From Thioalkalivibrio sp. ALJ3 (GTDB lineage: Bacteria; Pseudomonadota; Gammaproteobacteria; Ectothiorhodospirales; Ectothiorhodospiraceae): a DNA stretch of 64,000 nt. This document shows, piece after piece, positions 1 through 64,000 of this stretch (the stretch's first letter is position 1; each line of letters starts with the position of its first letter). The translations under genes were made by a program, and so were the position numbers. The notes under the pieces are model-generated. The model was not told the DNA's origin and did no database searches. It was given only the letters and a program-made list of their open reading frames with translations. Location: positions 678,586-742,585 of the forward strand of contig NZ_KB897905.1 in the NCBI RefSeq assembly GCF_000377205.1. The letters run 5' to 3'.

Positions 1-747
1 CGAGGTGTCGACGTGGTCCGCAGCAGCGACCCGGCCGCCGTACTGGGTGTGAACGACCGCGAGCAACTGGCCGTTCAGGAGCGCCTGCACCAGGCGGAGC
101 AATGCGCACGCATGATGCAGGAGGGCCTCTGCGTGGCGGATCCCGCACGTCTGGATGTGCGCGGTGTCCTGAAATTCGGACAGGACTGCGCGATCGACGT
201 GAACGTCGTGATCGAGGGCACGGTCACCCTGGCGGACGATGTCTATATTGGCCCCGGCTGCGTGCTGCGCGATTGCGATATTGGATCCGGCACGCAGATC
301 GCGGCACACAGTGTCCTGGAAGGTGTGCGCATCGGCGATGGCGCGAACGTCGGACCGTTTGCCCGCCTGCGACCGGGGACCGAACTGGGCCCCGGCGCGC
401 GCGTCGGCAATTTTGTCGAGATCAAGAACGCCACGCTGGGTCCCGGCGCGAAAGCCAACCACCTGACCTACGTCGGGGACGCGAGCGTCGGGGCCGGAGC
501 GAACCTGGGGGCAGGAACGATCACCTGCAACTATGATGGTGCGAACAAGCATCGCACCGAGATCGGCGAGCGTGCGTTCATCGGCTCGAATACAGCCCTG
601 GTGGCGCCCATTCGCATCGGCGATGATGCGACGGTGGGCGCGGGCTCGACTTTGTCGGACGACGTGGACCCGGGCGCGCTGGCGTTGACCCGCGCCCGAC
701 CGCGCATCATTCAGGACTGGCCGCGACCCAAAAAGAAATCCGACTAG
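1..747 (+). CDS. glmU: GlmU, C-terminal part (N-terminus lies left of window)
   Basis: Bifunctional GlmU makes UDP-GlcNAc; the portion here is the end of the pyrophosphorylase domain plus the left-handed beta-helix acetyltransferase domain, which acetylates glucosamine-1-phosphate. The frame is open from base 1, giving about 248 of the roughly 455 residues usual for the family. Hexapeptide repeats run through most of it, and KANHLTYVGD (codons around 451-480) contains the His corresponding to the catalytic His of the family. GAGTITCNYDG and the C-terminal GSNTALVAP block are also typical. The TAG stop at 745-747 overlaps the first bases of a repeat element that separates it from glmS, its partner in UDP-GlcNAc synthesis. 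The assignment is firm; only the N-terminal half is missing. Confidence 0.96.
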   Translation, partial: RGVDVVRSSDPAAVLGVNDREQLAVQERLHQAEQCARMMQEGLCVADPARLDVRGVLKFGQDCAIDVNVVIEGTVTLADDVYIGPGCVLRDCDIGSGTQIAAHSVLEGVRIGDGANVGPFARLRPGTELGPGARVGNFVEIKNATLGPGAKANHLTYVGDASVGAGANLGAGTITCNYDGANKHRTEIGERAFIGSNTALVAPIRIGDDATVGAGSTLSDDVDPGALALTRARPRIIQDWPRPKKKSD

Positions 748-1059
748 GGAAACAATGATGAATGTACGCATTCGCGTTGGTACCCCAGGTTTTCCGAGAC
801 AAGGCGCGTCGTGCAGCGGGTAGTGGTTCTACCCGCCCGTTTTTGATGGATTCGGGGCGCAACGCAGGATCGGGGAACCTGGGGTACCAACCCCACCATT
901 TAATAAACGAAGGGGCTCGGCCGCCCGTTGTTATCGAAAACGGGCGTGGGAACGGCGTTGCGGTTCCCTTGTGCAGAATGACTGCACGGCAGTCGCCGCG
1001 CCTTGTTCGCACGCAAAAGCGACTCGAGCGCGAGCGTGTACATTCATCATTGTTTCCCT
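746..1059 (+). repeat. Nested-palindrome repeat, full copy 1 (long form, 314 bp)
   Basis: Terminal inverted repeats of about 24 bp: agggaaacaatgatgaatgt at the left, its complement ending in gtttccct at the right. Inside, 13-bp arms ggtaccccaggtt (779-791) and aacctggggtacc (876-888) enclose a module with the small hairpin cgggtag-tggtt-ctacccg. To the right are a cgcccgtt/aacgggcg hairpin (923-946) and the block 948-1030 that is nearly invariant in all copies. Compared with copies 2 and 4 it carries three extra 15-bp segments. It fills the whole glmU-glmS gap and ends 11 bp before the glmS ATG. No protein function is assigned; see findings. Confidence 0.9.
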
Positions 1060-1070
1060 GAGGAGTTTGC

Positions 1071-2921
<1,851 letters not shown>

Positions 2922-2963
2922 CGCCCCCCGCCTGGCACTACCGGACTTTCTATCAGGAAACGC

Positions 2964-2992
2964 TTGTATTCGCCCGGCGGGTCGGCTAGATT
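2964..2992 (+). promoter_or_regulatory. Sigma-70-type promoter for the gene at 3031
   Basis: TTGTAT (2964-2969), a 17-bp spacer and TAGATT (2987-2992). Transcription would start near 3000 and give a leader of about 30 nt containing AGGAG ahead of the ATG at 3031. The match and spacing are good for a GC-rich genome; seen by eye only. Confidence 0.55.
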
Positions 2993-3030
2993 CGGGCGCG
3001 CTTGAATAACCGTACGATCAGGAGTACCCC

Positions 3031-3327
3031 ATGGATCAGCAAGAGCTCAACAACCGTTGCGTCACCCTGTTTCAGTCCCCGCGTATCCAGACCAAGCTCT
3101 GGAATCCGCGCATGTTCTGGAACGTTGGCCGCAAGCTGAATGTGACCCCCGACGAACTGACCGAGCCGAAGGTCGACCTCTGCGAGCTCGAGGTGATGCT
3201 GTCCGCGGCTGCCTATGAGCCGTCCCAGTGCGCCGACAACCTGAACGACCGCGAAACCGGTCGCGCCGACTTCATCCGTCGGGCTGTGCAGTCTGGCCAG
3301 CGTCCGTTTCTGCGTCGCGCCGCCTGA
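3031..3327 (+). CDS. Small conserved-looking hypothetical protein (98 aa)
   Basis: I do not recognise this protein. It starts MDQQELNNRCVTLFQSPRIQ and contains FWNVGRKLNVTPDELTEPKVD, with no signal peptide or membrane segment. It is mixed and charged with a basic C-terminus (FIRRAVQSGQRPFLRRAA), suggesting a soluble cytoplasmic protein. Its own promoter (2964-2992), an AGGAG ribosome site 8 bp before the ATG, and an intrinsic terminator at 3353 make it a well-defined monocistronic gene. The neighbours (glmS, dtd) do not suggest a role. A real gene with high probability; function unknown. Confidence 0.8.
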   Translation: MDQQELNNRCVTLFQSPRIQTKLWNPRMFWNVGRKLNVTPDELTEPKVDLCELEVMLSAAAYEPSQCADNLNDRETGRADFIRRAVQSGQRPFLRRAA

Positions 3328-3352
3328 TCCGGTCTCCTGACTGGTGATGTCG

Positions 3353-3381
3353 AAGACCCGGCCCTTGTGCCGGGTCTTTTG
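3353..3381 (+). terminator. Intrinsic terminator after the 98-aa gene
   Basis: Ten-base-pair stem aagacccggc/gccgggtctt with a short loop, followed by a T-rich run (ttttgttt). It lies 25 bp after the stop at 3327 and just before the convergent dtd stop at 3391. Confidence 0.85.
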
Positions 3382-3390
3382 TTTGGCGTG

Positions 3391-3834
3391 TCAGCCACGC
3401 GTCTCCAGCCAGAAGGTCACCGGGCCGTCGTTGACCAGGCTGACCTGCATGTCCGCACCGAAGCGGCCGCTGGCGACCCCCGGGTGTGAACCCCGCGCCT
3501 GAGCCACCAGGTATTCGAACAGGGCCTGCCCGTGCTCCGGGCTGGCGGCGGTCGTAAAGCTCGGACGCATCCCCTTGCGCGTATCCGCGGCCAGCGTGAA
3601 CTGCGGCACCAGTAGCAGACCACCGCCAGTGTCCTGGAGGCTTCGATTCATGCGCCCCTCGTCATCCGTGAACACGCGATACCCGAGCATGCGCTCCAGC
3701 AGCCGTTTCGCCGCCGATTCGTTGTCCTGTGGTTGCACCGCGACCAGCGCCAGCAGCCCCGGCCCGACCGCGCCGACGCGCTCACCACCGATGTCTACCG
3801 CGGCCTCGGTCACCCGCTGAATCAGGGCGATCAC
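3391..3834 (-). CDS. dtd: D-aminoacyl-tRNA deacylase
   Basis: DTD hydrolyses D-amino acids (and glycine) mischarged on tRNA, a translational proofreading step. The 147-residue length is normal. The sequence begins [13 protein letters not shown] as usual. It carries the active-site strand [12 protein letters not shown] (the family's SQFTL motif, here with Pro for Ser) and the C-terminal [11 protein letters not shown], matching the cross-subunit Gly-Pro motif. The start overlaps the pip stop by four bases (ATGA), so the two are translationally coupled. Firm assignment. Confidence 0.96.
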
Positions 3835-4817
3835 GTCGTGGTTGCCCCGGTCCTGCCCGCGACCTGCCCTTTAAGTTCGTCGGCCAGCGTGTCGGTCGCA
3901 GCGACCAGCTCGCGCACGATGCCGGTCTCGGCCGCGGAGTGCCCGGCATCGGCGACGATTGCCAGGCGTGCCTGCGGCCACGCCCGATGCAGCTCCACCG
4001 CCTGCTCCACCGGGCACACTACGTCGTAGCGCCCGTGCACGATCCAGCCCGGTATGTCGCGCAGGCGCGGTGCGTCGCGCAGCAACTGATCCGGTTCCAG
4101 GAAGGTGTCGTGCATGAAGTAGTGGCATTCCAGCCGCGCCAGGCTCACGGCCACGTCCGGGTCTTCAAAGTGCGCGATCACGTCGTCGTTCGGGATCAGG
4201 CAGGAGGCGTGTCCTTCCCAGCCCGACCAGGTGCGGGCAGCCGCTCGGCGGATTTCGGGATCTGTGTCGGTCAGCCGCCGGTAGTAGGCCCCGACCAGGT
4301 CGTCGCGCTCCTCCGGCGGGATGGGCTTCAGGTAGTGCGCCCAGGCCTCCGGGAATAGACGGTCGGCCCCTGACTGGTAGAACCACTGGATATCCCGCGG
4401 CCGGCACAGGAATACCCCGCGCAGGATCAGTCCCAGTACGCGATCGGGATGGCTCTGGGCATAGGCCAGCCCCAGCGTCGAGCCCCAGGAACCACCGAAC
4501 ACCGCCCAGCGCTCGATCCCCAGGTGTTCGCGCAGGCGTTCGATATCAGCCACCGCGTGCCAGGTGGTGTTGGCCTCCAGGCTCGCGTGCGGCGTCGAGC
4601 GCCCGCAGCCACGCTGGTCGAACAGCACGATGCGGTAACGTTGCGGGTCGTAGAAGCGCCGATGCCACGGCTCGCAGCCCGAGCCCGGCCCGCCGTGCAG
4701 GAATACGACCGGGATCCCGTCGGGTGTGCCACATTCTTCAAAGTAGAGCTCGTGGCCGTCACCTACCGCGAGCCTTCCTGTGCTGTGCGGTTCGATCTCC
4801 GGGTAAAGGGTGTCCAT
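3831..4817 (-). CDS. pip: Proline iminopeptidase (alpha/beta hydrolase)
   Basis: Serine peptidase releasing N-terminal proline from peptides; alpha/beta-hydrolase fold, 328 aa, typical of the S33 family. HGGPGSG forms the oxyanion-hole region, [14 protein letters not shown] carries the nucleophile Ser, and DAGHSAAE the catalytic His. The motif [12 protein letters not shown] is characteristic of this subfamily. It is the first gene of a pip-dtd operon with a 4-bp overlap. The initiation codon lies inside a sequence resembling one end of the repeat family (4811-4835), so the start region may have been rebuilt by an element insertion. Confidence 0.93.
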
Positions 4818-4835
4818 TGATCAGTGCTTCCCTAG
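4811..4835. repeat. Solo end of the nested-palindrome repeat at the pip start
   Basis: ccattgatcagtgcttccct matches the terminal arm of the full copies (cattgattagtgtttcctt in copy 4) with few differences. No second arm is found nearby, so this looks like a remnant. It contains the pip ATG (4815-4817, minus strand). Confidence 0.6.
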
Positions 4836-4890
4836 ATTGCGGGCCCCGAGTGTCGCCAAAACGCTCGCGCAGGGAAAGTGCGCAGTCCGT

Positions 4891-5181
4891 CTATTCGTCG
4901 ATGATCTGTCCCCGGTAGACCCGGCGCCGTTGCGGTTCCACGCGGCGCTCCGGCGTGTCCGGGGCCGCGCTCGGCGGTGCCAGGTGTCCCGAACGGTGTA
5001 ATTCCGTTCGCAGCGCAAGCGCCGCGGCCCGGGCGGTGCTCGATTGCGAGCGTGAGGCGTAGTCCAGGATGGCCTCCATGAAGTCCGCGTTGGTGACCGA
5101 CAGCCGCGCCACCGCCGGGAACTCCGCACGCAGGTTCCGGCGCAGCTCGGCGGCCAGACTCAAGCTCTTGCGATCGTGCAT
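4891..5181 (-). CDS. Small hypothetical protein (96 aa)
   Basis: Not recognised. From the ATG at 5181 it reads MHDRKSLSLAAELRRNLRAE, then an Ala-rich predicted helical region (AILDYASRSQSSTARAAALA) and a Pro/Arg-rich tail ending RRRVYRGQIIDE. A longer reading from 5319 is possible, but its extra N-terminus is low-complexity and overlaps the region upstream of ttcA. GGGGA precedes the ATG at 5181. Soluble and basic, no membrane segment. It is divergent from ttcA and lies upstream of pip with a 70-bp gap. Moderate confidence that it is a gene; no function proposed. Confidence 0.55.
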   Translation of the reverse strand: MHDRKSLSLAAELRRNLRAEFPAVARLSVTNADFMEAILDYASRSQSSTARAAALALRTELHRSGHLAPPSAAPDTPERRVEPQRRRVYRGQIIDE

Positions 5182-5393
5182 ACCCGTCCCCAACCGTTGA
5201 TTCGTCCGTCCATCATCGTATGCAAGCGGGATGCCATGGGTTTGGTCCCGGCTTGGGCGATATGCGCGGGTACCTGTTGCATCCACGGTGTGCAGAAGGG
5301 CGTGCCCCTGCACCGACAATGGGCCCCACCCGGCAACCGCTGCGGGTATGGCGGCGCTTGCGAAGCGGGCTTCACCGCCCTATGTTGCGGGCC

Positions 5394-6188
5394 ATGGAAA
5401 CGCCCACCGTCCCCGCCTCCATCCGCCGCCTGGCCGGCCGTGCCATCGCGGACTTCGACATGATCCGCGAGGGCGACCGCATCTTGGTCGGGTTGTCCGG
5501 CGGCAAGGATTCGCTGACGCTGCTGTGGCTGCTGCATGGCCTGGCGCGGCGGGCGCCCGTGCGCTTCGAGGTCGGCGCGGTCACGATCAATCCGGAGATC
5601 GAGGGCTTCGAGCCGCAGCAGCTGATGGACTATCTCGGCGGGTATGGCATCCCGTACTACTTCGTCTCCGAGCCGATCGCGGAGCTGGCCGGCGAGCACA
5701 TGGACAACGACTCGTTCTGCTCCTTCTGCTCGCGCATGAAACGCGGCCTGATGTATCGCACCGCGCGCGAACACGGCTACAACGTGCTGGCCCTCGGCCA
5801 GCACCTGGATGACCTGGCCGAGAGCTTCATGATGAGTGCCTTCCACGGTGGCCAGCTGCGCACAATGAAGGCCCACTACGCGATCGACGCGGGCGACCTG
5901 CGGGTGATCCGCCCGCTGGTCTATGTGCGTGAACGCCAGACTCGCGATTTCGCCGAGGCCGCCGGGCTGCCGGTGATCCTGGACAACTGCCCGGCCTGCT
6001 TCGCGATGCCCACCCAGCGCGAACACATGAAGCAGCTGCTTGCGCAGGAAGAGGCACAGCACCCGCGGTTGTTCCGCAACCTGCGCACCACCCTGAAGCC
6101 GCTGATGACCGAGGGCGGCATCCCGCCGCGGACCCTGGCCGACCCACCCGAATCCCGCGATCATGGCCGAACGCCGGCATCTGCGTGA
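5394..6188 (+). CDS. ttcA: tRNA 2-thiocytidine biosynthesis protein TtcA
   Basis: TtcA thiolates cytidine-32 of certain tRNAs using an Fe-S cluster and ATP. From the start chosen here (264 aa) AIADFDMIREGDRILVGLSG matches the conserved TtcA N-terminus, with the PP-loop SGGKDS near residue 35. The cluster cysteines are in CSFCSRMKRG, and a later CPAC lies where the third cluster ligand is expected. GQHLDDLAES and IRPLVYVRE are also typical. ATG at 5382 is nearly as good a start; neither has a strong ribosome site, and the frame is open further upstream to 5220. The 3' end overlaps the next gene by 26 bp. Confidence 0.87.
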   Translation: METPTVPASIRRLAGRAIADFDMIREGDRILVGLSGGKDSLTLLWLLHGLARRAPVRFEVGAVTINPEIEGFEPQQLMDYLGGYGIPYYFVSEPIAELAGEHMDNDSFCSFCSRMKRGLMYRTAREHGYNVLALGQHLDDLAESFMMSAFHGGQLRTMKAHYAIDAGDLRVIRPLVYVRERQTRDFAEAAGLPVILDNCPACFAMPTQREHMKQLLAQEEAQHPRLFRNLRTTLKPLMTEGGIPPRTLADPPESRDHGRTPASA

Positions 6189-7068
6189 CCGGCTGATCGC
6201 CGGCGGTCTGCGCCTGCTCGCCCGCCTGCCGCTGCGCGTGAATCATGCGCTGGGCGGGTTGCTCGGCGCGCTGGCCTGGTACTGGCCGACGCGCTCCGCC
6301 CGGATCACCGGCCGCAACCTCGAACTCTGTTTCCCGGACAAGGACACCGCCTGGCGCCGTCGGGTCGGGCGTCGATCGCTGATGGCGATGGGCCGGGCGC
6401 TGACCGAGTCCCCCTGGCTCTGGCAGGCCTCGCCGCAGACTCTCTCACGACTGGCGGTCGAGCCGCCCCGCTACGCCCGCCTGCGCGAACGCGAGGGCGG
6501 GCGGGCACTGTTCCTGTGCGCCCCGCATCTGGGTTCCTGGGAGTTCGCCGGGCTGCAGGCCGCCTGCCACGGGCCGATGGCCACCCTGTTCAGCCCGTTC
6601 AAGACCCCCGAGATCGACCGCTGGGTGCGCGAGGCCCGCGCCTCGACCGGCGCGACCCTGGCCCCGGCCGACCGCTCCGGGCTGCGCGTGCTGCAGCAGG
6701 CGCGCGATCGCGGCGAGATCATCGGTATCCTGCCCGACCAGAGCCCGAAGGGCGCCTCCGGTACGCATGCACCGTTCTTCGGCCGCCCGGCGCTGACCAT
6801 GACCCTGCTGCCGCGCCTGCTGCGCGGGCGCGAGGACCATGTCGTGTTCCTGTTCGCCGAACGTCTGCCGAAGGGGCGCGGGTTCCGCTATCACGAGATC
6901 GAGGCCGGGCCGGAGGTCGCCGACCGCGACTTTGCCCGCGCGGCGGCCGCGATCAACGCCCATGTGGAGGCCCTGGTCCGGCGCTGCCCGGAGCAGTACA
7001 ACTGGGCTTACAAGCGTTTCCACCCGGCCCCCGAGGGTCAGCCCAGCCCTTATAGAAGCGCTGAATAA
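6163..7068 (+). CDS. Lipid A late acyltransferase (LpxL/LpxM family)
   Basis: Inner-membrane enzyme adding a secondary acyl chain to Kdo-lipid IVA or a related precursor. 301 aa, normal length. The catalytic HX4E motif is HLGSWE, followed by SPFKTPEIDRWV and the later conserved LPDQSPKGASGTHAPFFGRP. The C-terminus PEQYNWAYKRFHP is also typical. The N-terminal hydrophobic stretch would anchor it. Which chain or acyl donor (LpxL versus LpxM) cannot be told from sequence reading. It overlaps ttcA by 26 bp, implying co-transcription. Confidence 0.9.
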   Translation: MAERRHLRDRLIAGGLRLLARLPLRVNHALGGLLGALAWYWPTRSARITGRNLELCFPDKDTAWRRRVGRRSLMAMGRALTESPWLWQASPQTLSRLAVEPPRYARLREREGGRALFLCAPHLGSWEFAGLQAACHGPMATLFSPFKTPEIDRWVREARASTGATLAPADRSGLRVLQQARDRGEIIGILPDQSPKGASGTHAPFFGRPALTMTLLPRLLRGREDHVVFLFAERLPKGRGFRYHEIEAGPEVADRDFARAAAAINAHVEALVRRCPEQYNWAYKRFHPAPEGQPSPYRSAE

Positions 7069-7083
7069 AGCCATCCTGGCTTT
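7067..7083 (+). terminator. Hairpin directly after the acyltransferase stop
   Basis: Perfect 7-bp stem aaagcca/tggcttt with a 3-base loop, beginning within the TAA stop. There is no clean T-run beyond ttt, so it may be only a weak terminator. Confidence 0.35.
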
Positions 7084-7203
7084 CGGAGCCGCACGCGGCG
7101 CTACAACGTTCTGTATGTCTTTGCACGGGTAAAGGGGGTTTGCGGCTTGCTTCGGAACCAACCACTACGGTGGCCGGTTCCGGCGGCACGTACCTGTGCC
7201 GCC

Positions 7204-7231
7204 GGGAAACGCCGATAAATCAGCGTTTCCC
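7204..7231. repeat. Fused pair of repeat ends (28-bp palindrome)
   Basis: gggaaacgccgat is followed at once by its near-complement aatcagcgtttccc. Each arm matches the outer 13 bp of the full repeat's terminal arms, with nothing left between them. This looks like an internal-deletion derivative, downstream of two convergent genes. Confidence 0.6.
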
Positions 7232-7267
7232 GGTCGCTGAAACGCGGTCGGGTCGGATCCCGCGCAC

Positions 7268-7300
7268 AAAAAAGCCGCCGGACCCGGAGGTCGCGGCGGC
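7268..7300 (-). terminator. Intrinsic terminator of glnA
   Basis: On the minus strand gccgccg...cggcggc forms a 7-bp outer stem with an inner gacc/ggtc stem, followed by six T residues (aaaaaa at 7268-7273 on the plus strand). It lies 38 bp after the glnA stop. Confidence 0.88.
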
Positions 7301-7337
7301 CAGTGCCTCTGGCCCCGAGGGGCCGGAAGCGGATGCC

Positions 7338-8747
7338 TTACAGGCTGAAGTACATGTCGAACTCGACCGGGTGGGTGGTCATGCGCATGCGCGTGACTTC
7401 TTCCATCTTCAGGTCGATGTAGGCATCGATCATGTCGTCGGTGAACACTCCACCCTGGGTCAGGTACTCGCGGTCCTGGTTCAGGGCTTCCAGCGCCTGG
7501 TCGAGCGAATGGCAGACCTGCGGGATGCCCTTTTCCTCTTCCGGCGGCAGGTCGTAGAGGTTCTTGTCCATCGCGTCGCCCGGGTGGATCTTGTTCTGGA
7601 TACCGTCCAGACCGGCCATCAGCATCGCGGCGAACGCCAGATACGGGTTGGCGGTGGAGTCCGGGAAGCGCAGCTCGATGCGGCGGGCCTTCGGGCTCAT
7701 CACGAACGGGATGCGCAACGACGCGGAACGGTTGCGCGCGGAGTAGGCCAGCATCACCGGCGCCTCGAAGCCCGGCACCAGACGCTTGTAGCTGTTGGTG
7801 GACGGGTTGGTGAAGGCGTTCAGCGAGCGGGCGTGCTTGATGATGCCGCCGATGTAGTACAGCGCGGTCTCGGACAGGCCGCCGTACAGGTCACCGGAGA
7901 ACAGGTTCTTGCCGTCCTTGGACAGCGACTGGTGCACGTGCATGCCGGAGCCGTTGTCGCCGACGATCGGCTTGGGCATGAAGGTCGCGGTCTTGCCGTG
8001 CATGTGGGCAACGTTCTGCACCACATACTTCAGGACCTGAACCTCGTCGGCCTTCTGGGTCAGCGTCGCGGGGCCGACACCGATCTCGCACTGGCCAGCG
8101 GTGGCCACCTCGTGGTGGTGCACCTCGGTCACGAGGCCCATCTCGGTCATCACTTCGCACATGGTCGAGCGCAGGTCGTGCAGGCTGTCGACCGGCGGGA
8201 CCGGGAAATAGCCGCCCTTCACGCCCGGGCGGTGGCCGATGTTGCCGTCCTCGTAGACGCGCTCGGAGTTCCAGGAGGCCTCGGAGGAGTCCACTCGGCA
8301 GTAGGAGCCGGAAAGGTCGGCACCCCATTTCACGTCGTCGAACACGAAGAATTCGTTCTCCGGACCGAACAGCGCGGTGTCGGCGATGCCGGTGCTCTGC
8401 AGGTAGGCCTCGGCACGGCGCGCCAGGGAGCGTGGGCAGCGGTCGTAGCCCTGCATGGTGGCCGGTTCGACCACGTCGCAGCGAATGTTCATGGTCATGT
8501 CCTCGAAGAACGGATCGATGACCGCGGATTCCGCGTCCGGCATCAGGATCATGTCGGATTCGTTGATGCCCTTCCAGCCGGAGATCGACGACCCGTCGAA
8601 CATCTTGCCTTCCTCGAAAGACTCTTCGTCGAGGTCATGGGCCGGCACGGTTACATGCTGTTCCTTGCCCTTGGAGTCGGTGAAGCGGAAGTCGATGAAG
8701 CGCACTTCCTTTTCCTGGATCTGCTTCAGCACGTCGGCTGCGGACAT
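7338..8747 (-). CDS. glnA: Glutamine synthetase, type I
   Basis: Dodecameric enzyme making glutamine from glutamate, ammonia and ATP. 469 aa from the ATG at 8747, which has AAGGAG 7 bp upstream; an in-frame start at 8792 is less likely. Signatures seen: [25 protein letters not shown], the ATP-site [29 protein letters not shown], and NLYDLPPEE with the Tyr adenylylated by GlnE in GSI-beta enzymes. Three NtrC-type sites and a sigma-54 promoter lie upstream and an intrinsic terminator downstream, so it is monocistronic and nitrogen-regulated. Confidence 0.98.
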
Positions 8748-8825
8748 GGGAGTCTCCTTAAGGTTTGCTCTTGGTCTTTGGATTCGCCGCATCGATTCGA
8801 GGTCGGGCGGCGTTGAAGCGGTTCT

Positions 8826-8842
8826 ATGCAGGCATCATGCCA
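8826..8842 (-). promoter_or_regulatory. Sigma-54 (-24/-12) promoter of glnA
   Basis: Minus strand TGGCATGATGCCTGCAT matches the consensus TGGCAC-N5-TTGC with correct GG/GC spacing. It is about 80 bp upstream of the glnA ATG and downstream of three NtrC-like sites, as expected for an enhancer-dependent promoter. Confidence 0.8.
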
Positions 8843-8906
8843 CTTCGCCCGGATGGCCCTGTGACGGAGGTCCAGGGCCTGCCAGACGAGCGCCGAACGT
8901 GGCGTT

Positions 8907-8921
8907 GCACGATATCCGTGC
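8907..8921. promoter_or_regulatory. NtrC-type binding site 1
   Basis: gcacgatatccgtgc: perfect GCAC-N7-GTGC dyad, the core of the NtrC (NR-I) operator. It is the closest of three such sites to the sigma-54 promoter, about 65 bp upstream. Confidence 0.72.
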
Positions 8922-8928
8922 GACATTG

Positions 8929-8943
8929 GCACCACATTAGTGC
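8929..8943. promoter_or_regulatory. NtrC-type binding site 2
   Basis: gcaccacattagtgc: GCAC-N7-GTGC, centred 22 bp (two helical turns) from site 1, so dimers would bind on the same DNA face. Confidence 0.75.
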
Positions 8944-8944
8944 A

Positions 8945-10216
8945 TCAAGGCTTTTGTTGCACACCTGTAGTGCACGGGCGGTAGAGGATCTTCACCTCGC
9001 CCAACCGCCCCTTGAGGCGCGGGTGGCCTTGCAGCAACTGTGACAGGGTCTCGCCACGCGCGTTCAGGTCCGCAAGCGAAGATGCCCCGTCAAGGCGCAG
9101 GGTCAGGGTCAGGTGAATACGCCCGTTCAAATAGTGCAGGGAAAGGTGCTCCAGCGACTCCAGCTCCGGGGCATCCATCCAGGCCTCGCGCACCGCTTCG
9201 GCGACATCCGGACGCAGGGGCAGATTCGAGCTGCGCGCCTGCTCCTCGTCGTTCTCCGGGTCAACGTGAACGGTAAAATCGCGCAGGCGCTCGTGGCGCT
9301 GCGTGACGGCCCAGTACACAGCATCGGCGATCCGGTGCCCTTCGGAAACCGAGATCATCGGGGCGACCTGAATATGCACATCGGCGACCACGTCGCTCCC
9401 GTGACGCCGCGTGCGCAACATGTGCGCATCCTTCACCCCGGGCACTTCCATGATGGTGTGATGGATGCGCAGGACCTCGTCCCGGTCCAGTGCCGTGTCG
9501 ATCAGTTCGGCGGCGCTGCGTACGATCAGGCGTCCGGCGATATGCAGGATGAACAGGGCGACGATCAGCGCGGCCAGGGCGTCGGCCCACGGGAAGCCTG
9601 CGACCGCGGCTCCGACCCCGACCAGCACGAACAGCGACGAGATCGCATCCGTGCGGTGGTGCCAGGCGTTGGCATCCAGCATGCGCGACCCGATCCGTTT
9701 CGCGACCCGGTGGGTGTACTGATAAAGCCCTTCTTTGGCCACCAGCGTCAGCACCGCAAAGGCGAGCGCGGCCGGGGCCGGTCCGGTCGCGGCTGCGGTA
9801 TCCACCAGCCGTTGCCCCGCGGCCCAGGCGATCCCGAGGCCGGCCAGCGCCAGAAACACGCCGACGACCACGGTGGCCAGGGTCTCGATGCGCCCGTGTC
9901 CGTAGGGGTGGTCATGGTCGGGCGAGGCGGCGGCCTTGCCGGCGGCGAACAGCACCACACCATCGGTGATCAGGTCCGACAGGGTGTGTACGCCGTCGGC
10001 GATCAGGGCCTGCGAGTTCAGCAGCCATCCGCTCAAAAGCTGTGCCAGGGCGAGGAAGGCATTCACCACCGCACCCACAACGGTCACCCGGCGCGTGGCA
10101 CGGTAGCGCCGGCCGTTTTCTGGCGTGACTGCGGTTTCGGAGTTGGCGTGGGGATTGCTCAGGGCGGCTCTCCCGAAGAGAATCCAGACCCCAGTATGGG
10201 CGTGCTTCCGCCACAT
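8945..10216 (-). CDS. Cation diffusion facilitator (CDF) metal transporter
   Basis: Inner-membrane divalent-cation/proton antiporter family (FieF/MamB type). About 423 aa from the ATG at 10216; the start is uncertain because no strong ribosome site is seen. The six-helix domain has the paired metal sites DGVHTLSD (TM2, HxxxD) and HHRTD (TM5), plus the HPYGHGRIE loop. A long cytoplasmic C-terminus includes a typical CDF domain ([19 protein letters not shown]) followed by roughly 120 further residues resembling a second such domain. Substrate (Fe, Zn, Mn) cannot be assigned. Divergent from glyQ with about 86 bp between starts. Its 3' end carries an NtrC site for glnA. Confidence 0.88.
8959..8973. 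promoter_or_regulatory. NtrC-type binding site 3
   Basis: gcacacctgtagtgc: GCAC-N7-GTGC, centred 30 bp from site 2. It lies within the last codons of the CDF transporter gene, so that gene's C-terminal sequence is partly constrained by the operator. Confidence 0.7.
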
Positions 10217-10302
10217 GCAAGACGCTTGCACGGCCGTCAGCGGTGGCCGCAGCCGGAGCCCGGCCGATATACTGTCTGCTTTGCCCTGATCCGGGACCCC
10301 GC

Positions 10303-11247
10303 ATGTCGCAAGAACGCAATCCGTCCAGCAGCCGCCCGACCTTCCAGGACCTGATCCGTCGCTTGCAGGACTACTGGAACGACCACGGCTGCGTGGTCCT
10401 GCAGCCCTACGACATGGAGATGGGGGCCGGCACCTTTCATCCGGCGACCTTCCTGCGCTCGATCGGGCCGGAGCCGTGGCGTGCGGCCTATGTGCAGCCC
10501 AGCCGCCGTCCGACCGACGGGCGCTACGGCGACAACCCCAACCGCCTGCAGCACTACTACCAGTTCCAGGTGCTGCTGAAGCCGTCGCCACCGGACATCC
10601 AGGATCTCTACCTCGGCTCCCTGGAGGCGCTGGGCTTCGACACGCTCACCCACGACGTGCGCTTCGTCGAGGACAACTGGGAATCCCCGACCCTCGGTGC
10701 CTGGGGCCTGGGCTGGGAGGTCTGGCTGAACGGCATGGAGGTCACCCAGTTCACCTACTTCCAGCAGGTGGGCGGGCTGGACTGCCACCCGGTCTCCGGC
10801 GAGATCACCTACGGGCTGGAGCGTCTGGCGATGTACCTGCAGGGGGTGGAGAGCGTGTTCGACCTGGTCTGGACCGTCGGCCCGGACGACCGCCCGGTGA
10901 CCTACGGGGATGTCTATCACCAGAACGAGGTGGAGCAGTCCGCCTACAACTTCGAGCACGCCGATCGCGATGCCCTGTTCGCCGCCTTCGATCAGCATGC
11001 GAACGAGAGCGACCGCATGATCGAGCTGGGCCTGCCGCTGCCGGCCTACGAACAGATGCTGCGCGCCTCGCACAGCTTCAACCTCCTGGATGCCCGCGGC
11101 GCGATCTCGGTCACCGAGCGCCAGCGCTACATCCTGCGTGTGCGCGAGCTGTCGCGAAACGTCGCCCAGAAGTACTACGAGTCGCGCGAGGCCCTGGGCT
11201 TCCCGCTGTGCGCCGACGACGACACCAACAAGCCCGACGCCGCCTGA
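10303..11247 (+). CDS. glyQ: Glycyl-tRNA synthetase alpha subunit
   Basis: Catalytic alpha subunit of the bacterial (alpha-beta)2 glycyl-tRNA synthetase. 314 aa from [18 protein letters not shown]. Signatures: [70 protein letters not shown]. The frame is open upstream to 10243, but the ATG at 10303 fits family alignments. A tatact at 10268-10273 could be a -10 element, without a convincing -35. glyS follows after 61 bp. Confidence 0.97.
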
Positions 11248-11308
11248 ACCCTCTTCCCGGATCGCGCGCCCTTGCGCGCGGTCGTGATGGACCCGACACG
11301 GACCCGAC

Positions 11309-13390
11309 ATGGCTGAAGCCCGCGAACTCCTGATCGAACTCGGCACCGAGGAGCTGCCCCCCACCGCCCTGCCGCGCCTGCGTGATGCCCTGGCCGAGGG
11401 CCTGGCCACCCGCCTGCGCGAGGCCGGTCTGGAACCGGGCGCACCCGAGGCCTTCGCCACCCCGCGGCGGCTGGCCGTGCTGTTCCCCGACGTGCCCGCG
11501 CGCCAGCCGGACCAGCTCCAGGAGCGTCGCGGCCCGGCCGTGGCCGCCGCCTTCGACGCCGCCGGCGAGCCGACGAAGGCGGTGCTGGGCTTTGCCCGCT
11601 CCTGCGGCGTGGAGGTCGAGCGCCTGGAGCGCGAGACCACCGACAAGGGCGAATACCTGGTCTTCCGCCAGATGCAGCCGGGCCGCGCCCTGGGCGAACT
11701 GCTGCCGGAGATGCTGGAGGCCGCGCTGGAGGCCCTGCCCACGCCCAAGCGCATGCGCTGGGGAAGCAGTCGCACCGAATTCGTGCGTCCTGCGCACTGG
11801 CTGGTCGTGCTGCACGGGACCGAGGTGCTGGAGCTGACGGTGCTGGAGCAGACCTCCGGACGGGCCACCCATGGCCACCGCTTCCATCAGCCCGGCGCGC
11901 TGGAACTCAAGCGCGGCAACGACTACGCCGAACGGCTGCGCAGCCCCGGCTTTGTCGAGCCGTCGTTCGAGGCGCGGCGCGAGAATATCCTCGCGCAGGT
12001 GCACGAACAGGCCAAGGCCCTGGGCGGGCGCGCACTGGTGGATGCCGACCTGCTGGACGAGGTGACCGCGCTGGTGGAGTGGCCGGTGGCCCTGACCGGC
12101 GGCTTCGACCCGCGTTTCCTGGATGTCCCGCAGGAGGCGCTGATCTCCACGATGCAGGACAACCAGAAATACTTCCCGGTGGTCGACGAGGCCGGGCGCA
12201 TGCAGCCGCACTTCATCGTGATCAGCAATATCGAGTCGCGCGACCCGCACGCGGTGCGCGACGGCAACGAGCGCGTGCTGCGCCCGCGCTTCGCCGATGC
12301 CGAATTCTTCTGGCAGCAGGACCGCAAGAAGCGCCTGGAGGAACGGCTGGACGCGCTGGACTCCGTGGTGTTCGAGAAGCGTCTGGGCACGCTGCGCGAC
12401 AAGTCCGTGCGGCTGGAGGCCCTGATGCAGCGCCTGGCCGGCCTGATGGGGCTGGATGCCGGGCTGGCCGCGCGCGCTGCGCGCCTGGCCAAGTGCGATC
12501 TGGTCACCCAGATGGTGTTCGAGTTCACCGAGCTGCAGGGCACGATGGGCCGCTACTACGCCCTGCACGACCGCGAGGACGACGCGGTCGCGGCCGCGAT
12601 CGAGCAGCACTACTGGCCACGCCAGTCCGGCTCGGAACTACCGGATGTCCCACTGGCCCAGGCCCTGGCACTGGCGGACCGACTGGATACGCTGGTCGGG
12701 ATCTTCGCGATCGGCAAGCAGCCCACGGGCACCAAGGACCCGTTCGCCCTGCGCCGCGCCGCGCTGGGACTGGTGCGCATCCTGGTCGAGCGCGAGTTGC
12801 CGCTGGCCCTGACCCCGCTGCTGCAGGCGGCGGCCGAGCCGATCCGCGACCGCGTGCCGGAGGCCGACCAGGCGGTGGAGCCGGTACGCGAGTACATCCT
12901 GGAGCGTCTGCGCGGCTACCTGCTGGAGCAGGGCCAGGCACACGAGACCATCGAGGCGGTGGCCGCGGTCGCGCCCGATACGCCGCTGGACTTCGTCCGC
13001 CGCGTGCGCGCGGTCAGCTTGTTCCGCGAGCGCCCGGAGGCCGAGGCCCTGGCCGCGGCGAACAAGCGCATCCATAACCTGCTGCGCAAGGCCGGCGAGG
13101 AGGCCGAGGCCGACCTCGATCCCGAGGCCCTGGCGCTGGACGAGGAGCGTCAGCTTTACCAGGGCCTGCAGGCGGTGCGGCCGGGGGTCGAGCAGGCGGT
13201 GGCCGACGGCGACTACCTGCATGCCCTGGGCGAGCTGGCGAGCCTGCGTGATCGTGTCGATACCTTTTTCGACCAGGTGATGGTGATGGCCGAGGATGCC
13301 GCCGAGCGGCGCAACCGTCTGGCCCTGCTGCGCGAACTGCGCCGCGCCTTCGAGACCGTGGCCGACATCGGCCGCCTGGCCACGGGATAG
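11309..13390 (+). CDS. glyS: Glycyl-tRNA synthetase beta subunit
   Basis: tRNA-binding beta subunit partnering GlyQ. 693 aa, close to the usual 689. Starts MAEARELLIELGTEELPPTAL, with FATPRRLAVLF, GPAVAAAFDAAGEPTKAV, MRWGSSRTEFVRPAHW, MQDNQKYFPV and the HD-like segment plus C-terminal anticodon-binding region ending VMVMAEDAAERRNRLALL. Follows glyQ and is 9 bp upstream of the acyltransferase gene, so the four plus-strand genes 10303-14786 probably form one transcription unit. Confidence 0.97.
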   Translation: MAEARELLIELGTEELPPTALPRLRDALAEGLATRLREAGLEPGAPEAFATPRRLAVLFPDVPARQPDQLQERRGPAVAAAFDAAGEPTKAVLGFARSCGVEVERLERETTDKGEYLVFRQMQPGRALGELLPEMLEAALEALPTPKRMRWGSSRTEFVRPAHWLVVLHGTEVLELTVLEQTSGRATHGHRFHQPGALELKRGNDYAERLRSPGFVEPSFEARRENILAQVHEQAKALGGRALVDADLLDEVTALVEWPVALTGGFDPRFLDVPQEALISTMQDNQKYFPVVDEAGRMQPHFIVISNIESRDPHAVRDGNERVLRPRFADAEFFWQQDRKKRLEERLDALDSVVFEKRLGTLRDKSVRLEALMQRLAGLMGLDAGLAARAARLAKCDLVTQMVFEFTELQGTMGRYYALHDREDDAVAAAIEQHYWPRQSGSELPDVPLAQALALADRLDTLVGIFAIGKQPTGTKDPFALRRAALGLVRILVERELPLALTPLLQAAAEPIRDRVPEADQAVEPVREYILERLRGYLLEQGQAHETIEAVAAVAPDTPLDFVRRVRAVSLFRERPEAEALAAANKRIHNLLRKAGEEAEADLDPEALALDEERQLYQGLQAVRPGVEQAVADGDYLHALGELASLRDRVDTFFDQVMVMAEDAAERRNRLALLRELRRAFETVADIGRLATG

Positions 13391-13399
13391 CGCCGCCGC

Positions 13400-14155
13400 A
13401 TGCTCCCCCTGATCCGTGGCCTCCTGTTCCAGTTCGGGTTCATCGGCTCCACGCTGGTGTTCGGCCTGCTGGTCCCGCCGCTGATCTGGCCGCTCTCACG
13501 CCCGATGCGCTATCGCGTTCTGACCCAGTGGGGGCGTTTCAACGTCTGGTGGCTGCGCATCACCTGCGGGCTGGATTACCGGGTGCGAGGAGCCGAGCAC
13601 ATCGACTCCTCGCGACCGCATGTGGTGCTCTCCAAGCACCAGTCCGCGTGGGAGACGGTCGCCTATGTTGCGATCTTTCCGATGCAAACCTGGGTGCTCA
13701 AGCGCGAGCTGATGCGCATCCCCCTGTTCGGCTGGACGCTGGCCATGCTGGACCCGGTCCCGATCGACCGCGAGGCCGGGCGCCAGGCCCTGGAGAACCT
13801 GGTTGCGGAGGGCCAGCAGCGCCTGGACCAGGGCCGCTGGGTGATCGTCTTCCCCGAGGGCACGCGCGTGGCTCCGGGCGAGCACGGCCGCTACCGCCAG
13901 GGCGGCGCGATACTGGCGGCACGCACCGGCTATCCGGTGCTGCCGGTGGCGCTCAACAGCGGCAGCTTCTGGCCGAAAAAGGGCCTTCGGCGCTACCCCG
14001 GCACCATCGAGGTGGTGGTCGGCCCGCCGATCGAGACCGCCGGGCGCAAGCCGGTCGAGGTGCTAAGCGAGGCCGAGGAATGGATCGAGGCCACCATGGC
14101 CGGGATCGAGCCGCGTCCCGCCAAACCGTCGTCGGAGGAGTCGCATGGGCAGTGA
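13400..14155 (+). CDS. 1-acyl-sn-glycerol-3-phosphate acyltransferase (PlsC family)
   Basis: Membrane acyltransferase of phosphatidic-acid synthesis type. 251 aa with an N-terminal hydrophobic segment (LLFQFGFIGSTLVFGLLVPP). The catalytic motif reads HQSAWE, i.e. HX4E rather than the usual HX4D, a variant seen in related proteins. Later motifs: FPEGTRVAPGE and YPVLPVALNSGSFW. It overlaps the next gene by 11 bp. Whether it is the main PlsC or a paralogue is not clear from sequence. Confidence 0.88.
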   Translation: MLPLIRGLLFQFGFIGSTLVFGLLVPPLIWPLSRPMRYRVLTQWGRFNVWWLRITCGLDYRVRGAEHIDSSRPHVVLSKHQSAWETVAYVAIFPMQTWVLKRELMRIPLFGWTLAMLDPVPIDREAGRQALENLVAEGQQRLDQGRWVIVFPEGTRVAPGEHGRYRQGGAILAARTGYPVLPVALNSGSFWPKKGLRRYPGTIEVVVGPPIETAGRKPVEVLSEAEEWIEATMAGIEPRPAKPSSEESHGQ

Positions 14156-14786
14156 ACCGCTGATCAGTGCCCCGCTGGTCGAGTTGCGTGACCGCAGCAT
14201 CTACCGCGTGGGCGACTCGGACCCGGCCGTCTGGCTGATCGACGATCGCGAGCTGGGGGGTGTGCTGGTCAATGCCCCGGCCTACTCCGACTCCCTGCTG
14301 GAGGCGATTCGGGCGGTCACGAAGCCCGCCTACCTGTTCCTGCCCAGCCGCCATGGCGCGCAGGACCTGGATGCCTGGCGGGCGGCTGGCCTTGAGACCC
14401 TGGCGTTCGAGGCCGAGGCCCCGGCGATCCGTGCCGCCGGCGGCGAGATCGATATCGCCTTCAACCGCAAGCAGCGGCTGTCGCGCACCATTGATTTCCT
14501 GCCGATGGCCGGGGTGACCGAGGGTACCTGTGCCCTGCGCCTGAAGAATCTGCCGGGGGTCGTGTTCTTCGGCCCGGCGCTGGCACCGGGGGAGGATGGC
14601 TGGCCCACGCTGATCCAGACGCCGGAGGATCACTCCTTCGAGGCGCGCCTGTTCGGCGCCCTGGGCGTGAAGGACCTGAAGTTTGCCTACGCCTTCTGCG
14701 ACCGCTTCGACCCGGCCAGCACGCAGTACGGCCCGGACGCCGACCAGCATATCCAGGCCCGCATCGAGGCGGTCTTCGACGAATAG
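14145..14786 (+). CDS. Hypothetical protein, possible degenerate metallo-hydrolase fold
   Basis: 213 aa, soluble. The pattern YRVGDSDPAVWLIDDRELGGVLVNAP resembles the opening beta-sandwich strands of metallo-beta-lactamase-fold proteins (a bound-small-molecule strand followed by a 'virtual home' Asp/Asn strand). LFLPSRHGAQDLDAW sits where HxHxDH zinc ligands would be and lacks them. The later segment GVVFFGPALAPGEDGW would fit the second half of the fold. It is therefore probably not a metalloenzyme, if the fold idea is right. Coupled to the plsC-type gene by an 11-bp overlap. Function unknown. Confidence 0.6.
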   Translation: MGSEPLISAPLVELRDRSIYRVGDSDPAVWLIDDRELGGVLVNAPAYSDSLLEAIRAVTKPAYLFLPSRHGAQDLDAWRAAGLETLAFEAEAPAIRAAGGEIDIAFNRKQRLSRTIDFLPMAGVTEGTCALRLKNLPGVVFFGPALAPGEDGWPTLIQTPEDHSFEARLFGALGVKDLKFAYAFCDRFDPASTQYGPDADQHIQARIEAVFDE

Positions 14787-14808
14787 CATCTTCGTAGGGG
14801 GTTGGGTT

Positions 14809-14896
14809 GTCCTGGCCTGTGGGAGCTCAGCCCTCTGGTCGATGGGGTCGGGCCGCGCCGTATCGCTCAGGGGGCTGAGCTCCCACAGGGCAGGAC
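14809..14896. repeat. REP/BIME-like palindromic repeat
   Basis: Arms 14809-14833 and 14872-14896 are complementary at 24 of 25 positions around ctgtgggagctcagccc, with a 38-bp loop. This type of GTGGGAGCTC palindrome is common between genes in several gammaproteobacterial groups. It is unrelated in sequence to the larger repeat family of this window. It sits between the convergent ends of the 213-aa gene and tcdA, where it could serve as a bidirectional terminator or mRNA-end stabiliser. Confidence 0.75.
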
Positions 14897-14943
14897 GATA
14901 CTTGTGGGCGCAGGGGTCTGACGGAGCGAGCCGTGTATGGCGG

Positions 14944-15675
14944 TCAGGCGCGGGCGATCAGGGTCTGGATCACGTGGCCGGCGGCGGTCAGGCCGAAGAT
15001 CGCGGGCAGGTAGGAGATCGTGCCGTTGACCGAGCGCGGGCGGCCGCCCTCGACCGGCCGGTGTTCGGTGCCCTTGCGCGGCTGCTCGATCGAGAACACC
15101 ACGGGGTAGTCGAGCCGCGCGTCCATGCGGCGCAGGTTCTTGCGCATCTGCCGCGCCAGCGGACATACGCGGGTGGACTCCAGCGGGCCGACTCGCACGG
15201 CCGTGGGGTCGATGCGCCCGCCGGCCCCCATGCTGGAGATCACCGCCTGGCCGCGGCGCTGGGCCCCGGCCACCAGCGCCGCCTTGCAGGCGATGGAGTC
15301 GATCGCGTCGAGCACGAAGTCGGCATCTTCCGGCACCAGGTCGACGATGCTGTCCGGGCGCAGGAACTCGCGCTGGATGGTCAGCTCGATCTCCGGGTCG
15401 ATGTCGCGGATGCGGGCCTCCATTACCGCGGTCTTGGGCTGGTCCAGGGTGGAGCGCAGCGCGACCAGCTGGCGGTTCAGGTTGGAGGCGGCGACGACGT
15501 CGTGATCCACCAGGGTCATGCGTCCTACTCCGGCGCGCGCAATGGCCTCGGCGGCATAGCTCCCGACGCCGCCCAGCCCGGCAATGAACACATGCCGGTC
15601 GCGCAGGCCGGCGGTGACATCGGGACCCAGCAGGAGGTCGGTGCGTTCGCTGTAGGGATTGTTGGACGTGCTCAT
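14944..15675 (-). CDS. tcdA: tRNA threonylcarbamoyladenosine dehydratase
   Basis: E1-like (ThiF/MoeB fold) enzyme that cyclises t6A to ct6A at tRNA position 37. 243 aa from the ATG at 15675, slightly shorter than E. coli TcdA (268). Nucleotide-binding GLGGVGSYAAEAIARAG and metal/ATP residues in DHDVVAASNLNRQ are clear. DFVLDAIDSIACKAAL and SMGAGGRIDPTAVRVG are typical. The start overlaps the stop of the TatD gene by four bases. Confidence 0.93.
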   Translation of the reverse strand: MSTSNNPYSERTDLLLGPDVTAGLRDRHVFIAGLGGVGSYAAEAIARAGVGRMTLVDHDVVAASNLNRQLVALRSTLDQPKTAVMEARIRDIDPEIELTIQREFLRPDSIVDLVPEDADFVLDAIDSIACKAALVAGAQRRGQAVISSMGAGGRIDPTAVRVGPLESTRVCPLARQMRKNLRRMDARLDYPVVFSIEQPRKGTEHRPVEGGRPRSVNGTISYLPAIFGLTAAGHVIQTLIARA

Positions 15676-16454
15676 GAATCCGGGTCGCTCGGGAGCCGGA
15701 GGACCCGGCGTGCGTTTTGTGACGTGATTATAGCCATCTCGGCCGGGTCGATGTCCCGCAGGCGGGCCAGATGGCGGTTCACCTCGGCGGTCATCATCGG
15801 TTCGTTGCGCTCGCCCTGGTGTCCGGCCAGTGGCTGGTCCGGGGCATCGGTCTCCACCACCAGTGCCTCCAGCGGGGCCTCGCGCACCACGCGGTGCAGT
15901 CGTTTCGCCCGCTCGTAGGTCACCGGCCCGCCGATGCCCAGGCAGCAGCCGAGATCCGCCGCCTGCCGGGCCTGCTGCGGCGAGCCGATAAAGGCATGCA
16001 GGATGCCGGTCACGCCGGGGTGCTCGCGCAGGCCCTTGAGCACCGCGTCCAGCGCGCGCCGGCTGTGGATGATCACCGGCAGGTTGCGTTCGCGGGCGAT
16101 GGCCAGCTGCCGCGTGTAGAACCGCCACTGGCGGTCCCAATCGAGACCCTCCTGATAGCCGTCCAGCCCGATCTCGCCGACTGCGATGGTCTCCGGGTGC
16201 TTATCCAGCCAGGCCTCCAGGGCTTCGAGGTCCGCGTCCGCATGGTTCTGCAGGAAGATCGGGTGCAGGCCGTAGGCGACATGCAGACCCGCGTGCTGGC
16301 GGTGCAGGGCGTCGAGGTCCGGCCAGCGCGTGCGGGTGACGCCGGGCAGGACCAGTTCCCGCACCCCGGCGGCGCGGGCGCGGTCCAGCACCGCCGGGCG
16401 ATCCGGATCGAACGCGTCCAGGTCCAGGTGGACATGCGTATCGATCAGGTGCAC
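15672..16454 (-). CDS. TatD-family metal-dependent hydrolase
   Basis: TIM-barrel amidohydrolase relatives with DNase activity (TatD, YcfH, YjjV). 260 aa. Metal ligands: DTHVHLD at the N-terminus, the Glu in AVGEIGLDG, the HSRRA and HAFIG histidines, and the Asp of VETDAPDQPL. The ending resembles YjjV more than TatD or YcfH, so the exact orthologue is left open. Translationally coupled to tcdA. Confidence 0.9.
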   Translation of the reverse strand: MHLIDTHVHLDLDAFDPDRPAVLDRARAAGVRELVLPGVTRTRWPDLDALHRQHAGLHVAYGLHPIFLQNHADADLEALEAWLDKHPETIAVGEIGLDGYQEGLDWDRQWRFYTRQLAIARERNLPVIIHSRRALDAVLKGLREHPGVTGILHAFIGSPQQARQAADLGCCLGIGGPVTYERAKRLHRVVREAPLEALVVETDAPDQPLAGHQGERNEPMMTAEVNRHLARLRDIDPAEMAIITSQNARRVLRLPSDPDS

Positions 16455-16465
16455 CGGCGGTGGTC

Positions 16466-17500
16466 CTACGGACAGGGGTAGGTATAGCGGGCGTGGATGG
16501 CCTCGATGGCCTCCAGCACGGCATCGGACAGGGTGATGTCGACGGTCGCGATGTTCTCGCGCAGCTGCTCCATGGTGGTCGCCCCGATCAGGTTGCTGGT
16601 CACGAAGGGCTGCTGGTTGATGAAGGCCAGCGCCAGCTGGGACGGGGTCAGGCCGTGTTCGCGCGCCAGGCGCGCGTACTCCGCGGTCGCGGCCAGGCCG
16701 GATTCGTTGCTGTAACGCTGGAAGCGCTCGAACAGCGTCAGGCGCGCCCCCGCGGGCTTCGCGCCGTCCAGGTACTTGCCGGAGAGCATGCCGAAGGCCA
16801 GCGGCGAATAGGCCAGCAGGCCGGCATCCTCGCGGATGGCCATCTCGGCCAGCCCCGCCTCGAAGCTGCGGTTGAGCAGATTGTAGGGGTTCTGGATGGA
16901 GACGATGCGCTCGGACAGGCCGCGGTCATGGGCGCGGATCCATTCCATGAACCCCCACGGGGTCTCGTTGGAGATGCCGATGGTGCGCACGCGGCCGCTC
17001 TCGACCAGGGCCTTCAGCGCGGCCGCGGTCTCCTCGATCGGGGTCGCGCTTGCGTCCGGCTTGTGGACGTAGCCGAGCTGGCCGAAGAAGTTGGTGGCGC
17101 GCGTCGGCCAGTGGACCTGGTAGAGGTCCAGGTAGTCGGTCTGCAGACGCTTCAGGCTGTCGTTCAGGGCCTGCTCGATGTGTTCGCGGTTCAGCTGCGG
17201 GCCGCCGCGCAGGTAGTCGATCATGCCGGGGCCGGCGACCTTGCTGGCCAGAACCACGCGGTCGCGGTTGCCGGTCTTGGCCAGCCAGTTGCCGATGTAG
17301 CTCTCGGTCAGCCCCTGGGTCTCCTCGCGCGGCGGCACCGGGTACATCTCGGCGGCATCGATCAGATTCACGCCCTGGCCGAGCGCGTAGTCCAGCTGCT
17401 CGTGGGCTTCGGCCTCGGTGTTCTGCTCGCCCCAGGTCATCGTGCCCAGGCCGATCAGGCTGACCTCGATGTCGGTACGTCCCAGTTTGCGGTATTGCAT
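16466..17500 (-). CDS. tas: Aldo/keto reductase, Tas type
   Basis: NADP-dependent aldo/keto reductase, TIM barrel, 344 aa (E. coli Tas 346). Starts MQYRKLGRTDIEVSLIGLG; the catalytic set is Asp in INLIDAAEMY-like VNLIDAAEMYP, Lys in VLASKVAG and His in YQVHWP. EETQGLTESYIGNWL is characteristic of Tas. Physiological substrate is not established. Followed at 12 bp by the TatD gene, probably one operon from 18642 down. Confidence 0.9.
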   Translation of the reverse strand: MQYRKLGRTDIEVSLIGLGTMTWGEQNTEAEAHEQLDYALGQGVNLIDAAEMYPVPPREETQGLTESYIGNWLAKTGNRDRVVLASKVAGPGMIDYLRGGPQLNREHIEQALNDSLKRLQTDYLDLYQVHWPTRATNFFGQLGYVHKPDASATPIEETAAALKALVESGRVRTIGISNETPWGFMEWIRAHDRGLSERIVSIQNPYNLLNRSFEAGLAEMAIREDAGLLAYSPLAFGMLSGKYLDGAKPAGARLTLFERFQRYSNESGLAATAEYARLAREHGLTPSQLALAFINQQPFVTSNLIGATTMEQLRENIATVDITLSDAVLEAIEAIHARYTYPCP

Positions 17501-17514
17501 GTCAGTCCCTTGGT

Positions 17515-18642
17515 TCAGGTGAACAGGGTGAGGACCCCGGTGTAGCCGTACAGGCGGTTGGCGAAGATCTCGCCATTGGCGAAGAAGCCGACCAGGGGTA
17601 CATCCCCCAGACCCTGCTGGACGATTGCCAGTTCCGCGCCCTCCTGGCCGAACTGATGGCGCCCGCGCCCGATGCAGGAGACATAGATCGCCCCGCGGAT
17701 CCCGTTCGGGGCCTGGGTGCGAATCTGCTCCAGCATGCGCTCAAGGTCGTCGCGGGCGGCCTGGCCGTCGCGGCGCACGAACAGGATCTTCTGTCCGGGC
17801 TCCAGCAATTCGCCGACCGCGAGCACCTGCTGGTCGAGGTCCACGCCGATGATGTTGCGGACCCGGTAGTCGCCGGTGTCCGAGCCGGGGATCGGGAAGC
17901 CGACCAGGATGTACCCCAGCGCCCGCTCCAGGTCGCGCGACAGGACATCGCCGATGATGCCCTTGAATGCTGGCAGTGCTCGCTGACCATCCAGCTGGAC
18001 GATGATGTTGCGCCAGGTCTCGGTCAGCTCGTGCTGGCCGGGCAGCGGGGTACAGCCCTGGCTGTGGCGTGCGGCAATCGCGACATCGTCGCGCAGCGCG
18101 AGCCCGGTGATGCCTGACGCGACCACACCATCGGCGATCTGCACAGCCCCCTCCTCGCCGGAGTGGATACCGCCGGTCGCGAACCAGGCGGTCTGGTCGC
18201 CGATCTCGGTCAGCACGGCCTCGACACCCTCCATGCGTGGATCGGCATTAAGCAGCAGGCGCCCCGGGGTGGCGGGGTCGAGGAAGCCGTCCAGGGCCTG
18301 CTTCAGCTCGTCCAGGCTGTGGACCGGACGCTGGATCACGCGCGTGGAACCGGCCGGGAAGTCGCCGATCATCAGGGTAATCGCCGGGTTCTCGTAGAAT
18401 TCCTGGGTCGGCCCGATCACTGCCATGCCCATGCCGCCGACGAAATGGTCCACCCCGAGTTCCTTGCGTAGCGTGTCCATGACCAGCCGGGCATTGCGGG
18501 CCAGTGCGTCCGACACGTAGATGAACCCTACGCGCACGGTCTCCGGGTCCCGGGGCGGCAGCGGGCCCAGCCCCTGGATCAGTTCCGCGGCGAGGGCGCG
18601 CGGGTCACTGCCGCTGGCGGCGGTACTGACAAAGCGTTCCAT
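17515..18642 (-). CDS. FIST-domain sensory protein
   Basis: FIST domains are proposed small-ligand (possibly amino acid) sensors tied to signal transduction; here the FIST_N and FIST_C modules stand alone with no output domain. About 375 aa from the ATG at 18642 (an upstream TTG is in frame). The N-terminal module includes VRVGFIYVSDALARNARLV and GGMGMAVIG. The C-terminal one includes SCIGRGRHQFGQEGAELAIV and VPLVGFFANGEIF, with the family's conserved end YGYTGVLTLF. No signal peptide. Neighbours tas and an unknown gene give no clear pathway. Confidence 0.85.
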   Translation of the reverse strand: MERFVSTAASGSDPRALAAELIQGLGPLPPRDPETVRVGFIYVSDALARNARLVMDTLRKELGVDHFVGGMGMAVIGPTQEFYENPAITLMIGDFPAGSTRVIQRPVHSLDELKQALDGFLDPATPGRLLLNADPRMEGVEAVLTEIGDQTAWFATGGIHSGEEGAVQIADGVVASGITGLALRDDVAIAARHSQGCTPLPGQHELTETWRNIIVQLDGQRALPAFKGIIGDVLSRDLERALGYILVGFPIPGSDTGDYRVRNIIGVDLDQQVLAVGELLEPGQKILFVRRDGQAARDDLERMLEQIRTQAPNGIRGAIYVSCIGRGRHQFGQEGAELAIVQQGLGDVPLVGFFANGEIFANRLYGYTGVLTLFT

Positions 18643-18659
18643 CAACGTTCAGGACTCCA

Positions 18660-19118
18660 TCAAAGCCCCAGCTGCTCCAGCATGCTGAGGGCCTCGTTGT
18701 CGGTTTCGGGGATGCCGCGCTGGACGGTCATCTGGTCGTTCTCCTTGAACGCCAGGCGGGCATGGTGGCGGGTGTCCAGCTCTTCCAGGAACCAGGCGAT
18801 TTCGGAGGGATGGACCGCGCGTTCACCCCGCGTCAGGTGGCGCGCGAGGATCGCGTCCTCGCGGATGTCCAGATACAGCGGCTGGGGCAGCGCCAGGGGC
18901 AGCACATGGGTCTGTACCAGCCACTCGATCGGCGTGGGGCGCCGCGCCGGCAGGCGGCGACTGTCGATGCGGAAGTGCCCGCCGCCGCCGGGCTGCTTCA
19001 GCAGTTCCTCCAGCCAGTCGCCCTCGAAGCCCTGGTGCACAATCAGCGAGCGGCCGGTATAGCGGCTGCGAAAGCGCTCCATCTGTTGCGCGGGGCGCGG
19101 CCCGAACAGTCCGAACAC
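18660..19118 (-). CDS. Hypothetical protein (152 aa)
   Basis: Not recognised. Reads MFGLFGPRPAQQMERFRSRY and later LPLYLDIREDAILARHLTRG-like sequence, with a charged C-terminus (KENDQMTVQRGIPETDNEAL). Soluble, no transmembrane segment. Start at 19118; a ribosome site (GGAGTT) sits just upstream. It leads a minus-strand run of five genes down to tcdA, 17 bp before the FIST gene, suggesting co-transcription. Confidence 0.65.
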   Translation of the reverse strand: MFGLFGPRPAQQMERFRSRYTGRSLIVHQGFEGDWLEELLKQPGGGGHFRIDSRRLPARRPTPIEWLVQTHVLPLALPQPLYLDIREDAILARHLTRGERAVHPSEIAWFLEELDTRHHARLAFKENDQMTVQRGIPETDNEALSMLEQLGL

Positions 19119-19177
19119 GGCAACTCCATGAGTCCAAGTGGGATGGCCGGAATGCTAGCCCAACCGTCGGCGACCAC

Positions 19178-19203
19178 AAAAAAGCCCCGCCGGAGCGGGG
19201 CTT
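19178..19203 (-). terminator. Intrinsic terminator of cbbP
   Basis: Minus strand aagccccgc-tccg-gcggggctt stem (9 bp) followed by a T-run (aaaaaa at 19178-19183 on the plus strand), 25 bp after the cbbP stop. Confidence 0.9.
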
Positions 19204-19228
19204 GGACACCGTCGATACGGTGCTGCGA

Positions 19229-20119
19229 TCAGCCGCGACTCTTCAGCATGTCATGGATGATCGGGGCGAGGATGACCTCCATCGCAAAGCTCATCTTGCC
19301 GCCGGGTACCACGATGGTGTTCGGCCTGGACATGAAGGAGTCGGGCAGCATGTTCAGCAGATAGGGGAAGTCCACGCCGAACTTCTTCGGCTCCTTGAAG
19401 CGGATTACCACCATGCTCTCGTCCGGGGTGGGGATGTCTCGGGCGATGAACGGGTTGGAGGTGTCCACCGTCGGCACGCGCTGGAAGTTGATGTCGGTGT
19501 AGCCGAACTGCGGGGTGATGTAGTTCACGTAGTCCGGCATGCGACGCAGGATCGTGTCCACGATGGCCTCGGCGGAATAGCCGCGTTCGGCGTTGTCGCG
19601 GAAGATCTTCTGGATCCACTCGAGATTCACGATCGGCACCACGCCGATGCCCAGGTCCACGTGCTGCGCGGCGTTCACGTCACCGTTCACGACCAGGCCG
19701 TGCAGGCCTTCGTAGAACATCAGGTCGGTGCCCGGCTGGATCTCTTCCCAGGGGGTGAACTCGCCCGGGCCGAGGTTGGTGCCGAGACGCTCGTTGTGGG
19801 CGGCCGCTTCCTCGTCGGAGTGCAGGTAGTAGCGCTTCTGGCCCTGGCCGGTTTCGCCGTAGGTCTTGAACAGGTCCTCGATGCGATCGAACAGGTTGGC
19901 CTCGGGACCGAAGTGCGAAAAGTGGTGGTTGCCTTCGTCGGCGGCCTTCTGCATGGCCTCCTTCATCGCCTTGCGGTCATAGCGATGGAAGCTGTCGCCC
20001 TCGATGACGACCGGGTTGATCTGCTCGCGGCGGAAGATCGACTCGAACGAGCGCTTGACGGTGGAGGTGCCGGCCCCCGAGGAGCCGGTGACCGCGATCA
20101 CGGGATGTTTTTGCGACAT
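19229..20119 (-). CDS. cbbP: Phosphoribulokinase
   Basis: Phosphorylates ribulose-5-phosphate to ribulose-1,5-bisphosphate, the dedicated Calvin-cycle step feeding RuBisCO. 296 aa, the proteobacterial class. P-loop GSSGAGTSTVKRSF at residues about 12-25, EGDSFHRYDR with the catalytic Asp, SHFGPEANLFD, and MFYEGLHGLVVNG with the Walker-B-like Glu. AAGGAG precedes the ATG. Monocistronic with its own terminator; RuBisCO genes are not in the window. This gene is the main evidence for autotrophy. Confidence 0.96.
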   Translation of the reverse strand: MSQKHPVIAVTGSSGAGTSTVKRSFESIFRREQINPVVIEGDSFHRYDRKAMKEAMQKAADEGNHHFSHFGPEANLFDRIEDLFKTYGETGQGQKRYYLHSDEEAAAHNERLGTNLGPGEFTPWEEIQPGTDLMFYEGLHGLVVNGDVNAAQHVDLGIGVVPIVNLEWIQKIFRDNAERGYSAEAIVDTILRRMPDYVNYITPQFGYTDINFQRVPTVDTSNPFIARDIPTPDESMVVIRFKEPKKFGVDFPYLLNMLPDSFMSRPNTIVVPGGKMSFAMEVILAPIIHDMLKSRG

Positions 20120-20168
20120 GGGGTTTCTCCTTGCATAGCTTCTTGCGACGAATAGTGTACGGACGAGT

Positions 20169-22007
20169 TTAGAAAACGAGATTGAGCATCAACATGGCCA
20201 CGATACCGAACAGCAGCGTCATGATACCGCCGGCCTTCATGTAGTCCTTCACCCGGTAGCCGCCGGGGCCCATGATCAGGGCGTTCACCTGGTGGGTCGG
20301 GATCAGGAAGGAATTCGAGGTGGCGATCGCCACGGTCAGCGCGAACACGCGCGGGTCGGCGTCCATGCCCGCGGCCTGGGCGGCGACCGCGAAGTTGATC
20401 GCCAGCGGGACCAGCAGCACGGTGGCGCCGACGTTGGACATGACTAGGGTAAAGAACGTGGCCAGCGCGAAGATCGTCGCCTGCAACACCCACGGCGGGA
20501 CGGTCCCCAGCAAGTCCAACGTGTTCTGCGCAATCCAGGCGGCCGTGCCGGTGTTTTCCACCGCCATCCCCAATGGTATCAGCGAGGCCAGCAGGAATAC
20601 GGTCTTCCAGCTCACCGAGCGGTAGGCGTCGTCGATACTGATGACCCCGGTCAGGATCATGCCCAGTGCGCCGGTCAGCAGTGCCACCGACAGCATGATG
20701 TCGGTGAACAGGATCAGTCCGACGGTCAGCGCCAGGAAGAACAGCGCATGCGGGACCTTGGAAGGGCGCAGTTCCTCGTGCGGGTAGTCGGAGGTGATCA
20801 CGACAAAGTCGCGATCCTTGTCCAGGCGGGCAAGGGACTCCCAGGTGCAGTGGACCACCAGGATGTCCCCGATCTCCAGCGGGATGTCGCGCAGGCCCTC
20901 GCCAAAGGTCTCGCTGCCCCGCTGGATGCGCATCACCGACAGGCCGTAGGTCTGGCGCATGGCCAGTTCGGTTACGGTCTTGCCGGCGAGATTGGAGCCG
21001 GGCGCGATCGCGACCTCGGCGACCCCGGAGCGGCCGGTATCCAGGGCGTTCGCGAACACGTCCAGGCGGGTCGTCGGGCGCTTGCGCGTGTCCGCGCACA
21101 GCTTCTCCATGCGTGCGGGGCTGGCCAGCACGGCCAGATGCGAGTTGGGCTGGATCTCGTAGCCGGTCCAGGGCGCCATGCGCAGTTCGTCGTGCTTGTA
21201 GGTGCCGACGATCGCGATCCCGCTCTCGCGCTCGATCTCGGCCACAGTACGGCCGACCAGCGGATCCTTCTCGGGCACGAACACCTCGTGGATCTCGTAG
21301 GACAGGCCGTAGACGCGCTGGAAATACTCCTTCGCGCTCTCGCCCTGCGTGGCCTTGGACTTGACCGAGGGCAGCACGAAGCGGCCCAGCACCACGAAGT
21401 AGACGATCACCGTGACCAGCAGCGCCAGCCCGATCGGTGTCACGTCGAACAGCTGGAAGGGCTCCATGTCCGACGGCAGCAGGTCGTTCAGCAGGATCAG
21501 CGGACTGGAGCCGACCAGGGTGATGGTGCCGCCGACGATCGCGGCGAAGCCCATCGGCATCAGCAGTCGCGACAGGGGAATGCCCAGGCGATTGGAGATC
21601 CGGCTCATCACCGGCATGAACAGAGCGGCCGCGCCAATGTTCTGCATGAAGCTCGAGATCACGCCGACGGTACCGGAGACGGTCGGGATGATGCTCTTCT
21701 CGGTGGTGCCGCCCACGCGCATGATGAACGCGGCCACTTTGTGCATCACGCCGGTCTTGTCCAGTCCGGCCCCGATGATCATTACCGCGATGATCGCGAT
21801 CACCGCGTTGGAGGCAAAACCGCTGAACAGCTCGTCCTGCGCGACCAGCAGCCCGAGCCCGGGCACCAGCGTCAGCAGGCCGAGCAACACCATCACCGAG
21901 ATGGCGGCCAGGTCCACGCGGATGATCTCCGTGACAAACAGGAAGATGGTGAACGCAAGAAGCGCGAGCACCACGATCATCTCGGTGGTCAGCGTAAGGT
22001 TTTCCAT
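20169..22007 (-). CDS. SLC13-family anion transporter with two RCK_C domains
   Basis: Inner-membrane sodium-coupled anion permease of the DASS/SLC13 superfamily. 612 aa: N-terminal helices to about residue 210, a soluble insert (about 220-405) holding two TrkA-C/RCK_C regulatory domains (VPEKDPLVGRTVAEIERES and IAPGSNLAGKTVTELAMRQ), then the second helix set. Motifs of the fold: SSFMQNIGAAALFMPV and SNVGATVLLVPLAINF as the two repeat halves, and SNSFLIPTHQVNALIMGPGG. This arrangement matches the SLT-type sulfate transporters, but other anions are possible. Upstream of cbbP with a 49-bp gap; likely co-transcribed. Divergent from usp. Confidence 0.85.
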   Translation of the reverse strand: MENLTLTTEMIVVLALLAFTIFLFVTEIIRVDLAAISVMVLLGLLTLVPGLGLLVAQDELFSGFASNAVIAIIAVMIIGAGLDKTGVMHKVAAFIMRVGGTTEKSIIPTVSGTVGVISSFMQNIGAAALFMPVMSRISNRLGIPLSRLLMPMGFAAIVGGTITLVGSSPLILLNDLLPSDMEPFQLFDVTPIGLALLVTVIVYFVVLGRFVLPSVKSKATQGESAKEYFQRVYGLSYEIHEVFVPEKDPLVGRTVAEIERESGIAIVGTYKHDELRMAPWTGYEIQPNSHLAVLASPARMEKLCADTRKRPTTRLDVFANALDTGRSGVAEVAIAPGSNLAGKTVTELAMRQTYGLSVMRIQRGSETFGEGLRDIPLEIGDILVVHCTWESLARLDKDRDFVVITSDYPHEELRPSKVPHALFFLALTVGLILFTDIMLSVALLTGALGMILTGVISIDDAYRSVSWKTVFLLASLIPLGMAVENTGTAAWIAQNTLDLLGTVPPWVLQATIFALATFFTLVMSNVGATVLLVPLAINFAVAAQAAGMDADPRVFALTVAIATSNSFLIPTHQVNALIMGPGGYRVKDYMKAGGIMTLLFGIVAMLMLNLVF

Positions 22008-22258
22008 GTATCGAGTTCGTGTCCTGAAGACCCGCGCCGGACGGCGCAGGGTCGGGGCCGAGGGGACTGACGGGAGGGCCTCGACCGCTGGCCGAGGGTG
22101 CGGCAGTTACCGCCAGCACTACCCCTTGAAAGCGCGGGATTATTTCATCCCGGGCGGTCGGACGCAAAAACCGGGCCGCTTGCGCCGTTCGCGAAATGCC
22201 GGCTGCCGTATCCCGGCCGGTCGGTTATGCTGGGCAGAAACCGTCAGGGAGACGCCCC

Positions 22259-23107
22259 ATGTCCGACACTCCGCTTTGCCGTTTCGAGACGGTCGTGCTC
22301 GCGACCGACGGGACCGAGTTCAGTGCGTCGGCCGAGGCCGTTGGCCTGGATCTGGCTCACCGTTGCGGGGCCCGACTGATCATCGCACGCATTATTCAGA
22401 CGGATACGCAGCACGACGCGCTCTCGCCCCGGCGCAGCCACGATGCGAGTGTAGCGGCGCAGGGCGACCTGGACGCGATCGAGAAAAAGGCGCGTGCGCT
22501 GGGTGTCGATGCCTCGCCGATCCTGCGCCACGGGGTCGATCGGTACAAGGAAATCGTCGGTATTGCCGAGGAATACAAGGCCGGACTGGTCGTGATCGGA
22601 CGCCGCGACCGAAGCGATCTCGCGCGCCTGATGGTCGGCGATGCGACGCGCAAGGTGGTGGGCACCGCACCGTGCAACGTCATGGTCGTTCCGCGTGGCG
22701 CGCAGCCGCCGCACCGCGGTCTTCTGGTTGGGACCGACGGCTCCGAGTTGGGGGACCAGGCCGCGCGGGCCGCCATCGAGTTGGCCGGCCATTGCCAGTT
22801 GCCGATCACCATTGCTTCGGTTGCCGTGCCCGGCCAGAGCGACGAGCGTCGTCAGGAGGGCGTGGATGCAATTCAGCGCCTGCAGGGCGAGGCCCGCGAG
22901 CAGGGCCTTACGGCGGACGCGACCTTCGAGGAGGGGCGAGCCGAAATCACCCTGATTGATCTGGCGCGACGGGACAACCGCGACCTGATTGTGGTGGGCA
23001 GCCATGGACGCACCGGTCTCAAGCGCTTGCTAATGGGCTCGGTGTCGGAACGCGTGATCGGCGGTTCCGAATGCCCGGTGCTGGTGGTCAAGAACGCTAA
23101 CGTCTGA
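22259..23107 (+). CDS. Tandem-domain universal stress protein (UspA family)
   Basis: Two UspA domains in one chain, 282 aa. Domain 1 (about 10-145) begins VVLATDGTEFSASAEAV. Domain 2 (about 155-280) begins LLVGTDGSELGDQAARAA and ends with the ATP-binding GSHGRTGLKRLLMGSVSERV, the G-2X-G-9X-G(S/T) motif. Domain 1's equivalent, IGRRDRSDLARLMVGDATRK, is degenerate in the first Gly positions, suggesting that only the second domain binds ATP. ATG at 22259 is preceded by AGGGAGA. Soluble stress-response role inferred from family only. Confidence 0.9.
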   Translation: MSDTPLCRFETVVLATDGTEFSASAEAVGLDLAHRCGARLIIARIIQTDTQHDALSPRRSHDASVAAQGDLDAIEKKARALGVDASPILRHGVDRYKEIVGIAEEYKAGLVVIGRRDRSDLARLMVGDATRKVVGTAPCNVMVVPRGAQPPHRGLLVGTDGSELGDQAARAAIELAGHCQLPITIASVAVPGQSDERRQEGVDAIQRLQGEAREQGLTADATFEEGRAEITLIDLARRDNRDLIVVGSHGRTGLKRLLMGSVSERVIGGSECPVLVVKNANV

Positions 23108-23185
23108 TCACGTGTCGATGCGGCGCGTCTGCCCCTGAAACCCTTCTCGCTCGGCGCCTGCCGGGTTCTTCAACTGGATTCCTCT

Positions 23186-23455
23186 AGGGAAACACTGATT
23201 CATGTACACACTCGCGTTGGCACCCCAGGTTTTCCGAGACAAGGCGCGTCGGGCAGCGGGTAGTGGCTCTACCCGCAAGCGGCGCAACGCAGGATCGGGG
23301 AACCTGGGGTACCAACCCCAAGGGGCTCGGCCGCTTTTGCGCGGGAACGGCGTTGCGGCTCCCTTGTGCAGAATGACTGCACGGCAGTCGCCGCGCCTTG
23401 TTCGCACGCAAAAGCGACTCGAGCGCGAGCGTGTATCATGAATCAGTGTTTCCCT
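23186..23455 (+). repeat. Nested-palindrome repeat, full copy 2 (short form, 270 bp)
   Basis: Terminal arms agggaaacactgattcatg and their complement (one extra base in the right arm). Inner arms ggcaccccaggtt (23219-23231) and aacctggggtacc (23301-23313), central hairpin cgggtag-tggct-ctacccg, and the near-invariant right block from gggaacggcgttgcgg to gcgacctcgag-type sequence. Lacks the three 15-bp segments of copy 1. Ends 8 bp before the uup ATG, so it contains the region where a ribosome site would be expected. Confidence 0.9.
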
Positions 23456-23463
23456 AGATCCCG

Positions 23464-25386
23464 ATGGCTCTGCTGACCCTGCGCGATATCCACCTGGCCT
23501 ATGGCATGGCGCCGTTGCTGGATGGCCTGAACCTGAGCCTGGAGCCCGGTGAACGCGTGGCGGTAGCCGGGCGCAACGGCGAGGGCAAGTCGACCCTGCT
23601 CAAGGTGATCGCGGGCGCGATCCAGCCGGATTCGGGCGAGGTGGTCCGCCAGGACGGCCTGACAACCGCCTGGCTGACCCAGGAGCTGCCGCCCGGGGTC
23701 GAGGGGACGGTGTTCGATGTGGTCGCCGAGGGGCTGGGCGATGCCGGGCAATTGCTGGAGCGTTTTCATCACCTGAGTCAGGCCGCCGCCAGCGGGGATG
23801 CCGAGGCCCTGGAGAAGATGGGCCCGGTCCAGGCCCGGCTCGAGGCGATCGACGGCTGGAGCCTGCAGAACCGGGTCGAAACGACGCTCTCGCGCCTGGA
23901 GCTCGACCCCGACGCCGGTTTCAGCGCGCTCTCCGGCGGGCTCAAGCGCCGCGTCTGGCTGGCGCGCGAACTAGTGCGCGAACCGCAGCTGTTGCTGCTG
24001 GACGAGCCGACCAACCACCTGGATGTGGCTGCGATCCGCTGGCTGGAGGAATTCCTGCGCGGGAGCGGGCTCACGGTGGTGTTCATTAGCCACGATCGCC
24101 AGTTCATGGAACAGGTCGCCACCCGCATCCTGGAGCTGGACCGCGGCAAGGTGCACGAACATCCGCCCTCGATCGAGGCCTTCCGCACGCGCCAGGCTGA
24201 GCGCCTCGAGGTCGAGGCACGCCAGCGCGCCGAGTTCGATCGCAAGCTGGCACAGGAGGAGGCCTGGATTCGCCAGGGCATCAAGGCGCGGCGTACCCGC
24301 AACGAGGGCCGGGTGCGCGCCCTTCAGGCCCTGCGCAAGAAGCGCGCCGAGCGCCGCGAGCGCAGTGGGCAGGTGCGCATGCAGCTGTCCCCCGAGCAGC
24401 GTTCCGGGCGTCTGGTGATCGAGGCGGAACATGCGGACTTCGGCTACGGCGACCAGCCGGTGGTACGAGACGTGAACCTGCTGCTCCAGCGCGGCGATGC
24501 CCTGGGCATTGTTGGCCCGAATGGCGCCGGCAAGACCACGCTGCTGCGCGGGCTGCTGGGCCAGGTGGCACCGCTTGCCGGCACGGTGAAGCTGGGTACC
24601 CAGCTCGAGATCGCCTATTTCGACCAGGCCCGGGCGCGTCTCGACGAGACGACGACCGTGCAGGATGCGGTCGGCGAGGGCCGTGACCGGGTCACCGTGA
24701 ACGGCGAGACCCGGCATGTGCTGAGCTATCTCGGGGACTTCCTGTTCCCGCCGGAGCGCGCGCGCCAGCCCGTATCGGCCCTGTCCGGTGGCGAGCGCAA
24801 CCGGCTGCTGCTGGCCAAGCTGTTCCTGCGCCCGGCCAATCTGCTGGTGCTCGACGAGCCCACCAACGACCTGGACGTCGAGACCCTCGAGCTGCTGGAG
24901 CAGCTGCTGATCGAGTACACCGGCACGGTGATCGTGGTCAGCCACGATCGCGCCTTCCTCGACAACGTCGCCACCAGCACGCTGGTACTGCCGGGAGATG
25001 GCACGGTCGAGGAATTCGTCGGCGGCTGGTCGGATTTGCCCGCCCGCGTCACGCAGCGCCTGCTGACCCGCGAAGCGGATACCGGGGTCAGGGAGACTCC
25101 CCCCGCGCCAGCCGCTCGAGCCCCGTCCGAGTCGACGCCTGCGGCCCCTGAACCGGCGCCCCCCCGCGCCCGCAAGCTCTCTTACAAGGAATCCCGCGAA
25201 CTGGAGGCGCTGCCGGGCCGGATCGAGGCGCTGGAAAACGAGCACCAGTCGCTGGCCGAGGCCCTGTCGGACCCGGAGGTGCTGCGCGACGGCGAGCGGG
25301 TGCGCGAGCTTCAGGCCCGGCTGGAGCAGGTCGAACGTGACCTGGCGGTGGCCTTCGAGCGCTGGGAAGCGCTGGAATCACCCTGA
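23464..25386 (+). CDS. uup: ABC-F family ATPase Uup
   Basis: Soluble twin-ATPase protein acting on ribosomes; Uup-type members also affect transposon excision and branched DNA. 640 aa. First cassette: Walker A GRNGEGKST, signature LSGGLKRR, Walker B LLLLDEPTNHLD. Linker rich in Arg/Glu (about 230-300). Second cassette: GPNGAGKTT, LSGGERNR, LLVLDEPTNDLD. C-terminal Ala/Pro linker and coiled coil (about 570-640: SYKESRELEALPGRIEALEN), the Uup hallmark. No clear Shine-Dalgarno lies between the repeat end at 23455 and the ATG; ctagatccc precedes it. Firm family assignment. Confidence 0.94.
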   Translation: MALLTLRDIHLAYGMAPLLDGLNLSLEPGERVAVAGRNGEGKSTLLKVIAGAIQPDSGEVVRQDGLTTAWLTQELPPGVEGTVFDVVAEGLGDAGQLLERFHHLSQAAASGDAEALEKMGPVQARLEAIDGWSLQNRVETTLSRLELDPDAGFSALSGGLKRRVWLARELVREPQLLLLDEPTNHLDVAAIRWLEEFLRGSGLTVVFISHDRQFMEQVATRILELDRGKVHEHPPSIEAFRTRQAERLEVEARQRAEFDRKLAQEEAWIRQGIKARRTRNEGRVRALQALRKKRAERRERSGQVRMQLSPEQRSGRLVIEAEHADFGYGDQPVVRDVNLLLQRGDALGIVGPNGAGKTTLLRGLLGQVAPLAGTVKLGTQLEIAYFDQARARLDETTTVQDAVGEGRDRVTVNGETRHVLSYLGDFLFPPERARQPVSALSGGERNRLLLAKLFLRPANLLVLDEPTNDLDVETLELLEQLLIEYTGTVIVVSHDRAFLDNVATSTLVLPGDGTVEEFVGGWSDLPARVTQRLLTREADTGVRETPPAPAARAPSESTPAAPEPAPPRARKLSYKESRELEALPGRIEALENEHQSLAEALSDPEVLRDGERVRELQARLEQVERDLAVAFERWEALESP

Positions 25387-25434
25387 TCCTTCCTGCGTCA
25401 CTCGGTGTGATGTAATTCTCAAAACGGTTGGGGC

Positions 25435-25461
25435 TCAACTTCAGGGGAGTGCGGCCGTAAC
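25435..25461 (+). promoter_or_regulatory. Possible sigma-28 (FliA) promoter for the chemoreceptor
   Basis: TCAA (25435-25438), a 15-bp spacer, then GCCGTAAC (25454-25461), close to the flagellar-class consensus TAAA-N15-GCCGATAA. The leader to the ATG at 25553 would be about 85 nt. Fits a chemotaxis gene; identified by eye. Confidence 0.5.
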
Positions 25462-25552
25462 AGGGGATGAATCGTCTCTACAGGCAGCGGAATAGTCCGC
25501 TTGCGTATGCAGGCATGCGCCCGGCAGAAGGCGCTGAGGAAGGAGTCAACCC

Positions 25553-27568
25553 ATGCTCGACAAACTCTCCATTCGGGGGCTGCTGATCGCCGGCTTCGGC
25601 CTGGTCGTCGCCATCCTGATCATCAATTCGCTGCTGGCGCTGCGTGCCCTGAATGTGGGCGGGCAGGGCGTAGCCGAGCTGACGCAGTCGGATTATCCGG
25701 CCGTCGCGCGTGTCAACCAGGTGGAGCAGCTCCTGCAGGAGAGCGCGGCCTTTCTCGGGTTCTACCTGATGAGCGAGGAAGACGAGCACCGCGATGCCTG
25801 GCTGACCGCGATGGACGAGCTGGACGTCGCCATGGATGCACTGGTCAACGATCCGGTGGTGCAGGCCTCGGACGAACTGAGCGCCTCCGCGGAGCAGGTA
25901 CGCGCGAGCGTCGACGGTTTTGCCGGTCACCGGGAGCGACTGATCGAGATCGCCGAAGACGTGGCCCAGAACATGCCGGCGCAGGGTGTTGCAAACTCGC
26001 GAGCCAACCCGGCAACCATGCAGATGACGCAGCTGACCAGCACCATGATCGACGAGGAGATGGCGCGGGCACGCTTCCAGCGCTCGTTCGAGCGCCTCAA
26101 CGATTTCTACAGTCTGCGCACCAACCTCCTGCAGATCACCTCGAACCTGCGCGGCTTCATCGCGTTTCGTGATGACTCCTTCGAGCAGAACCTGAGGCTG
26201 TATCTCGGCCAGACCCATGACGTGCTGGCGCGACTGCTGGAACAGTACGACGAGCTCGATTTCGAACAGCAGATCGCGGTCGAGGACTTCGAGGGGTTGC
26301 TGAGTGATCTGGACAGCGCGATTCAGGAGATCGTCCGCATCCACGGCAGCGAAGAGGCCCTGCAGGACGCGTTCCTGATCCGCACCGAGGTCGGCCCGGT
26401 CATCCTGGAGGCGCGCACCGAGTTGCAGCAGTTGTCGGAGCGGATCACCGACCGGGCCGAGCGTTCCGCCGAGGAGCTGACCGCGACCATGCGCAACACG
26501 CAGATGACCCAGGGCGTGCTCGCGCTGATCGGCGTGACCCTGGGTGTGGCCGGCGCGGTGTTCATCATCCTGGTGGTGCGTCGTGCGCTGGCCCACTCGA
26601 CCGAAGCGCTGGAAGAAATCGCCGACGGTGACGGCGACCTCAGCCGTCGCTTGGACGAAGACGGCCTGCTGGAGACTGCCCAGCTGGGACGCGCCTTCAA
26701 CCGCTTCACCGACAAGATCGCGCAGGCCGTGGGTAATGCCCGTAGTGGCACCGAGACCCTGAATCGCGCGACCGAGAACCTGAACCAGGAGGCCTACCAG
26801 GCCCGCGAGGCGGTCTCGCGCCAGCGCGACGAGACGGAACGCGTCGCCACCGCGATCAACGAACTGCAAAGCAGTGCCGAGGAGATTGCGCGCAACACCG
26901 ACGCCACCTCCCAGGCCGGGCAGGAGGCCAGCGGGGCGGTGAACAACGGCTCCGAGGTGATGGAGAAGAACATCACCTCGATGTCCTCTCTGCTGGGCAC
27001 GGTCGAACAGGCCGCCGGTACGGTTGCCAAGCTGGGCGAGGACTCCAAGCAGATCGGCACAATCCTTGAGGTGATCCGCGGCGTGGCCGAACAGACCAAC
27101 CTGTTGGCGCTGAACGCAGCGATCGAGGCCGCGCGTGCCGGCGAGCATGGTCGCGGGTTCGCGGTTGTGGCCGACGAGGTGCGCAAGCTGGCGACCCGGA
27201 CGCAGGAATCCACCGACGAGATCGAGAGCATGATCTCGCGCCTGCAGACCGCCACCAGCACGGCAGTGAAGGCCATGGAGCATGGCCAGGAAGAGGCCGA
27301 GACGACCATGGAGCACACCGCCGAGGTGAACGGCGCCCTGCAGCAGATCCGCCAGTCGGTGACCACGATCGTGGAGATGACCGACCAGATCGCGGTTGCC
27401 GCGCGTCAGCAGACCACCGTAGTCGAGGACATCAACCGCAACATCGTGCAGATCTCCGACGGGGCCGACCAGTCGGCCAACACCGCGGATCGGGTCAGCG
27501 CGGCCTCCGACGAGCTCAAGCAGGTCGAACGCGAGATCCAGCAGGCGCTGGCCCAGTTCCGCCTGTAG
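25553..27568 (+). CDS. Methyl-accepting chemotaxis protein
   Basis: Transmembrane chemoreceptor, 671 aa. TM1 at about residues 10-32, a helical periplasmic sensor of about 285 residues, TM2 at about 320-342 ([20 protein letters not shown]), HAMP (about 343-395), then the cytoplasmic signalling domain. The hairpin tip [20 protein letters not shown] and [15 protein letters not shown] are highly conserved. No C-terminal NWETF-type pentapeptide for CheR tethering. The sensor resembles long four-helix-bundle types, but its ligand cannot be read from sequence. AAGGAG precedes the ATG. Monocistronic, with a possible flagellar-sigma promoter. Confidence 0.93.
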
Positions 27569-27573
27569 TGTCG

Positions 27574-27610
27574 CTGGCGCACCCCGGGCTCACGCCTCGG
27601 GGTGCGCCAG
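27574..27610. terminator. Shared hairpin between convergent mcp and tmcA
   Basis: Perfect 13-bp stem ctggcgcaccccg/cggggtgcgccag with an 11-base loop. The right arm encodes the last residues of TmcA and the loop contains its stop codon. No long T-run on either side, so it may act as a strong structure blocking read-through both ways rather than a classic intrinsic terminator. Confidence 0.6.
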
Positions 27611-29545
27611 CCAGGTCTGCGCGGCCTGGCGCAGGCGCCGAATGGCCTCCCGCCGTCCGGAAAGCCCCAGTTCACGGGCGAGCGCCTCGCCATCCAGGGA
27701 CTCGATGGCGGATTGCAGCAGCCTTCCTTCCGGCCCTTGCGGCGGGTGCGCAACAAGGGAGCGTCGCAGGGCAGCGCGTATCCATTCGAGTGGGCGTTGC
27801 CGCAGTGCAAAGGCCCCAATCTCTTCGATGTCCCGGGCGTGATCCCGGACGGGTACCGTGACGGTGGACGGCTGGATGGCTTCAAGGGCCCGGCGTTGCC
27901 GCCCCGTCTGATCGCGTAGTAGCGCGGCCCCGCCCTCGCGCCAGTCGCGCGCGAAAGACGCTGCGGCTGCATCGACGAGGGCGGCGGTGTCTTGTGTCAT
28001 CGCCCGGATCAGTACGATCGACACCTCGCCGCTGGCGGGATCGGGTCGTTCCCCGACCCGCACCGGCCGCCAGCCCGTCTGCCCCCAGAACCGTACTAAT
28101 GCCGGTTGCAGTCCGAAGCTCGTGCCGAGCAGCGCGATGTCGTGGTGTGCCGCGCATTCCTCGACTGCGCGCAGCAGGCGGCTCCCAAGTCCTCTGCCTT
28201 GCCAGGAGGGGTGTACGGCGAGCCGTTGGATGCGCCACCAGGCCCGGGTGGCCAGCGCGAACTCGCCGCGAGCCGCCAGTGTGCAGGGCAGGAAGTGTCC
28301 CTGGGGGCGCCGCTCCCCGGCCCAGACCGCTTCTGCAAGTTTGGGCGCAAGCCCCCCCTCTTTCTGGACCAGGGCAACCCCGAACAGCGCCCGGTCCTGC
28401 GCACCGACGAGCAGCATCAGGTACGCGTCAGGATCGTCCAGCCAGCGGGTCAGGTCCGACGGGCGTGTGCGATAGTGGGCGTCGGCGAGCAGGCCGGCCA
28501 CGTCCTCGAGCCGACGCGCGTCACGGGCGAGCTCCTTGCCACGCAGCCAGTGAAATCTCACGGCCTGAGGGGCGGGGGCGCGACTCCTGGCCTGCATCAG
28601 GAACAGGCCATCCAGCCAGGCCTCCAGCGGGTCGCCGCTCGCCCAGCGCACAGGCTGTTCAAGCCAAATCTGCCGGATTCGGAAGCCCAGGCGCTGCAGG
28701 GCGGGAAGCGCGCGCAGGCGAAAGCCCTGTCCGCTGCCCTCGAAGCCGCCGGTGGTCGTCGCCAGCACCAGTCGTCGGACCCGTTCCGCCAGCCGCACCA
28801 GGCGGTCGACCGGAAGAGCCGCCGCCTCGTCGATCACCAGGGTGTCGGGCGGAGTGGCGAGGGCTTCGACCTGGTCGGGGGCGAAAAAGGACACTGATGG
28901 TCCCGGGTGGCATTCCAGCTGACGAAAGAGCGCTTGCACCGCACCTGCGCCTGGTGCCGTGACGATGACCGGGGCGCTGGTGCTGCGCTGGCCGGCGATC
29001 CATTCCCCCAGCAAGGTCGACTTGCCACGTCCGCGATTGGCGACCAGTGCGCCGCACTCCCCGGGGCCAAGCTCATCCAGGGTCGCGAGCCCACGCCGCT
29101 GACCTTCCGTCCAGGCCCAGGGGGGCTGGACGCCCGCGGTGGGGATTGGCCATTGTTCGACATCGTCATCCACCCAGTGAACGGATGCGTGCCGCAGGGC
29201 TTTCGCCCAGCGCCGGCCAAACGCTCCGTCGCCAGGTGGGGCGACTAGCAGCAGGAGTACGCCGCCCCCGCGCAGCAGCCCCCCGACGATGGCGAGGGCG
29301 TCCGCCGGGAGGGGCCAGGTGGCCTCGAACACGATCGCGTCGATCTCGCGTCCCAGCCAGTGACCCGCCTGCGCGGGGTTCACGCGCGCCACGTCCGCTG
29401 GTGCCCCGTGGCCGACCCAGAGCGAGCTTGTCCCACTGGGCATCCGTCCGAGCCAGGTGGCGGCTTGCTTGCGGGCCGCCTGCGACATCGGGTGGGCCAG
29501 TAGCCGCCGCCAGCCAAGGGTGGGTTTCTCCTCCGCTTGTCTCAT
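27590..29545 (-). CDS. tmcA: tRNA(Met) cytidine acetyltransferase
   Basis: TmcA makes N4-acetylcytidine at the wobble base of elongator tRNA-Met. 651 aa in the usual order: N-terminal DUF1726-like segment, helicase module with Walker A NRGRGKSTLLGEW and Walker B LVIDEAAALP, GNAT module with acetyl-CoA motif VHPSWQGRGLGSRLL, and C-terminal tRNA-binding domain. Converges with mcp over a shared hairpin. The upstream gap to the SDR gene holds a repeat-end remnant. Confidence 0.94.
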   Translation of the reverse strand: MRQAEEKPTLGWRRLLAHPMSQAARKQAATWLGRMPSGTSSLWVGHGAPADVARVNPAQAGHWLGREIDAIVFEATWPLPADALAIVGGLLRGGGVLLLLVAPPGDGAFGRRWAKALRHASVHWVDDDVEQWPIPTAGVQPPWAWTEGQRRGLATLDELGPGECGALVANRGRGKSTLLGEWIAGQRSTSAPVIVTAPGAGAVQALFRQLECHPGPSVSFFAPDQVEALATPPDTLVIDEAAALPVDRLVRLAERVRRLVLATTTGGFEGSGQGFRLRALPALQRLGFRIRQIWLEQPVRWASGDPLEAWLDGLFLMQARSRAPAPQAVRFHWLRGKELARDARRLEDVAGLLADAHYRTRPSDLTRWLDDPDAYLMLLVGAQDRALFGVALVQKEGGLAPKLAEAVWAGERRPQGHFLPCTLAARGEFALATRAWWRIQRLAVHPSWQGRGLGSRLLRAVEECAAHHDIALLGTSFGLQPALVRFWGQTGWRPVRVGERPDPASGEVSIVLIRAMTQDTAALVDAAAASFARDWREGGAALLRDQTGRQRRALEAIQPSTVTVPVRDHARDIEEIGAFALRQRPLEWIRAALRRSLVAHPPQGPEGRLLQSAIESLDGEALARELGLSGRREAIRRLRQAAQTWLAHPEA

Positions 29546-29615
29546 AGAGGTCCTTGTCGCATTTCGGCGTGGCGCCAGAGATGAATCTGCGCGCCGCTCC
29601 TGAGGGTATCAACAC

Positions 29616-29643
29616 GAGTGTCTACATTGATCCGTGTTTCCTT
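29616..29643 (+). repeat. Solo right end of the nested-palindrome repeat
   Basis: gagtgtctacattgatccgt then gtttcctt resembles the right end of copy 4 (gcgtacattgattagtgtttcctt) with a few changes. No left end is found within 300 bp. Lies between divergent tmcA and the SDR gene. Confidence 0.55.
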
Positions 29644-29755
29644 GTGCGGCCGCGCCGGTTCGGTCTGGGCACGATGCCCGAAGGGGAGTCTTATGGCGAG
29701 CGAAAGGGGTTCCGGTTAGCCTGCACGTTTGTTCCATCCCGGCAGGAGAAATTGC

Positions 29756-30478
29756 ATGAGCAATGGTGTCATTGGTACAGCACTAGTGACGGGCAATTCC
29801 AGTGGTTTTGGTCTTGGACTGACGCGGGTGCTGCAGGGGCAGGGTGCGCGTGTCTACGGGATGAGCCGCAGGGGATGCCCGGAACCGGGTGTGGCGGGTG
29901 ACGAGCGCGCAGATCTGTCCGACTTCGACGCCACCGCCGCTGCGATGGAACGTCTGCTCGAAGGGGTCGACGAGCTGGATCTGGTGATCCTGAATGCCGG
30001 GCTGCTGGGCCACATGCAGCGCATGCAGGACGCTCCGATGGACGAGCTGCGCCTGCTGATGGACGTGAACACATTCGCCAACAAGGTCATCCTGGACGCC
30101 CTGCTACGCCGCCGCGTGCGCGTCGGGCAGATCGTCGCGATTTCGTCCGGGGCCTCGGTGTCCGGCCATGCCGGCTGGAGCGGCTATTCGCTGTCCAAGG
30201 CCGCACTGAACATGATGATGCAGCTTTACGCCCACGAGTTTCCCGAGGACACCGCGATCAACGCCCTGGCCCCCGGGCTGATCGATACCGCGATGCAGGA
30301 TTACCTGTGCGATGAGGCCGACCGCGAGGCCTTCCCCGTGCTCCAGCGGCTGAAGGCCGCGCGCGGAACCGAGACCATGCCGACGCCGGAGAAGGCCGCT
30401 GAGGCCGTGCTGGCGGTGCTGCCGCGCCTGCGCCGGACGGCGCGGGGGAGTTTTGTGGACATCCGGCAGCTGGACTAG
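29756..30478 (+). CDS. Short-chain dehydrogenase/reductase
   Basis: Classical SDR, 240 aa, NAD(P)-dependent oxidoreductase of unknown substrate. Nucleotide motif TGNSSGFGLGL (TGxxxGxG) at the N-terminus, NAG in ILNAGLLGH, catalytic Ser in ISSGASVSG and YSLSK for the Tyr/Lys pair. LAPGLIDTAM is the usual post-active-site loop. The ATG at 29756 has AGGAG 9 bp upstream; the frame extends upstream to 29729. Alone between tmcA and the cold-shock gene. Confidence 0.88.
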   Translation: MSNGVIGTALVTGNSSGFGLGLTRVLQGQGARVYGMSRRGCPEPGVAGDERADLSDFDATAAAMERLLEGVDELDLVILNAGLLGHMQRMQDAPMDELRLLMDVNTFANKVILDALLRRRVRVGQIVAISSGASVSGHAGWSGYSLSKAALNMMMQLYAHEFPEDTAINALAPGLIDTAMQDYLCDEADREAFPVLQRLKAARGTETMPTPEKAAEAVLAVLPRLRRTARGSFVDIRQLD

Positions 30479-30546
30479 CCAGACATCGATGCAGGAGGTA
30501 TTCCAGCCGAAGCCCCTGAATGTCACGTAAATTTCTTGGAAGGCGG

Positions 30547-30576
30547 TTGGCTTTTGCCGGAATGCAGGCGTATAGT
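30547..30576 (+). promoter_or_regulatory. Sigma-70-type promoter of the cold-shock gene
   Basis: TTGGCT (30547-30552), 18-bp spacer, TATAGT (30571-30576). Implies a leader of about 120 nt before the GTG at 30704, in line with the long structured leaders of cspA-type genes. Confidence 0.55.
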
Positions 30577-30703
30577 CGTGATCGTGGTCTGCGGATGAAC
30601 GGCAACACTAGGAAGTCTCTAGTTTCTGAACCAGTGCTCCCGTTGATCTGTTGGCAGCATCCCGCGACCACATTTGTTAGTTACATTGAAGAGGTTACAA
30701 GTT

Positions 30704-30907
30704 GTGAATACTGGTGTTGTTAAGTGGTTCAACGAGAGCAAGGGTTTCGGTTTCATCACCCCGGATGATGGCGGCAAGGACGTGTTCGTTCACTTCTCCG
30801 CGATCAACGGTTCGGGTTTCAAGACCCTGGCCGAAGGCCAGAAGGTCTCCTTCGAAATCCAGGAAACCGCCAAGGGCCTGGCCGCCGGTGAAGTGACCGC
30901 CCTGTAA
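30704..30907 (+). CDS. Cold-shock domain protein (CspA family)
   Basis: 67-aa single OB-fold RNA chaperone. From the GTG start: [20 protein letters not shown] contains RNP1 (KGFGFI), followed by DVFVHFSAI (RNP2), ending [13 protein letters not shown] is preferred because it gives the exact family N-terminus; the upstream ATG at 30674 would add ten unconserved residues. GAAGAGG lies 10 bp upstream. Followed by an intrinsic terminator; monocistronic. Which Csp paralogue is not decidable. Confidence 0.94.
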
Positions 30908-30950
30908 GGCGCGCTTCCCAAGGCTGACGGCCCCTCGCGGGTCGTCCAGA

Positions 30951-30977
30951 AAAGGTCGCCTCCGGGCGGCCTTTTTT
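30951..30977 (+). terminator. Intrinsic terminator of the cold-shock gene
   Basis: Stem aaaggtcgcc/ggcggccttt (one G-T pair) with a 4-base loop, then seven T residues, 43 bp after the stop. Confidence 0.9.
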
Positions 30978-31120
30978 TGTGTCCGCGCTTCTGTCATTGC
31001 GAGGCGTCGAATAACGGCCGAACAGGGCCGACGCGCCCCCCTTTTGAACGCTGCGCACGGCCGGGAGTATTCGATTGCAGTACACTGCGGGCCTTTGTGC
31101 ATGGATCCGCGCTGCCCGCG

Positions 31121-32689
31121 ATGAATCGCCTGTTCCGCTCCACCGCCGTTGTCAGTGGCATGACCATGATCTCGCGGATCATGGGCTATCTGCGCGACAT
31201 GGTGCTGGCGGTCACCTTTGGCGCCGGGGCCGCCACAGACGCCTTCTTCGTCGCCTTCCGCATCCCCAATTTCCTGCGCCGACTGTTCGCCGAGGGCGCG
31301 TTCAACCAGGCCTTCGTGCCGGTGTTTGCGGAGTTTCGCGAGAAGCGCGGGCGCGAGGCCCTGCGCGACCTGCTGGATCACACCGCCGGCACGCTGATGG
31401 CCGTGGTCGCGGTGGTCACGCTGATCGGGATCCTGGCCGCGCCGCTGCTGATCTGGGTGTTCGCCCCGGGGCTCGCCACGCAGGAGGAGGGGCGGCAGGA
31501 CCTTGCGGCGCAGATGCTGCGCATCACCTTCCCGTATCTGCTGTTCATCTCGCTGACCGCGATGGCTGCGGGGATCTTGAACAGCATCGGGCGCTTTGCC
31601 GTCCCCGCCTTTACCCCGGTGTTCCTGAACCTGGCATTGATCGTCGCGGCGCTGTGGCTGGCGCCGATGTTCGCGGAGCCGATCGTGGCGCTGGCCTGGG
31701 GGGTGTTCGCCGCCGGTGCCTTGCAGCTCGCCTTCCAGATCCCGTTCCTGTTGCGCGCGGGGCTGTTGCCGCGGCCGCGTTTCCGCCGTGCACACGAGGG
31801 GGTGCGGCGCATCGTCAAGCTGATGCTGCCGGCCATCCTCGGGACCTCGGTCGTGCAGATCAACCTGCTGGTGGACACCCTGGTGGCTTCGTTCCTGGTC
31901 GCCGGGTCGATCTCCTGGCTGTATTTCGGCGACCGCTTCGTGGAGTTGCCGCTCGCGCTGTTCGGCATCGCGATCGGTACCGTGATCCTTCCGCGGCTGG
32001 CGCGGCAGTACAATCAGGCGGACCCGGCCGCTTACGGGCGCACGCTGGACTGGGCCCTTCGCCTGGCGATGCTGGTGGCCCTGCCCTCGATGGTCGGCTT
32101 GGTCGTACTCGCGGTCCCCATCCTGGCCACGTTGATCCAGTACCAGGCCTTTACCCAGTGGGACACCTACATGGCCGCGATGGCGCTGGCCGCGTATGCA
32201 CTGGGTCTGCCGGGCTTCATCCTGATCAAGGTGCTCGCCCCGGGGTTCTTCGCCCGCCAGGACACCAAGACCCCCGTGAAGATCGCGATCATCGCGATGC
32301 TCGCCAATATCGTGCTGAACGCCGCGTTCGTGCTGCCCTGGTACCTGTCCGGTATCCCGGGCGCGCATGCCGGGTTGGCGCTGGCCACCTCGGCCTCCGC
32401 CTACATCAACGCGGGTCTGCTCTATCGCGGGCTGGTTCGAGAGGGGATCTATCAGCCGGGGGCCGCGCTGAAACGCCTGCGCGTGGGGTTGCCGATCGCG
32501 CTCGGGGTGATGGCCCTGGTACTGGCCGCGCTGTCGCCGTCGTTCGGGCAGTGGACCGACTGGACGGTCAGCACGCGTCTGCTCGCGCTGACCGGTCTGA
32601 TCACGGCCGGGGCTGGCGCGCTGCTCCTGACGCTGCTCGCCGCAGGGCTTCGCCCCCGACACTTCCTGTTACGGGAGGCCAGCGAATGA
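31121..32689 (+). CDS. murJ: Lipid II flippase MurJ
   Basis: MOP-superfamily flippase moving lipid II across the inner membrane for peptidoglycan synthesis. 522 aa from MNRLFRSTAVVSGMTMISRI, with about 14 hydrophobic helices. Family marks: SRIMGYLRDMVLA, GAATDAFFVAFRIPNFLRRL, AEGAFNQAFVPVF, LARQYNQADP region, and KVLAPGFFARQDTKTPVKIA. The frame is open upstream to 30977, but the ATG at 31121 fits the family. Next downstream is repeat copy 3, then ribF. Confidence 0.95.
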   Translation: MNRLFRSTAVVSGMTMISRIMGYLRDMVLAVTFGAGAATDAFFVAFRIPNFLRRLFAEGAFNQAFVPVFAEFREKRGREALRDLLDHTAGTLMAVVAVVTLIGILAAPLLIWVFAPGLATQEEGRQDLAAQMLRITFPYLLFISLTAMAAGILNSIGRFAVPAFTPVFLNLALIVAALWLAPMFAEPIVALAWGVFAAGALQLAFQIPFLLRAGLLPRPRFRRAHEGVRRIVKLMLPAILGTSVVQINLLVDTLVASFLVAGSISWLYFGDRFVELPLALFGIAIGTVILPRLARQYNQADPAAYGRTLDWALRLAMLVALPSMVGLVVLAVPILATLIQYQAFTQWDTYMAAMALAAYALGLPGFILIKVLAPGFFARQDTKTPVKIAIIAMLANIVLNAAFVLPWYLSGIPGAHAGLALATSASAYINAGLLYRGLVREGIYQPGAALKRLRVGLPIALGVMALVLAALSPSFGQWTDWTVSTRLLALTGLITAGAGALLLTLLAAGLRPRHFLLREASE

Positions 32690-32702
32690 TGCCGGGGCGC
32701 TT

Positions 32703-32987
32703 AGGGAAACAATGGTTAAGGTACACGCTCGCGTTGGTACCCCAGGTTCCCCGATCCTGCGTTGCGGCACTTGCCGGTAGAACCACTACCGGCTGCGCCC
32801 CGCGCCTGGTCTCGGAAAACCTGGGGTGCCAACCCCGAAGGGGCTCGGCCTCCCGTTGTTATCAATAACGGGCGTGCGCACAGCGTTGCGGCTCCCTTGT
32901 GCAGAATGACTGCACGGCAGTCACCGCGCCTTGTTCGCACGCAATAGCGACTCGAGCGCGAGTGTGTACCTTAATCATTGTTTCCCT
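32703..32987 (+). repeat. Nested-palindrome repeat, full copy 3 (inner module inverted)
   Basis: Terminal arms agggaaacaatggttaaggt and complement (one mismatch). Inner arms ggtaccccaggtt (32736-32748) and aacctggggtgcc (32818-32830) are present, but the 95-bp segment they bound is the reverse complement of that in copies 1, 2 and 4: ccccgatcctgcgttgcg is on the left and ggtctcggaaaacc on the right. The right half keeps the normal orientation, including a cccgtt/aacggg hairpin shared with copy 1 and the invariant gtgcagaatgactgcac block. Ends 38 bp before the ribF ATG. Confidence 0.9.
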
Positions 32988-33025
32988 GACGGGTTATACT
33001 CGCGATTTTGCGCAGGATCGGGGCG

Positions 33026-33988
33026 ATGCGGCTGATTCGCGGCCTGGGGCCGTCCGACAGCAGGGCTTCCACGGCAGCGGCCGTGCATGGCGCGGTGGTG
33101 ACCATTGGCAACTTTGATGGTTTCCATCGTGGCCATCAGGCTGTTCTGGGGCGCCTGCTCGAGGCGGCGCAGGATCGCCAGGCGCCGTCGGTCCTGATGA
33201 CCTTCGAGCCGCTGCCGCGCGAGTACTTCGGCAGCCGGCCCGAGGCCCCGGACCCGCCCGGGCGCCTGCAGCGCCTGCGCGACCGCCTGATCACGCTGGG
33301 GGATACCGCGCTCGAGGCCGTCTGGATCCTGCGCTTCGATGCGCAGCTGGCCGGGCTGTCGGCGACCGCCTTCATCGAGGAGGTGTTGCACCAGCGCCTC
33401 GGCGCGCAGCATGTACTGGTCGGGGACGACTTTCGCTTTGGCCGTGGCCGCGAGGGCGACCAGGCCTTCATGCGCCGCGAGGGCGAGCGCCTTGGCTTCA
33501 GTGTCGAGGGTACCCCGACGGTCGCGGATGCCGAGGGCCGGATCAGTAGCACCCGAGTACGCGCGGCGGCGCTGGACGGCGACTTCACGCGCATGGCCGA
33601 GTTGCTGGGCCGGTCCTACCGACTGCACGGGCGGGTCGCGCACGGCGACAAGCGCGGCCGTACGATCGGCTTCCCCACCGCGAACCTGCGCATGGGGCCC
33701 TGGCCGCTGGCGCTGCGCGGGGTCTATTCCGGCTGGCTGCGCCGCGCCTCGGGCGAGGCCCTGCCGGCAGTCGCCAATATCGGCTGGCGGCCGACGGTGG
33801 CGGGTACCGAGCAGCGCCTGGAGGCGCATGTGCTCGAAGGCAGCCCCGACCTCTACGGCGAGGCCGTGTGCTTCGAGCCGATCGCGCAGGTGCGCGGCGA
33901 GCAGCGCTTCGACGGGTTGGACGCCCTGCGCGCGCAGATCGCGCGCGACGTCGAGACGGCCCGCCAGCAAATTGCAGAATTCAGCTGA
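33026..33988 (+). CDS. ribF: Bifunctional riboflavin kinase / FAD synthetase
   Basis: Makes FMN then FAD. 320 aa. N-terminal adenylyltransferase domain with [13 protein letters not shown] (HxGH-type site) and [15 protein letters not shown]-terminal riboflavin-kinase barrel with [16 protein letters not shown] and the catalytic-Glu region [13 protein letters not shown] at 33026 preferred to the in-frame ATG at 33008. First gene of ribF-ileS-lspA-fkpB-ispH, a standard gammaproteobacterial order. Confidence 0.95.
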
Positions 33989-34020
33989 AACGCGGCCCCG
34001 AGGGCCGATCCGGAAAAAAC

Positions 34021-36867
34021 ATGGCACGCAAACCGGCACCGCCGAATCCCTACAAGGACACCCTTAACCTGCCCGAGACGGCCTTTCCGATGCGCGCCGG
34101 CCTCGCCCAGCGCGAGCCGGAGTGGCTGGAGGCGTGGAAGGCGGAGGATCGCTACCAGCGCCTGCGTGAGCACTGCGCCGGGCGCCCCCGCTTCGTGCTG
34201 GCCGACGGCCCGCCTTACGCGAACGGTTCGATCCATGTCGGGCACGCGGTCAACAAGATCCTCAAGGACGTCATCGTCAAGAGCCGCACCCTGTCGGGCT
34301 TCGACGCCCCCTACGTGCCGGGCTGGGACTGCCATGGTCTGCCGATCGAGCTGAAGGTCGAGCAGAACCTGGGCAAGGCCGGCCGCGACGTGGATGCCGC
34401 GACCTTCCGCAAGGCCTGTCGCGAGTACGCGCAGGAGCAGGTCGACGGCCAGAGCGCGGACTTCCAGCGTCTCGGCGTGCTGGGCGACTGGGACCATCCC
34501 TACCTGACGATGAACTATCAGGTCGAGGCGGACACCGTCCGCGCGCTGGGTCATATCTTCAAGCGCGGCCATGTGCAGATGGGCGAGAAACCGGTGCACT
34601 GGTGCGTGGACTGCGGCTCGGCGCTGGCCGAGGCCGAGGTGGAGTACGAGGACAAGATCTCGCAGGCGATCGACGTGCGCTTCCGCGTGATCGACGACAT
34701 CGACTTCCTGCGTCGCTTCGAGGGGGCCAAGGACTCGCGTGGCCCGATCAGCGTGGTCATCTGGACGACCACGCCCTGGACGCTGCCGGCCAACCAGGCC
34801 GTGGCCCTGCACCCGGAGCTGGACTACGCGCTGGTGCAGCTGGACAACGAGCGCCTGCTGCTGGCCGAGGCCCTGGTCGAGGACTGCCTGGCGCGCTACT
34901 CGCTGGGAGAGGGGGCCGTGGTCGCACGGGTCAAGGGCCAGGCCCTGGAGGGCCTGACACTGCAGCACCCGTTCCTCGAGCGTGAGGTGCCGCTGATCCT
35001 GGGTGACCACGTGACCACCGAGACGGGTACGGGCGCGGTGCACACCGCCCCCGGACACGGCCAGGAGGACTACGCGGTCGGCCTCAAATACAGCCTGCCC
35101 GTGCACAACCCGGTCGGCCCCGACGGCCGCTTCCTGCCGGACACGCCGCTGTTTGCCGGCGAGAACGTGCACCAGGCGAACGGCCATGTGATCGACGCGC
35201 TGAAGGAGCGCGGCGCACTGGTCGTGGCGGTGAAGTTCGAGCACAGCTATCCGCACTGCTGGCGGCACAAGACGCCGATCATCTTTCGCGCCACGCCGCA
35301 GTGGTTCATCAGCATGGAGCGCGCCGAGCTGCGCGCGGACGCGCTGAAGGCGATCGCCGATACCCGCTGGATGCCGAACTGGGGCGAGGCGCGCATCCAC
35401 GGCATGGTGGTCAACCGCCCGGACTGGTGCATCTCGCGCCAGCGCAACTGGGGCGTGCCGATCCCGTTTTTCGTGCACCGCGAGACCGGTCGGCTCCACC
35501 CGCATACCCCGGAACTGATCGAGCTGGTGGCGCAGCGTATCGAGCAGGCGGGCATCGAGGCCTGGTTCCAGCTCGACCCGAAGGAGCTGCTGGGCGACAA
35601 GGCCGATGACTACATCAAGCTGAACGACACCCTGGATGTCTGGTTCGACTCCGGTGTGCTGCACAGCACCGTGGTGGAGAAGCGCCCGGAACTGGGCGGG
35701 CTGCCGGTGGACCTGTTCCTGGAGGGCTCGGACCAGCACCGCGGCTGGTTCCAGTCGAGCCTGCTGACCAGTGTCGCGATGCGTGGCGAGGCCCCGTACC
35801 GGGCCGTGCTCACTCACGGCTTCACCGTGGACGAGAAGGGCGAGAAGATGTCCAAGTCGCGCGGCAACGTGGTCGCGCCGCAGGAGGTCGTCTCCACCCT
35901 GGGGGCGGATATCCTGCGCCTGTGGGTGGCCGCGACCGACTTTTCCGGCGAAATGGCGATCTCCCAGGGCATCCTTGACCGCACGGCCGACGCCTACCGC
36001 CGCATCCGCAACACCACGCGCTTCCTGCTGGGCAACCTGAACGGCTTCGACCCGGCCGAACATGCGCTGGAGCTGGACGAGCTGCTGCCGCTGGATCGCT
36101 GGATCGTCGCGCGCGCCCTGCAGGTGCAGGAGCAGGTGACGAAGGCCTACGACGACTACCTGTTCCACCAGATCTACCAGCGCGTGCACAACTTCTGCTC
36201 GGTGGAGCTGGGGTCGTTCTACCTCGACGTAATCAAGGACCGCCAGTACACCACGCAGGCGGACTCGCGCGCGCGGCGTTCCGCACAGACCGCGCTGTAT
36301 CACGTGGCCGAGGCCCTGACCCGCTGGGTCGCCCCGATCCTCACCTTTACCGCCGAGGAGATCTGGCAGCTGCTGCCGGGCGAGCGCGCGGACAGCGTGC
36401 TGTTCGCCACCTGGTACGAGGGCCTTGCCCCATTGCCGGAGGGGGCCGAGTTCTCCAGCGCGGACTGGGACGGCATCCTCGAGGTGCGCACGCATGTTGC
36501 CCGTGCGCTGGAGCTTGCGCGCAACGAGCACGGGATCGGGGCCTCGCTGAATGCCGAGATCGAGGTCTACCTGCCGGCGGGCTCCGCCGCCCATGGGCGC
36601 CTCGCGCGTCTGGAAGACGAACTGCGCTTTGTGCTGATCACGTCCGAGGCCCGGCTGGTGGACGGCGCGGCCCCCGAGGGGGCGCATACCGCCGAGCTGG
36701 AGGATGGCACCGCCATTGGCGTAGTCGTCCACAAGAGCGAACATGCCAAGTGCGTGCGTTGCTGGCACCGCCGGCCGGATGTCGGCCAGCATGACGCCCA
36801 CCCCGAGCTGTGCGGGCGCTGCGTGACGAACGTGGAGGGCCCGGGCGAGACCCGGCGCTTCGCCTGA
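34021..36867 (+). CDS. ileS: Isoleucyl-tRNA synthetase
   Basis: Class Ia synthetase, 948 aa. HIGH motif as [15 protein letters not shown] as KMSKSRGNV, the editing (CP1) domain with [13 protein letters not shown], and a C-terminal zinc ribbon with CVRCW and CGRC. Starts [20 protein letters not shown], typical of the gammaproteobacterial form. 32 bp after ribF; its stop overlaps the lspA ATG (TGATG). Confidence 0.97.
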
Positions 36868-37376
36868 TGGGGCTGGCGCAATCGGGCCTGCGCCCGGGGC
36901 TGCTGATCGCGGTCGCGGTTGCGCTGCTGGACCAGGTGACCAAGTGGTGGGCAGAGAATGCCCTGACCCTGTACGCGCCGGTCGAGGTGACGTCGTTTTT
37001 CAATCTCTCCCTGGTCTACAACCCGGGGGCTGCGTTCAGTTTTCTGGCCGGCGCCGGGGACTGGGGGCGCTGGTTCCTGTCCGGCGTGGCGGTCGTGATC
37101 GGGTTGCTGATCCTCTGGTGGCTGGCACGGCTGCCACGCCAGGCGCGCTGGTCGGTCACCGCCCTGGGGCTGGTGCTGGGCGGCGCGGTCGGCAATCTGA
37201 TCGATCGCATCGCCCATGGCCGGGTAATCGATTTTCTCGATTTCCACTGGGCCGGCTATCACTGGCCGGCGTTCAATGTGGCCGATATGGCCATCGTCGT
37301 CGGCGCGGTCACCCTGATCGTGGCAACCTTTATTGAAGGTGACCGTAGCGGGTCACCAACGGATTCGCGGGAGTAA
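36867..37376 (+). CDS. lspA: Prolipoprotein signal peptidase (signal peptidase II)
   Basis: Inner-membrane aspartyl protease that cleaves lipoprotein signal peptides. 169 aa, four hydrophobic helices. The two catalytic Asp are in GGAVGNLIDRIAHGRVIDFLD and FNVADMAIVVG; NPGAAFSFLAG is the other conserved block. The ATG overlaps the ileS stop by one base, so translation is coupled. Confidence 0.96.
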   Translation: MGLAQSGLRPGLLIAVAVALLDQVTKWWAENALTLYAPVEVTSFFNLSLVYNPGAAFSFLAGAGDWGRWFLSGVAVVIGLLILWWLARLPRQARWSVTALGLVLGGAVGNLIDRIAHGRVIDFLDFHWAGYHWPAFNVADMAIVVGAVTLIVATFIEGDRSGSPTDSRE

Positions 37377-37379
37377 GGC

Positions 37380-37814
37380 ATGACAACGGTAACCAAGGGC
37401 GCGACGGTGGAGATGCACTACCGCCTGATCCTGGACAGCGGCTTTGTCGTGGATGGCACCGACGAGGAGGCCATCCGCCTTGAGGTCGGGGCGGGCGAGA
37501 TCCTGCCCGGTCTGGAGGACCTGCTGGTGGGTCTGGAGCCCGGCGATCACCGGGAATTTGCGATCGAGGCCGGGGCCATGTTCCCGTTGCGGGATAATGC
37601 GGCGGTGCAGACGATGCCCCGTTCACAGTTTCCGGCGGACATGCCGCTGCAGAAAGACTACATTTACGAGTTCACCAGCCCGTCGGGTGATGCGGTCCCG
37701 GGCCGCATTGAAGAGGTCGGCGACGAGAGCGTCACCGTGGATTTCAACCACCCCCTGGCCGGGCAGTCGTTCACCTTCGAGGTGGATGTGGTATCGGTTA
37801 GCGAACCCCAGTAG
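37380..37814 (+). CDS. fkpB: FKBP-type peptidyl-prolyl isomerase SlpA
   Basis: Cytoplasmic FKBP with an inserted IF domain (SlyD-like, but without the metal-binding tail). 144 aa. VTKGATVEMHYRLILDSG opens the FKBP fold, EILPGLEDLLVGLEPGD is the conserved turn, and NHPLAGQSFTFEVDVV the C-terminal strand. Position between lspA and ispH is the standard one. 3 bp after lspA. Confidence 0.93.
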   Translation: MTTVTKGATVEMHYRLILDSGFVVDGTDEEAIRLEVGAGEILPGLEDLLVGLEPGDHREFAIEAGAMFPLRDNAAVQTMPRSQFPADMPLQKDYIYEFTSPSGDAVPGRIEEVGDESVTVDFNHPLAGQSFTFEVDVVSVSEPQ

Positions 37815-37829
37815 TTCGCGGGAGCCACT

Positions 37830-38780
37830 ATGAGTATGCAGGTCCAGCTCGCCAATCCGCGCGGTTTCTGCGCTGGGGTCGAGCGCGCCATCGAGATCGT
37901 CGAACGCGCGCTGGAGATCTACGGCGCGCCGCTCTACGTCCGCCACGAGGTGGTGCACAACCGCCATGTGGTCGGGCGCCTGGAAGCGGCCGGCGTGAAG
38001 TTCGTCGAGGAGCTGGACGAGGTCCCCGATGGCCAGGTAGTGATCTTCTCCGCCCACGGCGTGCCCAAGCGCGTGCAGCAGGAGGCGGAGAACCGCGGCC
38101 TGACCGTGTTCGACGCGACCTGCCCGCTGGTAACCAAGGTCCACCTCGAGGTCGCGCGCTATGCCCGCCAGGGTCGCGAAGTGGTGTTGATCGGCCACGC
38201 CGGCCACCCCGAGGTCGAGGGGACGCTGGGCCAGTTCGATGACACCCAGGGCGGGCGAATGATGCTGGTCGAGACCGTGAATGATGTCGCCAGCCTCGAG
38301 GTCGCCAACCCCGACCGCCTGGCCTTCGTCAGCCAGACCACGCTGTCGATGGACGACACCGCCGAGATCATCGACGCCCTGACCGCGCGCTTCCCGAAGA
38401 TCGAGGGCCCGCGCAAGATGGACATCTGCTACGCGACCCAGAATCGTCAGGATGCGGTAAAGGACCTGGCGCAACAGTGCGATCTGCTGCTGGTCGTCGG
38501 TTCGAAGAACAGCTCCAACTCCAATCGCCTGAGCGAGATTGGTGCCCGCCTGGGCGTCGAGTCCTACCTGGTGGATGGTGCGGCTGACGTCGATCCGGCC
38601 TGGCTGAAGGACAAGCAGCGTATCGGCGTGACCGCCGGCGCCTCCGCCCCCGAGATCCTCGTCAACGAGGTGCTGGACTTCCTGCGCGCCCAGGGCGTCG
38701 AGGTGGTCTCCGAACTCTCCGGTCGTGAGGAGACCATCACCTTCTCCATCCCCTCCGCCCTGCGCCGCGAATCCGCCTGA
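37830..38780 (+). CDS. ispH: HMBPP reductase (IspH/LytB)
   Basis: Fe-S enzyme completing the MEP isoprenoid pathway by making IPP and DMAPP. 316 aa. Cluster cysteines: [19 protein letters not shown] and [11 protein letters not shown]. Active-site [17 protein letters not shown] and SSNSNRL are present. Follows fkpB by 15 bp with a GGGAG ribosome site; last gene of the cluster before a 146-bp gap. Confidence 0.97.
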
Positions 38781-38926
38781 CTGGCCCCGTTTTTTCCGGT
38801 GCTGCTATTGGCACCATGAAGCCCACGAAGGCCGCCGCGCAGTGGCGATTTCCGCATGTGGCCCCAGTGCCGGATCGGCTATGCTCGGCGCTGCACCCCG
38901 CTACCCTTCGTGATCGCGAGACATAG

Positions 38927-39781
38927 ATGATTGAACGTCCCCGCTTTCGCCTCAGCATTCGCTGTCCTGACCAGCACGGGATCGTCTCGCGTATCGCGGC
39001 GGCCATTGCCGATACCGAGGGCTGGATCACCGAGGCCGCCCAGCACACCGACGAAGAGGCGGGCTGGTTCTTCATGCGCTGGGTGTTCTCGCTGCCCGCC
39101 GATGGCGAGGCCCTGCTCGAGCAGCGGCTGGCCTCTCTGGCGCCCGCGCTGCGCATGGACTGGTGGCTGAACAATGCCGACACCCGTCCACGCGTCGTGC
39201 TCCTGGCCTCGCGCGAGCCGCACTGCCTCAGCGACCTGCTGGCCCGCTGGAGTACCGGCGAACTGGCGATGGAGATTCCCGCGATCCTCTCGAATCATCG
39301 CGATCTGGAACCACTGGCCGCCTGCCACGGCATCCCGTTCGAGCACATCCCGGTACCGAAGGATGATCGCGAGGCCGCCTTCGCCACGCTCCAGCAACGC
39401 CTGGCCGTCCTGGAACCGGAGACCATCGTGCTCGCGCGCTACATGCAGATCCTCCCGCCGGGGCTTTGTGCGGAGCATCCCGAGCGCATCCTCAACATCC
39501 ATCACAGCTTCCTGCCCTCGTTCGTCGGTGCCCGTCCCTATCACCAGGCCTTTGCCCGCGGGGTCAAGCTGATCGGAGCGACTTGCCACTACGTGACCGA
39601 CGAGCTGGACGCCGGCCCCATCATCGAGCAGGACGTCACACGCATCCGCCACGACGACGGTGTGCAGGACCTGATCCGCAAGGGTCGCGATGTCGAGCGC
39701 TGGGTCCTCGCCCGTGGCCTGCGTTATCACCTCGAGGGCCGCGTCCTCACCCACGGCAACAAGACCATCGTCTTCGACTGA
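38927..39781 (+). CDS. purU: Formyltetrahydrofolate deformylase
   Basis: Hydrolyses 10-formyl-THF to formate and THF, balancing one-carbon pools. 284 aa: N-terminal ACT domain (RLSIRCPDQHGIVSRIAAAI) and C-terminal formyltransferase-fold domain with LARYMQILPP, NIHHSFLPSFVGA and the catalytic Asp in TDELDAGPIIEQD. No strong ribosome site; start chosen by family alignment. Confidence 0.95.
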   Translation: MIERPRFRLSIRCPDQHGIVSRIAAAIADTEGWITEAAQHTDEEAGWFFMRWVFSLPADGEALLEQRLASLAPALRMDWWLNNADTRPRVVLLASREPHCLSDLLARWSTGELAMEIPAILSNHRDLEPLAACHGIPFEHIPVPKDDREAAFATLQQRLAVLEPETIVLARYMQILPPGLCAEHPERILNIHHSFLPSFVGARPYHQAFARGVKLIGATCHYVTDELDAGPIIEQDVTRIRHDDGVQDLIRKGRDVERWVLARGLRYHLEGRVLTHGNKTIVFD

Positions 39782-39916
39782 CCGCCTTTCCGGGGCTGAG
39801 TATGGCCCTCCTTATCGTCGCCGAGCGGGTGAGTTATTGCATGCCCGGAATGCCCGTCGCGCCGCGCGCTGCGCGCTATCCTTGAGGGGGTTGGTAACGG
39901 GGCTGGAGGGCGCGGC

Positions 39917-40762
39917 ATGTGGGGATGGGGACACCTTCTTGAGGGCCGTCGATGGCCCGTCCGTTGCCAGCGCCCGCGGGCCCCGTTCTGGATGGCGATA
40001 CCGCTTGCGCTGGTCGCCCTGGTGCTTGCGCCGGGCCAGGCGCTCGCTGATCCGCTGCCCGACACGGCCGAGCGGGTGAAGGCCTCGGTGGTGAGTATCG
40101 CGACCTATCAGCCCACCCGCAGTCCACGCGCCCAGTACCTCGGGACCGGCTTCGTCATCGACGATGGCCGTCTCGTGGTCACCAACGATCATGTCCTCCC
40201 CGGAAATCTGGACCAGGACAACCGGGAACGTCTGGTGGTGGTGAGTGGCCAGGGTCGGGACAACACGATCCATCATGCCGAGGTCGTAGCCCGAGCCGCG
40301 AGCGATGACCTGGTCCTGCTGCGTATCGCCGCACCCTCCCTTCCCGCGCTGCAACTTGGCAATTCCAGCCGCGTGCGGGTTGGAGAAGAGGTCGCGTTCA
40401 CCGGCTATCCCATCGGCATGATCCTGGGGCTCTACCCGGCCACGCATCGCGCGGGCATCTCGGCGATGACCCCGATGGCGATCCCGGCGCGTCGCGCCGC
40501 GGAGCTGGATGACAGCCGCATACGCGCCCTGCGCAATGCCCCGCCGATGGTCTTCCAGCTGGATGCCACGGCCTACCCGGGCAACAGTGGCAGCCCCCTG
40601 TATCGCAAGGACACCGGCGAGGTGATCGGGGTGATCAATCAGGTCTATGTCCAGGGCGGGCGCGAAGCGGCCGTGCGCAATCCAAGCGGGATTACCTATG
40701 CCATCCCATCGGACCGTATTCGTCCCCTGCTGGAACAGTACCGCTCGCAGGCGGGTGGTTAG
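39917..40762 (+). CDS. Exported trypsin-like serine protease
   Basis: S1C-like (DegP-type) protease domain without a PDZ domain, 281 aa. Signal peptide with an unusually long basic n-region, hydrophobic core AIPLALVALVLA and likely cleavage after GQALA. Catalytic triad: His in VTNDHVLPG, Asp in SDDLVLLRI, Ser in YPGNSGSPLY. GGAGGG lies 6 bp before the ATG at 39917; the ATG at 39992 would give a compact signal peptide and is an alternative. The stop codon lies in the arm of a short repeat shared with the convergent gene. Confidence 0.82.
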   Translation: MWGWGHLLEGRRWPVRCQRPRAPFWMAIPLALVALVLAPGQALADPLPDTAERVKASVVSIATYQPTRSPRAQYLGTGFVIDDGRLVVTNDHVLPGNLDQDNRERLVVVSGQGRDNTIHHAEVVARAASDDLVLLRIAAPSLPALQLGNSSRVRVGEEVAFTGYPIGMILGLYPATHRAGISAMTPMAIPARRAAELDDSRIRALRNAPPMVFQLDATAYPGNSGSPLYRKDTGEVIGVINQVYVQGGREAAVRNPSGITYAIPSDRIRPLLEQYRSQAGG

Positions 40763-40817
40763 GGAGACGCTGATTCAGTCGCGCGTTCGCATTCGCACGG
40801 CGTTGCGACTCCCTAAC
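40757..40817. repeat. 61-bp deletion derivative of the repeat between convergent genes
   Basis: Ten-bp arms ggttagggag/ctccctaacc flank agacgctgattcag, which matches the outer left end of the full repeat, and cgttgcg as in the inner block. Both arms carry a TAG stop: one for the protease (40760-40762) and one for the nucleotidyltransferase (40813-40815, minus strand). Confidence 0.6.
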
Positions 40818-41931
40818 CGTGCTGTTCCGGCTGCGGCTGGGCCGTGGCCGTCTCCGGTTTCTCGGCCAGGAAGGCCTTGTGGAACAGGTGTCGCGCCAGC
40901 AGGCCGGCCGGCATCTTGAGCCAGTGCCCACGCAGAAACAGCATGCCCCGCGCGACCGCATCGCGGCGGGGGGTGATCGAGCCGGCGCGCGTGTGCAGTC
41001 CGTGTACGAACGACCATCGGCCAAGTCCCCGCAGGGCAATGCCCGCGCGTGCCCGGGCCAGCCGTTTCACGGGCTCGGCCGGGATTTCGGTCAGCAGTAG
41101 TCGGTTTGCGGTCCACAGCGCGCGCTCCGCCATCCAGGCGATGTTCAGGGCCTCGGCCTCCGCGACGAAATGCTCCCAGAAGGCATCGCCGTCACGTGTG
41201 CTGAAATGGCGGAGCAGCACATGGATGTCGTAGAGGTCGCGCAGGCCCCGGTCCCATTCCGTCTCCGAAAACAGGTGCACGATCGCGTGGAGGACCAGGT
41301 GCGCCGGGCACAGGATCCGGAACCGGAACGGTTCCGGGAGTGCCTGGCTTTGCTGCCGCAGGCGGGCGGGATCGGGATGGCCGCGAAAGGTCTCCGGCAG
41401 GATGTTGTGGTGCAGGTCCAGCGTGGTGCCGCGGTTCTGGTGCACCAGTGGCGGCAGTTCGTGCATCCACTCGCGGTAGTAGCGCTGGTCGTAGACATTG
41501 TGGTGCGTGCCCGACCAGCCCTCGAAGAACAGGAGCTTCTCGGCCCGCTCCACCTCGTTGCGGGGAAAGAGGAGATCGATATCGTTGGCCAGGCGCCCGC
41601 GCGCGTTTGGCAGCCCGGCCGCCAGGTAGGCCGCCCCTTTCAGCACAACACCCGGGCTCATCCTTGAGAGCAGCCCGTCCGCCAGGCCGTGCAGTTCCCA
41701 GACCAGTGCCCGCGATCGATGTTCGGCGATCAGGGCGGCTCCCCAGAGGTGGCTGGCCACTGGTTCCGGCAGGCCTTCCGCAAGACCCGCGTCGTCCGCG
41801 AGGTGCCAGAGCGTACCCAGCAATGCGCTCTCGCGTGCGGCCGCCAGCAACGGGGCCCATTCGGCCGTCGTGCGCTCGGCCATGCTCTCTGGCCGTGCCA
41901 GGGCCAGGCGCAGTGCGGTGTCAGCGTCCAT
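40813..41931 (-). CDS. Nucleotidyltransferase-family protein (NTP_transf_5-like)
   Basis: 372 aa. Resembles the uncharacterised nucleotidyltransferases found with HprK-like kinases and surface-polysaccharide loci. Key marks are VVLKGAAYLAAGLPNARGRL and ANDIDLLFPR, where the paired Asp would bind metal, then LDLHHNILP and LVLHAIVHLF. The in-frame extension to 42021 runs into the kinase gene, so the ATG at 41931 is chosen; the two genes overlap by 11 bp. Substrate unknown. Last gene of the cassette. Confidence 0.78.
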   Translation of the reverse strand: MDADTALRLALARPESMAERTTAEWAPLLAAARESALLGTLWHLADDAGLAEGLPEPVASHLWGAALIAEHRSRALVWELHGLADGLLSRMSPGVVLKGAAYLAAGLPNARGRLANDIDLLFPRNEVERAEKLLFFEGWSGTHHNVYDQRYYREWMHELPPLVHQNRGTTLDLHHNILPETFRGHPDPARLRQQSQALPEPFRFRILCPAHLVLHAIVHLFSETEWDRGLRDLYDIHVLLRHFSTRDGDAFWEHFVAEAEALNIAWMAERALWTANRLLLTEIPAEPVKRLARARAGIALRGLGRWSFVHGLHTRAGSITPRRDAVARGMLFLRGHWLKMPAGLLARHLFHKAFLAEKPETATAQPQPEQHG

Positions 41932-42832
41932 CGGCCAGCCTGTCGAATTGCTGCATGGCCTCGTCCAGACGGCTGTAGGTAAAGTCAAAGCATGCGGACT
42001 CTTCGGCCAGTCGCCCGGCACTATGAAAGGCTCGCGTGCCCAGTGCGGCGTAATTGAAGGCGTTGGCGATCAGCTGCATGAACCCCGAACCCGCCGCGCG
42101 CGGTTTCAGCTGAATGGAGGCGCCCGGCCGATAACGCGGGAAGACGATCCACCCGGGTCGGGCGGTCTCGTGACTGCGATGCACGGCATCCGTCGGCGGG
42201 CGCATGTGCGCCACAGCCCCTTTCAGCGTATCTGCGATCGGCGTACTCAGGACGGCCGATGGACAGGACTCGCGTATCACCCGGATCGAGTCGTTCTTCA
42301 GACTCACCGGCCGCGCAGGCCCGGATACCTCGTTGGTCGCCAGGTCCACCAGCACGGATTCATCCGTCAGCAGGCGCCAGCCGTGATGGGCCAGGGCCGC
42401 GCAAAGCGTGCTTTTCCCGGCGCCCGGCGGGGCGGGGAGAATCAGGGCCTTCCCGTTGCGTTCCAGGGCCGCTGCGTGCAGCACCAGCCGATATGGCACC
42501 TGATTGGCGATGCACCAGTTCAGCCCCCATTCGAGCATCGGGTATGCCTGCTGGCAGGCCAGAGGCTTGAAGACGCTGCGCCGGTCGGAAAGAAACAGGA
42601 CCTGGGGCCGATAGAAGCGGCGGTGGGAACGCGGTGCGCGCAGCTCGCAGTGGAAGTCGTAGAAACTCGAGTTGTCGGCTACTTCGAAGTCCCGGTACAG
42701 CGACTCGATGCCCCGGGCCACGCTGGCGATGGGACTCTGGATGCGGCTGGTGAAGGGGCCGGTGCGCAGATAAAGCCCGCGGCCCGCCAGGCTTTGCTGG
42801 AGTCGGGCCAGCCCGAGATCGGCGATCCGCAT
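41921..42832 (-). CDS. HprK-related kinase A
   Basis: Homologue of the HPr Ser kinase/phosphorylase catalytic domain, 303 aa. P-loop LPAPPGAGKSTLCAALA at about residues 140-156 and RLLTDESVLVDL as the second motif. An N-terminal region of about 120 residues (YLRTGPFTSRIQSP) is typical of the family. No HPr gene is nearby. The family is known mainly from cassettes with a PqqD-like protein and a nucleotidyltransferase; substrate undetermined. Start at 42832 overlaps the PqqD-like stop (TGATG). Confidence 0.83.
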   Translation of the reverse strand: MRIADLGLARLQQSLAGRGLYLRTGPFTSRIQSPIASVARGIESLYRDFEVADNSSFYDFHCELRAPRSHRRFYRPQVLFLSDRRSVFKPLACQQAYPMLEWGLNWCIANQVPYRLVLHAAALERNGKALILPAPPGAGKSTLCAALAHHGWRLLTDESVLVDLATNEVSGPARPVSLKNDSIRVIRESCPSAVLSTPIADTLKGAVAHMRPPTDAVHRSHETARPGWIVFPRYRPGASIQLKPRAAGSGFMQLIANAFNYAALGTRAFHSAGRLAEESACFDFTYSRLDEAMQQFDRLADGR

Positions 42833-43098
42833 CAGTGGCGGCCCCGGATCAGGTCGGCACTTTGCAGGCTGGACAGCCAGCGCCCCAGTTCGACGTCCGT
42901 GCCATCCGCCGGCAGGCCGAGCTGCCGGGCCAGTTCGGCCTCGTCCATCGCCACGCCTGCAGTCAGGCAGTCCATCAGCGCGGCGGCCGCGGGCGTCAGC
43001 AGGTGGGTTGTGCCGGCCCCGGGATGAAAAACAACGCACTCCTGCCCCAGGGTGCGCTGCTGCAGCCCGTCAGTCCGTTGCCACCTGCGGCGCGACAT
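42832..43098 (-). CDS. PqqD-like protein of the HPr-rel-A cassette
   Basis: 88 aa with the PqqD (RRE-like) fold pattern: ECVVFHPGAGTTHLLTPAAA, then the helix ALMDCLTAGVAMDEAELARQ. PqqD proteins bind peptide precursors for modifying enzymes, and in this cassette the partner is unknown. ATG at 43098 has GGGGA upstream. Overlaps the kinase start; 43 bp after the exported protein gene. Confidence 0.8.
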   Translation of the reverse strand: MSRRRWQRTDGLQQRTLGQECVVFHPGAGTTHLLTPAAAALMDCLTAGVAMDEAELARQLGLPADGTDVELGRWLSSLQSADLIRGRH

Positions 43099-43141
43099 AT
43101 GATTCCCCCTGGTGTCCAGCCATTACGCAAGACCGAATGGC

Positions 43142-43849
43142 TCAGGCGGATCCCCAGCTCGGGAGGCCCATGGTGTTTTCCAGGAATCGGTATACCTGTT
43201 CCGGGTACAGGCGGTCACCACCATCGGTCTCGTAGTGGCCATTCTCCAGCGTGTCGGTGACGATGTCCCGCACCAGACGTTCGGACAGCGGGTACCCGTT
43301 GGTGTACTTGGCATTCAATAATGCGGCGGTGCCGTAGCGGATCACTTCACGCTCGGCTGCCCCCTGCACATCCAGTACGAACACCGAAGCGGAGACGGCC
43401 CCGATCATGGTGAGGTCCCCCTCCTCTTCCTGGAAGCCCCGGCTCACGCCCGGGAAGCCATAGTTCGAATCGAACAGGACCCCGGACTCCACAGCCACAC
43501 GCCACTCCGGGTGGCTGTGGAAGGATGCGCTGTTGAACAGGTGGCCGCCGCCCTGACTGCTGGCGCTTACATTGCTCGCATGGCTGGCGTGGGTCGGGTC
43601 ATAGCCCCCGCTCCAGTAGTCCGGCGAGTGGCCCCCGCAGTCCTGTGGCCCATCGTGGCGTGACACATTGCCGGACGCCCAGCCCGAAGGCATGCAGTTC
43701 GCGCCGGCCGCCTTGAGCGGCGACGCGTGCAGGGTCATCAACAAGGGGGTCGCACCGAGCATCGCCCGGCTCAGGCGGCGTCGGCTCTGGCCGTGTGTAT
43801 CCAGCCTCTCCTGGCGACGGTTCGGATCCTGGTTGTCGTTTTGTTCCAT
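43142..43849 (-). CDS. Exported protein with Tat-like signal, possible cassette substrate
   Basis: 235 aa, not recognised. Residues about 20-48 read SRRRLSRAMLGATPLLMTLH followed by ASPLKAAGA, resembling a twin-arginine signal peptide with cleavage after AxA-type sequence. The mature part begins with a Cys/Gly/His/Ser-rich region (CMPSGWASGNVSRHDGPQDC) containing two Cys, then a mixed alpha/beta region (MIGAVSASVFVLDVQGAAER). GGAGGG precedes the ATG. Its position directly before the PqqD-like, kinase and nucleotidyltransferase genes makes it a candidate client of that cassette; this is inference. Confidence 0.7.
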   Translation of the reverse strand: MEQNDNQDPNRRQERLDTHGQSRRRLSRAMLGATPLLMTLHASPLKAAGANCMPSGWASGNVSRHDGPQDCGGHSPDYWSGGYDPTHASHASNVSASSQGGGHLFNSASFHSHPEWRVAVESGVLFDSNYGFPGVSRGFQEEEGDLTMIGAVSASVFVLDVQGAAEREVIRYGTAALLNAKYTNGYPLSERLVRDIVTDTLENGHYETDGGDRLYPEQVYRFLENTMGLPSWGSA

Positions 43850-44197
43850 CGCGTCCCTCCAGAATTATCGGGACCGGGCCTTGGTTGGAGTGGTATCGCG
43901 TCAAGGGAGACGCGGGCAGTCCAGGCCTCTTGGCTTGATCCTAGTCCGGGTCACCCGGGATTTCGCATTCGGTCGCTGAATTTGTGTATGCCGCACGCAT
44001 TCGCGACGACAACCAAAACACAGAGCAATATCTATACCCCAAATCAGCAGCGGTGTAATCCACTGTTTGGAAGGCTTTTTCTAATACCAGGGAGCCCACG
44101 AAGGTCTACGGCTCGAAGGAAATGTAAAGCACACTGACACTTCGGCGGTGAGGGTGTGCCGGTACGGGAGGGGCCTGTGCGGCGGTGTCACAACTCT
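43850..44197. other. 348-bp gap without a gene
   Basis: Comparatively AT-rich around 43980-44080. Contains a 13-bp palindrome ccgggtcacccgg (about 43944-43957) and ggtgt/acacc arms near 44174-44204. It should hold the promoter of the minus-strand cassette starting at 43849, but I see no convincing -35/-10 pair. Confidence 0.4.
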
Positions 44198-44938
44198 TTA
44201 CACCGGCTCCCTTCGCGCACGCAGGATGAACGAATGGCACAACCGTTCCGCGAGCCACGGTGATGTTCTCCACAGGGCCTTGGCCCAGCGACTCTCCATG
44301 GGCTCCTGGAGCCAGCGCAGCCGTCCCGGGACCAGGGGCAGCCAGTAACATGACGCCGGCTGCAGGCCGACCGCACGTGCTGCCGCCTGCAGGGAGTCGC
44401 GGGTCTCGTATCGCAGATGCGGTGCCTTCCCGGCCCTGATCCGCCGGCGCTCCTGCAACACGGTGGGCCATGTCCTGGCGTTCAGTGCATCGACCCAGAT
44501 CTCGCCGCTGGGGCGCAGGACCCGGCGCATCTCCGCGAGGGCCGGGCGAGAGTCGGCCAGCGCCTGCATCACCCCGAAGCAGAGCACGCCATCAAACTCG
44601 CCATCGGCGAACGGCAGGCGGTGAACATCCGCCGCGAGCCAGTCGATCGCGGTGGGGCTGCGCTGCCGGGCCTTGTGCAGCGAGGGGGCGGAGTAGTCCA
44701 GCCCGACCGGGCTGCGGCCCTCGGTGTGGAGCAGCCGCGTATAGGTGCCGGCCCCACAGCCGATATCCAGCCAGTGCGCGCCCGCGGGTCGGGCCTGTTG
44801 CCAGAGCGCCTGGAACTGGCGTACCCGACTGGCCAGCCCGGTGGGCGTCCAGCCCGCGATTGACGCGTCGTCGTCGCACTGGCTGCCGCGCTGGGTAAAA
44901 CGCTGGCGCCAGCGCTGCTCAAAACTGGAGTTCGTCAC
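44198..44938 (-). CDS. Class I SAM-dependent methyltransferase
   Basis: 246 aa. SAM motif I LDIGCGAGTYTRLL, motif II region VGLDYSAPSL, and motif IV LPFADGEFDGVLCFGVMQ, as in UbiE/Methyltransf_11 proteins. Soluble; substrate unknown. Start overlaps the VanZ-like gene by 20 bp, so both are co-expressed. Near a polysaccharide locus, so sugar or lipid methylation is possible. Confidence 0.85.
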   Translation of the reverse strand: MTNSSFEQRWRQRFTQRGSQCDDDASIAGWTPTGLASRVRQFQALWQQARPAGAHWLDIGCGAGTYTRLLHTEGRSPVGLDYSAPSLHKARQRSPTAIDWLAADVHRLPFADGEFDGVLCFGVMQALADSRPALAEMRRVLRPSGEIWVDALNARTWPTVLQERRRIRAGKAPHLRYETRDSLQAAARAVGLQPASCYWLPLVPGRLRWLQEPMESRWAKALWRTSPWLAERLCHSFILRARREPV

Positions 44939-46379
44939 GTTGTTGTTCCCGCTGTGATCGTTCGGTGTTGACTGTAGACCGCGCTGCCAGGCCCGGCGCC
45001 GAGGCGGATGGCTGGACCCGACGCCGACCCGTGGCAGCGGGTTCGATGGTGATGTGTGTCATGAAGTGCAGTATTGCCGCCATGGTCCAGGCGGCCGCGG
45101 GGGCCAGCACCAGGCTGGCCGGGTCGGGCCGCAGCCCCACGACCAGCAGCTTGCCCCCTTCCACCAGAAGTGCCACGAGCAGCGCGCCCAGTGCCGCGAG
45201 CCATTGCAGCCGGCGGGCATCCAGTGGGCGTCGGATCTGCGCCAGCCATATCAGTGCGCCCAGCGGCAGATACATGGCCACATGCAGTGCCGCGCTGCGC
45301 ATCGCGACCGTCTCGCCGACGAAGTAGTGGTAATAGAACGGCCAGAGATTGAGTTGATCCCATTGTGCCGCTACGGCGTCCCGGTCCCAGTGGTAGGGAC
45401 CCAGGTCATGGTTCAGGGCGAGCAGTGCCGCCCCGTACAGCGGGGCCGCAATGACCAGCAGCGGGAGTGCGGTGCGACGCAGGGCGTGCATGGCCTGCCG
45501 AGGTGAAAGGTATGCGTACAGGAGCATCCCCACGATGAATCCGGTACCCCGCAGTACTGCCGAACGACCCTCCGCAATCCCCGACAGCGTGGCGAGATTC
45601 AGGGCTTCCAGCAGGGTGGCCAGCAGCGCGGCGAGGGTCAGCAGCAGGGCCCAGTTCGCGTACGGCAGCCGCCTTAGTCCGTACGCGAGCAGAATCCCGA
45701 CCGGCACACTGGCCGCAAGTGTCAGGCCCAGTTCGGAGATACAGCGAAGACCGGATGTACAAGCCCCGTCAGCGACCCACAGGCCCCATGCGCTGGAGCC
45801 GAGACGCTGGCTCCACTCGGCGGTGGACAGCACCAGGTCGAACGGGGCCAGGCCAATCACGACGTACAGGATTGCGTAGGCGATCAGGACCGCGATTGCG
45901 GTGGTTCGACCGGGGTTCGCCAACTGGCTCCGCCAGTTGAGCATCGGCCGGCGAAGCCCCCACCACATCAGGGCCCCGACGACCGCACCGAGAAAGTTGC
46001 CTGCGATGTCCGCCCCGGCCGGATGGCGATAGGGCAGCCAGACCTGAAGAAACTCCACCGTTGCCGTGGTTGCCAGCCCGACAAGCGCGACCAGCGCCAG
46101 GGCCCCCAGTCGCCAGACGGGGCCATCGCGGCCATGGGTGAGCCAGGCCATCCAGAAAAAGCCCAGCGGCATGAACATCATGACATTGGCCATGAACTGG
46201 GCGCGCCCGCTCGTGCCGGGTCCCTGCAGGCTCATGTCGCGGTAGAGCGACCACGCCTCCTCCAGGCTCACCTCGCCGAACTCGAACGGCAGCAGGGTGA
46301 GATAAAGGGCAAAACCGAGCGACAGCCATGCCCCGATGACACAGGTCCGAAAGGCCAGTGGTTCGCGCGTGTGCATCAT
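44919..46379 (-). CDS. VanZ-like membrane protein with two VanZ units
   Basis: 486 aa, about 11-12 hydrophobic helices. The N-terminal half has the VanZ pattern LTLLPFEFG, NVMMFMPLGFFWMAWL, EFLQVWLPYRHPAGADIAGN. The second half repeats it as LNLWPFYYHYF, HVAMYLPLGALIWL and VEGGKLLVVGLRPDPASLV. VanZ-like proteins are common in exosortase and surface-polysaccharide loci, role unknown. Start at 46379 (tandem ATG ATG) with AGGAAA just upstream; the longer frame to 46445 is rejected. Confidence 0.8.
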   Translation of the reverse strand: MMHTREPLAFRTCVIGAWLSLGFALYLTLLPFEFGEVSLEEAWSLYRDMSLQGPGTSGRAQFMANVMMFMPLGFFWMAWLTHGRDGPVWRLGALALVALVGLATTATVEFLQVWLPYRHPAGADIAGNFLGAVVGALMWWGLRRPMLNWRSQLANPGRTTAIAVLIAYAILYVVIGLAPFDLVLSTAEWSQRLGSSAWGLWVADGACTSGLRCISELGLTLAASVPVGILLAYGLRRLPYANWALLLTLAALLATLLEALNLATLSGIAEGRSAVLRGTGFIVGMLLYAYLSPRQAMHALRRTALPLLVIAAPLYGAALLALNHDLGPYHWDRDAVAAQWDQLNLWPFYYHYFVGETVAMRSAALHVAMYLPLGALIWLAQIRRPLDARRLQWLAALGALLVALLVEGGKLLVVGLRPDPASLVLAPAAAWTMAAILHFMTHITIEPAATGRRRVQPSASAPGLAARSTVNTERSQREQQRDELQF

Positions 46380-46494
46380 GGTTTCCTGCGCTGGCGCATG
46401 GTCTAACCTGACAAGGGGGCGTATACCGGAGTATGGCCCCGCCAACAGACACGGAACCGCCTCGCATCACGGGGTCGGGGTGAGGAGTGCGTTG

Positions 46495-47895
46495 ATGATG
46501 GTGCGGTGGTCAATGGTCCTCTCGCTTGCGTTCTGGGTATGGGTGCTGGCGGGCGTGCTGCTGGTGACCACGGTACCGCTGAGCGCCGATGCGCCCCGTC
46601 CAGGCGGGGCCTCGGAGCCGCCCGCTGCTGCCACCCGTGTCCTGCATACCGATCCCGAGGGGTTGCGCCGCGCAGTGCGCCAATTGCGCCCGGGTGACCA
46701 CCTTCAGCTCGCCCCGGGTGAATACCCCGAGCCGTTGGTGCTGCGGGGCATTAGCGGGACGGCCGAGCGGCCGATCGTGATCACCGGCCCGGATTCCGGG
46801 GATCCGGCCATCCTCCGCGGCCGTTCGGGCAGCAATACCATTCGTCTGATCAATACCGCGCACCTTGTGATCCGGCACCTGACCCTGGAGGGAGGCGGGC
46901 ACAACATCGCCGGAGTCGTGGTCGAGCACGACAGTGAATACGCCCACGACATCACGCTGGAGCACCTGACCATCCGCGGCTATGACCGTTCGCAGGGCAA
47001 CAGTGGTATCACCACCCGCGCGCCTGCCTGGAACTGGACCATCCGTCACAATGACGTTCGCGATGTCGGCACCGGCATGTATCTCGGTCGTCCGGACGGG
47101 ACGGGGCCGTTTGTCGCGGGCCTGATCGAGCACAACTTCTTTGCCCGAACGCTCGGCTACAACGTGCAGATCAAGCACCAGCGTTCGCGAACTCCGCGCG
47201 CGGGGATGCCGACCGAGCCCCATGCCACCATCATCCGCCACAACGTGTTCAGCAAGGCGGAGCGCGCGAGCAGCGGCCATCGTGCGCGTCCCAACCTGCT
47301 GGTGGGGCATTTCCCGCCCGAGGGGCCGGGCCAGCACGACTGGTACTGGATCTACGGCAACCTCTTCTACCAGAACCCCCACCAGCGCCTCTTTCAGGGC
47401 GAAGGCCGCCTGGCCCTGTACAACAACCTGTTTTTCAACGACGCCGGTAGTGCCCTGATCGTGCAGCCACACAACCACATCCCGAAGGATGTCCTGATCG
47501 TCCACAACACCGTGGTGGCGCAGGGATTCGGGATACGGCTGATCCCGGGCGATCGGCGCTATGAACAGATCATTGCCGGCAATGCGGTCTTCGCGGACCC
47601 GGCGATTGATGCCGCCCGCACGGCGCATACGGAAATCAACCACGAGGCCGGCTTCGAACGGGCTTCGGCCTACCTGGCGCAGCCGCACGCGGCGCTCGCG
47701 GAACTCGACCTGTTCCCGCTTGAGGGGGTGCTGGGGTACAAGGGCCTTCCCGAGTTCCAAAGTCCGGTTCCTCCCGGTCTGGATCGCGATTACAACGGCC
47801 GCGATCGCGCCTCCCCCCGCTACGGGGCCTATGCAGGCGATCGCGAGTCCAACCCGGGGCGGCGCGAAGGGATCGGCCCTGAGGCTCTCGATTGA
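46495..47895 (+). CDS. Exported right-handed parallel beta-helix protein
   Basis: 466 aa. N-terminal signal anchor (VLSLAFWVWVLAGVLLVTTV), then DPEGLRRAVRQLRPGDHLQL, the usual entry to alginate-lyase/chondroitinase-B-like beta-helices. Repeating PbH strands follow (HLVIRHLTLEGGGHNIAGVV, DITLEHLTIRGYD, NWTIRHNDVRDVG, VLIVHNTVVAQG). Many such proteins cleave or epimerise acidic polysaccharides. No catalytic residues can be assigned confidently. GAGGAG lies upstream of the ATG at 46495. Divergent from the VanZ-like gene and next to sugar-acid genes, so the secreted polymer is the likely substrate. Confidence 0.8.
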   Translation: MMVRWSMVLSLAFWVWVLAGVLLVTTVPLSADAPRPGGASEPPAAATRVLHTDPEGLRRAVRQLRPGDHLQLAPGEYPEPLVLRGISGTAERPIVITGPDSGDPAILRGRSGSNTIRLINTAHLVIRHLTLEGGGHNIAGVVVEHDSEYAHDITLEHLTIRGYDRSQGNSGITTRAPAWNWTIRHNDVRDVGTGMYLGRPDGTGPFVAGLIEHNFFARTLGYNVQIKHQRSRTPRAGMPTEPHATIIRHNVFSKAERASSGHRARPNLLVGHFPPEGPGQHDWYWIYGNLFYQNPHQRLFQGEGRLALYNNLFFNDAGSALIVQPHNHIPKDVLIVHNTVVAQGFGIRLIPGDRRYEQIIAGNAVFADPAIDAARTAHTEINHEAGFERASAYLAQPHAALAELDLFPLEGVLGYKGLPEFQSPVPPGLDRDYNGRDRASPRYGAYAGDRESNPGRREGIGPEALD

Positions 47896-47916
47896 AGCCC
47901 TGCCGCCTGGAGCTCG

Positions 47917-49206
47917 TCACAGGCGCAGGTCGGTGGCCTCCCGCGGGAAGGCCGATTTCACGTCGAACAGCACCGCTTGCGGGTGTGCGAGCGCACGGAT
48001 CGCTTCCACCCCCATGTCCAGGAACGCCTGATGTGGCACCGCCACGATGATGGCGTCGAACGAGTCCGCCTCGGGGGCCGAGGTGATCGGAGTGATGCCG
48101 TATTCGTGCTCGGCCTCCTCCGGGTCGACCCAGGGATCGAACACCACGACCTCGGTGTTGTATCCGTGCAGCGTATGGTAGATGTCCATCACGCGCGTAT
48201 TGCGCAGGTCCGGGCAGTTCTCCTTGAAGGTCAGGCCCATCAACAGGATGCGCGCCCCCACCGGATTGATCCCCTTGCGCACCAGCGCACGGATGGTCGC
48301 GTCCGCGATGTGGGCCCCCATCGCGTCGTTCACGCGGCGCCCGGCCAGAATCATCTCCGGGTGGTGTCCGACGGCCTGGGCCTTGTGCGTCAGGTAGTAC
48401 GGGTCCACCCCGATGCAGTGCCCGCCGACTAGCCCGGGCCGGAACGGCAGGAAATTCCACTTGGTCCCGGCGGCCTGCAGGACCGCCTCGGTGTCGAGTC
48501 CCAGGCGCTCGAACAGCAGCGCCAGCTCGTTGATCAGGGCGATGTTCACGTCACGCTGGGTGTTTTCGATCACCTTGGCCGCCTCGGCGACACGGATGCT
48601 CTCGGCCTTGTGCGTACCGGCCGTGATGACGCGCGCATACAGGGCATCGACGAAGTCCGCCACCTCCGGCAGCGACCCCGAGGTGACCTTCTTGATGGAG
48701 GTGACCCGGTGCGTCTTGTCCCCGGGGTTGATCCGTTCGGGACTGTAGCCGGTGAAGAAGTCCTCGTTGTGGGTCAGCCCGGATTCCTGTTCCAGGATCG
48801 GGACGCAGTCTTCTTCCGTTGCCCCCGGATAGACCGTTGACTCGTAGATCACCACGTCGCCGCGCTTGAGCACCTGTCCCACGGTATGGGTGGCCCCGAG
48901 CAGGGGGCGCAGGTCGGGTCGCCGGTGGGCGTCGATTGGTGTCGGTACCGTCACCACATAGACATTGCACGGGCGCAGTGCCTCGAGCTCCGTGGTGTAG
49001 TCCAGGTGCGACGCGGCGGCGAGATCTTCCGGTTCGACCTCGCGGGTGCGGTCGATACCGTTTTTCAGTTCCTGGATGCGGTTGGGCTGGATATCGAATC
49101 CCAGGGTAGGCCAGACCCGGCCGAACTCGACCGCCAGGGGCAGGCCGACATAGCCCAGTCCGATAACCCCGAGGCGAATCTCTTCCGATGAGGGGAGTGC
49201 ATGCAT
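47917..49206 (-). CDS. tviB: UDP-GlcNAc/GalNAc 6-dehydrogenase (TviB/WbpO type)
   Basis: NAD-dependent nucleotide-sugar dehydrogenase making a uronic acid, UDP-GlcNAcA or UDP-GalNAcA. 429 aa. Rossmann motif [49 protein letters not shown], the catalytic-Cys loop [15 protein letters not shown], and the C-terminal UDP-binding [16 protein letters not shown]. These match TviB/VipA/WbpO more closely than Ugd or WecC. Divergent from wecB across a 500-bp gap holding repeat copy 4. Acidic amino-sugar polysaccharide implied. Confidence 0.9.
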
Positions 49207-49428
49207 GAGTGAAGGCTCTTCCGTGCAGCGGGTTGAGTAACGGGCGTCTTGCCGGGTCGGTTTCCTTTACACCCGGGCAGCCAGCGTAGTGCGAGCTTAG
49301 GCACAACATGGATGGCGGGACAATGATGAAAAATCTGGACAAATTTCGTCCTTTCGTCCTATGCCCATTTCCCTCAATTCGAACTACATTGAGCGCTAAT
49401 GCCCCAGCCAAACCGGCGTTTCGGGGCT

Positions 49429-49695
49429 TTAAGGAAACACTAATCAATGTACACACTCGCGTTGGTACCCCAGGTTTTCGGAGGCAAGGCGCGTCGTGCA
49501 GCGGGTAGTGGTTCTACCCACAAGCGGCGCAACGCAGGATCGGGGAACCTGGGGTACCAACCCCAAGGGGCTCGGCCGCTTTTGCGTGGGAACGGCGTTG
49601 CGGCTCCCTTGTGCAGAATGACTGCACGGCAGTCGCCGCGCCTTGTTCGCACGCAAAAGCGACTCGAGCGCGTACATTGATTAGTGTTTCCTTAA
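49429..49695 (+). repeat. Nested-palindrome repeat, full copy 4 (short form, 267 bp)
   Basis: Terminal arms ttaaggaaacactaatcaat and a perfect complement ending gtttccttaa. Inner arms ggtaccccaggtt (49464-49476) and aacctggggtacc (49546-49558) in the same inner orientation as copies 1 and 2. Lacks the 15-bp segments of copy 1 and six bases of the right subterminal region. Ends 11 bp before the wecB ATG. The rest of the tviB-wecB gap (49207-49428) shows no gene or clear promoter. Confidence 0.9.
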
Positions 49696-49706
49696 CGGGA
49701 TCTCTT

Positions 49707-50849
49707 ATGCCAACCGATTCGCAATGCGACATCCTGTGCGTCGTCGGGGCGCGCCCCAACTTCATGAAGATCGGCCCGGTGATGCGGGCCCTGCAGCAGG
49801 CCGGGATACCGGCGCAACTCGTGCACACGGGGCAGCACTACGACCCGGCGATGAACGAGCGGTTTTTCACCGATCTGCAGATTCCCCGACCGGATATCAA
49901 TCTCGAGGTGGGCTCCTGTTCGCATGCCGTGCAAACGGCCGAGGTGATGATGCGTTTCGAGGGCGTGCTGGACCGCGTGCAGCCCCGGGCCATCCTTGTG
50001 GTGGGCGATGTGAATTCCACGATCGCCTGTGCCCTGGTGGCGGCCAAGAAGGGGGTCGGGGTGATCCATGTGGAGGCGGGGTTGCGCAGCTTCGATCGCA
50101 GCATGCCGGAGGAGGTGAACCGGGTGCTCACCGACCAGATCTCCGATCTGCTGTTCATCACCGAGCGCCATGCCCGCGACAACCTGGTACGCGAGGGCAT
50201 CGACCCCGGCCGGGTCCACTTTGTCGGCAACGTGATGATCGATACCCAGCTCTACAACCTGGAGCGTGCCGTGCCGTGGCAGGAGACGCTGCGGTCGGCC
50301 GAGGTGGAGACCGATGCGTTCTCCGACGACCGGGCTTACGGGGTGCTGACCCTGCATCGCCCCTCCAATGTCGACCATGCGCCGGTGATGAAGCGTCTGG
50401 TCGACAGCCTGGTGGCCATCGCCCGGGAGCTTCCCCTGGTTTTCCCGTTACACCCTCGAACCCAGGCCCGTTTGCAGGGCTTCGGACTGGAGTCTGCCCT
50501 GCGCGAGGCGCCGATCGCCGTGCTGCCGCCGGCCGGCTATCTGGAGATGCTGGGGTTGATGAAAGATGCCCGAGTCGTGCTCACCGATTCCGGGGGTATG
50601 CAGGAGGAAACCACCGCCCTCGGGGTGCCCTGCATCACCCTGCGCGAGAACACCGAACGGCCAATCACGATCGATGAAGGTACCAATATTTTAGTAGGCA
50701 ATGATCCGCAACGACTGATGGAGTCTTTCCGCGAGGTCATGGACCATGGGGGCAAACAGGGGCGCATCCCGGAGTATTGGGACGGCAATGCCGCAGAACG
50801 CATCGTGGCCGTCGTGGCTGACTGGCTGAATCACGCAAGAAAATCCTGA
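49707..50849 (+). CDS. wecB: UDP-GlcNAc 2-epimerase (non-hydrolysing)
   Basis: Interconverts UDP-GlcNAc and UDP-ManNAc. 380 aa. GT-B-fold family marks: CVVGARPNFMKIGPV, VHTGQHYD, VEAGLRSFDRSMPEEVNR, LTLHRPSNVD and VLTDSGGMQEETTALGVPC. The frame extends upstream into the repeat, but the ATG at 49707 gives the family N-terminus. CGGGA is the only ribosome-site-like sequence, between repeat end and ATG. Opens the plus-strand run to 56135. Confidence 0.94.
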   Translation: MPTDSQCDILCVVGARPNFMKIGPVMRALQQAGIPAQLVHTGQHYDPAMNERFFTDLQIPRPDINLEVGSCSHAVQTAEVMMRFEGVLDRVQPRAILVVGDVNSTIACALVAAKKGVGVIHVEAGLRSFDRSMPEEVNRVLTDQISDLLFITERHARDNLVREGIDPGRVHFVGNVMIDTQLYNLERAVPWQETLRSAEVETDAFSDDRAYGVLTLHRPSNVDHAPVMKRLVDSLVAIARELPLVFPLHPRTQARLQGFGLESALREAPIAVLPPAGYLEMLGLMKDARVVLTDSGGMQEETTALGVPCITLRENTERPITIDEGTNILVGNDPQRLMESFREVMDHGGKQGRIPEYWDGNAAERIVAVVADWLNHARKS

Positions 50850-50907
50850 CCGGTACGTTCGCGCCCTCCGACCGACGCCCCCAGAGGGTTCAGGAGATCG
50901 TGAGCGC

Positions 50908-51855
50908 ATGCTGCGAGTACCGTTGTCCATGCTGTCGCCGCAAGGCTGGCGCGCACGCCTGACGATCCTCGCCTATCATCGCGTGCTGGCGGACCCCGAC
51001 CCGCTACGACCGGAAGACCCGGTGGCCGAGACCTTTCGCTGGCAGATGCGCCTGCTGGCGAGGGAGATGAACCCGCTGCCGCTGGACGAGGCCATCGAGC
51101 GTCTGCAGGAAGGCCGGCTCCCGGCTCGGGCCGTTGCGGTTACTTTCGACGACGGTTATGCCGACAACGCGGAGATCGCGCTGCCGATCCTGCGCGAGGA
51201 GGGGGTGCCGGCGACGGTCTTTATCGCCACCGGCTATCTGAATGGCGGCTGCATGTTCAACGACATGCTGATCGAAACGGTTCGCCAGATACCCTCCATG
51301 GCAGTGGACCTGACCCCGGAGGGGCTGGGCACGCGTTCACTGGAATCCGTGGCGCAGCGCCGCGCCACGATCCACGCCCTGATCGGGGCCCTCAAGTATC
51401 GGCCGTTGGCCGAACGCAGCCGCCGCGCCGAGGCGTTGGGTGCCCGTTTCGGTATAACGCCCCCCAGCGACCTGATGATGACCGATGCCCAGGTTCGTGA
51501 GCTTGCCGATGCCGGCATGGGGATCGGCGGGCACACCGTCCTGCACCCGATTCTGGCCGAGACCGATGCCGAGACCGCAAGGCAGGAGATTGCGGAGGGC
51601 AAGGCCGAACTCGAGGCCCTGGTGGGACGTCCCGTACGGTTGTTTGCCTACCCTAACGGGCGCCCCGGAAAGGACTATGCGCCGGAGCATGTCGAGATGG
51701 TGCGTGCCAGTGGGTTCGACGCCGCCGTATCCACCATGGCCGGTGCTGCCGGCCGCGACACGGATCCGCTGCAGCTCCCGCGCTTTACCCCCTGGGACCG
51801 AACGCCTCTGCGCTTTGGCCTGCGGCTGGCGCGCAATCTGGCCTCTGCCCACTGA
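50908..51855 (+). CDS. Polysaccharide deacetylase
   Basis: NodB-homology (CE4) domain, 315 aa. Catalytic/metal motif VTFDDGYADN and the second motif GGHTVLHP (HxxxH as in SHTxxHP), then RLFAYPNGRPGKDY. No signal peptide, so it acts in the cytoplasm or is unusual in export. Family members remove N-acetyl groups from amino-sugar polymers or glycans. Together with wecB this suggests amino-sugar tailoring. Confidence 0.87.
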   Translation: MLRVPLSMLSPQGWRARLTILAYHRVLADPDPLRPEDPVAETFRWQMRLLAREMNPLPLDEAIERLQEGRLPARAVAVTFDDGYADNAEIALPILREEGVPATVFIATGYLNGGCMFNDMLIETVRQIPSMAVDLTPEGLGTRSLESVAQRRATIHALIGALKYRPLAERSRRAEALGARFGITPPSDLMMTDAQVRELADAGMGIGGHTVLHPILAETDAETARQEIAEGKAELEALVGRPVRLFAYPNGRPGKDYAPEHVEMVRASGFDAAVSTMAGAAGRDTDPLQLPRFTPWDRTPLRFGLRLARNLASAH

Positions 51856-51868
51856 AGGTGCGAACACG

Positions 51869-52864
51869 ATGACGACCCGCGTCCATTTGACCGTTGATAC
51901 CGAGTTCAGCATCGCGGGGGCCTTTCGCGAGCCGCAAACCCACCGGCCGGTCGGGCCGCCGTCGGTTTACTGCCATCGTGACGGGCGTTCGGAAGGTCTT
52001 GGCTATCTGCTGGACACCCTCGACCGGTATGCGGTTCGCGCCACCTTCTTTGTCGAGACACTGAACACGACGTACTTCGGCGACGAGCCCATGGGTGAGA
52101 TCGCCCACGAGATCGCCGGCCGCGGGCACGATGTCCAGCTCCATCTGCACCCCTGCTGGACGTACTTCGGGCATCCGGACTGGGCCCAGCGGCTGCAAAG
52201 CGACCCGCCAAATGACAATGTCACCCGGCGCAGTGTCGAGGAACTGGCCGACCTGATCGAACAGGGAAGGGCGACGTTCCGCCGCTGGGGGCTGGATGCC
52301 CCAAGTGTGCTGCGTACCGGCGGGCTCAAGGTCGACCTGAAGGTCTACGCCGCCATGCGCCAGGCCGGGCTCCCCCGGGCCTCCAATATCGGGCTCGCGA
52401 TCTATCCGCCGGCCGAGCCGGAGCTGCAGTTGCGGGGCGGCTGCCATGTGATCGACGGGGTGCTCGAGTTCCCGGTGACCACCTACACCGATTTCCAGTG
52501 GGGGCCGCGGGCCCATCTGAAGTCGCTCACTATTACCGGCACCTCCTGGCCGGAGATGCGCAGGTTGCTGTTCCAGGCCCGACGCCAGGGTCTTAGCGAC
52601 GTGGTCGTGCTCACCCACCCGTTCGAGTTTGTGCGCTATCGGGACGACCAGCCGACACCCGGCATCAATCCGCTGACTCGCCGCCGCCTGGAACGACTGT
52701 GCCGCTTCCTGAAGACGGAACCGGGGTTCAGTCCTGCCTGTATGGCCGATGTGCTGGCCACGCCGGCGCCTCGGGAGGCGACCCCCATGCTCACCGTTCC
52801 CGCAGCCCAGGCAGCACTGCGTGCCCTGGAGAACTGGACCAGTCAGCGGGTGTTCTGGGGATGA
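51869..52864 (+). CDS. Polysaccharide deacetylase-like protein (WalW type)
   Basis: 331 aa. Begins VHLTVDTEFSIAGAFREP, with TDTE-like metal Asp (VDTE), YAVRATFFVE, and GHDVQLHLHPCW as the His motif. VLRTGGLKVDLKVYAAMRQAG and ITGTSWPEMRRLLFQARRQG follow. These differ from the CE4 protein upstream and fit the divergent group often seen in exopolysaccharide loci. ATG at 51869 is 13 bp after the preceding stop; the stop overlaps the next ATG (ATGA). Confidence 0.8.
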   Translation: MTTRVHLTVDTEFSIAGAFREPQTHRPVGPPSVYCHRDGRSEGLGYLLDTLDRYAVRATFFVETLNTTYFGDEPMGEIAHEIAGRGHDVQLHLHPCWTYFGHPDWAQRLQSDPPNDNVTRRSVEELADLIEQGRATFRRWGLDAPSVLRTGGLKVDLKVYAAMRQAGLPRASNIGLAIYPPAEPELQLRGGCHVIDGVLEFPVTTYTDFQWGPRAHLKSLTITGTSWPEMRRLLFQARRQGLSDVVVLTHPFEFVRYRDDQPTPGINPLTRRRLERLCRFLKTEPGFSPACMADVLATPAPREATPMLTVPAAQAALRALENWTSQRVFWG

Positions 52865-53859
52865 AAGCCGACCACCCAATGGCCGGACATTCTGTGGCCC
52901 GCTATCCGATCGAGCGGGTCCGTCTCGCCCTGCGCATCGGCGAGATCACGCTGGGCGACGTCTCGCTGCGAATGTCGGTCGACAGCCGTCATTTCCTGCA
53001 GCGCCCGGCGGCCCAGGGCCCGTACGCCGGGGATGCGGTTGCCGATGGCCACCTGGCCCGCTCGCAGCCCGTCGAGGCGCCCTTGCCACGGCTGTCATGG
53101 GTGGAGGGCTATCTGCGCTACGTCCCCAGCCAGTACATGCGCCACTACATCGATCTGGACATGGGCTGGGAGGCGTATCAGGCGAAGTTCTCCTCCAAGT
53201 CCCGCCAGACGCTGCGGCGCAAGGTGCGCAAATTCGCCGATGCTTCCGGGGGCACGATCGACTGGCGCACCTATCGCACGCCGGAGGAGATCGAGACCTT
53301 CCGCAGCCTGGCGCGCGAGGTCTCGCGACTGACCTACCAAGAGCGCCTGCTGAACGCCGGCCTCCCGGACGATGACGCGTTCGCCGAGCGTGCCGCGCGG
53401 CTGGCTGCCGCCGACCAGGTGCGGGCCTACCTCCTGTTCCTGGACGGCGAGCCGGTGGCCTATCTCTATTGCCCGGCCCGGGACTCGGCCCTGCTCTATG
53501 CCTACCTGGGCTACCACCCGAAGGTGGCCGCCCTGTCGCCGGGCACGGTACTGCAATGGCTGGTGCTGGAATCCCTGTTCCACGAGGGCCGGTTTCGCTT
53601 TTTCGATTTCGCCCCGGGCGACAGTCCGCACAAGGCCCTTTTTGGTTCGGGCCACCAGCTCTGTTCGGATATCTATTACCTGCGGCGCCGCCCGCGCCCG
53701 CTCGCCCTGGGTCTTGCCCATGCCGCCACGACGCTGGGCTCGGACGCCGTCTCCGCGGCCCTGTCCCGGCTCGGGTTCAAGCAGTCGCTGAAGCGTTTCC
53801 TGCGCCGCGGCGGGACGGCCCGCCCCGCGGGTCACGAACGGGAGGTGATCAAGAAATGA
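52861..53859 (+). CDS. FemAB/BcsL-like GNAT acyltransferase
   Basis: 332 aa with a GNAT-type fold (PF13480-like). KFSSKSRQTLRRKVRKFADA is the typical basic helix and AYLLFLDGEPVAYLYCPA and YLGYHPKVAALSPGTVLQW the core strands. RFFDFAPGDSPHKALFGSG is the late conserved block. Members in polysaccharide loci are thought to acylate or aminoacylate sugars or glycan carriers. Starts on the preceding stop and ends on the next start (both ATGA), so tightly coupled. Its last codons are part of the duplicated segment at 53841 and 55001. Confidence 0.8.
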   Translation: MKADHPMAGHSVARYPIERVRLALRIGEITLGDVSLRMSVDSRHFLQRPAAQGPYAGDAVADGHLARSQPVEAPLPRLSWVEGYLRYVPSQYMRHYIDLDMGWEAYQAKFSSKSRQTLRRKVRKFADASGGTIDWRTYRTPEEIETFRSLAREVSRLTYQERLLNAGLPDDDAFAERAARLAAADQVRAYLLFLDGEPVAYLYCPARDSALLYAYLGYHPKVAALSPGTVLQWLVLESLFHEGRFRFFDFAPGDSPHKALFGSGHQLCSDIYYLRRRPRPLALGLAHAATTLGSDAVSAALSRLGFKQSLKRFLRRGGTARPAGHEREVIKK

Positions 53860-54974
53860 TCCTGAAGCGCCACCTTCGCAAGGCCTACACCTGTGCCAGG
53901 GGCTACTACCTGGCGGTATCGCAACCGACCCCGGACGCTCCGCGCGTCACAACCCGGCTGCATGGTGTTCTCAAGGCCCGGTTTCGGCATCGTATCGGGC
54001 CGCGTTATTACTCGCTCTTCCGCCTGGCAGCGGTCGAGTCCGCGCAGTGGGACGACTATGTGATCGACAACGAAGCCTACCGAGACCACTTTCGCGCGTG
54101 CAGCGCCGAACGGTACCGACGCATCCTCAACCACAAGAGCCTGTTTTTTGAACATTGCCAGCGCCATGGTCTGCCCACCCCGACGTTGCGGGCCATTATC
54201 CCGACGAGCGCGGCCACGTCGGCTGGGGATGGTCTCGATGTTTCCGGGCCGGTCACGCCAACCGTCCAGCACTGGCTGGAGTTCCTTGGCGATGGCACCG
54301 ATGACCTGTTCATCAAGACCGATGACGGGTCGTATGGCGACGGGGCGTTTTCTGCCACTCGGCGGGGCGATCGCTGGGAATACTGCGGCAGGACCACGAC
54401 GCTCAGCGACCTGTTCCATTTCGTCCGTGAGCGAGCCGACCAGAGCCGCAGGCCCTATATCGCCCAGTCGCGCATCCATGTCCATCACGGGCTCCGGCAC
54501 CTGATGTCGCCCACGGCCGTGGGCTGTGTGCGGATCGTGACCTACATGAAGGATGGCGAGGTCCATTTCTTTCGCGCCGAGATCAAGCTGACCGCGGGGG
54601 AGGGGGATATCGACAACTTCGTGCTGGGAACCACCGGCAATGTGGTTGCGGCGGTGGATATCGACAGTGGTCGGATGTCGGTTGGCTATGCCTCGCGCAG
54701 TCCTGCCTGGCCGGTCATACAACCGGTGACCGAGCATCCAGATACCGGCGAGCCTATCGAGGGCACTCCGGTGCCGCTGTGGGAAGAGGTCAAGGCGCTC
54801 GCGCTCCAGGCCCAGCGCAGCCTGCCCGAGGTCAGGACGGTTGGCTGGGACATCGCGATTACCCCGGACGGGCCCGTGATCCTGGAAGGCAACTCGACCT
54901 ACGGGCTGGATATCCTCCAGATCGCCCATCAGCGCGGGTTCAAGCGGGAAATGGAGCAGATCTTTCGTGGGTGA
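53856..54974 (+). CDS. Sugar-transfer-associated ATP-grasp protein, copy 1
   Basis: 372 aa, ATPgrasp_ST-like (PF14397). Lys-containing nucleotide segment DDLFIKTDDGSYGDGAFSAT, YIAQSRIHVHHGL, then SPTAVGCVRIVTYMKDG, and the C-terminal metal-binding VGWDIAITPDGPVILEGNST. ATP-grasp enzymes join a carboxylate to an amine or thiol via an acyl phosphate. In polysaccharide loci an amino-acid or peptide substituent on a sugar is a plausible product. GGAGGTGATC precedes the ATG. Close paralogue of the next gene. Confidence 0.82.
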   Translation: MILKRHLRKAYTCARGYYLAVSQPTPDAPRVTTRLHGVLKARFRHRIGPRYYSLFRLAAVESAQWDDYVIDNEAYRDHFRACSAERYRRILNHKSLFFEHCQRHGLPTPTLRAIIPTSAATSAGDGLDVSGPVTPTVQHWLEFLGDGTDDLFIKTDDGSYGDGAFSATRRGDRWEYCGRTTTLSDLFHFVRERADQSRRPYIAQSRIHVHHGLRHLMSPTAVGCVRIVTYMKDGEVHFFRAEIKLTAGEGDIDNFVLGTTGNVVAAVDIDSGRMSVGYASRSPAWPVIQPVTEHPDTGEPIEGTPVPLWEEVKALALQAQRSLPEVRTVGWDIAITPDGPVILEGNSTYGLDILQIAHQRGFKREMEQIFRG

Positions 54975-55013
54975 CATCCGCCCGCTCGATCAAGATCGAG
55001 AGGTGATCAAGAA

Positions 55014-56135
55014 ATGATCCTGAAGCGCCACTTACGCAAGGCCTACACCTGTGCCAGGGGCTACTACCTGGCGGTATCGCAGCCGACTCCCGATGCCCCG
55101 CGCGTCACGACTCGAATGCACGGCGTCCTCAAAGCCCGATTCCGGCATCGTATCGGACCGCGTCATTACTCGCTCTTCCGTCTGGCCACGGTGGACCCTT
55201 CGCACTGGCAGGACTATGTGATCGACGACAAGGAGTATGGCGATCACTTCCGTGCAATCAGTGCGGAGCGTCATCGAAGCACCGTGAGTCGAAAGAGCCT
55301 GTTTTTTGCTCACTGCGTGCGCCATGGGCTGCCAACCCCGCCGGTGCAGGCGATCATCCCCCCGGGCCATGAAACCCCTCCCGCGGAGGGCAGTCCCGAG
55401 GGGGCAGGGACGGTTGTCACAAGCGCCCGCCGCTGGCTGGAAGTGTTGCAGGCCGGTGAGGAGGACCTGTTCATCAAGCCCGATGACGGCGCGTATGGGG
55501 ATGGCGCCTTCTCCGCCACTCGACGGAATGATCGTTGGCATTACTGCGGTCGGCTCACGGCTCTGAGCGACCTGTTCTATTTCGTACGGGCGCGTGCCAG
55601 CCAGAGCCAGACCTGTTTCATCGCCCAGTCGCGCATCCAGCCCCACGACAAACTCAGCGGCTTGATGTCCCCCACGGCCGTGGGCTGTGTGCGGATCGTG
55701 ACCTACATGCGTGACGGGAAGGCCCGCCTGTTCTGTGCCGAGATCAAGCTGACCGCGGGTGAGGGAGACACCGACAATTTCGGGCTGGCGGCCAACGGAA
55801 ACATGGTTGCTGCCGTGGATATGGACAGCGGTCGGTTGTCTCTTGGATATACCTCGCGCAGTCCAGCGTGGCCGGTCATCCAGCCGGTGACCGAGCACCC
55901 GGATACCGGCGAGCCTATCGAGGGCACTCCGCTGCCGCTGTGGGAGGAGGTCAAGGCACTCGCGCTGCAGGCCCAGCGCAGCCTGCCCGAGGTCAAGACG
56001 ATCGGCTGGGACATCGCGATTACGCCCGAGGGCCCGTTAATCCTCGAGGGCAATACGACCTATGGGCTCGCCAGCCTCCAGATCGCGCATCAGCGCGGGT
56101 TCAGGCGCGAGATGGAGCAGATCTTTCGCGGGTAG
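55014..56135 (+). CDS. Sugar-transfer-associated ATP-grasp protein, copy 2
   Basis: 373 aa, tandem paralogue of the preceding gene. The start context is identical (aggtgatcaagaaatgatcc), and the N-terminal 35 and C-terminal 100 residues are nearly the same. Residues about 60-150 differ strongly. ATP-site marks: EEDLFIKPDDGAYGDGAFSA, SPTAVGCVRIVTYMRDG and IGWDIAITPEGPLILEGNTT. The diverged part likely sets substrate specificity (inference). Converges with the minus-strand ATP-grasp gene 19 bp away. Confidence 0.82.
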   Translation: MILKRHLRKAYTCARGYYLAVSQPTPDAPRVTTRMHGVLKARFRHRIGPRHYSLFRLATVDPSHWQDYVIDDKEYGDHFRAISAERHRSTVSRKSLFFAHCVRHGLPTPPVQAIIPPGHETPPAEGSPEGAGTVVTSARRWLEVLQAGEEDLFIKPDDGAYGDGAFSATRRNDRWHYCGRLTALSDLFYFVRARASQSQTCFIAQSRIQPHDKLSGLMSPTAVGCVRIVTYMRDGKARLFCAEIKLTAGEGDTDNFGLAANGNMVAAVDMDSGRLSLGYTSRSPAWPVIQPVTEHPDTGEPIEGTPLPLWEEVKALALQAQRSLPEVKTIGWDIAITPEGPLILEGNTTYGLASLQIAHQRGFRREMEQIFRG

Positions 56136-56154
56136 TTGCCCGTTCCGTGTTTTG

Positions 56155-57234
56155 CTAGAGCAGGAAAGGCAGTGGGTCGCGCATCGCCTGCCACAGGCCG
56201 CGCAGGTTGTACGGAGCGATCCCGCGCCACTGGCGGGGCTGCCAGAGCAGGTGTTTTACTAGATGGCTGTGCAGGTGGTAGGCGCCGGCCACGGGGGAGG
56301 CGCGCACAAACGAGCCCCCCGCGGCCAGCGCAAAACCCGCCTCGACGAAGTTGATCCCCGCCCACAGCGAGGCCTGCAGGGTGTACCAGAAGCGCGGGTT
56401 GCACTCGAGTACGCGAACGTCCCCGGTCGATTCGTCCACGCGCAGGTCGATATTCGCCACGCCGGTATAGTGCGCCGCCCGAACGATCCGGCGACCGATC
56501 TCCAGCAGCCGCTCGTCGGCGAAAAATTCCAGCGAACAGGGATTCCGGCGCGATTGCAGGAGGTGGCAGACCACCTCCCCATCCCGGGCCAGCAGGCTCA
56601 GGTCCGCGTCGAATCCGGGCGCATATTCCTGCACCACCAACGGGAAGCGGGCATGCCGGCCACCTCGCTCCAGGTGCGCCTCGATATCCTCGAGCCGCTT
56701 CGCCTGAAGGATTCCATGACTGGATTCGCCGTACAGCGGCTTGACCACCAGCGGGAATGTCATCCCGGCATTCTGCAGGCGCTCCAGGTCCTCGGGGCCT
56801 TCCAGGCGCAGCGCCTTTGGACACGGAATTCCGCGGGTCTCCATGAAACGCTGAAAGGCCCATTTGTCGTCCAGCATGCCCAGCACCTCCAGGCTGCTGG
56901 AGGGAAAGGCCGTCACGCCCGGCAGGCGCGGTGCGAGCGCGTGGACTACGCCGGCTCCCAGGATGTCGGCCCCGACAATTCCGTCGATACGGTGCCGTGT
57001 GCAGTAGTCGCGCAGGCGGCCGCCAAAGGTTTCCAGGGTTTCCGGCTGAGTGTCCGGCAGGGGCATGCGCTGGTAGCGATCGCGGTACCGGGAGTGACGT
57101 GCGGCCCCCGGGGACTTGAGCTCCAGCAGGTGGATCTCGGTGCCCATTCGCTGCAGGCAGTACAGCACCTTCAGGGCGAGCGGCGAACCGTCCGAGAGCA
57201 CCGCGACGCGCTGCGGCCTGGTGGTTTCGGTCAT
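56155..57234 (-). CDS. ATP-grasp protein, carbamoyl-phosphate-synthase-like
   Basis: 359 aa. N-terminal Rossmann-like preATP-grasp (VAVLSDGSPLALKVLYCLQR), DIDGIVGADILG-type strand, MLDDKWAFQRFMETRGIPCP, then the ATP-binding FPLVVKPLYGESSHGILQAK and the metal motif NIDLRVDESTGDVRVLECNP. A different branch from the ST-type proteins nearby, resembling PylC/carboxylate-amine ligases. Start at 57234; the upstream frame to 57540 overlaps the GNAT gene and is rejected. Coupled to it by ATGA. Confidence 0.8.
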   Translation of the reverse strand: MTETTRPQRVAVLSDGSPLALKVLYCLQRMGTEIHLLELKSPGAARHSRYRDRYQRMPLPDTQPETLETFGGRLRDYCTRHRIDGIVGADILGAGVVHALAPRLPGVTAFPSSSLEVLGMLDDKWAFQRFMETRGIPCPKALRLEGPEDLERLQNAGMTFPLVVKPLYGESSHGILQAKRLEDIEAHLERGGRHARFPLVVQEYAPGFDADLSLLARDGEVVCHLLQSRRNPCSLEFFADERLLEIGRRIVRAAHYTGVANIDLRVDESTGDVRVLECNPRFWYTLQASLWAGINFVEAGFALAAGGSFVRASPVAGAYHLHSHLVKHLLWQPRQWRGIAPYNLRGLWQAMRDPLPFLL

Positions 57235-57806
57235 ACCGGCAGGCGAAGCTGGATGCGTCGGCGGAACGGGCAGATCTCGATGTAGGAACCGGCAATCCGC
57301 CAGCCGGTTTTCTCGCTCACCCGAATCGAACTCTTGTGGCTGTGCCAAATGCGGCTGTACAAGCGGGTGAAGCCGCGTTGCGACATCAGGTAGGCGGTTT
57401 GTCGTTTTAGCAGGGCTGCATATCCCTGCCCGCGATGCTGGGCCAGGGTGTAAAGCCCGGTGGATTTCGCGGCGCCCTCGGGCAGCCTCCAGCTGCGCCC
57501 CTGGCGTTCGGCCTCGTAGCGTTTGCCCCACCAGTACCACTGCACCGCCACCAGTTCATTGTCGCGAAAAAGGCCGAAGCCCTGGGCCCCTTCACCTCCG
57601 AACTCCCGGCGTTGGAGCATGCCTTCATCCACCACGCCGTCCAGGTCCTCGGGGGTGATCGGCTCGACGCGGATACCGGCGGGCATCTCGACCTCGGGCT
57701 GCGGGAGGTCGATATAAAAGACCTTCCAGTACTGATAATCGCCCAGGCCCAGATGCAGGGCCTCCTTTAAAAGGCTACGCGGACTATAAACATTGACGGT
57801 GGCCAC
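57231..57806 (-). CDS. GNAT-family acetyltransferase-like protein
   Basis: 191 aa. Acetyl-CoA motif TLAQHRGQGYAALLKRQTAY (R/QxxGxA type), preceded by the strand GLFRDNELVAVQWYWWGKRY and followed by RLYSRIWHSHKSSIRVSEKT GW-type C-terminal motif. Substrate unknown; paired with an ATP-grasp protein, so it may acylate the same sugar or amino acid. First gene of a two-gene minus-strand operon. Confidence 0.78.
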   Translation of the reverse strand: MATVNVYSPRSLLKEALHLGLGDYQYWKVFYIDLPQPEVEMPAGIRVEPITPEDLDGVVDEGMLQRREFGGEGAQGFGLFRDNELVAVQWYWWGKRYEAERQGRSWRLPEGAAKSTGLYTLAQHRGQGYAALLKRQTAYLMSQRGFTRLYSRIWHSHKSSIRVSEKTGWRIAGSYIEICPFRRRIQLRLPV

Positions 57807-58119
57807 ACGCTTCCCCCATTGCGAGCTTCGCTGACGACGCGAGTGCTGAACAAAGCGGTCCTGGATTTCTGTGCATGCTACCCCGCTGGCGCGGTTTCAG
57901 GATGGCCTTTGAATCAATCACCTATGGGGCTTGTGCTGGCAAAACGCCCATCATTCTTCAGCAAGCGATTATCAATCAGCGCTTCCCTAGCATATATCGC
58001 GTTGTTGCACTTGTCGGTACGGTTTTTTTGGTACGCGAAAGCCCTTTTCGTGCAGCTTCAAGCTGCTAATCTGAAACGTCCGGATCGGGTGTGTCCTGGC
58101 GCCGGTCGCGCCGCTTGAA
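57807..58119. other. 313-bp gap between divergent operons
   Basis: Promoter region for the GNAT/ATP-grasp pair and for the plus-strand run from 58120. Contains a repeat-end remnant (57964-57990) and two hairpins, cgaaagcccttttcg (58036-58050) and gcagcttcaagctgc (58052-58066). More AT-rich than its surroundings. No clear -35/-10 pair. Confidence 0.4.
57964..57990 (+). repeat. Solo right end of the nested-palindrome repeat
   Basis: gcgattatcaatcagcgctt then ccctag matches the right terminal arm (aatcagtgtttccctag in copy 2). No partner arm nearby. Confidence 0.5.
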
Positions 58120-59370
58120 ATGGGCTCGTATGAAGGGGAGCACGTGCATCCACGAGACTGGGAACGTGCGGATGGTTGCTTGAATGCTGTGGAGGGTGTC
58201 GTGGGTAAAGTCTCGGGGTTGCTGGCATCCGCGCTCTATCGTTCCAACCATATCGTGCGGCACTTTTGCCGCTCCGATGTGTGGGGCCAGTTTCAGGCGG
58301 CCGCCGACCACTATGGTTCGTCAACACCGGTCATCGCCTGGCGGGCGCTGCGGTTGTATGGGGCGGGTCGTTTTCTGCCTGGCGAATCGCTCTGCCGGGG
58401 GCTGCTGGACCCGCGGCTGCCGGTGAACGAGCACCTGGCGCACGTCAGTGAGGAGCGCCTGCACGGGCTCCAGCTCGCGGTAAATTCGCCGCATGCGGCG
58501 ATGTGTCGTGACAAGCTCATGTTCCACGACTTCTGTCGCAGCCATGACTTGCCCGTGCCCGACCTGCTCGGCGTCGTTTCGCGCCATGGTTCGCGCGACG
58601 CCCGGGGGGAGCCTCTCTCCACGTCCGCACAATGGGAGGCCTTCGTGCGCCGGTTGCCCGCATCGTTTCTCGCCAAGCCCAGACATGGGCGTCAGGGATA
58701 CGGGATTACCGCCCTGGGCTTGGGCGCAAGGGGAGGGATCGTACTACCCGACTTTGCCCGGGACGTGGCGGCTCTGGCCGATGATGGCGAGGACCGCATC
58801 CTCGAGCGGCGCCTACAGTGCCACGATCGGGTCGCCGAACTGACCGGCACTCGGTCCATTTCGGCATTGAGGCTGTTTACCCGGGTCAGCCCGGAAGGCG
58901 AACCGGAGGTGCTGGACTGTCACTTCCGGCTGATCGTCGGCGACTCGGTGACCGACAATATCAGCGACCCGCGAACGGGCCGTTTCACGGCCAATGTAGT
59001 GGCCCTGCCGCAGCTCGGCGATGGGAGGCTGGGGAAGGCCTGGACGTTCAATGCCAATGGGCTGGGGTACAAGTGGGTTACCCACCACCCGCGGACGGGC
59101 GTCCTGATCGAAGGCTTCGAGGTCCCGTTCTGGCCGGAAGTGTTGCAACTGGTCAAGACCGCCGCGAGGGACCTGCTGCCGATCCGGACCGCCGGCTGGG
59201 ACGTGGCCCTGACCCCGAACGGCCCGGTCCTGATCGAGGTGAACGAGCGTTTTCAGCATGTCGGGTTCGGTGATGGCATTCAGCGCATCCGGCAGGCCCT
59301 GCTGGCGGACAAGCACTACCTGGAAACCGCTGGCTTCTCGTGTCCCCCTTCGTCTTCGCAGCTGCATTAA
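58120..59370 (+). CDS. Sugar-transfer-associated ATP-grasp protein, third member
   Basis: 416 aa. Same architecture as the tandem pair but distant from them. ATP-site FLAKPRHGRQGYGITALGLG, ERRLQCHDRVAELTGTRSIS, ALRLFTRVSPEGEPEV, and the metal-binding TAGWDVALTPNGPVLIEVNE. A GTG at 58144 with GGGGAG ahead is an alternative start. Likely co-transcribed with the following amidotransferase-like and propeller genes. Confidence 0.8.
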   Translation: MGSYEGEHVHPRDWERADGCLNAVEGVVGKVSGLLASALYRSNHIVRHFCRSDVWGQFQAAADHYGSSTPVIAWRALRLYGAGRFLPGESLCRGLLDPRLPVNEHLAHVSEERLHGLQLAVNSPHAAMCRDKLMFHDFCRSHDLPVPDLLGVVSRHGSRDARGEPLSTSAQWEAFVRRLPASFLAKPRHGRQGYGITALGLGARGGIVLPDFARDVAALADDGEDRILERRLQCHDRVAELTGTRSISALRLFTRVSPEGEPEVLDCHFRLIVGDSVTDNISDPRTGRFTANVVALPQLGDGRLGKAWTFNANGLGYKWVTHHPRTGVLIEGFEVPFWPEVLQLVKTAARDLLPIRTAGWDVALTPNGPVLIEVNERFQHVGFGDGIQRIRQALLADKHYLETAGFSCPPSSSQLH

Positions 59371-59452
59371 CCGCCATGACTATGGTGTCAACTCATTACG
59401 CGAATCGGCGAAACCGCCTCCAGGGCCACCGGTGGCTCTCGCGGAGCACACA

Positions 59453-60919
59453 ATGGCTTTCTTAGAAGTTATCGGTCGCCAGTGCCTGGGGCAGGTGTCG
59501 CATCATCTGGAGTTCGACTGGTTAGCCGGAGGCCCGACGCTCGTCGCGGGCTGGTCATTCGACGGGGCGAGTCTGTCCGTCTCGGCCGATCGGCTCGGAT
59601 TCATCCCGCTGTTCTATGCCCGCGAGGGCAGTCGCCTGATCGTGGCCGACTCCCTGCAGGAGGCCGCGGCGCGCTTGTCGGCCCCCGCCTTTGACGACGA
59701 GGCCATCGCGGTATTCATGGCGCTGGGTTATCTCGTGGGCGACCAGACCCCGCTGGCGGGCGTAAAGGTCCTGATGCCGGGAGAGACCCTGCTGTGGCGA
59801 GAAGGCGTGCTCTCCGGCGAACGCCCCGCCATCCCCCTGATACCTCCATTTTCCGGAGATCCGCACGAGGCGCGGACACGATTCACGGAGCTTTTTGCGC
59901 GGGCGATCGAGCGGCGCGCCGCTGGCGGTGTGGGGCGCCTGCCGCTGTCCGGTGGCCGCGACTCGCGCCATATCTGTCTGGAGCTGGCGCAACAGGACAC
60001 CCCGCCACCCCGAACCCTGGTCCTGCGGGCGAAGAGGGGGGACGAGAGTGGCGTGGCGTGTGCGTTGTCCCAGCACCTGGGCATCGAATGTCAGGTGATC
60101 GACAATCCCCAGGATCGTATCGCCGCGGAGCGACAGAAAAACCGCCTGAACCACTACTCCACCGACGAGAACAGCTGGTACCTCGCGTTGATGCCGCATC
60201 TGGAGGGCCCGGTATTCGATGGCCTGGCCGGCGATGTGTTGTGCAACGGTTCCTATTTCGACGCACGTCTGGCCGAGTGCCTGGATGCCGGTGATCTCGA
60301 AGGGGCGGCAAATCGTGTGTTGATGGCGGGCAGTTACACGTCGTTTCTGAAGCGGACCTTCCAGGATCGCTGGCGCCTGCAGGTCGCTCGTGATGCGATC
60401 ATTCGGGAGCTGGGCGCGCACGTCGGTACGCCCGATCCGGCCAAGTCGTTTGTTTTCTGGAATCGGATTCGCCGCGAGATCGCCCTGTTGCCGATCGCCA
60501 TGGCCGGACAGCAGCAGGCCGTCTGTCTGCCCTATCAAGACCCTGACGTGCTGGAGTTCCTGCTGAGCCTGCCGTGGCAGTCGTTCGCGACGCGCGCGTT
60601 CCACGACGAAGTGATCCGGGGCTGTTATCCCCACGCCGCGCATATCCCGTACAGCCAGAAGGCCACGGGATCACCGCCACGGGTCGAGTGGGCGAGTCTC
60701 AGCCGCCGGGTGTCGCATCTGGCGCGGCCGTTGTTCAACGGCTTTACGCGCCCCGAGCGTGTCGTCGGGTATACCCTCGAGGCCCTGCGCACGGGCCATA
60801 TCCGCCCGCTCACGCCGACCTTCGTCAAGGTGATGCCGCTCCTCCAGGCGGTACAGGAGCTGGGGGTCGACCCTCACTGTCACAAGGCGGCTGCCCACCC
60901 AGCCGGAAAGGCTGCCTGA
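59453..60919 (+). CDS. Asparagine synthase-like protein without a glutaminase Cys
   Basis: 488 aa. The C-terminal PP-loop synthetase domain is present: GGVGRLPLSGGRDSRHICLE (SGGxDS), and FDGLAGDVL as the second active-site segment. The N-terminal half keeps the glutaminase fold pattern (SADRLGFIPLFYAREGSRLI, VFMALGYLVGDQTPLAGVKV), but begins MAFLEVIG with no Cys2. It therefore cannot use glutamine in the usual way and probably takes ammonia or another amine. Such proteins in polysaccharide loci may amidate uronic acids. ATG at 59453 preceded by GCGGAG. Overlaps the next start (TGATG). Confidence 0.83.
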   Translation: MAFLEVIGRQCLGQVSHHLEFDWLAGGPTLVAGWSFDGASLSVSADRLGFIPLFYAREGSRLIVADSLQEAAARLSAPAFDDEAIAVFMALGYLVGDQTPLAGVKVLMPGETLLWREGVLSGERPAIPLIPPFSGDPHEARTRFTELFARAIERRAAGGVGRLPLSGGRDSRHICLELAQQDTPPPRTLVLRAKRGDESGVACALSQHLGIECQVIDNPQDRIAAERQKNRLNHYSTDENSWYLALMPHLEGPVFDGLAGDVLCNGSYFDARLAECLDAGDLEGAANRVLMAGSYTSFLKRTFQDRWRLQVARDAIIRELGAHVGTPDPAKSFVFWNRIRREIALLPIAMAGQQQAVCLPYQDPDVLEFLLSLPWQSFATRAFHDEVIRGCYPHAAHIPYSQKATGSPPRVEWASLSRRVSHLARPLFNGFTRPERVVGYTLEALRTGHIRPLTPTFVKVMPLLQAVQELGVDPHCHKAAAHPAGKAA

Positions 60920-63147
60920 TGCGCCGGCTCGCGCGTCGCAGCACCGTCTGGTTGCTGACCATCCTCGCGCTGGCGCTCGCGACCAGCCAGGCAGCGGCCA
61001 GTGACAGCTCGTTGGGGCGGATGGCGGCGGGTCTGCAGCCCGGGGAGCTGGCCCCCCTCGATGCCGGCTTTCCAGAGGGGTTCCAGCGCTACTACGACTT
61101 CCTGCGCGCCAAGTCGAGCGATCCGGATACCTGGAATGACAGCGCGCACTGGGATGCCAGCCGGCGCCAGGTCTTCATGTATGGCGATCGCGGATCGCGA
61201 CCGGTATTCATTACCTACCGCGAAGACCAGCATGCATGGCAGCACCTGTCCGCCGAGGGTCCGCCCCCCTTCGCGCATGTCTATGGCGGCGTGGCGCTCG
61301 ACCCCGAGCGGGGGCATTACTACAAGATCAGTGCCGGCCGTTCGCAGCGCACCCTGTATCGCTATTCCATTGCGGATGATCGCTGGGAACTCGCGACGCG
61401 CAGTTTGCCCGGGCCCGGCGGGGGGTGGGAACACACCGACCCGATCGAGTGGCACGACGCGCTGGACCAGCTGATCTACCTCCGCGAGAACCAGGTTTAC
61501 GGCCTTCGCGATGGTCGCTGGGTCGAACACGGCAAGGCCGCGGTCGATGGCTATCACTCCTCGGCCCAGTACAACCGCGTGCGCGACGAGATGCTGTTTA
61601 TCGGTGGCAACAAGTCGCGCAACAAGGTCTCCCTGCTGGATGCGAATGGCACAGTGCGTGATCTCGGCGATACGCCGTTCGTGTTCGGGATCATGAACGA
61701 GAGCCTGACCTACGACCCGCAAACGGGGAACTACCTCGTGCTGCGGGCCGGCCGTGTACGCGAGTTGTGGGAGCTCGATCCGGACAAGGACGAATGGCGC
61801 AAGGCTGCGGACTGGAGCGGCCAGCGCTGGCCATTCGACCGCTATGGCGGGATCGTGCCGGTGCCGATTGACGACCACGGGGTGGTCCTCTGGCTCAACC
61901 AGGCCGGCCCTTTGCTGCACCGGCACCAGTCTGCGTTCAGCCAGGAGCGATCGGGGGCCGACACCCTGCCCCCGGCCGAACCCCGCGCGGCGTTCCTGAA
62001 GGTTTCGGCCAGTGCGCCAGCGCCCGCGTCGGAGGGGCGCTCAAAGCTTTACGACATTGCCGAGACGCTGGAGCCTGGCGAGTTCCGCCGTGTCGAAACC
62101 CGGCTGCCGGAAGGTGTGCCGGACATGGCGCGAATGAACAACACCCAGTGGCACGACCCGGACAAGCGCGGCACGTTCGGGGTGGGGTGGACCGACCGCC
62201 ATATCTTCGATCCGGAGACCGGGCGGCTGTTCAATATCCTGATGCGGGACAATTCCGTCCGCTCGGTGACCTGGCTGGAGCCGGATCTGTCCTGGACCGG
62301 CGTCGTAGCCCCGCCGGGCCTCGACTATGACGGGGGCGAACGGCGTCCGTACAACCGCCTGATGGATGGCGGTGATGGCTACATGTACTTTTCGCCGAGC
62401 GAACCTCGTCGATCCGATATTGGACGTCTGGTGCGCGCCCCGTACACCGATCCGACCGCCTGGGAAGAAGTGGGTCTGGGCGCGGGCCAGGGCAATGCGC
62501 ACGCGGTGGGCGACCACTCCACCGTGTGGCATCCCGATATCGAGAAATTCGTCCTCTACACGCTGGGGTCTGCCAGCTACGACCACCTGCCGGGCGACGG
62601 CATCGAGGCCCACACGATGGGGCAGGTCCGTGTCTGGGGGCATGGTGACCGGGCGTGGACCTATCCCCGGAATCATCCGGACTACCGGGGCCCCGAGGGC
62701 CGCACCCAGTCCTCCGGATATGGCGGGACCATGCTCTACAACCCGGTCCACCGCGAGGTACTGATCTACGGCGGGATGACCCAGTACGGTGGCAACCACC
62801 GACGCGGGGCCGAGGCCACGGCCACCATCGACCGCGAGGGCCGATTCCAGCGGCACGGGGCCTCCGGACAGGCCTATGTTGCCGGCGGCAGCCGGCTGAC
62901 CTATCACCCGAAGACCGGGGACTACATCCTGTTGCAGAACAATGCCCGGCAGATGTACATCGGCGATCCGCCCCGCGGCAAACCCTGGCGGCTCCTGTAC
63001 AACTGGCAAGATGTGGACTTTGCCGATCGCCCGTTTGACCGCTACGAGAACTGGCATCGGGTCACCCCGCTGCCGGGAACGGACGTGCTGATCTGGTCCG
63101 ACCTGCGCCGCGGGATCATCCTGCAGCGCCTGCCCGAAAGCGACTAG
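60919..63147 (+). CDS. Secreted Kelch-like beta-propeller protein
   Basis: 742 aa with a signal peptide (STVWLLTILALALATSQAAA). Two propeller-like halves: about 60-330 (RRQVFMYGDRGSRPVFITYR, DEMLFIGGNKSRNKVSLLDA) and about 390-735 (VDHSTVWHPDIEKFVLYTLG-like sequence, HREVLIYGGMTQYGGNHRRG). The GG-plus-Tyr/Trp pattern is that of Kelch repeats, with a low-complexity Ala/Pro linker near residue 350. Probably extracellular sugar or protein binding. It is coupled to the amidotransferase-like gene, so it may bind or process the modified polymer. No enzyme residues identified. Confidence 0.75.
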   Translation: MRRLARRSTVWLLTILALALATSQAAASDSSLGRMAAGLQPGELAPLDAGFPEGFQRYYDFLRAKSSDPDTWNDSAHWDASRRQVFMYGDRGSRPVFITYREDQHAWQHLSAEGPPPFAHVYGGVALDPERGHYYKISAGRSQRTLYRYSIADDRWELATRSLPGPGGGWEHTDPIEWHDALDQLIYLRENQVYGLRDGRWVEHGKAAVDGYHSSAQYNRVRDEMLFIGGNKSRNKVSLLDANGTVRDLGDTPFVFGIMNESLTYDPQTGNYLVLRAGRVRELWELDPDKDEWRKAADWSGQRWPFDRYGGIVPVPIDDHGVVLWLNQAGPLLHRHQSAFSQERSGADTLPPAEPRAAFLKVSASAPAPASEGRSKLYDIAETLEPGEFRRVETRLPEGVPDMARMNNTQWHDPDKRGTFGVGWTDRHIFDPETGRLFNILMRDNSVRSVTWLEPDLSWTGVVAPPGLDYDGGERRPYNRLMDGGDGYMYFSPSEPRRSDIGRLVRAPYTDPTAWEEVGLGAGQGNAHAVGDHSTVWHPDIEKFVLYTLGSASYDHLPGDGIEAHTMGQVRVWGHGDRAWTYPRNHPDYRGPEGRTQSSGYGGTMLYNPVHREVLIYGGMTQYGGNHRRGAEATATIDREGRFQRHGASGQAYVAGGSRLTYHPKTGDYILLQNNARQMYIGDPPRGKPWRLLYNWQDVDFADRPFDRYENWHRVTPLPGTDVLIWSDLRRGIILQRLPESD

Positions 63148-63151
63148 GCGC

Positions 63152-64000
63152 TCAGTCGCCCCAGCCGAGCGTCAGCCGATGGGCGTAGGGGCCCGGGTGC
63201 AAGGGCTTGGGCGGCAATGCGCAGCCCAGCCCCGGGATTGTCGAGGGCAGCGGAACACTGACGATCGAGGGCCCGGAGGCAGGAAACAGGACCTCGGTCC
63301 ACTGGCGTGTCAGGGGGTCCTGCTGCTGAAAGCGCCGCGCGGGGGGAGGTTGATCGGCGACCAGCGCATGGCCACCCGGATTCAGGTAGTGGACCGGATC
63401 TTCACCCCGGCATTCGAGCCGGATCTCCTGGCGCAGTGAGGGTCCCGCGGGGTCAAGCCACAGCGTGATGGCCCCGAACAGGGCCGACGAGCGTGGGCGT
63501 CGCAAGGCCGCGCCGCGCCCCAGGGCCCCGTCGAACCAGCGCCAGTCCAGCGCCGCAAGGCCGCGCCTCCAGAGGGTGCGGGCCGCTGCGCGCACCACGG
63601 GCACCGCCCGGCCGCCGTCCAGCTGTATTCGCACGGCAGGCGCCGCCGCGTCGACCGCAACCGAGCGAAAATCCGCCAGGGCCCAGAGCTGGTCCCCAAT
63701 CTGAAACAGGGGTACCCACCCGGCCAGGGCCGGGCTGCGCGACAATGATTCGGCGCTGACCCTCACCGGTGGCGGGCACAAGACCCGGTCGCGATAGCGG
63801 ACATGAACGGGCTGACCGCCTGCGTAGCGCAACTCGGCTGTATCTCGGCTGTAGGCCTGGGGCGCCTGCCCGCGGGTACTGATGATGGCGCACAAGTCCG
63901 GCCCCGCCTGGGCGCGCAGCACACCCGCCTGAGCGTCCTGCTGGCAGACATCTGTGCGCCCTCCTGCCCACTGGAGGCCCGCGATCTCTCCGGGGATCCC
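63152..64000 (-). CDS. Hypothetical protein, 5' part beyond window
   Basis: Open from the stop at 63152 to base 64000, at least 282 codons, without a convincing start; the gene runs on to the right. Not recognised. Contains YRDRVLCPPPVRVSAESLSR, SALFGAITLWLDPAGPSLRQ, VHYLNPGGHALVADQPP. Alternating beta-rich segments suggest an exported or beta-sandwich protein. It converges with the propeller gene, 4 bp between stops. Confidence 0.65.
   Translation of the reverse strand, partial: GIPGEIAGLQWAGGRTDVCQQDAQAGVLRAQAGPDLCAIISTRGQAPQAYSRDTAELRYAGGQPVHVRYRDRVLCPPPVRVSAESLSRSPALAGWVPLFQIGDQLWALADFRSVAVDAAAPAVRIQLDGGRAVPVVRAAARTLWRRGLAALDWRWFDGALGRGAALRRPRSSALFGAITLWLDPAGPSLRQEIRLECRGEDPVHYLNPGGHALVADQPPPARRFQQQDPLTRQWTEVLFPASGPSIVSVPLPSTIPGLGCALPPKPLHPGPYAHRLTLGWGD

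Follow-up and report, generated by a model that had tools for sequence, protein, structure and literature searches.

Copy 3 of a short dispersed repeat, situated between murJ and ribF in the 64-kb stretch of Thioalkalivibrio DNA analysed here (the window), carries the 69-bp interior of its inner hairpin in reverse, and comparison with the same insertion in four related species supports an inversion in place by exchange between the inner arms that bound it. The flip adds a case to a known class of events, here in a MITE family for which a search of the open-paper literature found no description. The ends of the four copies in the window were set by eye, and the features are as follows, in window coordinates:

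745–1059 (about), plus strand: MITE copy 1, normal orientation
23185–23455 (about), plus strand: MITE copy 2, normal orientation
31121–32689, plus strand: murJ (lipid II flippase), upstream neighbour (PF03023, E = 3.6e-130)
32702–32987 (about): MITE copy 3, between murJ and ribF, flipped interior
32702–32732, plus strand: left terminal inverted repeat (TAGGGAAACAATGG...), about 17 bp in common with the ends of IS5-family elements of the genus
32733–32748, plus strand: left inner arm GTTGGTACCCCAGGTT, exchange mapped to 32739–32748 by ortholog comparison
32749–32817, minus strand: 69-bp hairpin interior, in reverse compared with 113 normal rows and the four orthologs at this locus
32773–32793, no strand assigned: nested small hairpin GCCGGTAGAACCACTACCGGC in the interior
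32818–32833, plus strand: right inner arm AACCTGGGGTGCCAAC, exchange mapped to 32818–32827
32834–32957, plus strand: spacer, then the right half (imperfectly palindromic; diverged inverted duplicate of the inner module)
32958–32987, plus strand: right terminal inverted repeat
33026–33988, plus strand: ribF (FAD synthetase / riboflavin kinase), downstream neighbour (PF06574, PF01687)
49430–49692 (about), plus strand: MITE copy 4, normal orientation

The reversal itself is confirmed. When reverse-complemented, the copy 3 interior scores 41, 51, and 47 against copies 1, 2, and 4, respectively, whereas as read it scores -11, 0.5, and -5.5; the best of 2000 shuffles reached 2.5 against copy 2. The comparison was extended to a set of copies (rows) with inner-module and right-half matches over 70 nt within 110 bp, which yielded 119 rows and, after L138_2330 failed the arm pattern, 118 (115 distinct). 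The decayed copy L124 and shortened copies such as L117, L121, L122, L111, L139, and L146 were left out of this set. The copy 3 interior fits better in reverse complement against all 113 normal rows (110 distinct), and orientation relative to the right half is two-valued across the 118 rows, with five scoring between -50.5 and -60 and the others +37 or more. The preliminary description of this DNA had reported the inner module of copy 3 as inverted relative to copies 1, 2, and 4, and the interior indeed aligns with them solely when reverse-complemented. Its dimensions of 13 bp for the inner arms and 95 bp for the module are revised here: the arms span 16 bp with one T/C difference, the module that they bound is 101 bp, and the reversed interior is 69 bp.

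The element is short (about 260–320 bp), dispersed (four copies in the 64-kb window), present in many copies, with dozens in the genomes of some soda-lake sulfur bacteria, and bounded by terminal inverted repeats of about 31 bp (TAGGGAAAC...), as expected of a MITE. Inside these repeats, a hairpin module with 16-bp inverted arms is followed by a spacer, which varies in length, and by a right half. The right half forms an imperfect palindrome and is also related to the inner module as its diverged inverted duplicate. Loops of the hairpin module are mainly of two classes, 69 nt (84 of 118 rows) and 84 nt (29 of 118 rows). The window genome (G000; 2.63 Mb in 12 contigs) contains 66 inner-module and 59 right-half matches, and several of its contigs end inside element copies (C2:12, C3:17, C7:71, C8:55, C9:31, and the end of C1), so that the element limits the assembly. 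A junction-pattern search recovered the element in 16 of 30 genomes of the genus, and the 28 genomes searched outside the genus gave no match. The Rfam search of 32600–33100 gave no match; GTAG REP repeats have been reported in two Thioalkalivibrio strains (PMC3733652). Mismatches at arm position 6 are of the T-left/C-type-right kind in 23 of the 118 rows and of the reverse kind in seven, the former corresponding to a G-T wobble on the top strand. Three further copies (L117, L121, and L146) have terminal repeats and an inner hairpin, and their inner orientation is undefinable because the right half is not recognised.

Transposase genes with PF05598 occur in 10 of the 30 genus genomes, and at five of 19 such loci (L172, L179, L182, L168, and L180; in G029, G022, and G010) the ends on both sides of the gene match those of the MITE, with about 17 bp in common (GGGAAACRCTGATCAATG). 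The L172 transposase belongs to the IS5 family (NF033581, E = 2.2e-95), and the L172 and L168 transposases carry its Pfam domains. Judged by these ends, the repeat is an IS5-related and presumably non-autonomous MITE of Thioalkalivibrio. The window genome itself has no PF05598 match, so no such mover was found there. Like IS5-related bacterial MITEs (for MITEs as a class, PMC10969869), the element is short and dispersed and has terminal inverted repeats in common with an IS5-family element; it differs in its two hairpin modules, which are diverged inverted duplicates of each other. Identical, CTAG-rich 4-mers flank the element on both sides in 35 of 110 rows, compared with an expectation of 21.6 from shuffles (at most 30 in 1000 of them), and are no more than suggestive of a target-site duplication. 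In G029, a MITE copy directly adjoins an IS5-family element (L172, 449–1965).

The murJ–ribF locus was also compared with that of relatives. A MurJ scan of the genome contigs gave 19 loci, 13 of them from Thioalkalivibrio, and by MurJ the window falls in this genus. Four of the 13 carry the same insertion, at the identical point between the two genes and always in normal orientation: L149 (T. thiocyanoxidans ARh2), L150 (ALJ21), L151 (ALJT), and L152 (ALJ16). At the other nine fetched Thioalkalivibrio loci, no part of the element was matched between the two genes. Turned back, the copy 3 interior closely matches the orthologs, save for a 15-bp longer loop in ARh2 and ALJ21; these two are the nearest relatives by MurJ, and their longer loop is absent from copy 3. 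In the trimmed tree, the outer part of copy 3 groups with the orthologs from its own locus. Orientation differs between orthologous loci with unchanged flanks, as in minute inversions, and since the orthologous insertion is normal in four species, copy 3 appears to have been inverted in place. The MITE would then, on the best explanation, have inserted between murJ and ribF in an ancestor common to several Thioalkalivibrio species. The preliminary description had proposed such a comparison and held that an orientation fixed at every locus in all strains, with no reads in the alternative state, would make the flip an old, inactive event; instead, four species are normal and copy 3 is flipped. 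Long matches had also suggested L079–L082 as flipped copies, and these turned out to be normal; L079, L080, L081, and L083 are the murJ–ribF locus in four genomes.

The single difference between the arms of copy 3, a T on the left and a C-type base on the right, helps to locate the exchange. The same T-left/C-type-right arms are found in ARh2, ALJ21, and ALJ16, and ALJT has C on both. An exchange of whole arms would have swapped T and C, yet the difference stayed, so the exchange lies between this position and the interior, that is, within ACCCCAGGTT (10 bp), the inner part of the arms. It had been argued earlier that the arms themselves show a physical swap. This argument falls, as three of the four normal orthologs have the same left T and all four the same right C-type base, and it is the unswapped difference that supports the inversion for which the argument was made.

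Alternatively, another MITE copy may have donated its inner module to copy 3 by gene conversion, mispaired through the near-palindromic arms, a single step that would have both replaced and inverted the module. The modules nearest to that of copy 3 are indeed at other loci (L064 in G000 and L099 in G001, with 2/69 differences each), and several more stand at 3/69, the own-locus module of ALJ16 among them, so the own locus is no closer. Furthermore, outer and inner distances correlate weakly (r = 0.18, a value lowered by some flank in the outer set), the nearest row by outer part is in the other loop-length class for 28 of 118 rows, and at the murJ–ribF locus the loop differs by 15 bp between species (69/84 nt, with L149 and L150 set against L151, L152, and the window). 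Such a loop-class difference between related species at one locus suggests exchange between copies, and the nearest modules elsewhere together with the longer loop in the closest relatives leave room for it at copy 3. However, none of the modules in the 118 rows is identical to that of copy 3, which has one base in common with the ARh2 ortholog against ALJ21, ALJ16, and ALJT, and a donor is needed for conversion and none for inversion in place. We regard gene conversion as a rival reading, though an unlikely one.

Flipped copies are rare across the genus. The left-junction flip pattern was found at 29 places in the 30 genus genomes, of which five proved on reading to be intact flipped copies, while the others were shortened, had decayed, or were normal with a variant arm; an independent right-junction pattern returned exactly the same five. 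They are distributed over four genomes (two in G000 and one each in G002, G020, and G029). A sixth flipped copy, L124 in G029, is decayed, and L145 matched the junction pattern and has no recognisable module. The normal left-junction pattern has 573 matches in 16 genomes, a figure that allows up to two mismatches and includes a few places that are not normal copies. Of the 60 full copies in the window genome, the flipped ones are two, namely copy 3 and C8:46181-46465. These values (two of 60, and five beside 573) come closer to frequencies than the five of 118 rows, a set that L087 and L096 entered as best search matches and L140 via the flip pattern. Counting against hairpin inversion, although their arms are shorter, the small nested loops were inverted in none of 112 recognised inner loops and none of 112 right-half loops.

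The flipped copies do not form one lineage, as far as their outer parts indicate. Both arm subfamilies are represented among them (L116 versus the rest), the outer-part tree needs five orientation changes, and a topology with all flipped copies in one clade is rejected (p-AU 1.3e-7 after trimming of the flanks, 1.5e-4 with genomic flank still in the columns), although exchange between copies could distort or weaken this tree. The orientation is thus recurrent and homoplasious, as in minute inversions. The closest whole-length match of copy 3 in G000 is the other flipped copy (91–92%), as would be expected if one old inversion had been spread by transposition with copy 3 as a member of the resulting subfamily. 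For copy 3, this origin is scarcely credible and is rejected on the unflipped state of the same insertion in four species and on the tree, while for a single other copy, e.g. C8:46181-46465, it could still hold.

Inversion in place is the reading for copy 3; for the other four flipped copies it is at most a possibility. The L127 point (contig C8 of G000) is empty in L188 (G020) and L190 (G029), and G022 has a normal copy (L222) about 9 bp away, probably a separate insertion. The L116 point is empty in G008. The flanks of L136 lie close together in G025, G001, and G029 by match spacing, among the matches listed. In G000, the same insertion was sought at these flanks and rejected, as they enclose a copy of another subfamily in opposite orientation plus about 1.3 kb instead; one intergenic stretch carries elements of different subfamilies, in opposite orientation, in two species (L031/L224 at G000 C2:197397-197654 and L136 at G020 C55:3173). 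At the L140 point (G029), G026 has a copy (L223) inserted at the identical point, with the same overall orientation but a normal interior (29 vs. 2), so L140 may represent a second inversion in place. The two copies may instead be separate insertions into one target: their outer parts are only 78% alike (rank 117 of 118 rows), and the point is empty in other species (L187 and L189). Insertion may have been repeated into preferred targets at both the L223/L140 and the L222/L127 points.

Because element copies lie at several contig ends of the window genome, a module joined backwards through the palindromic arms during assembly was also considered. We judge such an artefact highly improbable: copy 3 is internal to an 883-kb contig, the 16-bp arms and the 101-bp hairpin fit within ordinary read length, no other module in the set has the same sequence as that of copy 3, and there are four more intact flipped copies, three of them in three other genomes.

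The preliminary description had offered two readings of the layout, an invertible segment and an inversion by recombination between the arms. The latter is supported by four normal orthologs and an exchange that maps inside the arms. In the former, a site-specific recombinase would flip the module between the arms and both states would coexist in the population; as in invertons and phase-variable inversions (PMC11892184), a segment between inverted repeats is seen both ways, and the arms are of uniform sequence. Unlike those systems, the flipped state is rare, 12 of the neighbouring proteins at 25.5–42 kb of the window were tested and none showed a recombinase domain, and no promoter-like site (sigma-70 consensus only) was found in 32500–33100. 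We consider a programmed inverton very unlikely. One terminator-like site (32840–32852) is present within 32500–33100, compared with 0.5 in shuffles.

We favour, with moderate confidence, an inversion of the hairpin loop that is rare but recurs in the family and arises through strand switching in replication or a comparable exchange independent of RecA, with no dedicated recombinase and no regulatory role. The arms and interior form a strong predicted hairpin (-67.7 kcal/mol for the inner part, RNA parameters). On this model, the left half of the inserted MITE, a hairpin with 16-bp inverted arms around 69 bp, would extrude during replication, and the nascent strand would switch to the other template strand and then back; an equivalent RecA-independent exchange between the arms could replace this step. 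The interior would thereby have been turned in place in the G000 lineage by an exchange in the 10 bp of the arms nearest to the loop, a process expected to run at a low rate, to need no dedicated recombinase, and to serve no regulatory role. Copy 3 is apparently a rare recurring accident in a repeat family rather than a working genetic switch.

One parallel is provided by the hairpin-associated minute inversions of plastid DNA (PMC2903610, which cites Kelchner and Wendel 1996). In plastid examples such as trnH-psbA, loops of 25–27 bp between arms of at least 18 bp are described as inverting repeatedly (PMC2903610). The MITE likewise has a non-coding loop between inverted arms that turns repeatedly, although its loop is longer (69 bp, with 16-bp arms), it resides in a bacterial chromosome, and it is dispersed, so that hundreds of copies can be compared; the plastid inversions are described in the same source as frequent, whereas MITE flips are rare per copy. 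A second parallel is provided by loop inversions of which at least some were inferred to result from an interstrand template switch, with two bacterial rRNA examples (PMC8794818). There, too, the loop is inverted in place and the stems are kept, but the loops reported are typically of 4 nt, some of 7–8 nt, compared with 69 nt in the MITE.

A flip also changes the relation between the two halves of the element. Read in reverse complement, the inner module shows a relationship with the right half, beating 100 shuffles in 82 of 105 rows (13 of the 118 rows, without the motif used, were dropped), whereas its forward reading in normal copies beats them in none of 105. The two duplicates are therefore inverted in normal copies and direct in flipped copies. 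Four shortened copies (L057, L111, L139, and L122; a lower bound, as they were noticed in passing) start in the way that flipped copies do and continue as the right half, with the junction in a shared GCGTTGCGG or CCGCGCCTTGT. From this structure, we infer that they arose by a flip followed by deletion and would represent collapsed flipped parents. More tentatively, and with some doubt, the family may have a built-in life cycle of flip and collapse, in which a flip would create direct repeats that collapse to shorter forms. If so, hairpin inversion would be a route by which MITEs reach new, shorter variants. The hundreds of similar hairpins in 16 genomes constitute a natural replicate experiment on hairpin-loop inversion in bacteria, which could yield an estimate of the inversion rate and of how it varies with arm length. 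Finally, copy 3 is a warning that a reversed segment between inverted arms is not necessarily a phase-variation switch, and that the test is comparison of the orthologous locus.
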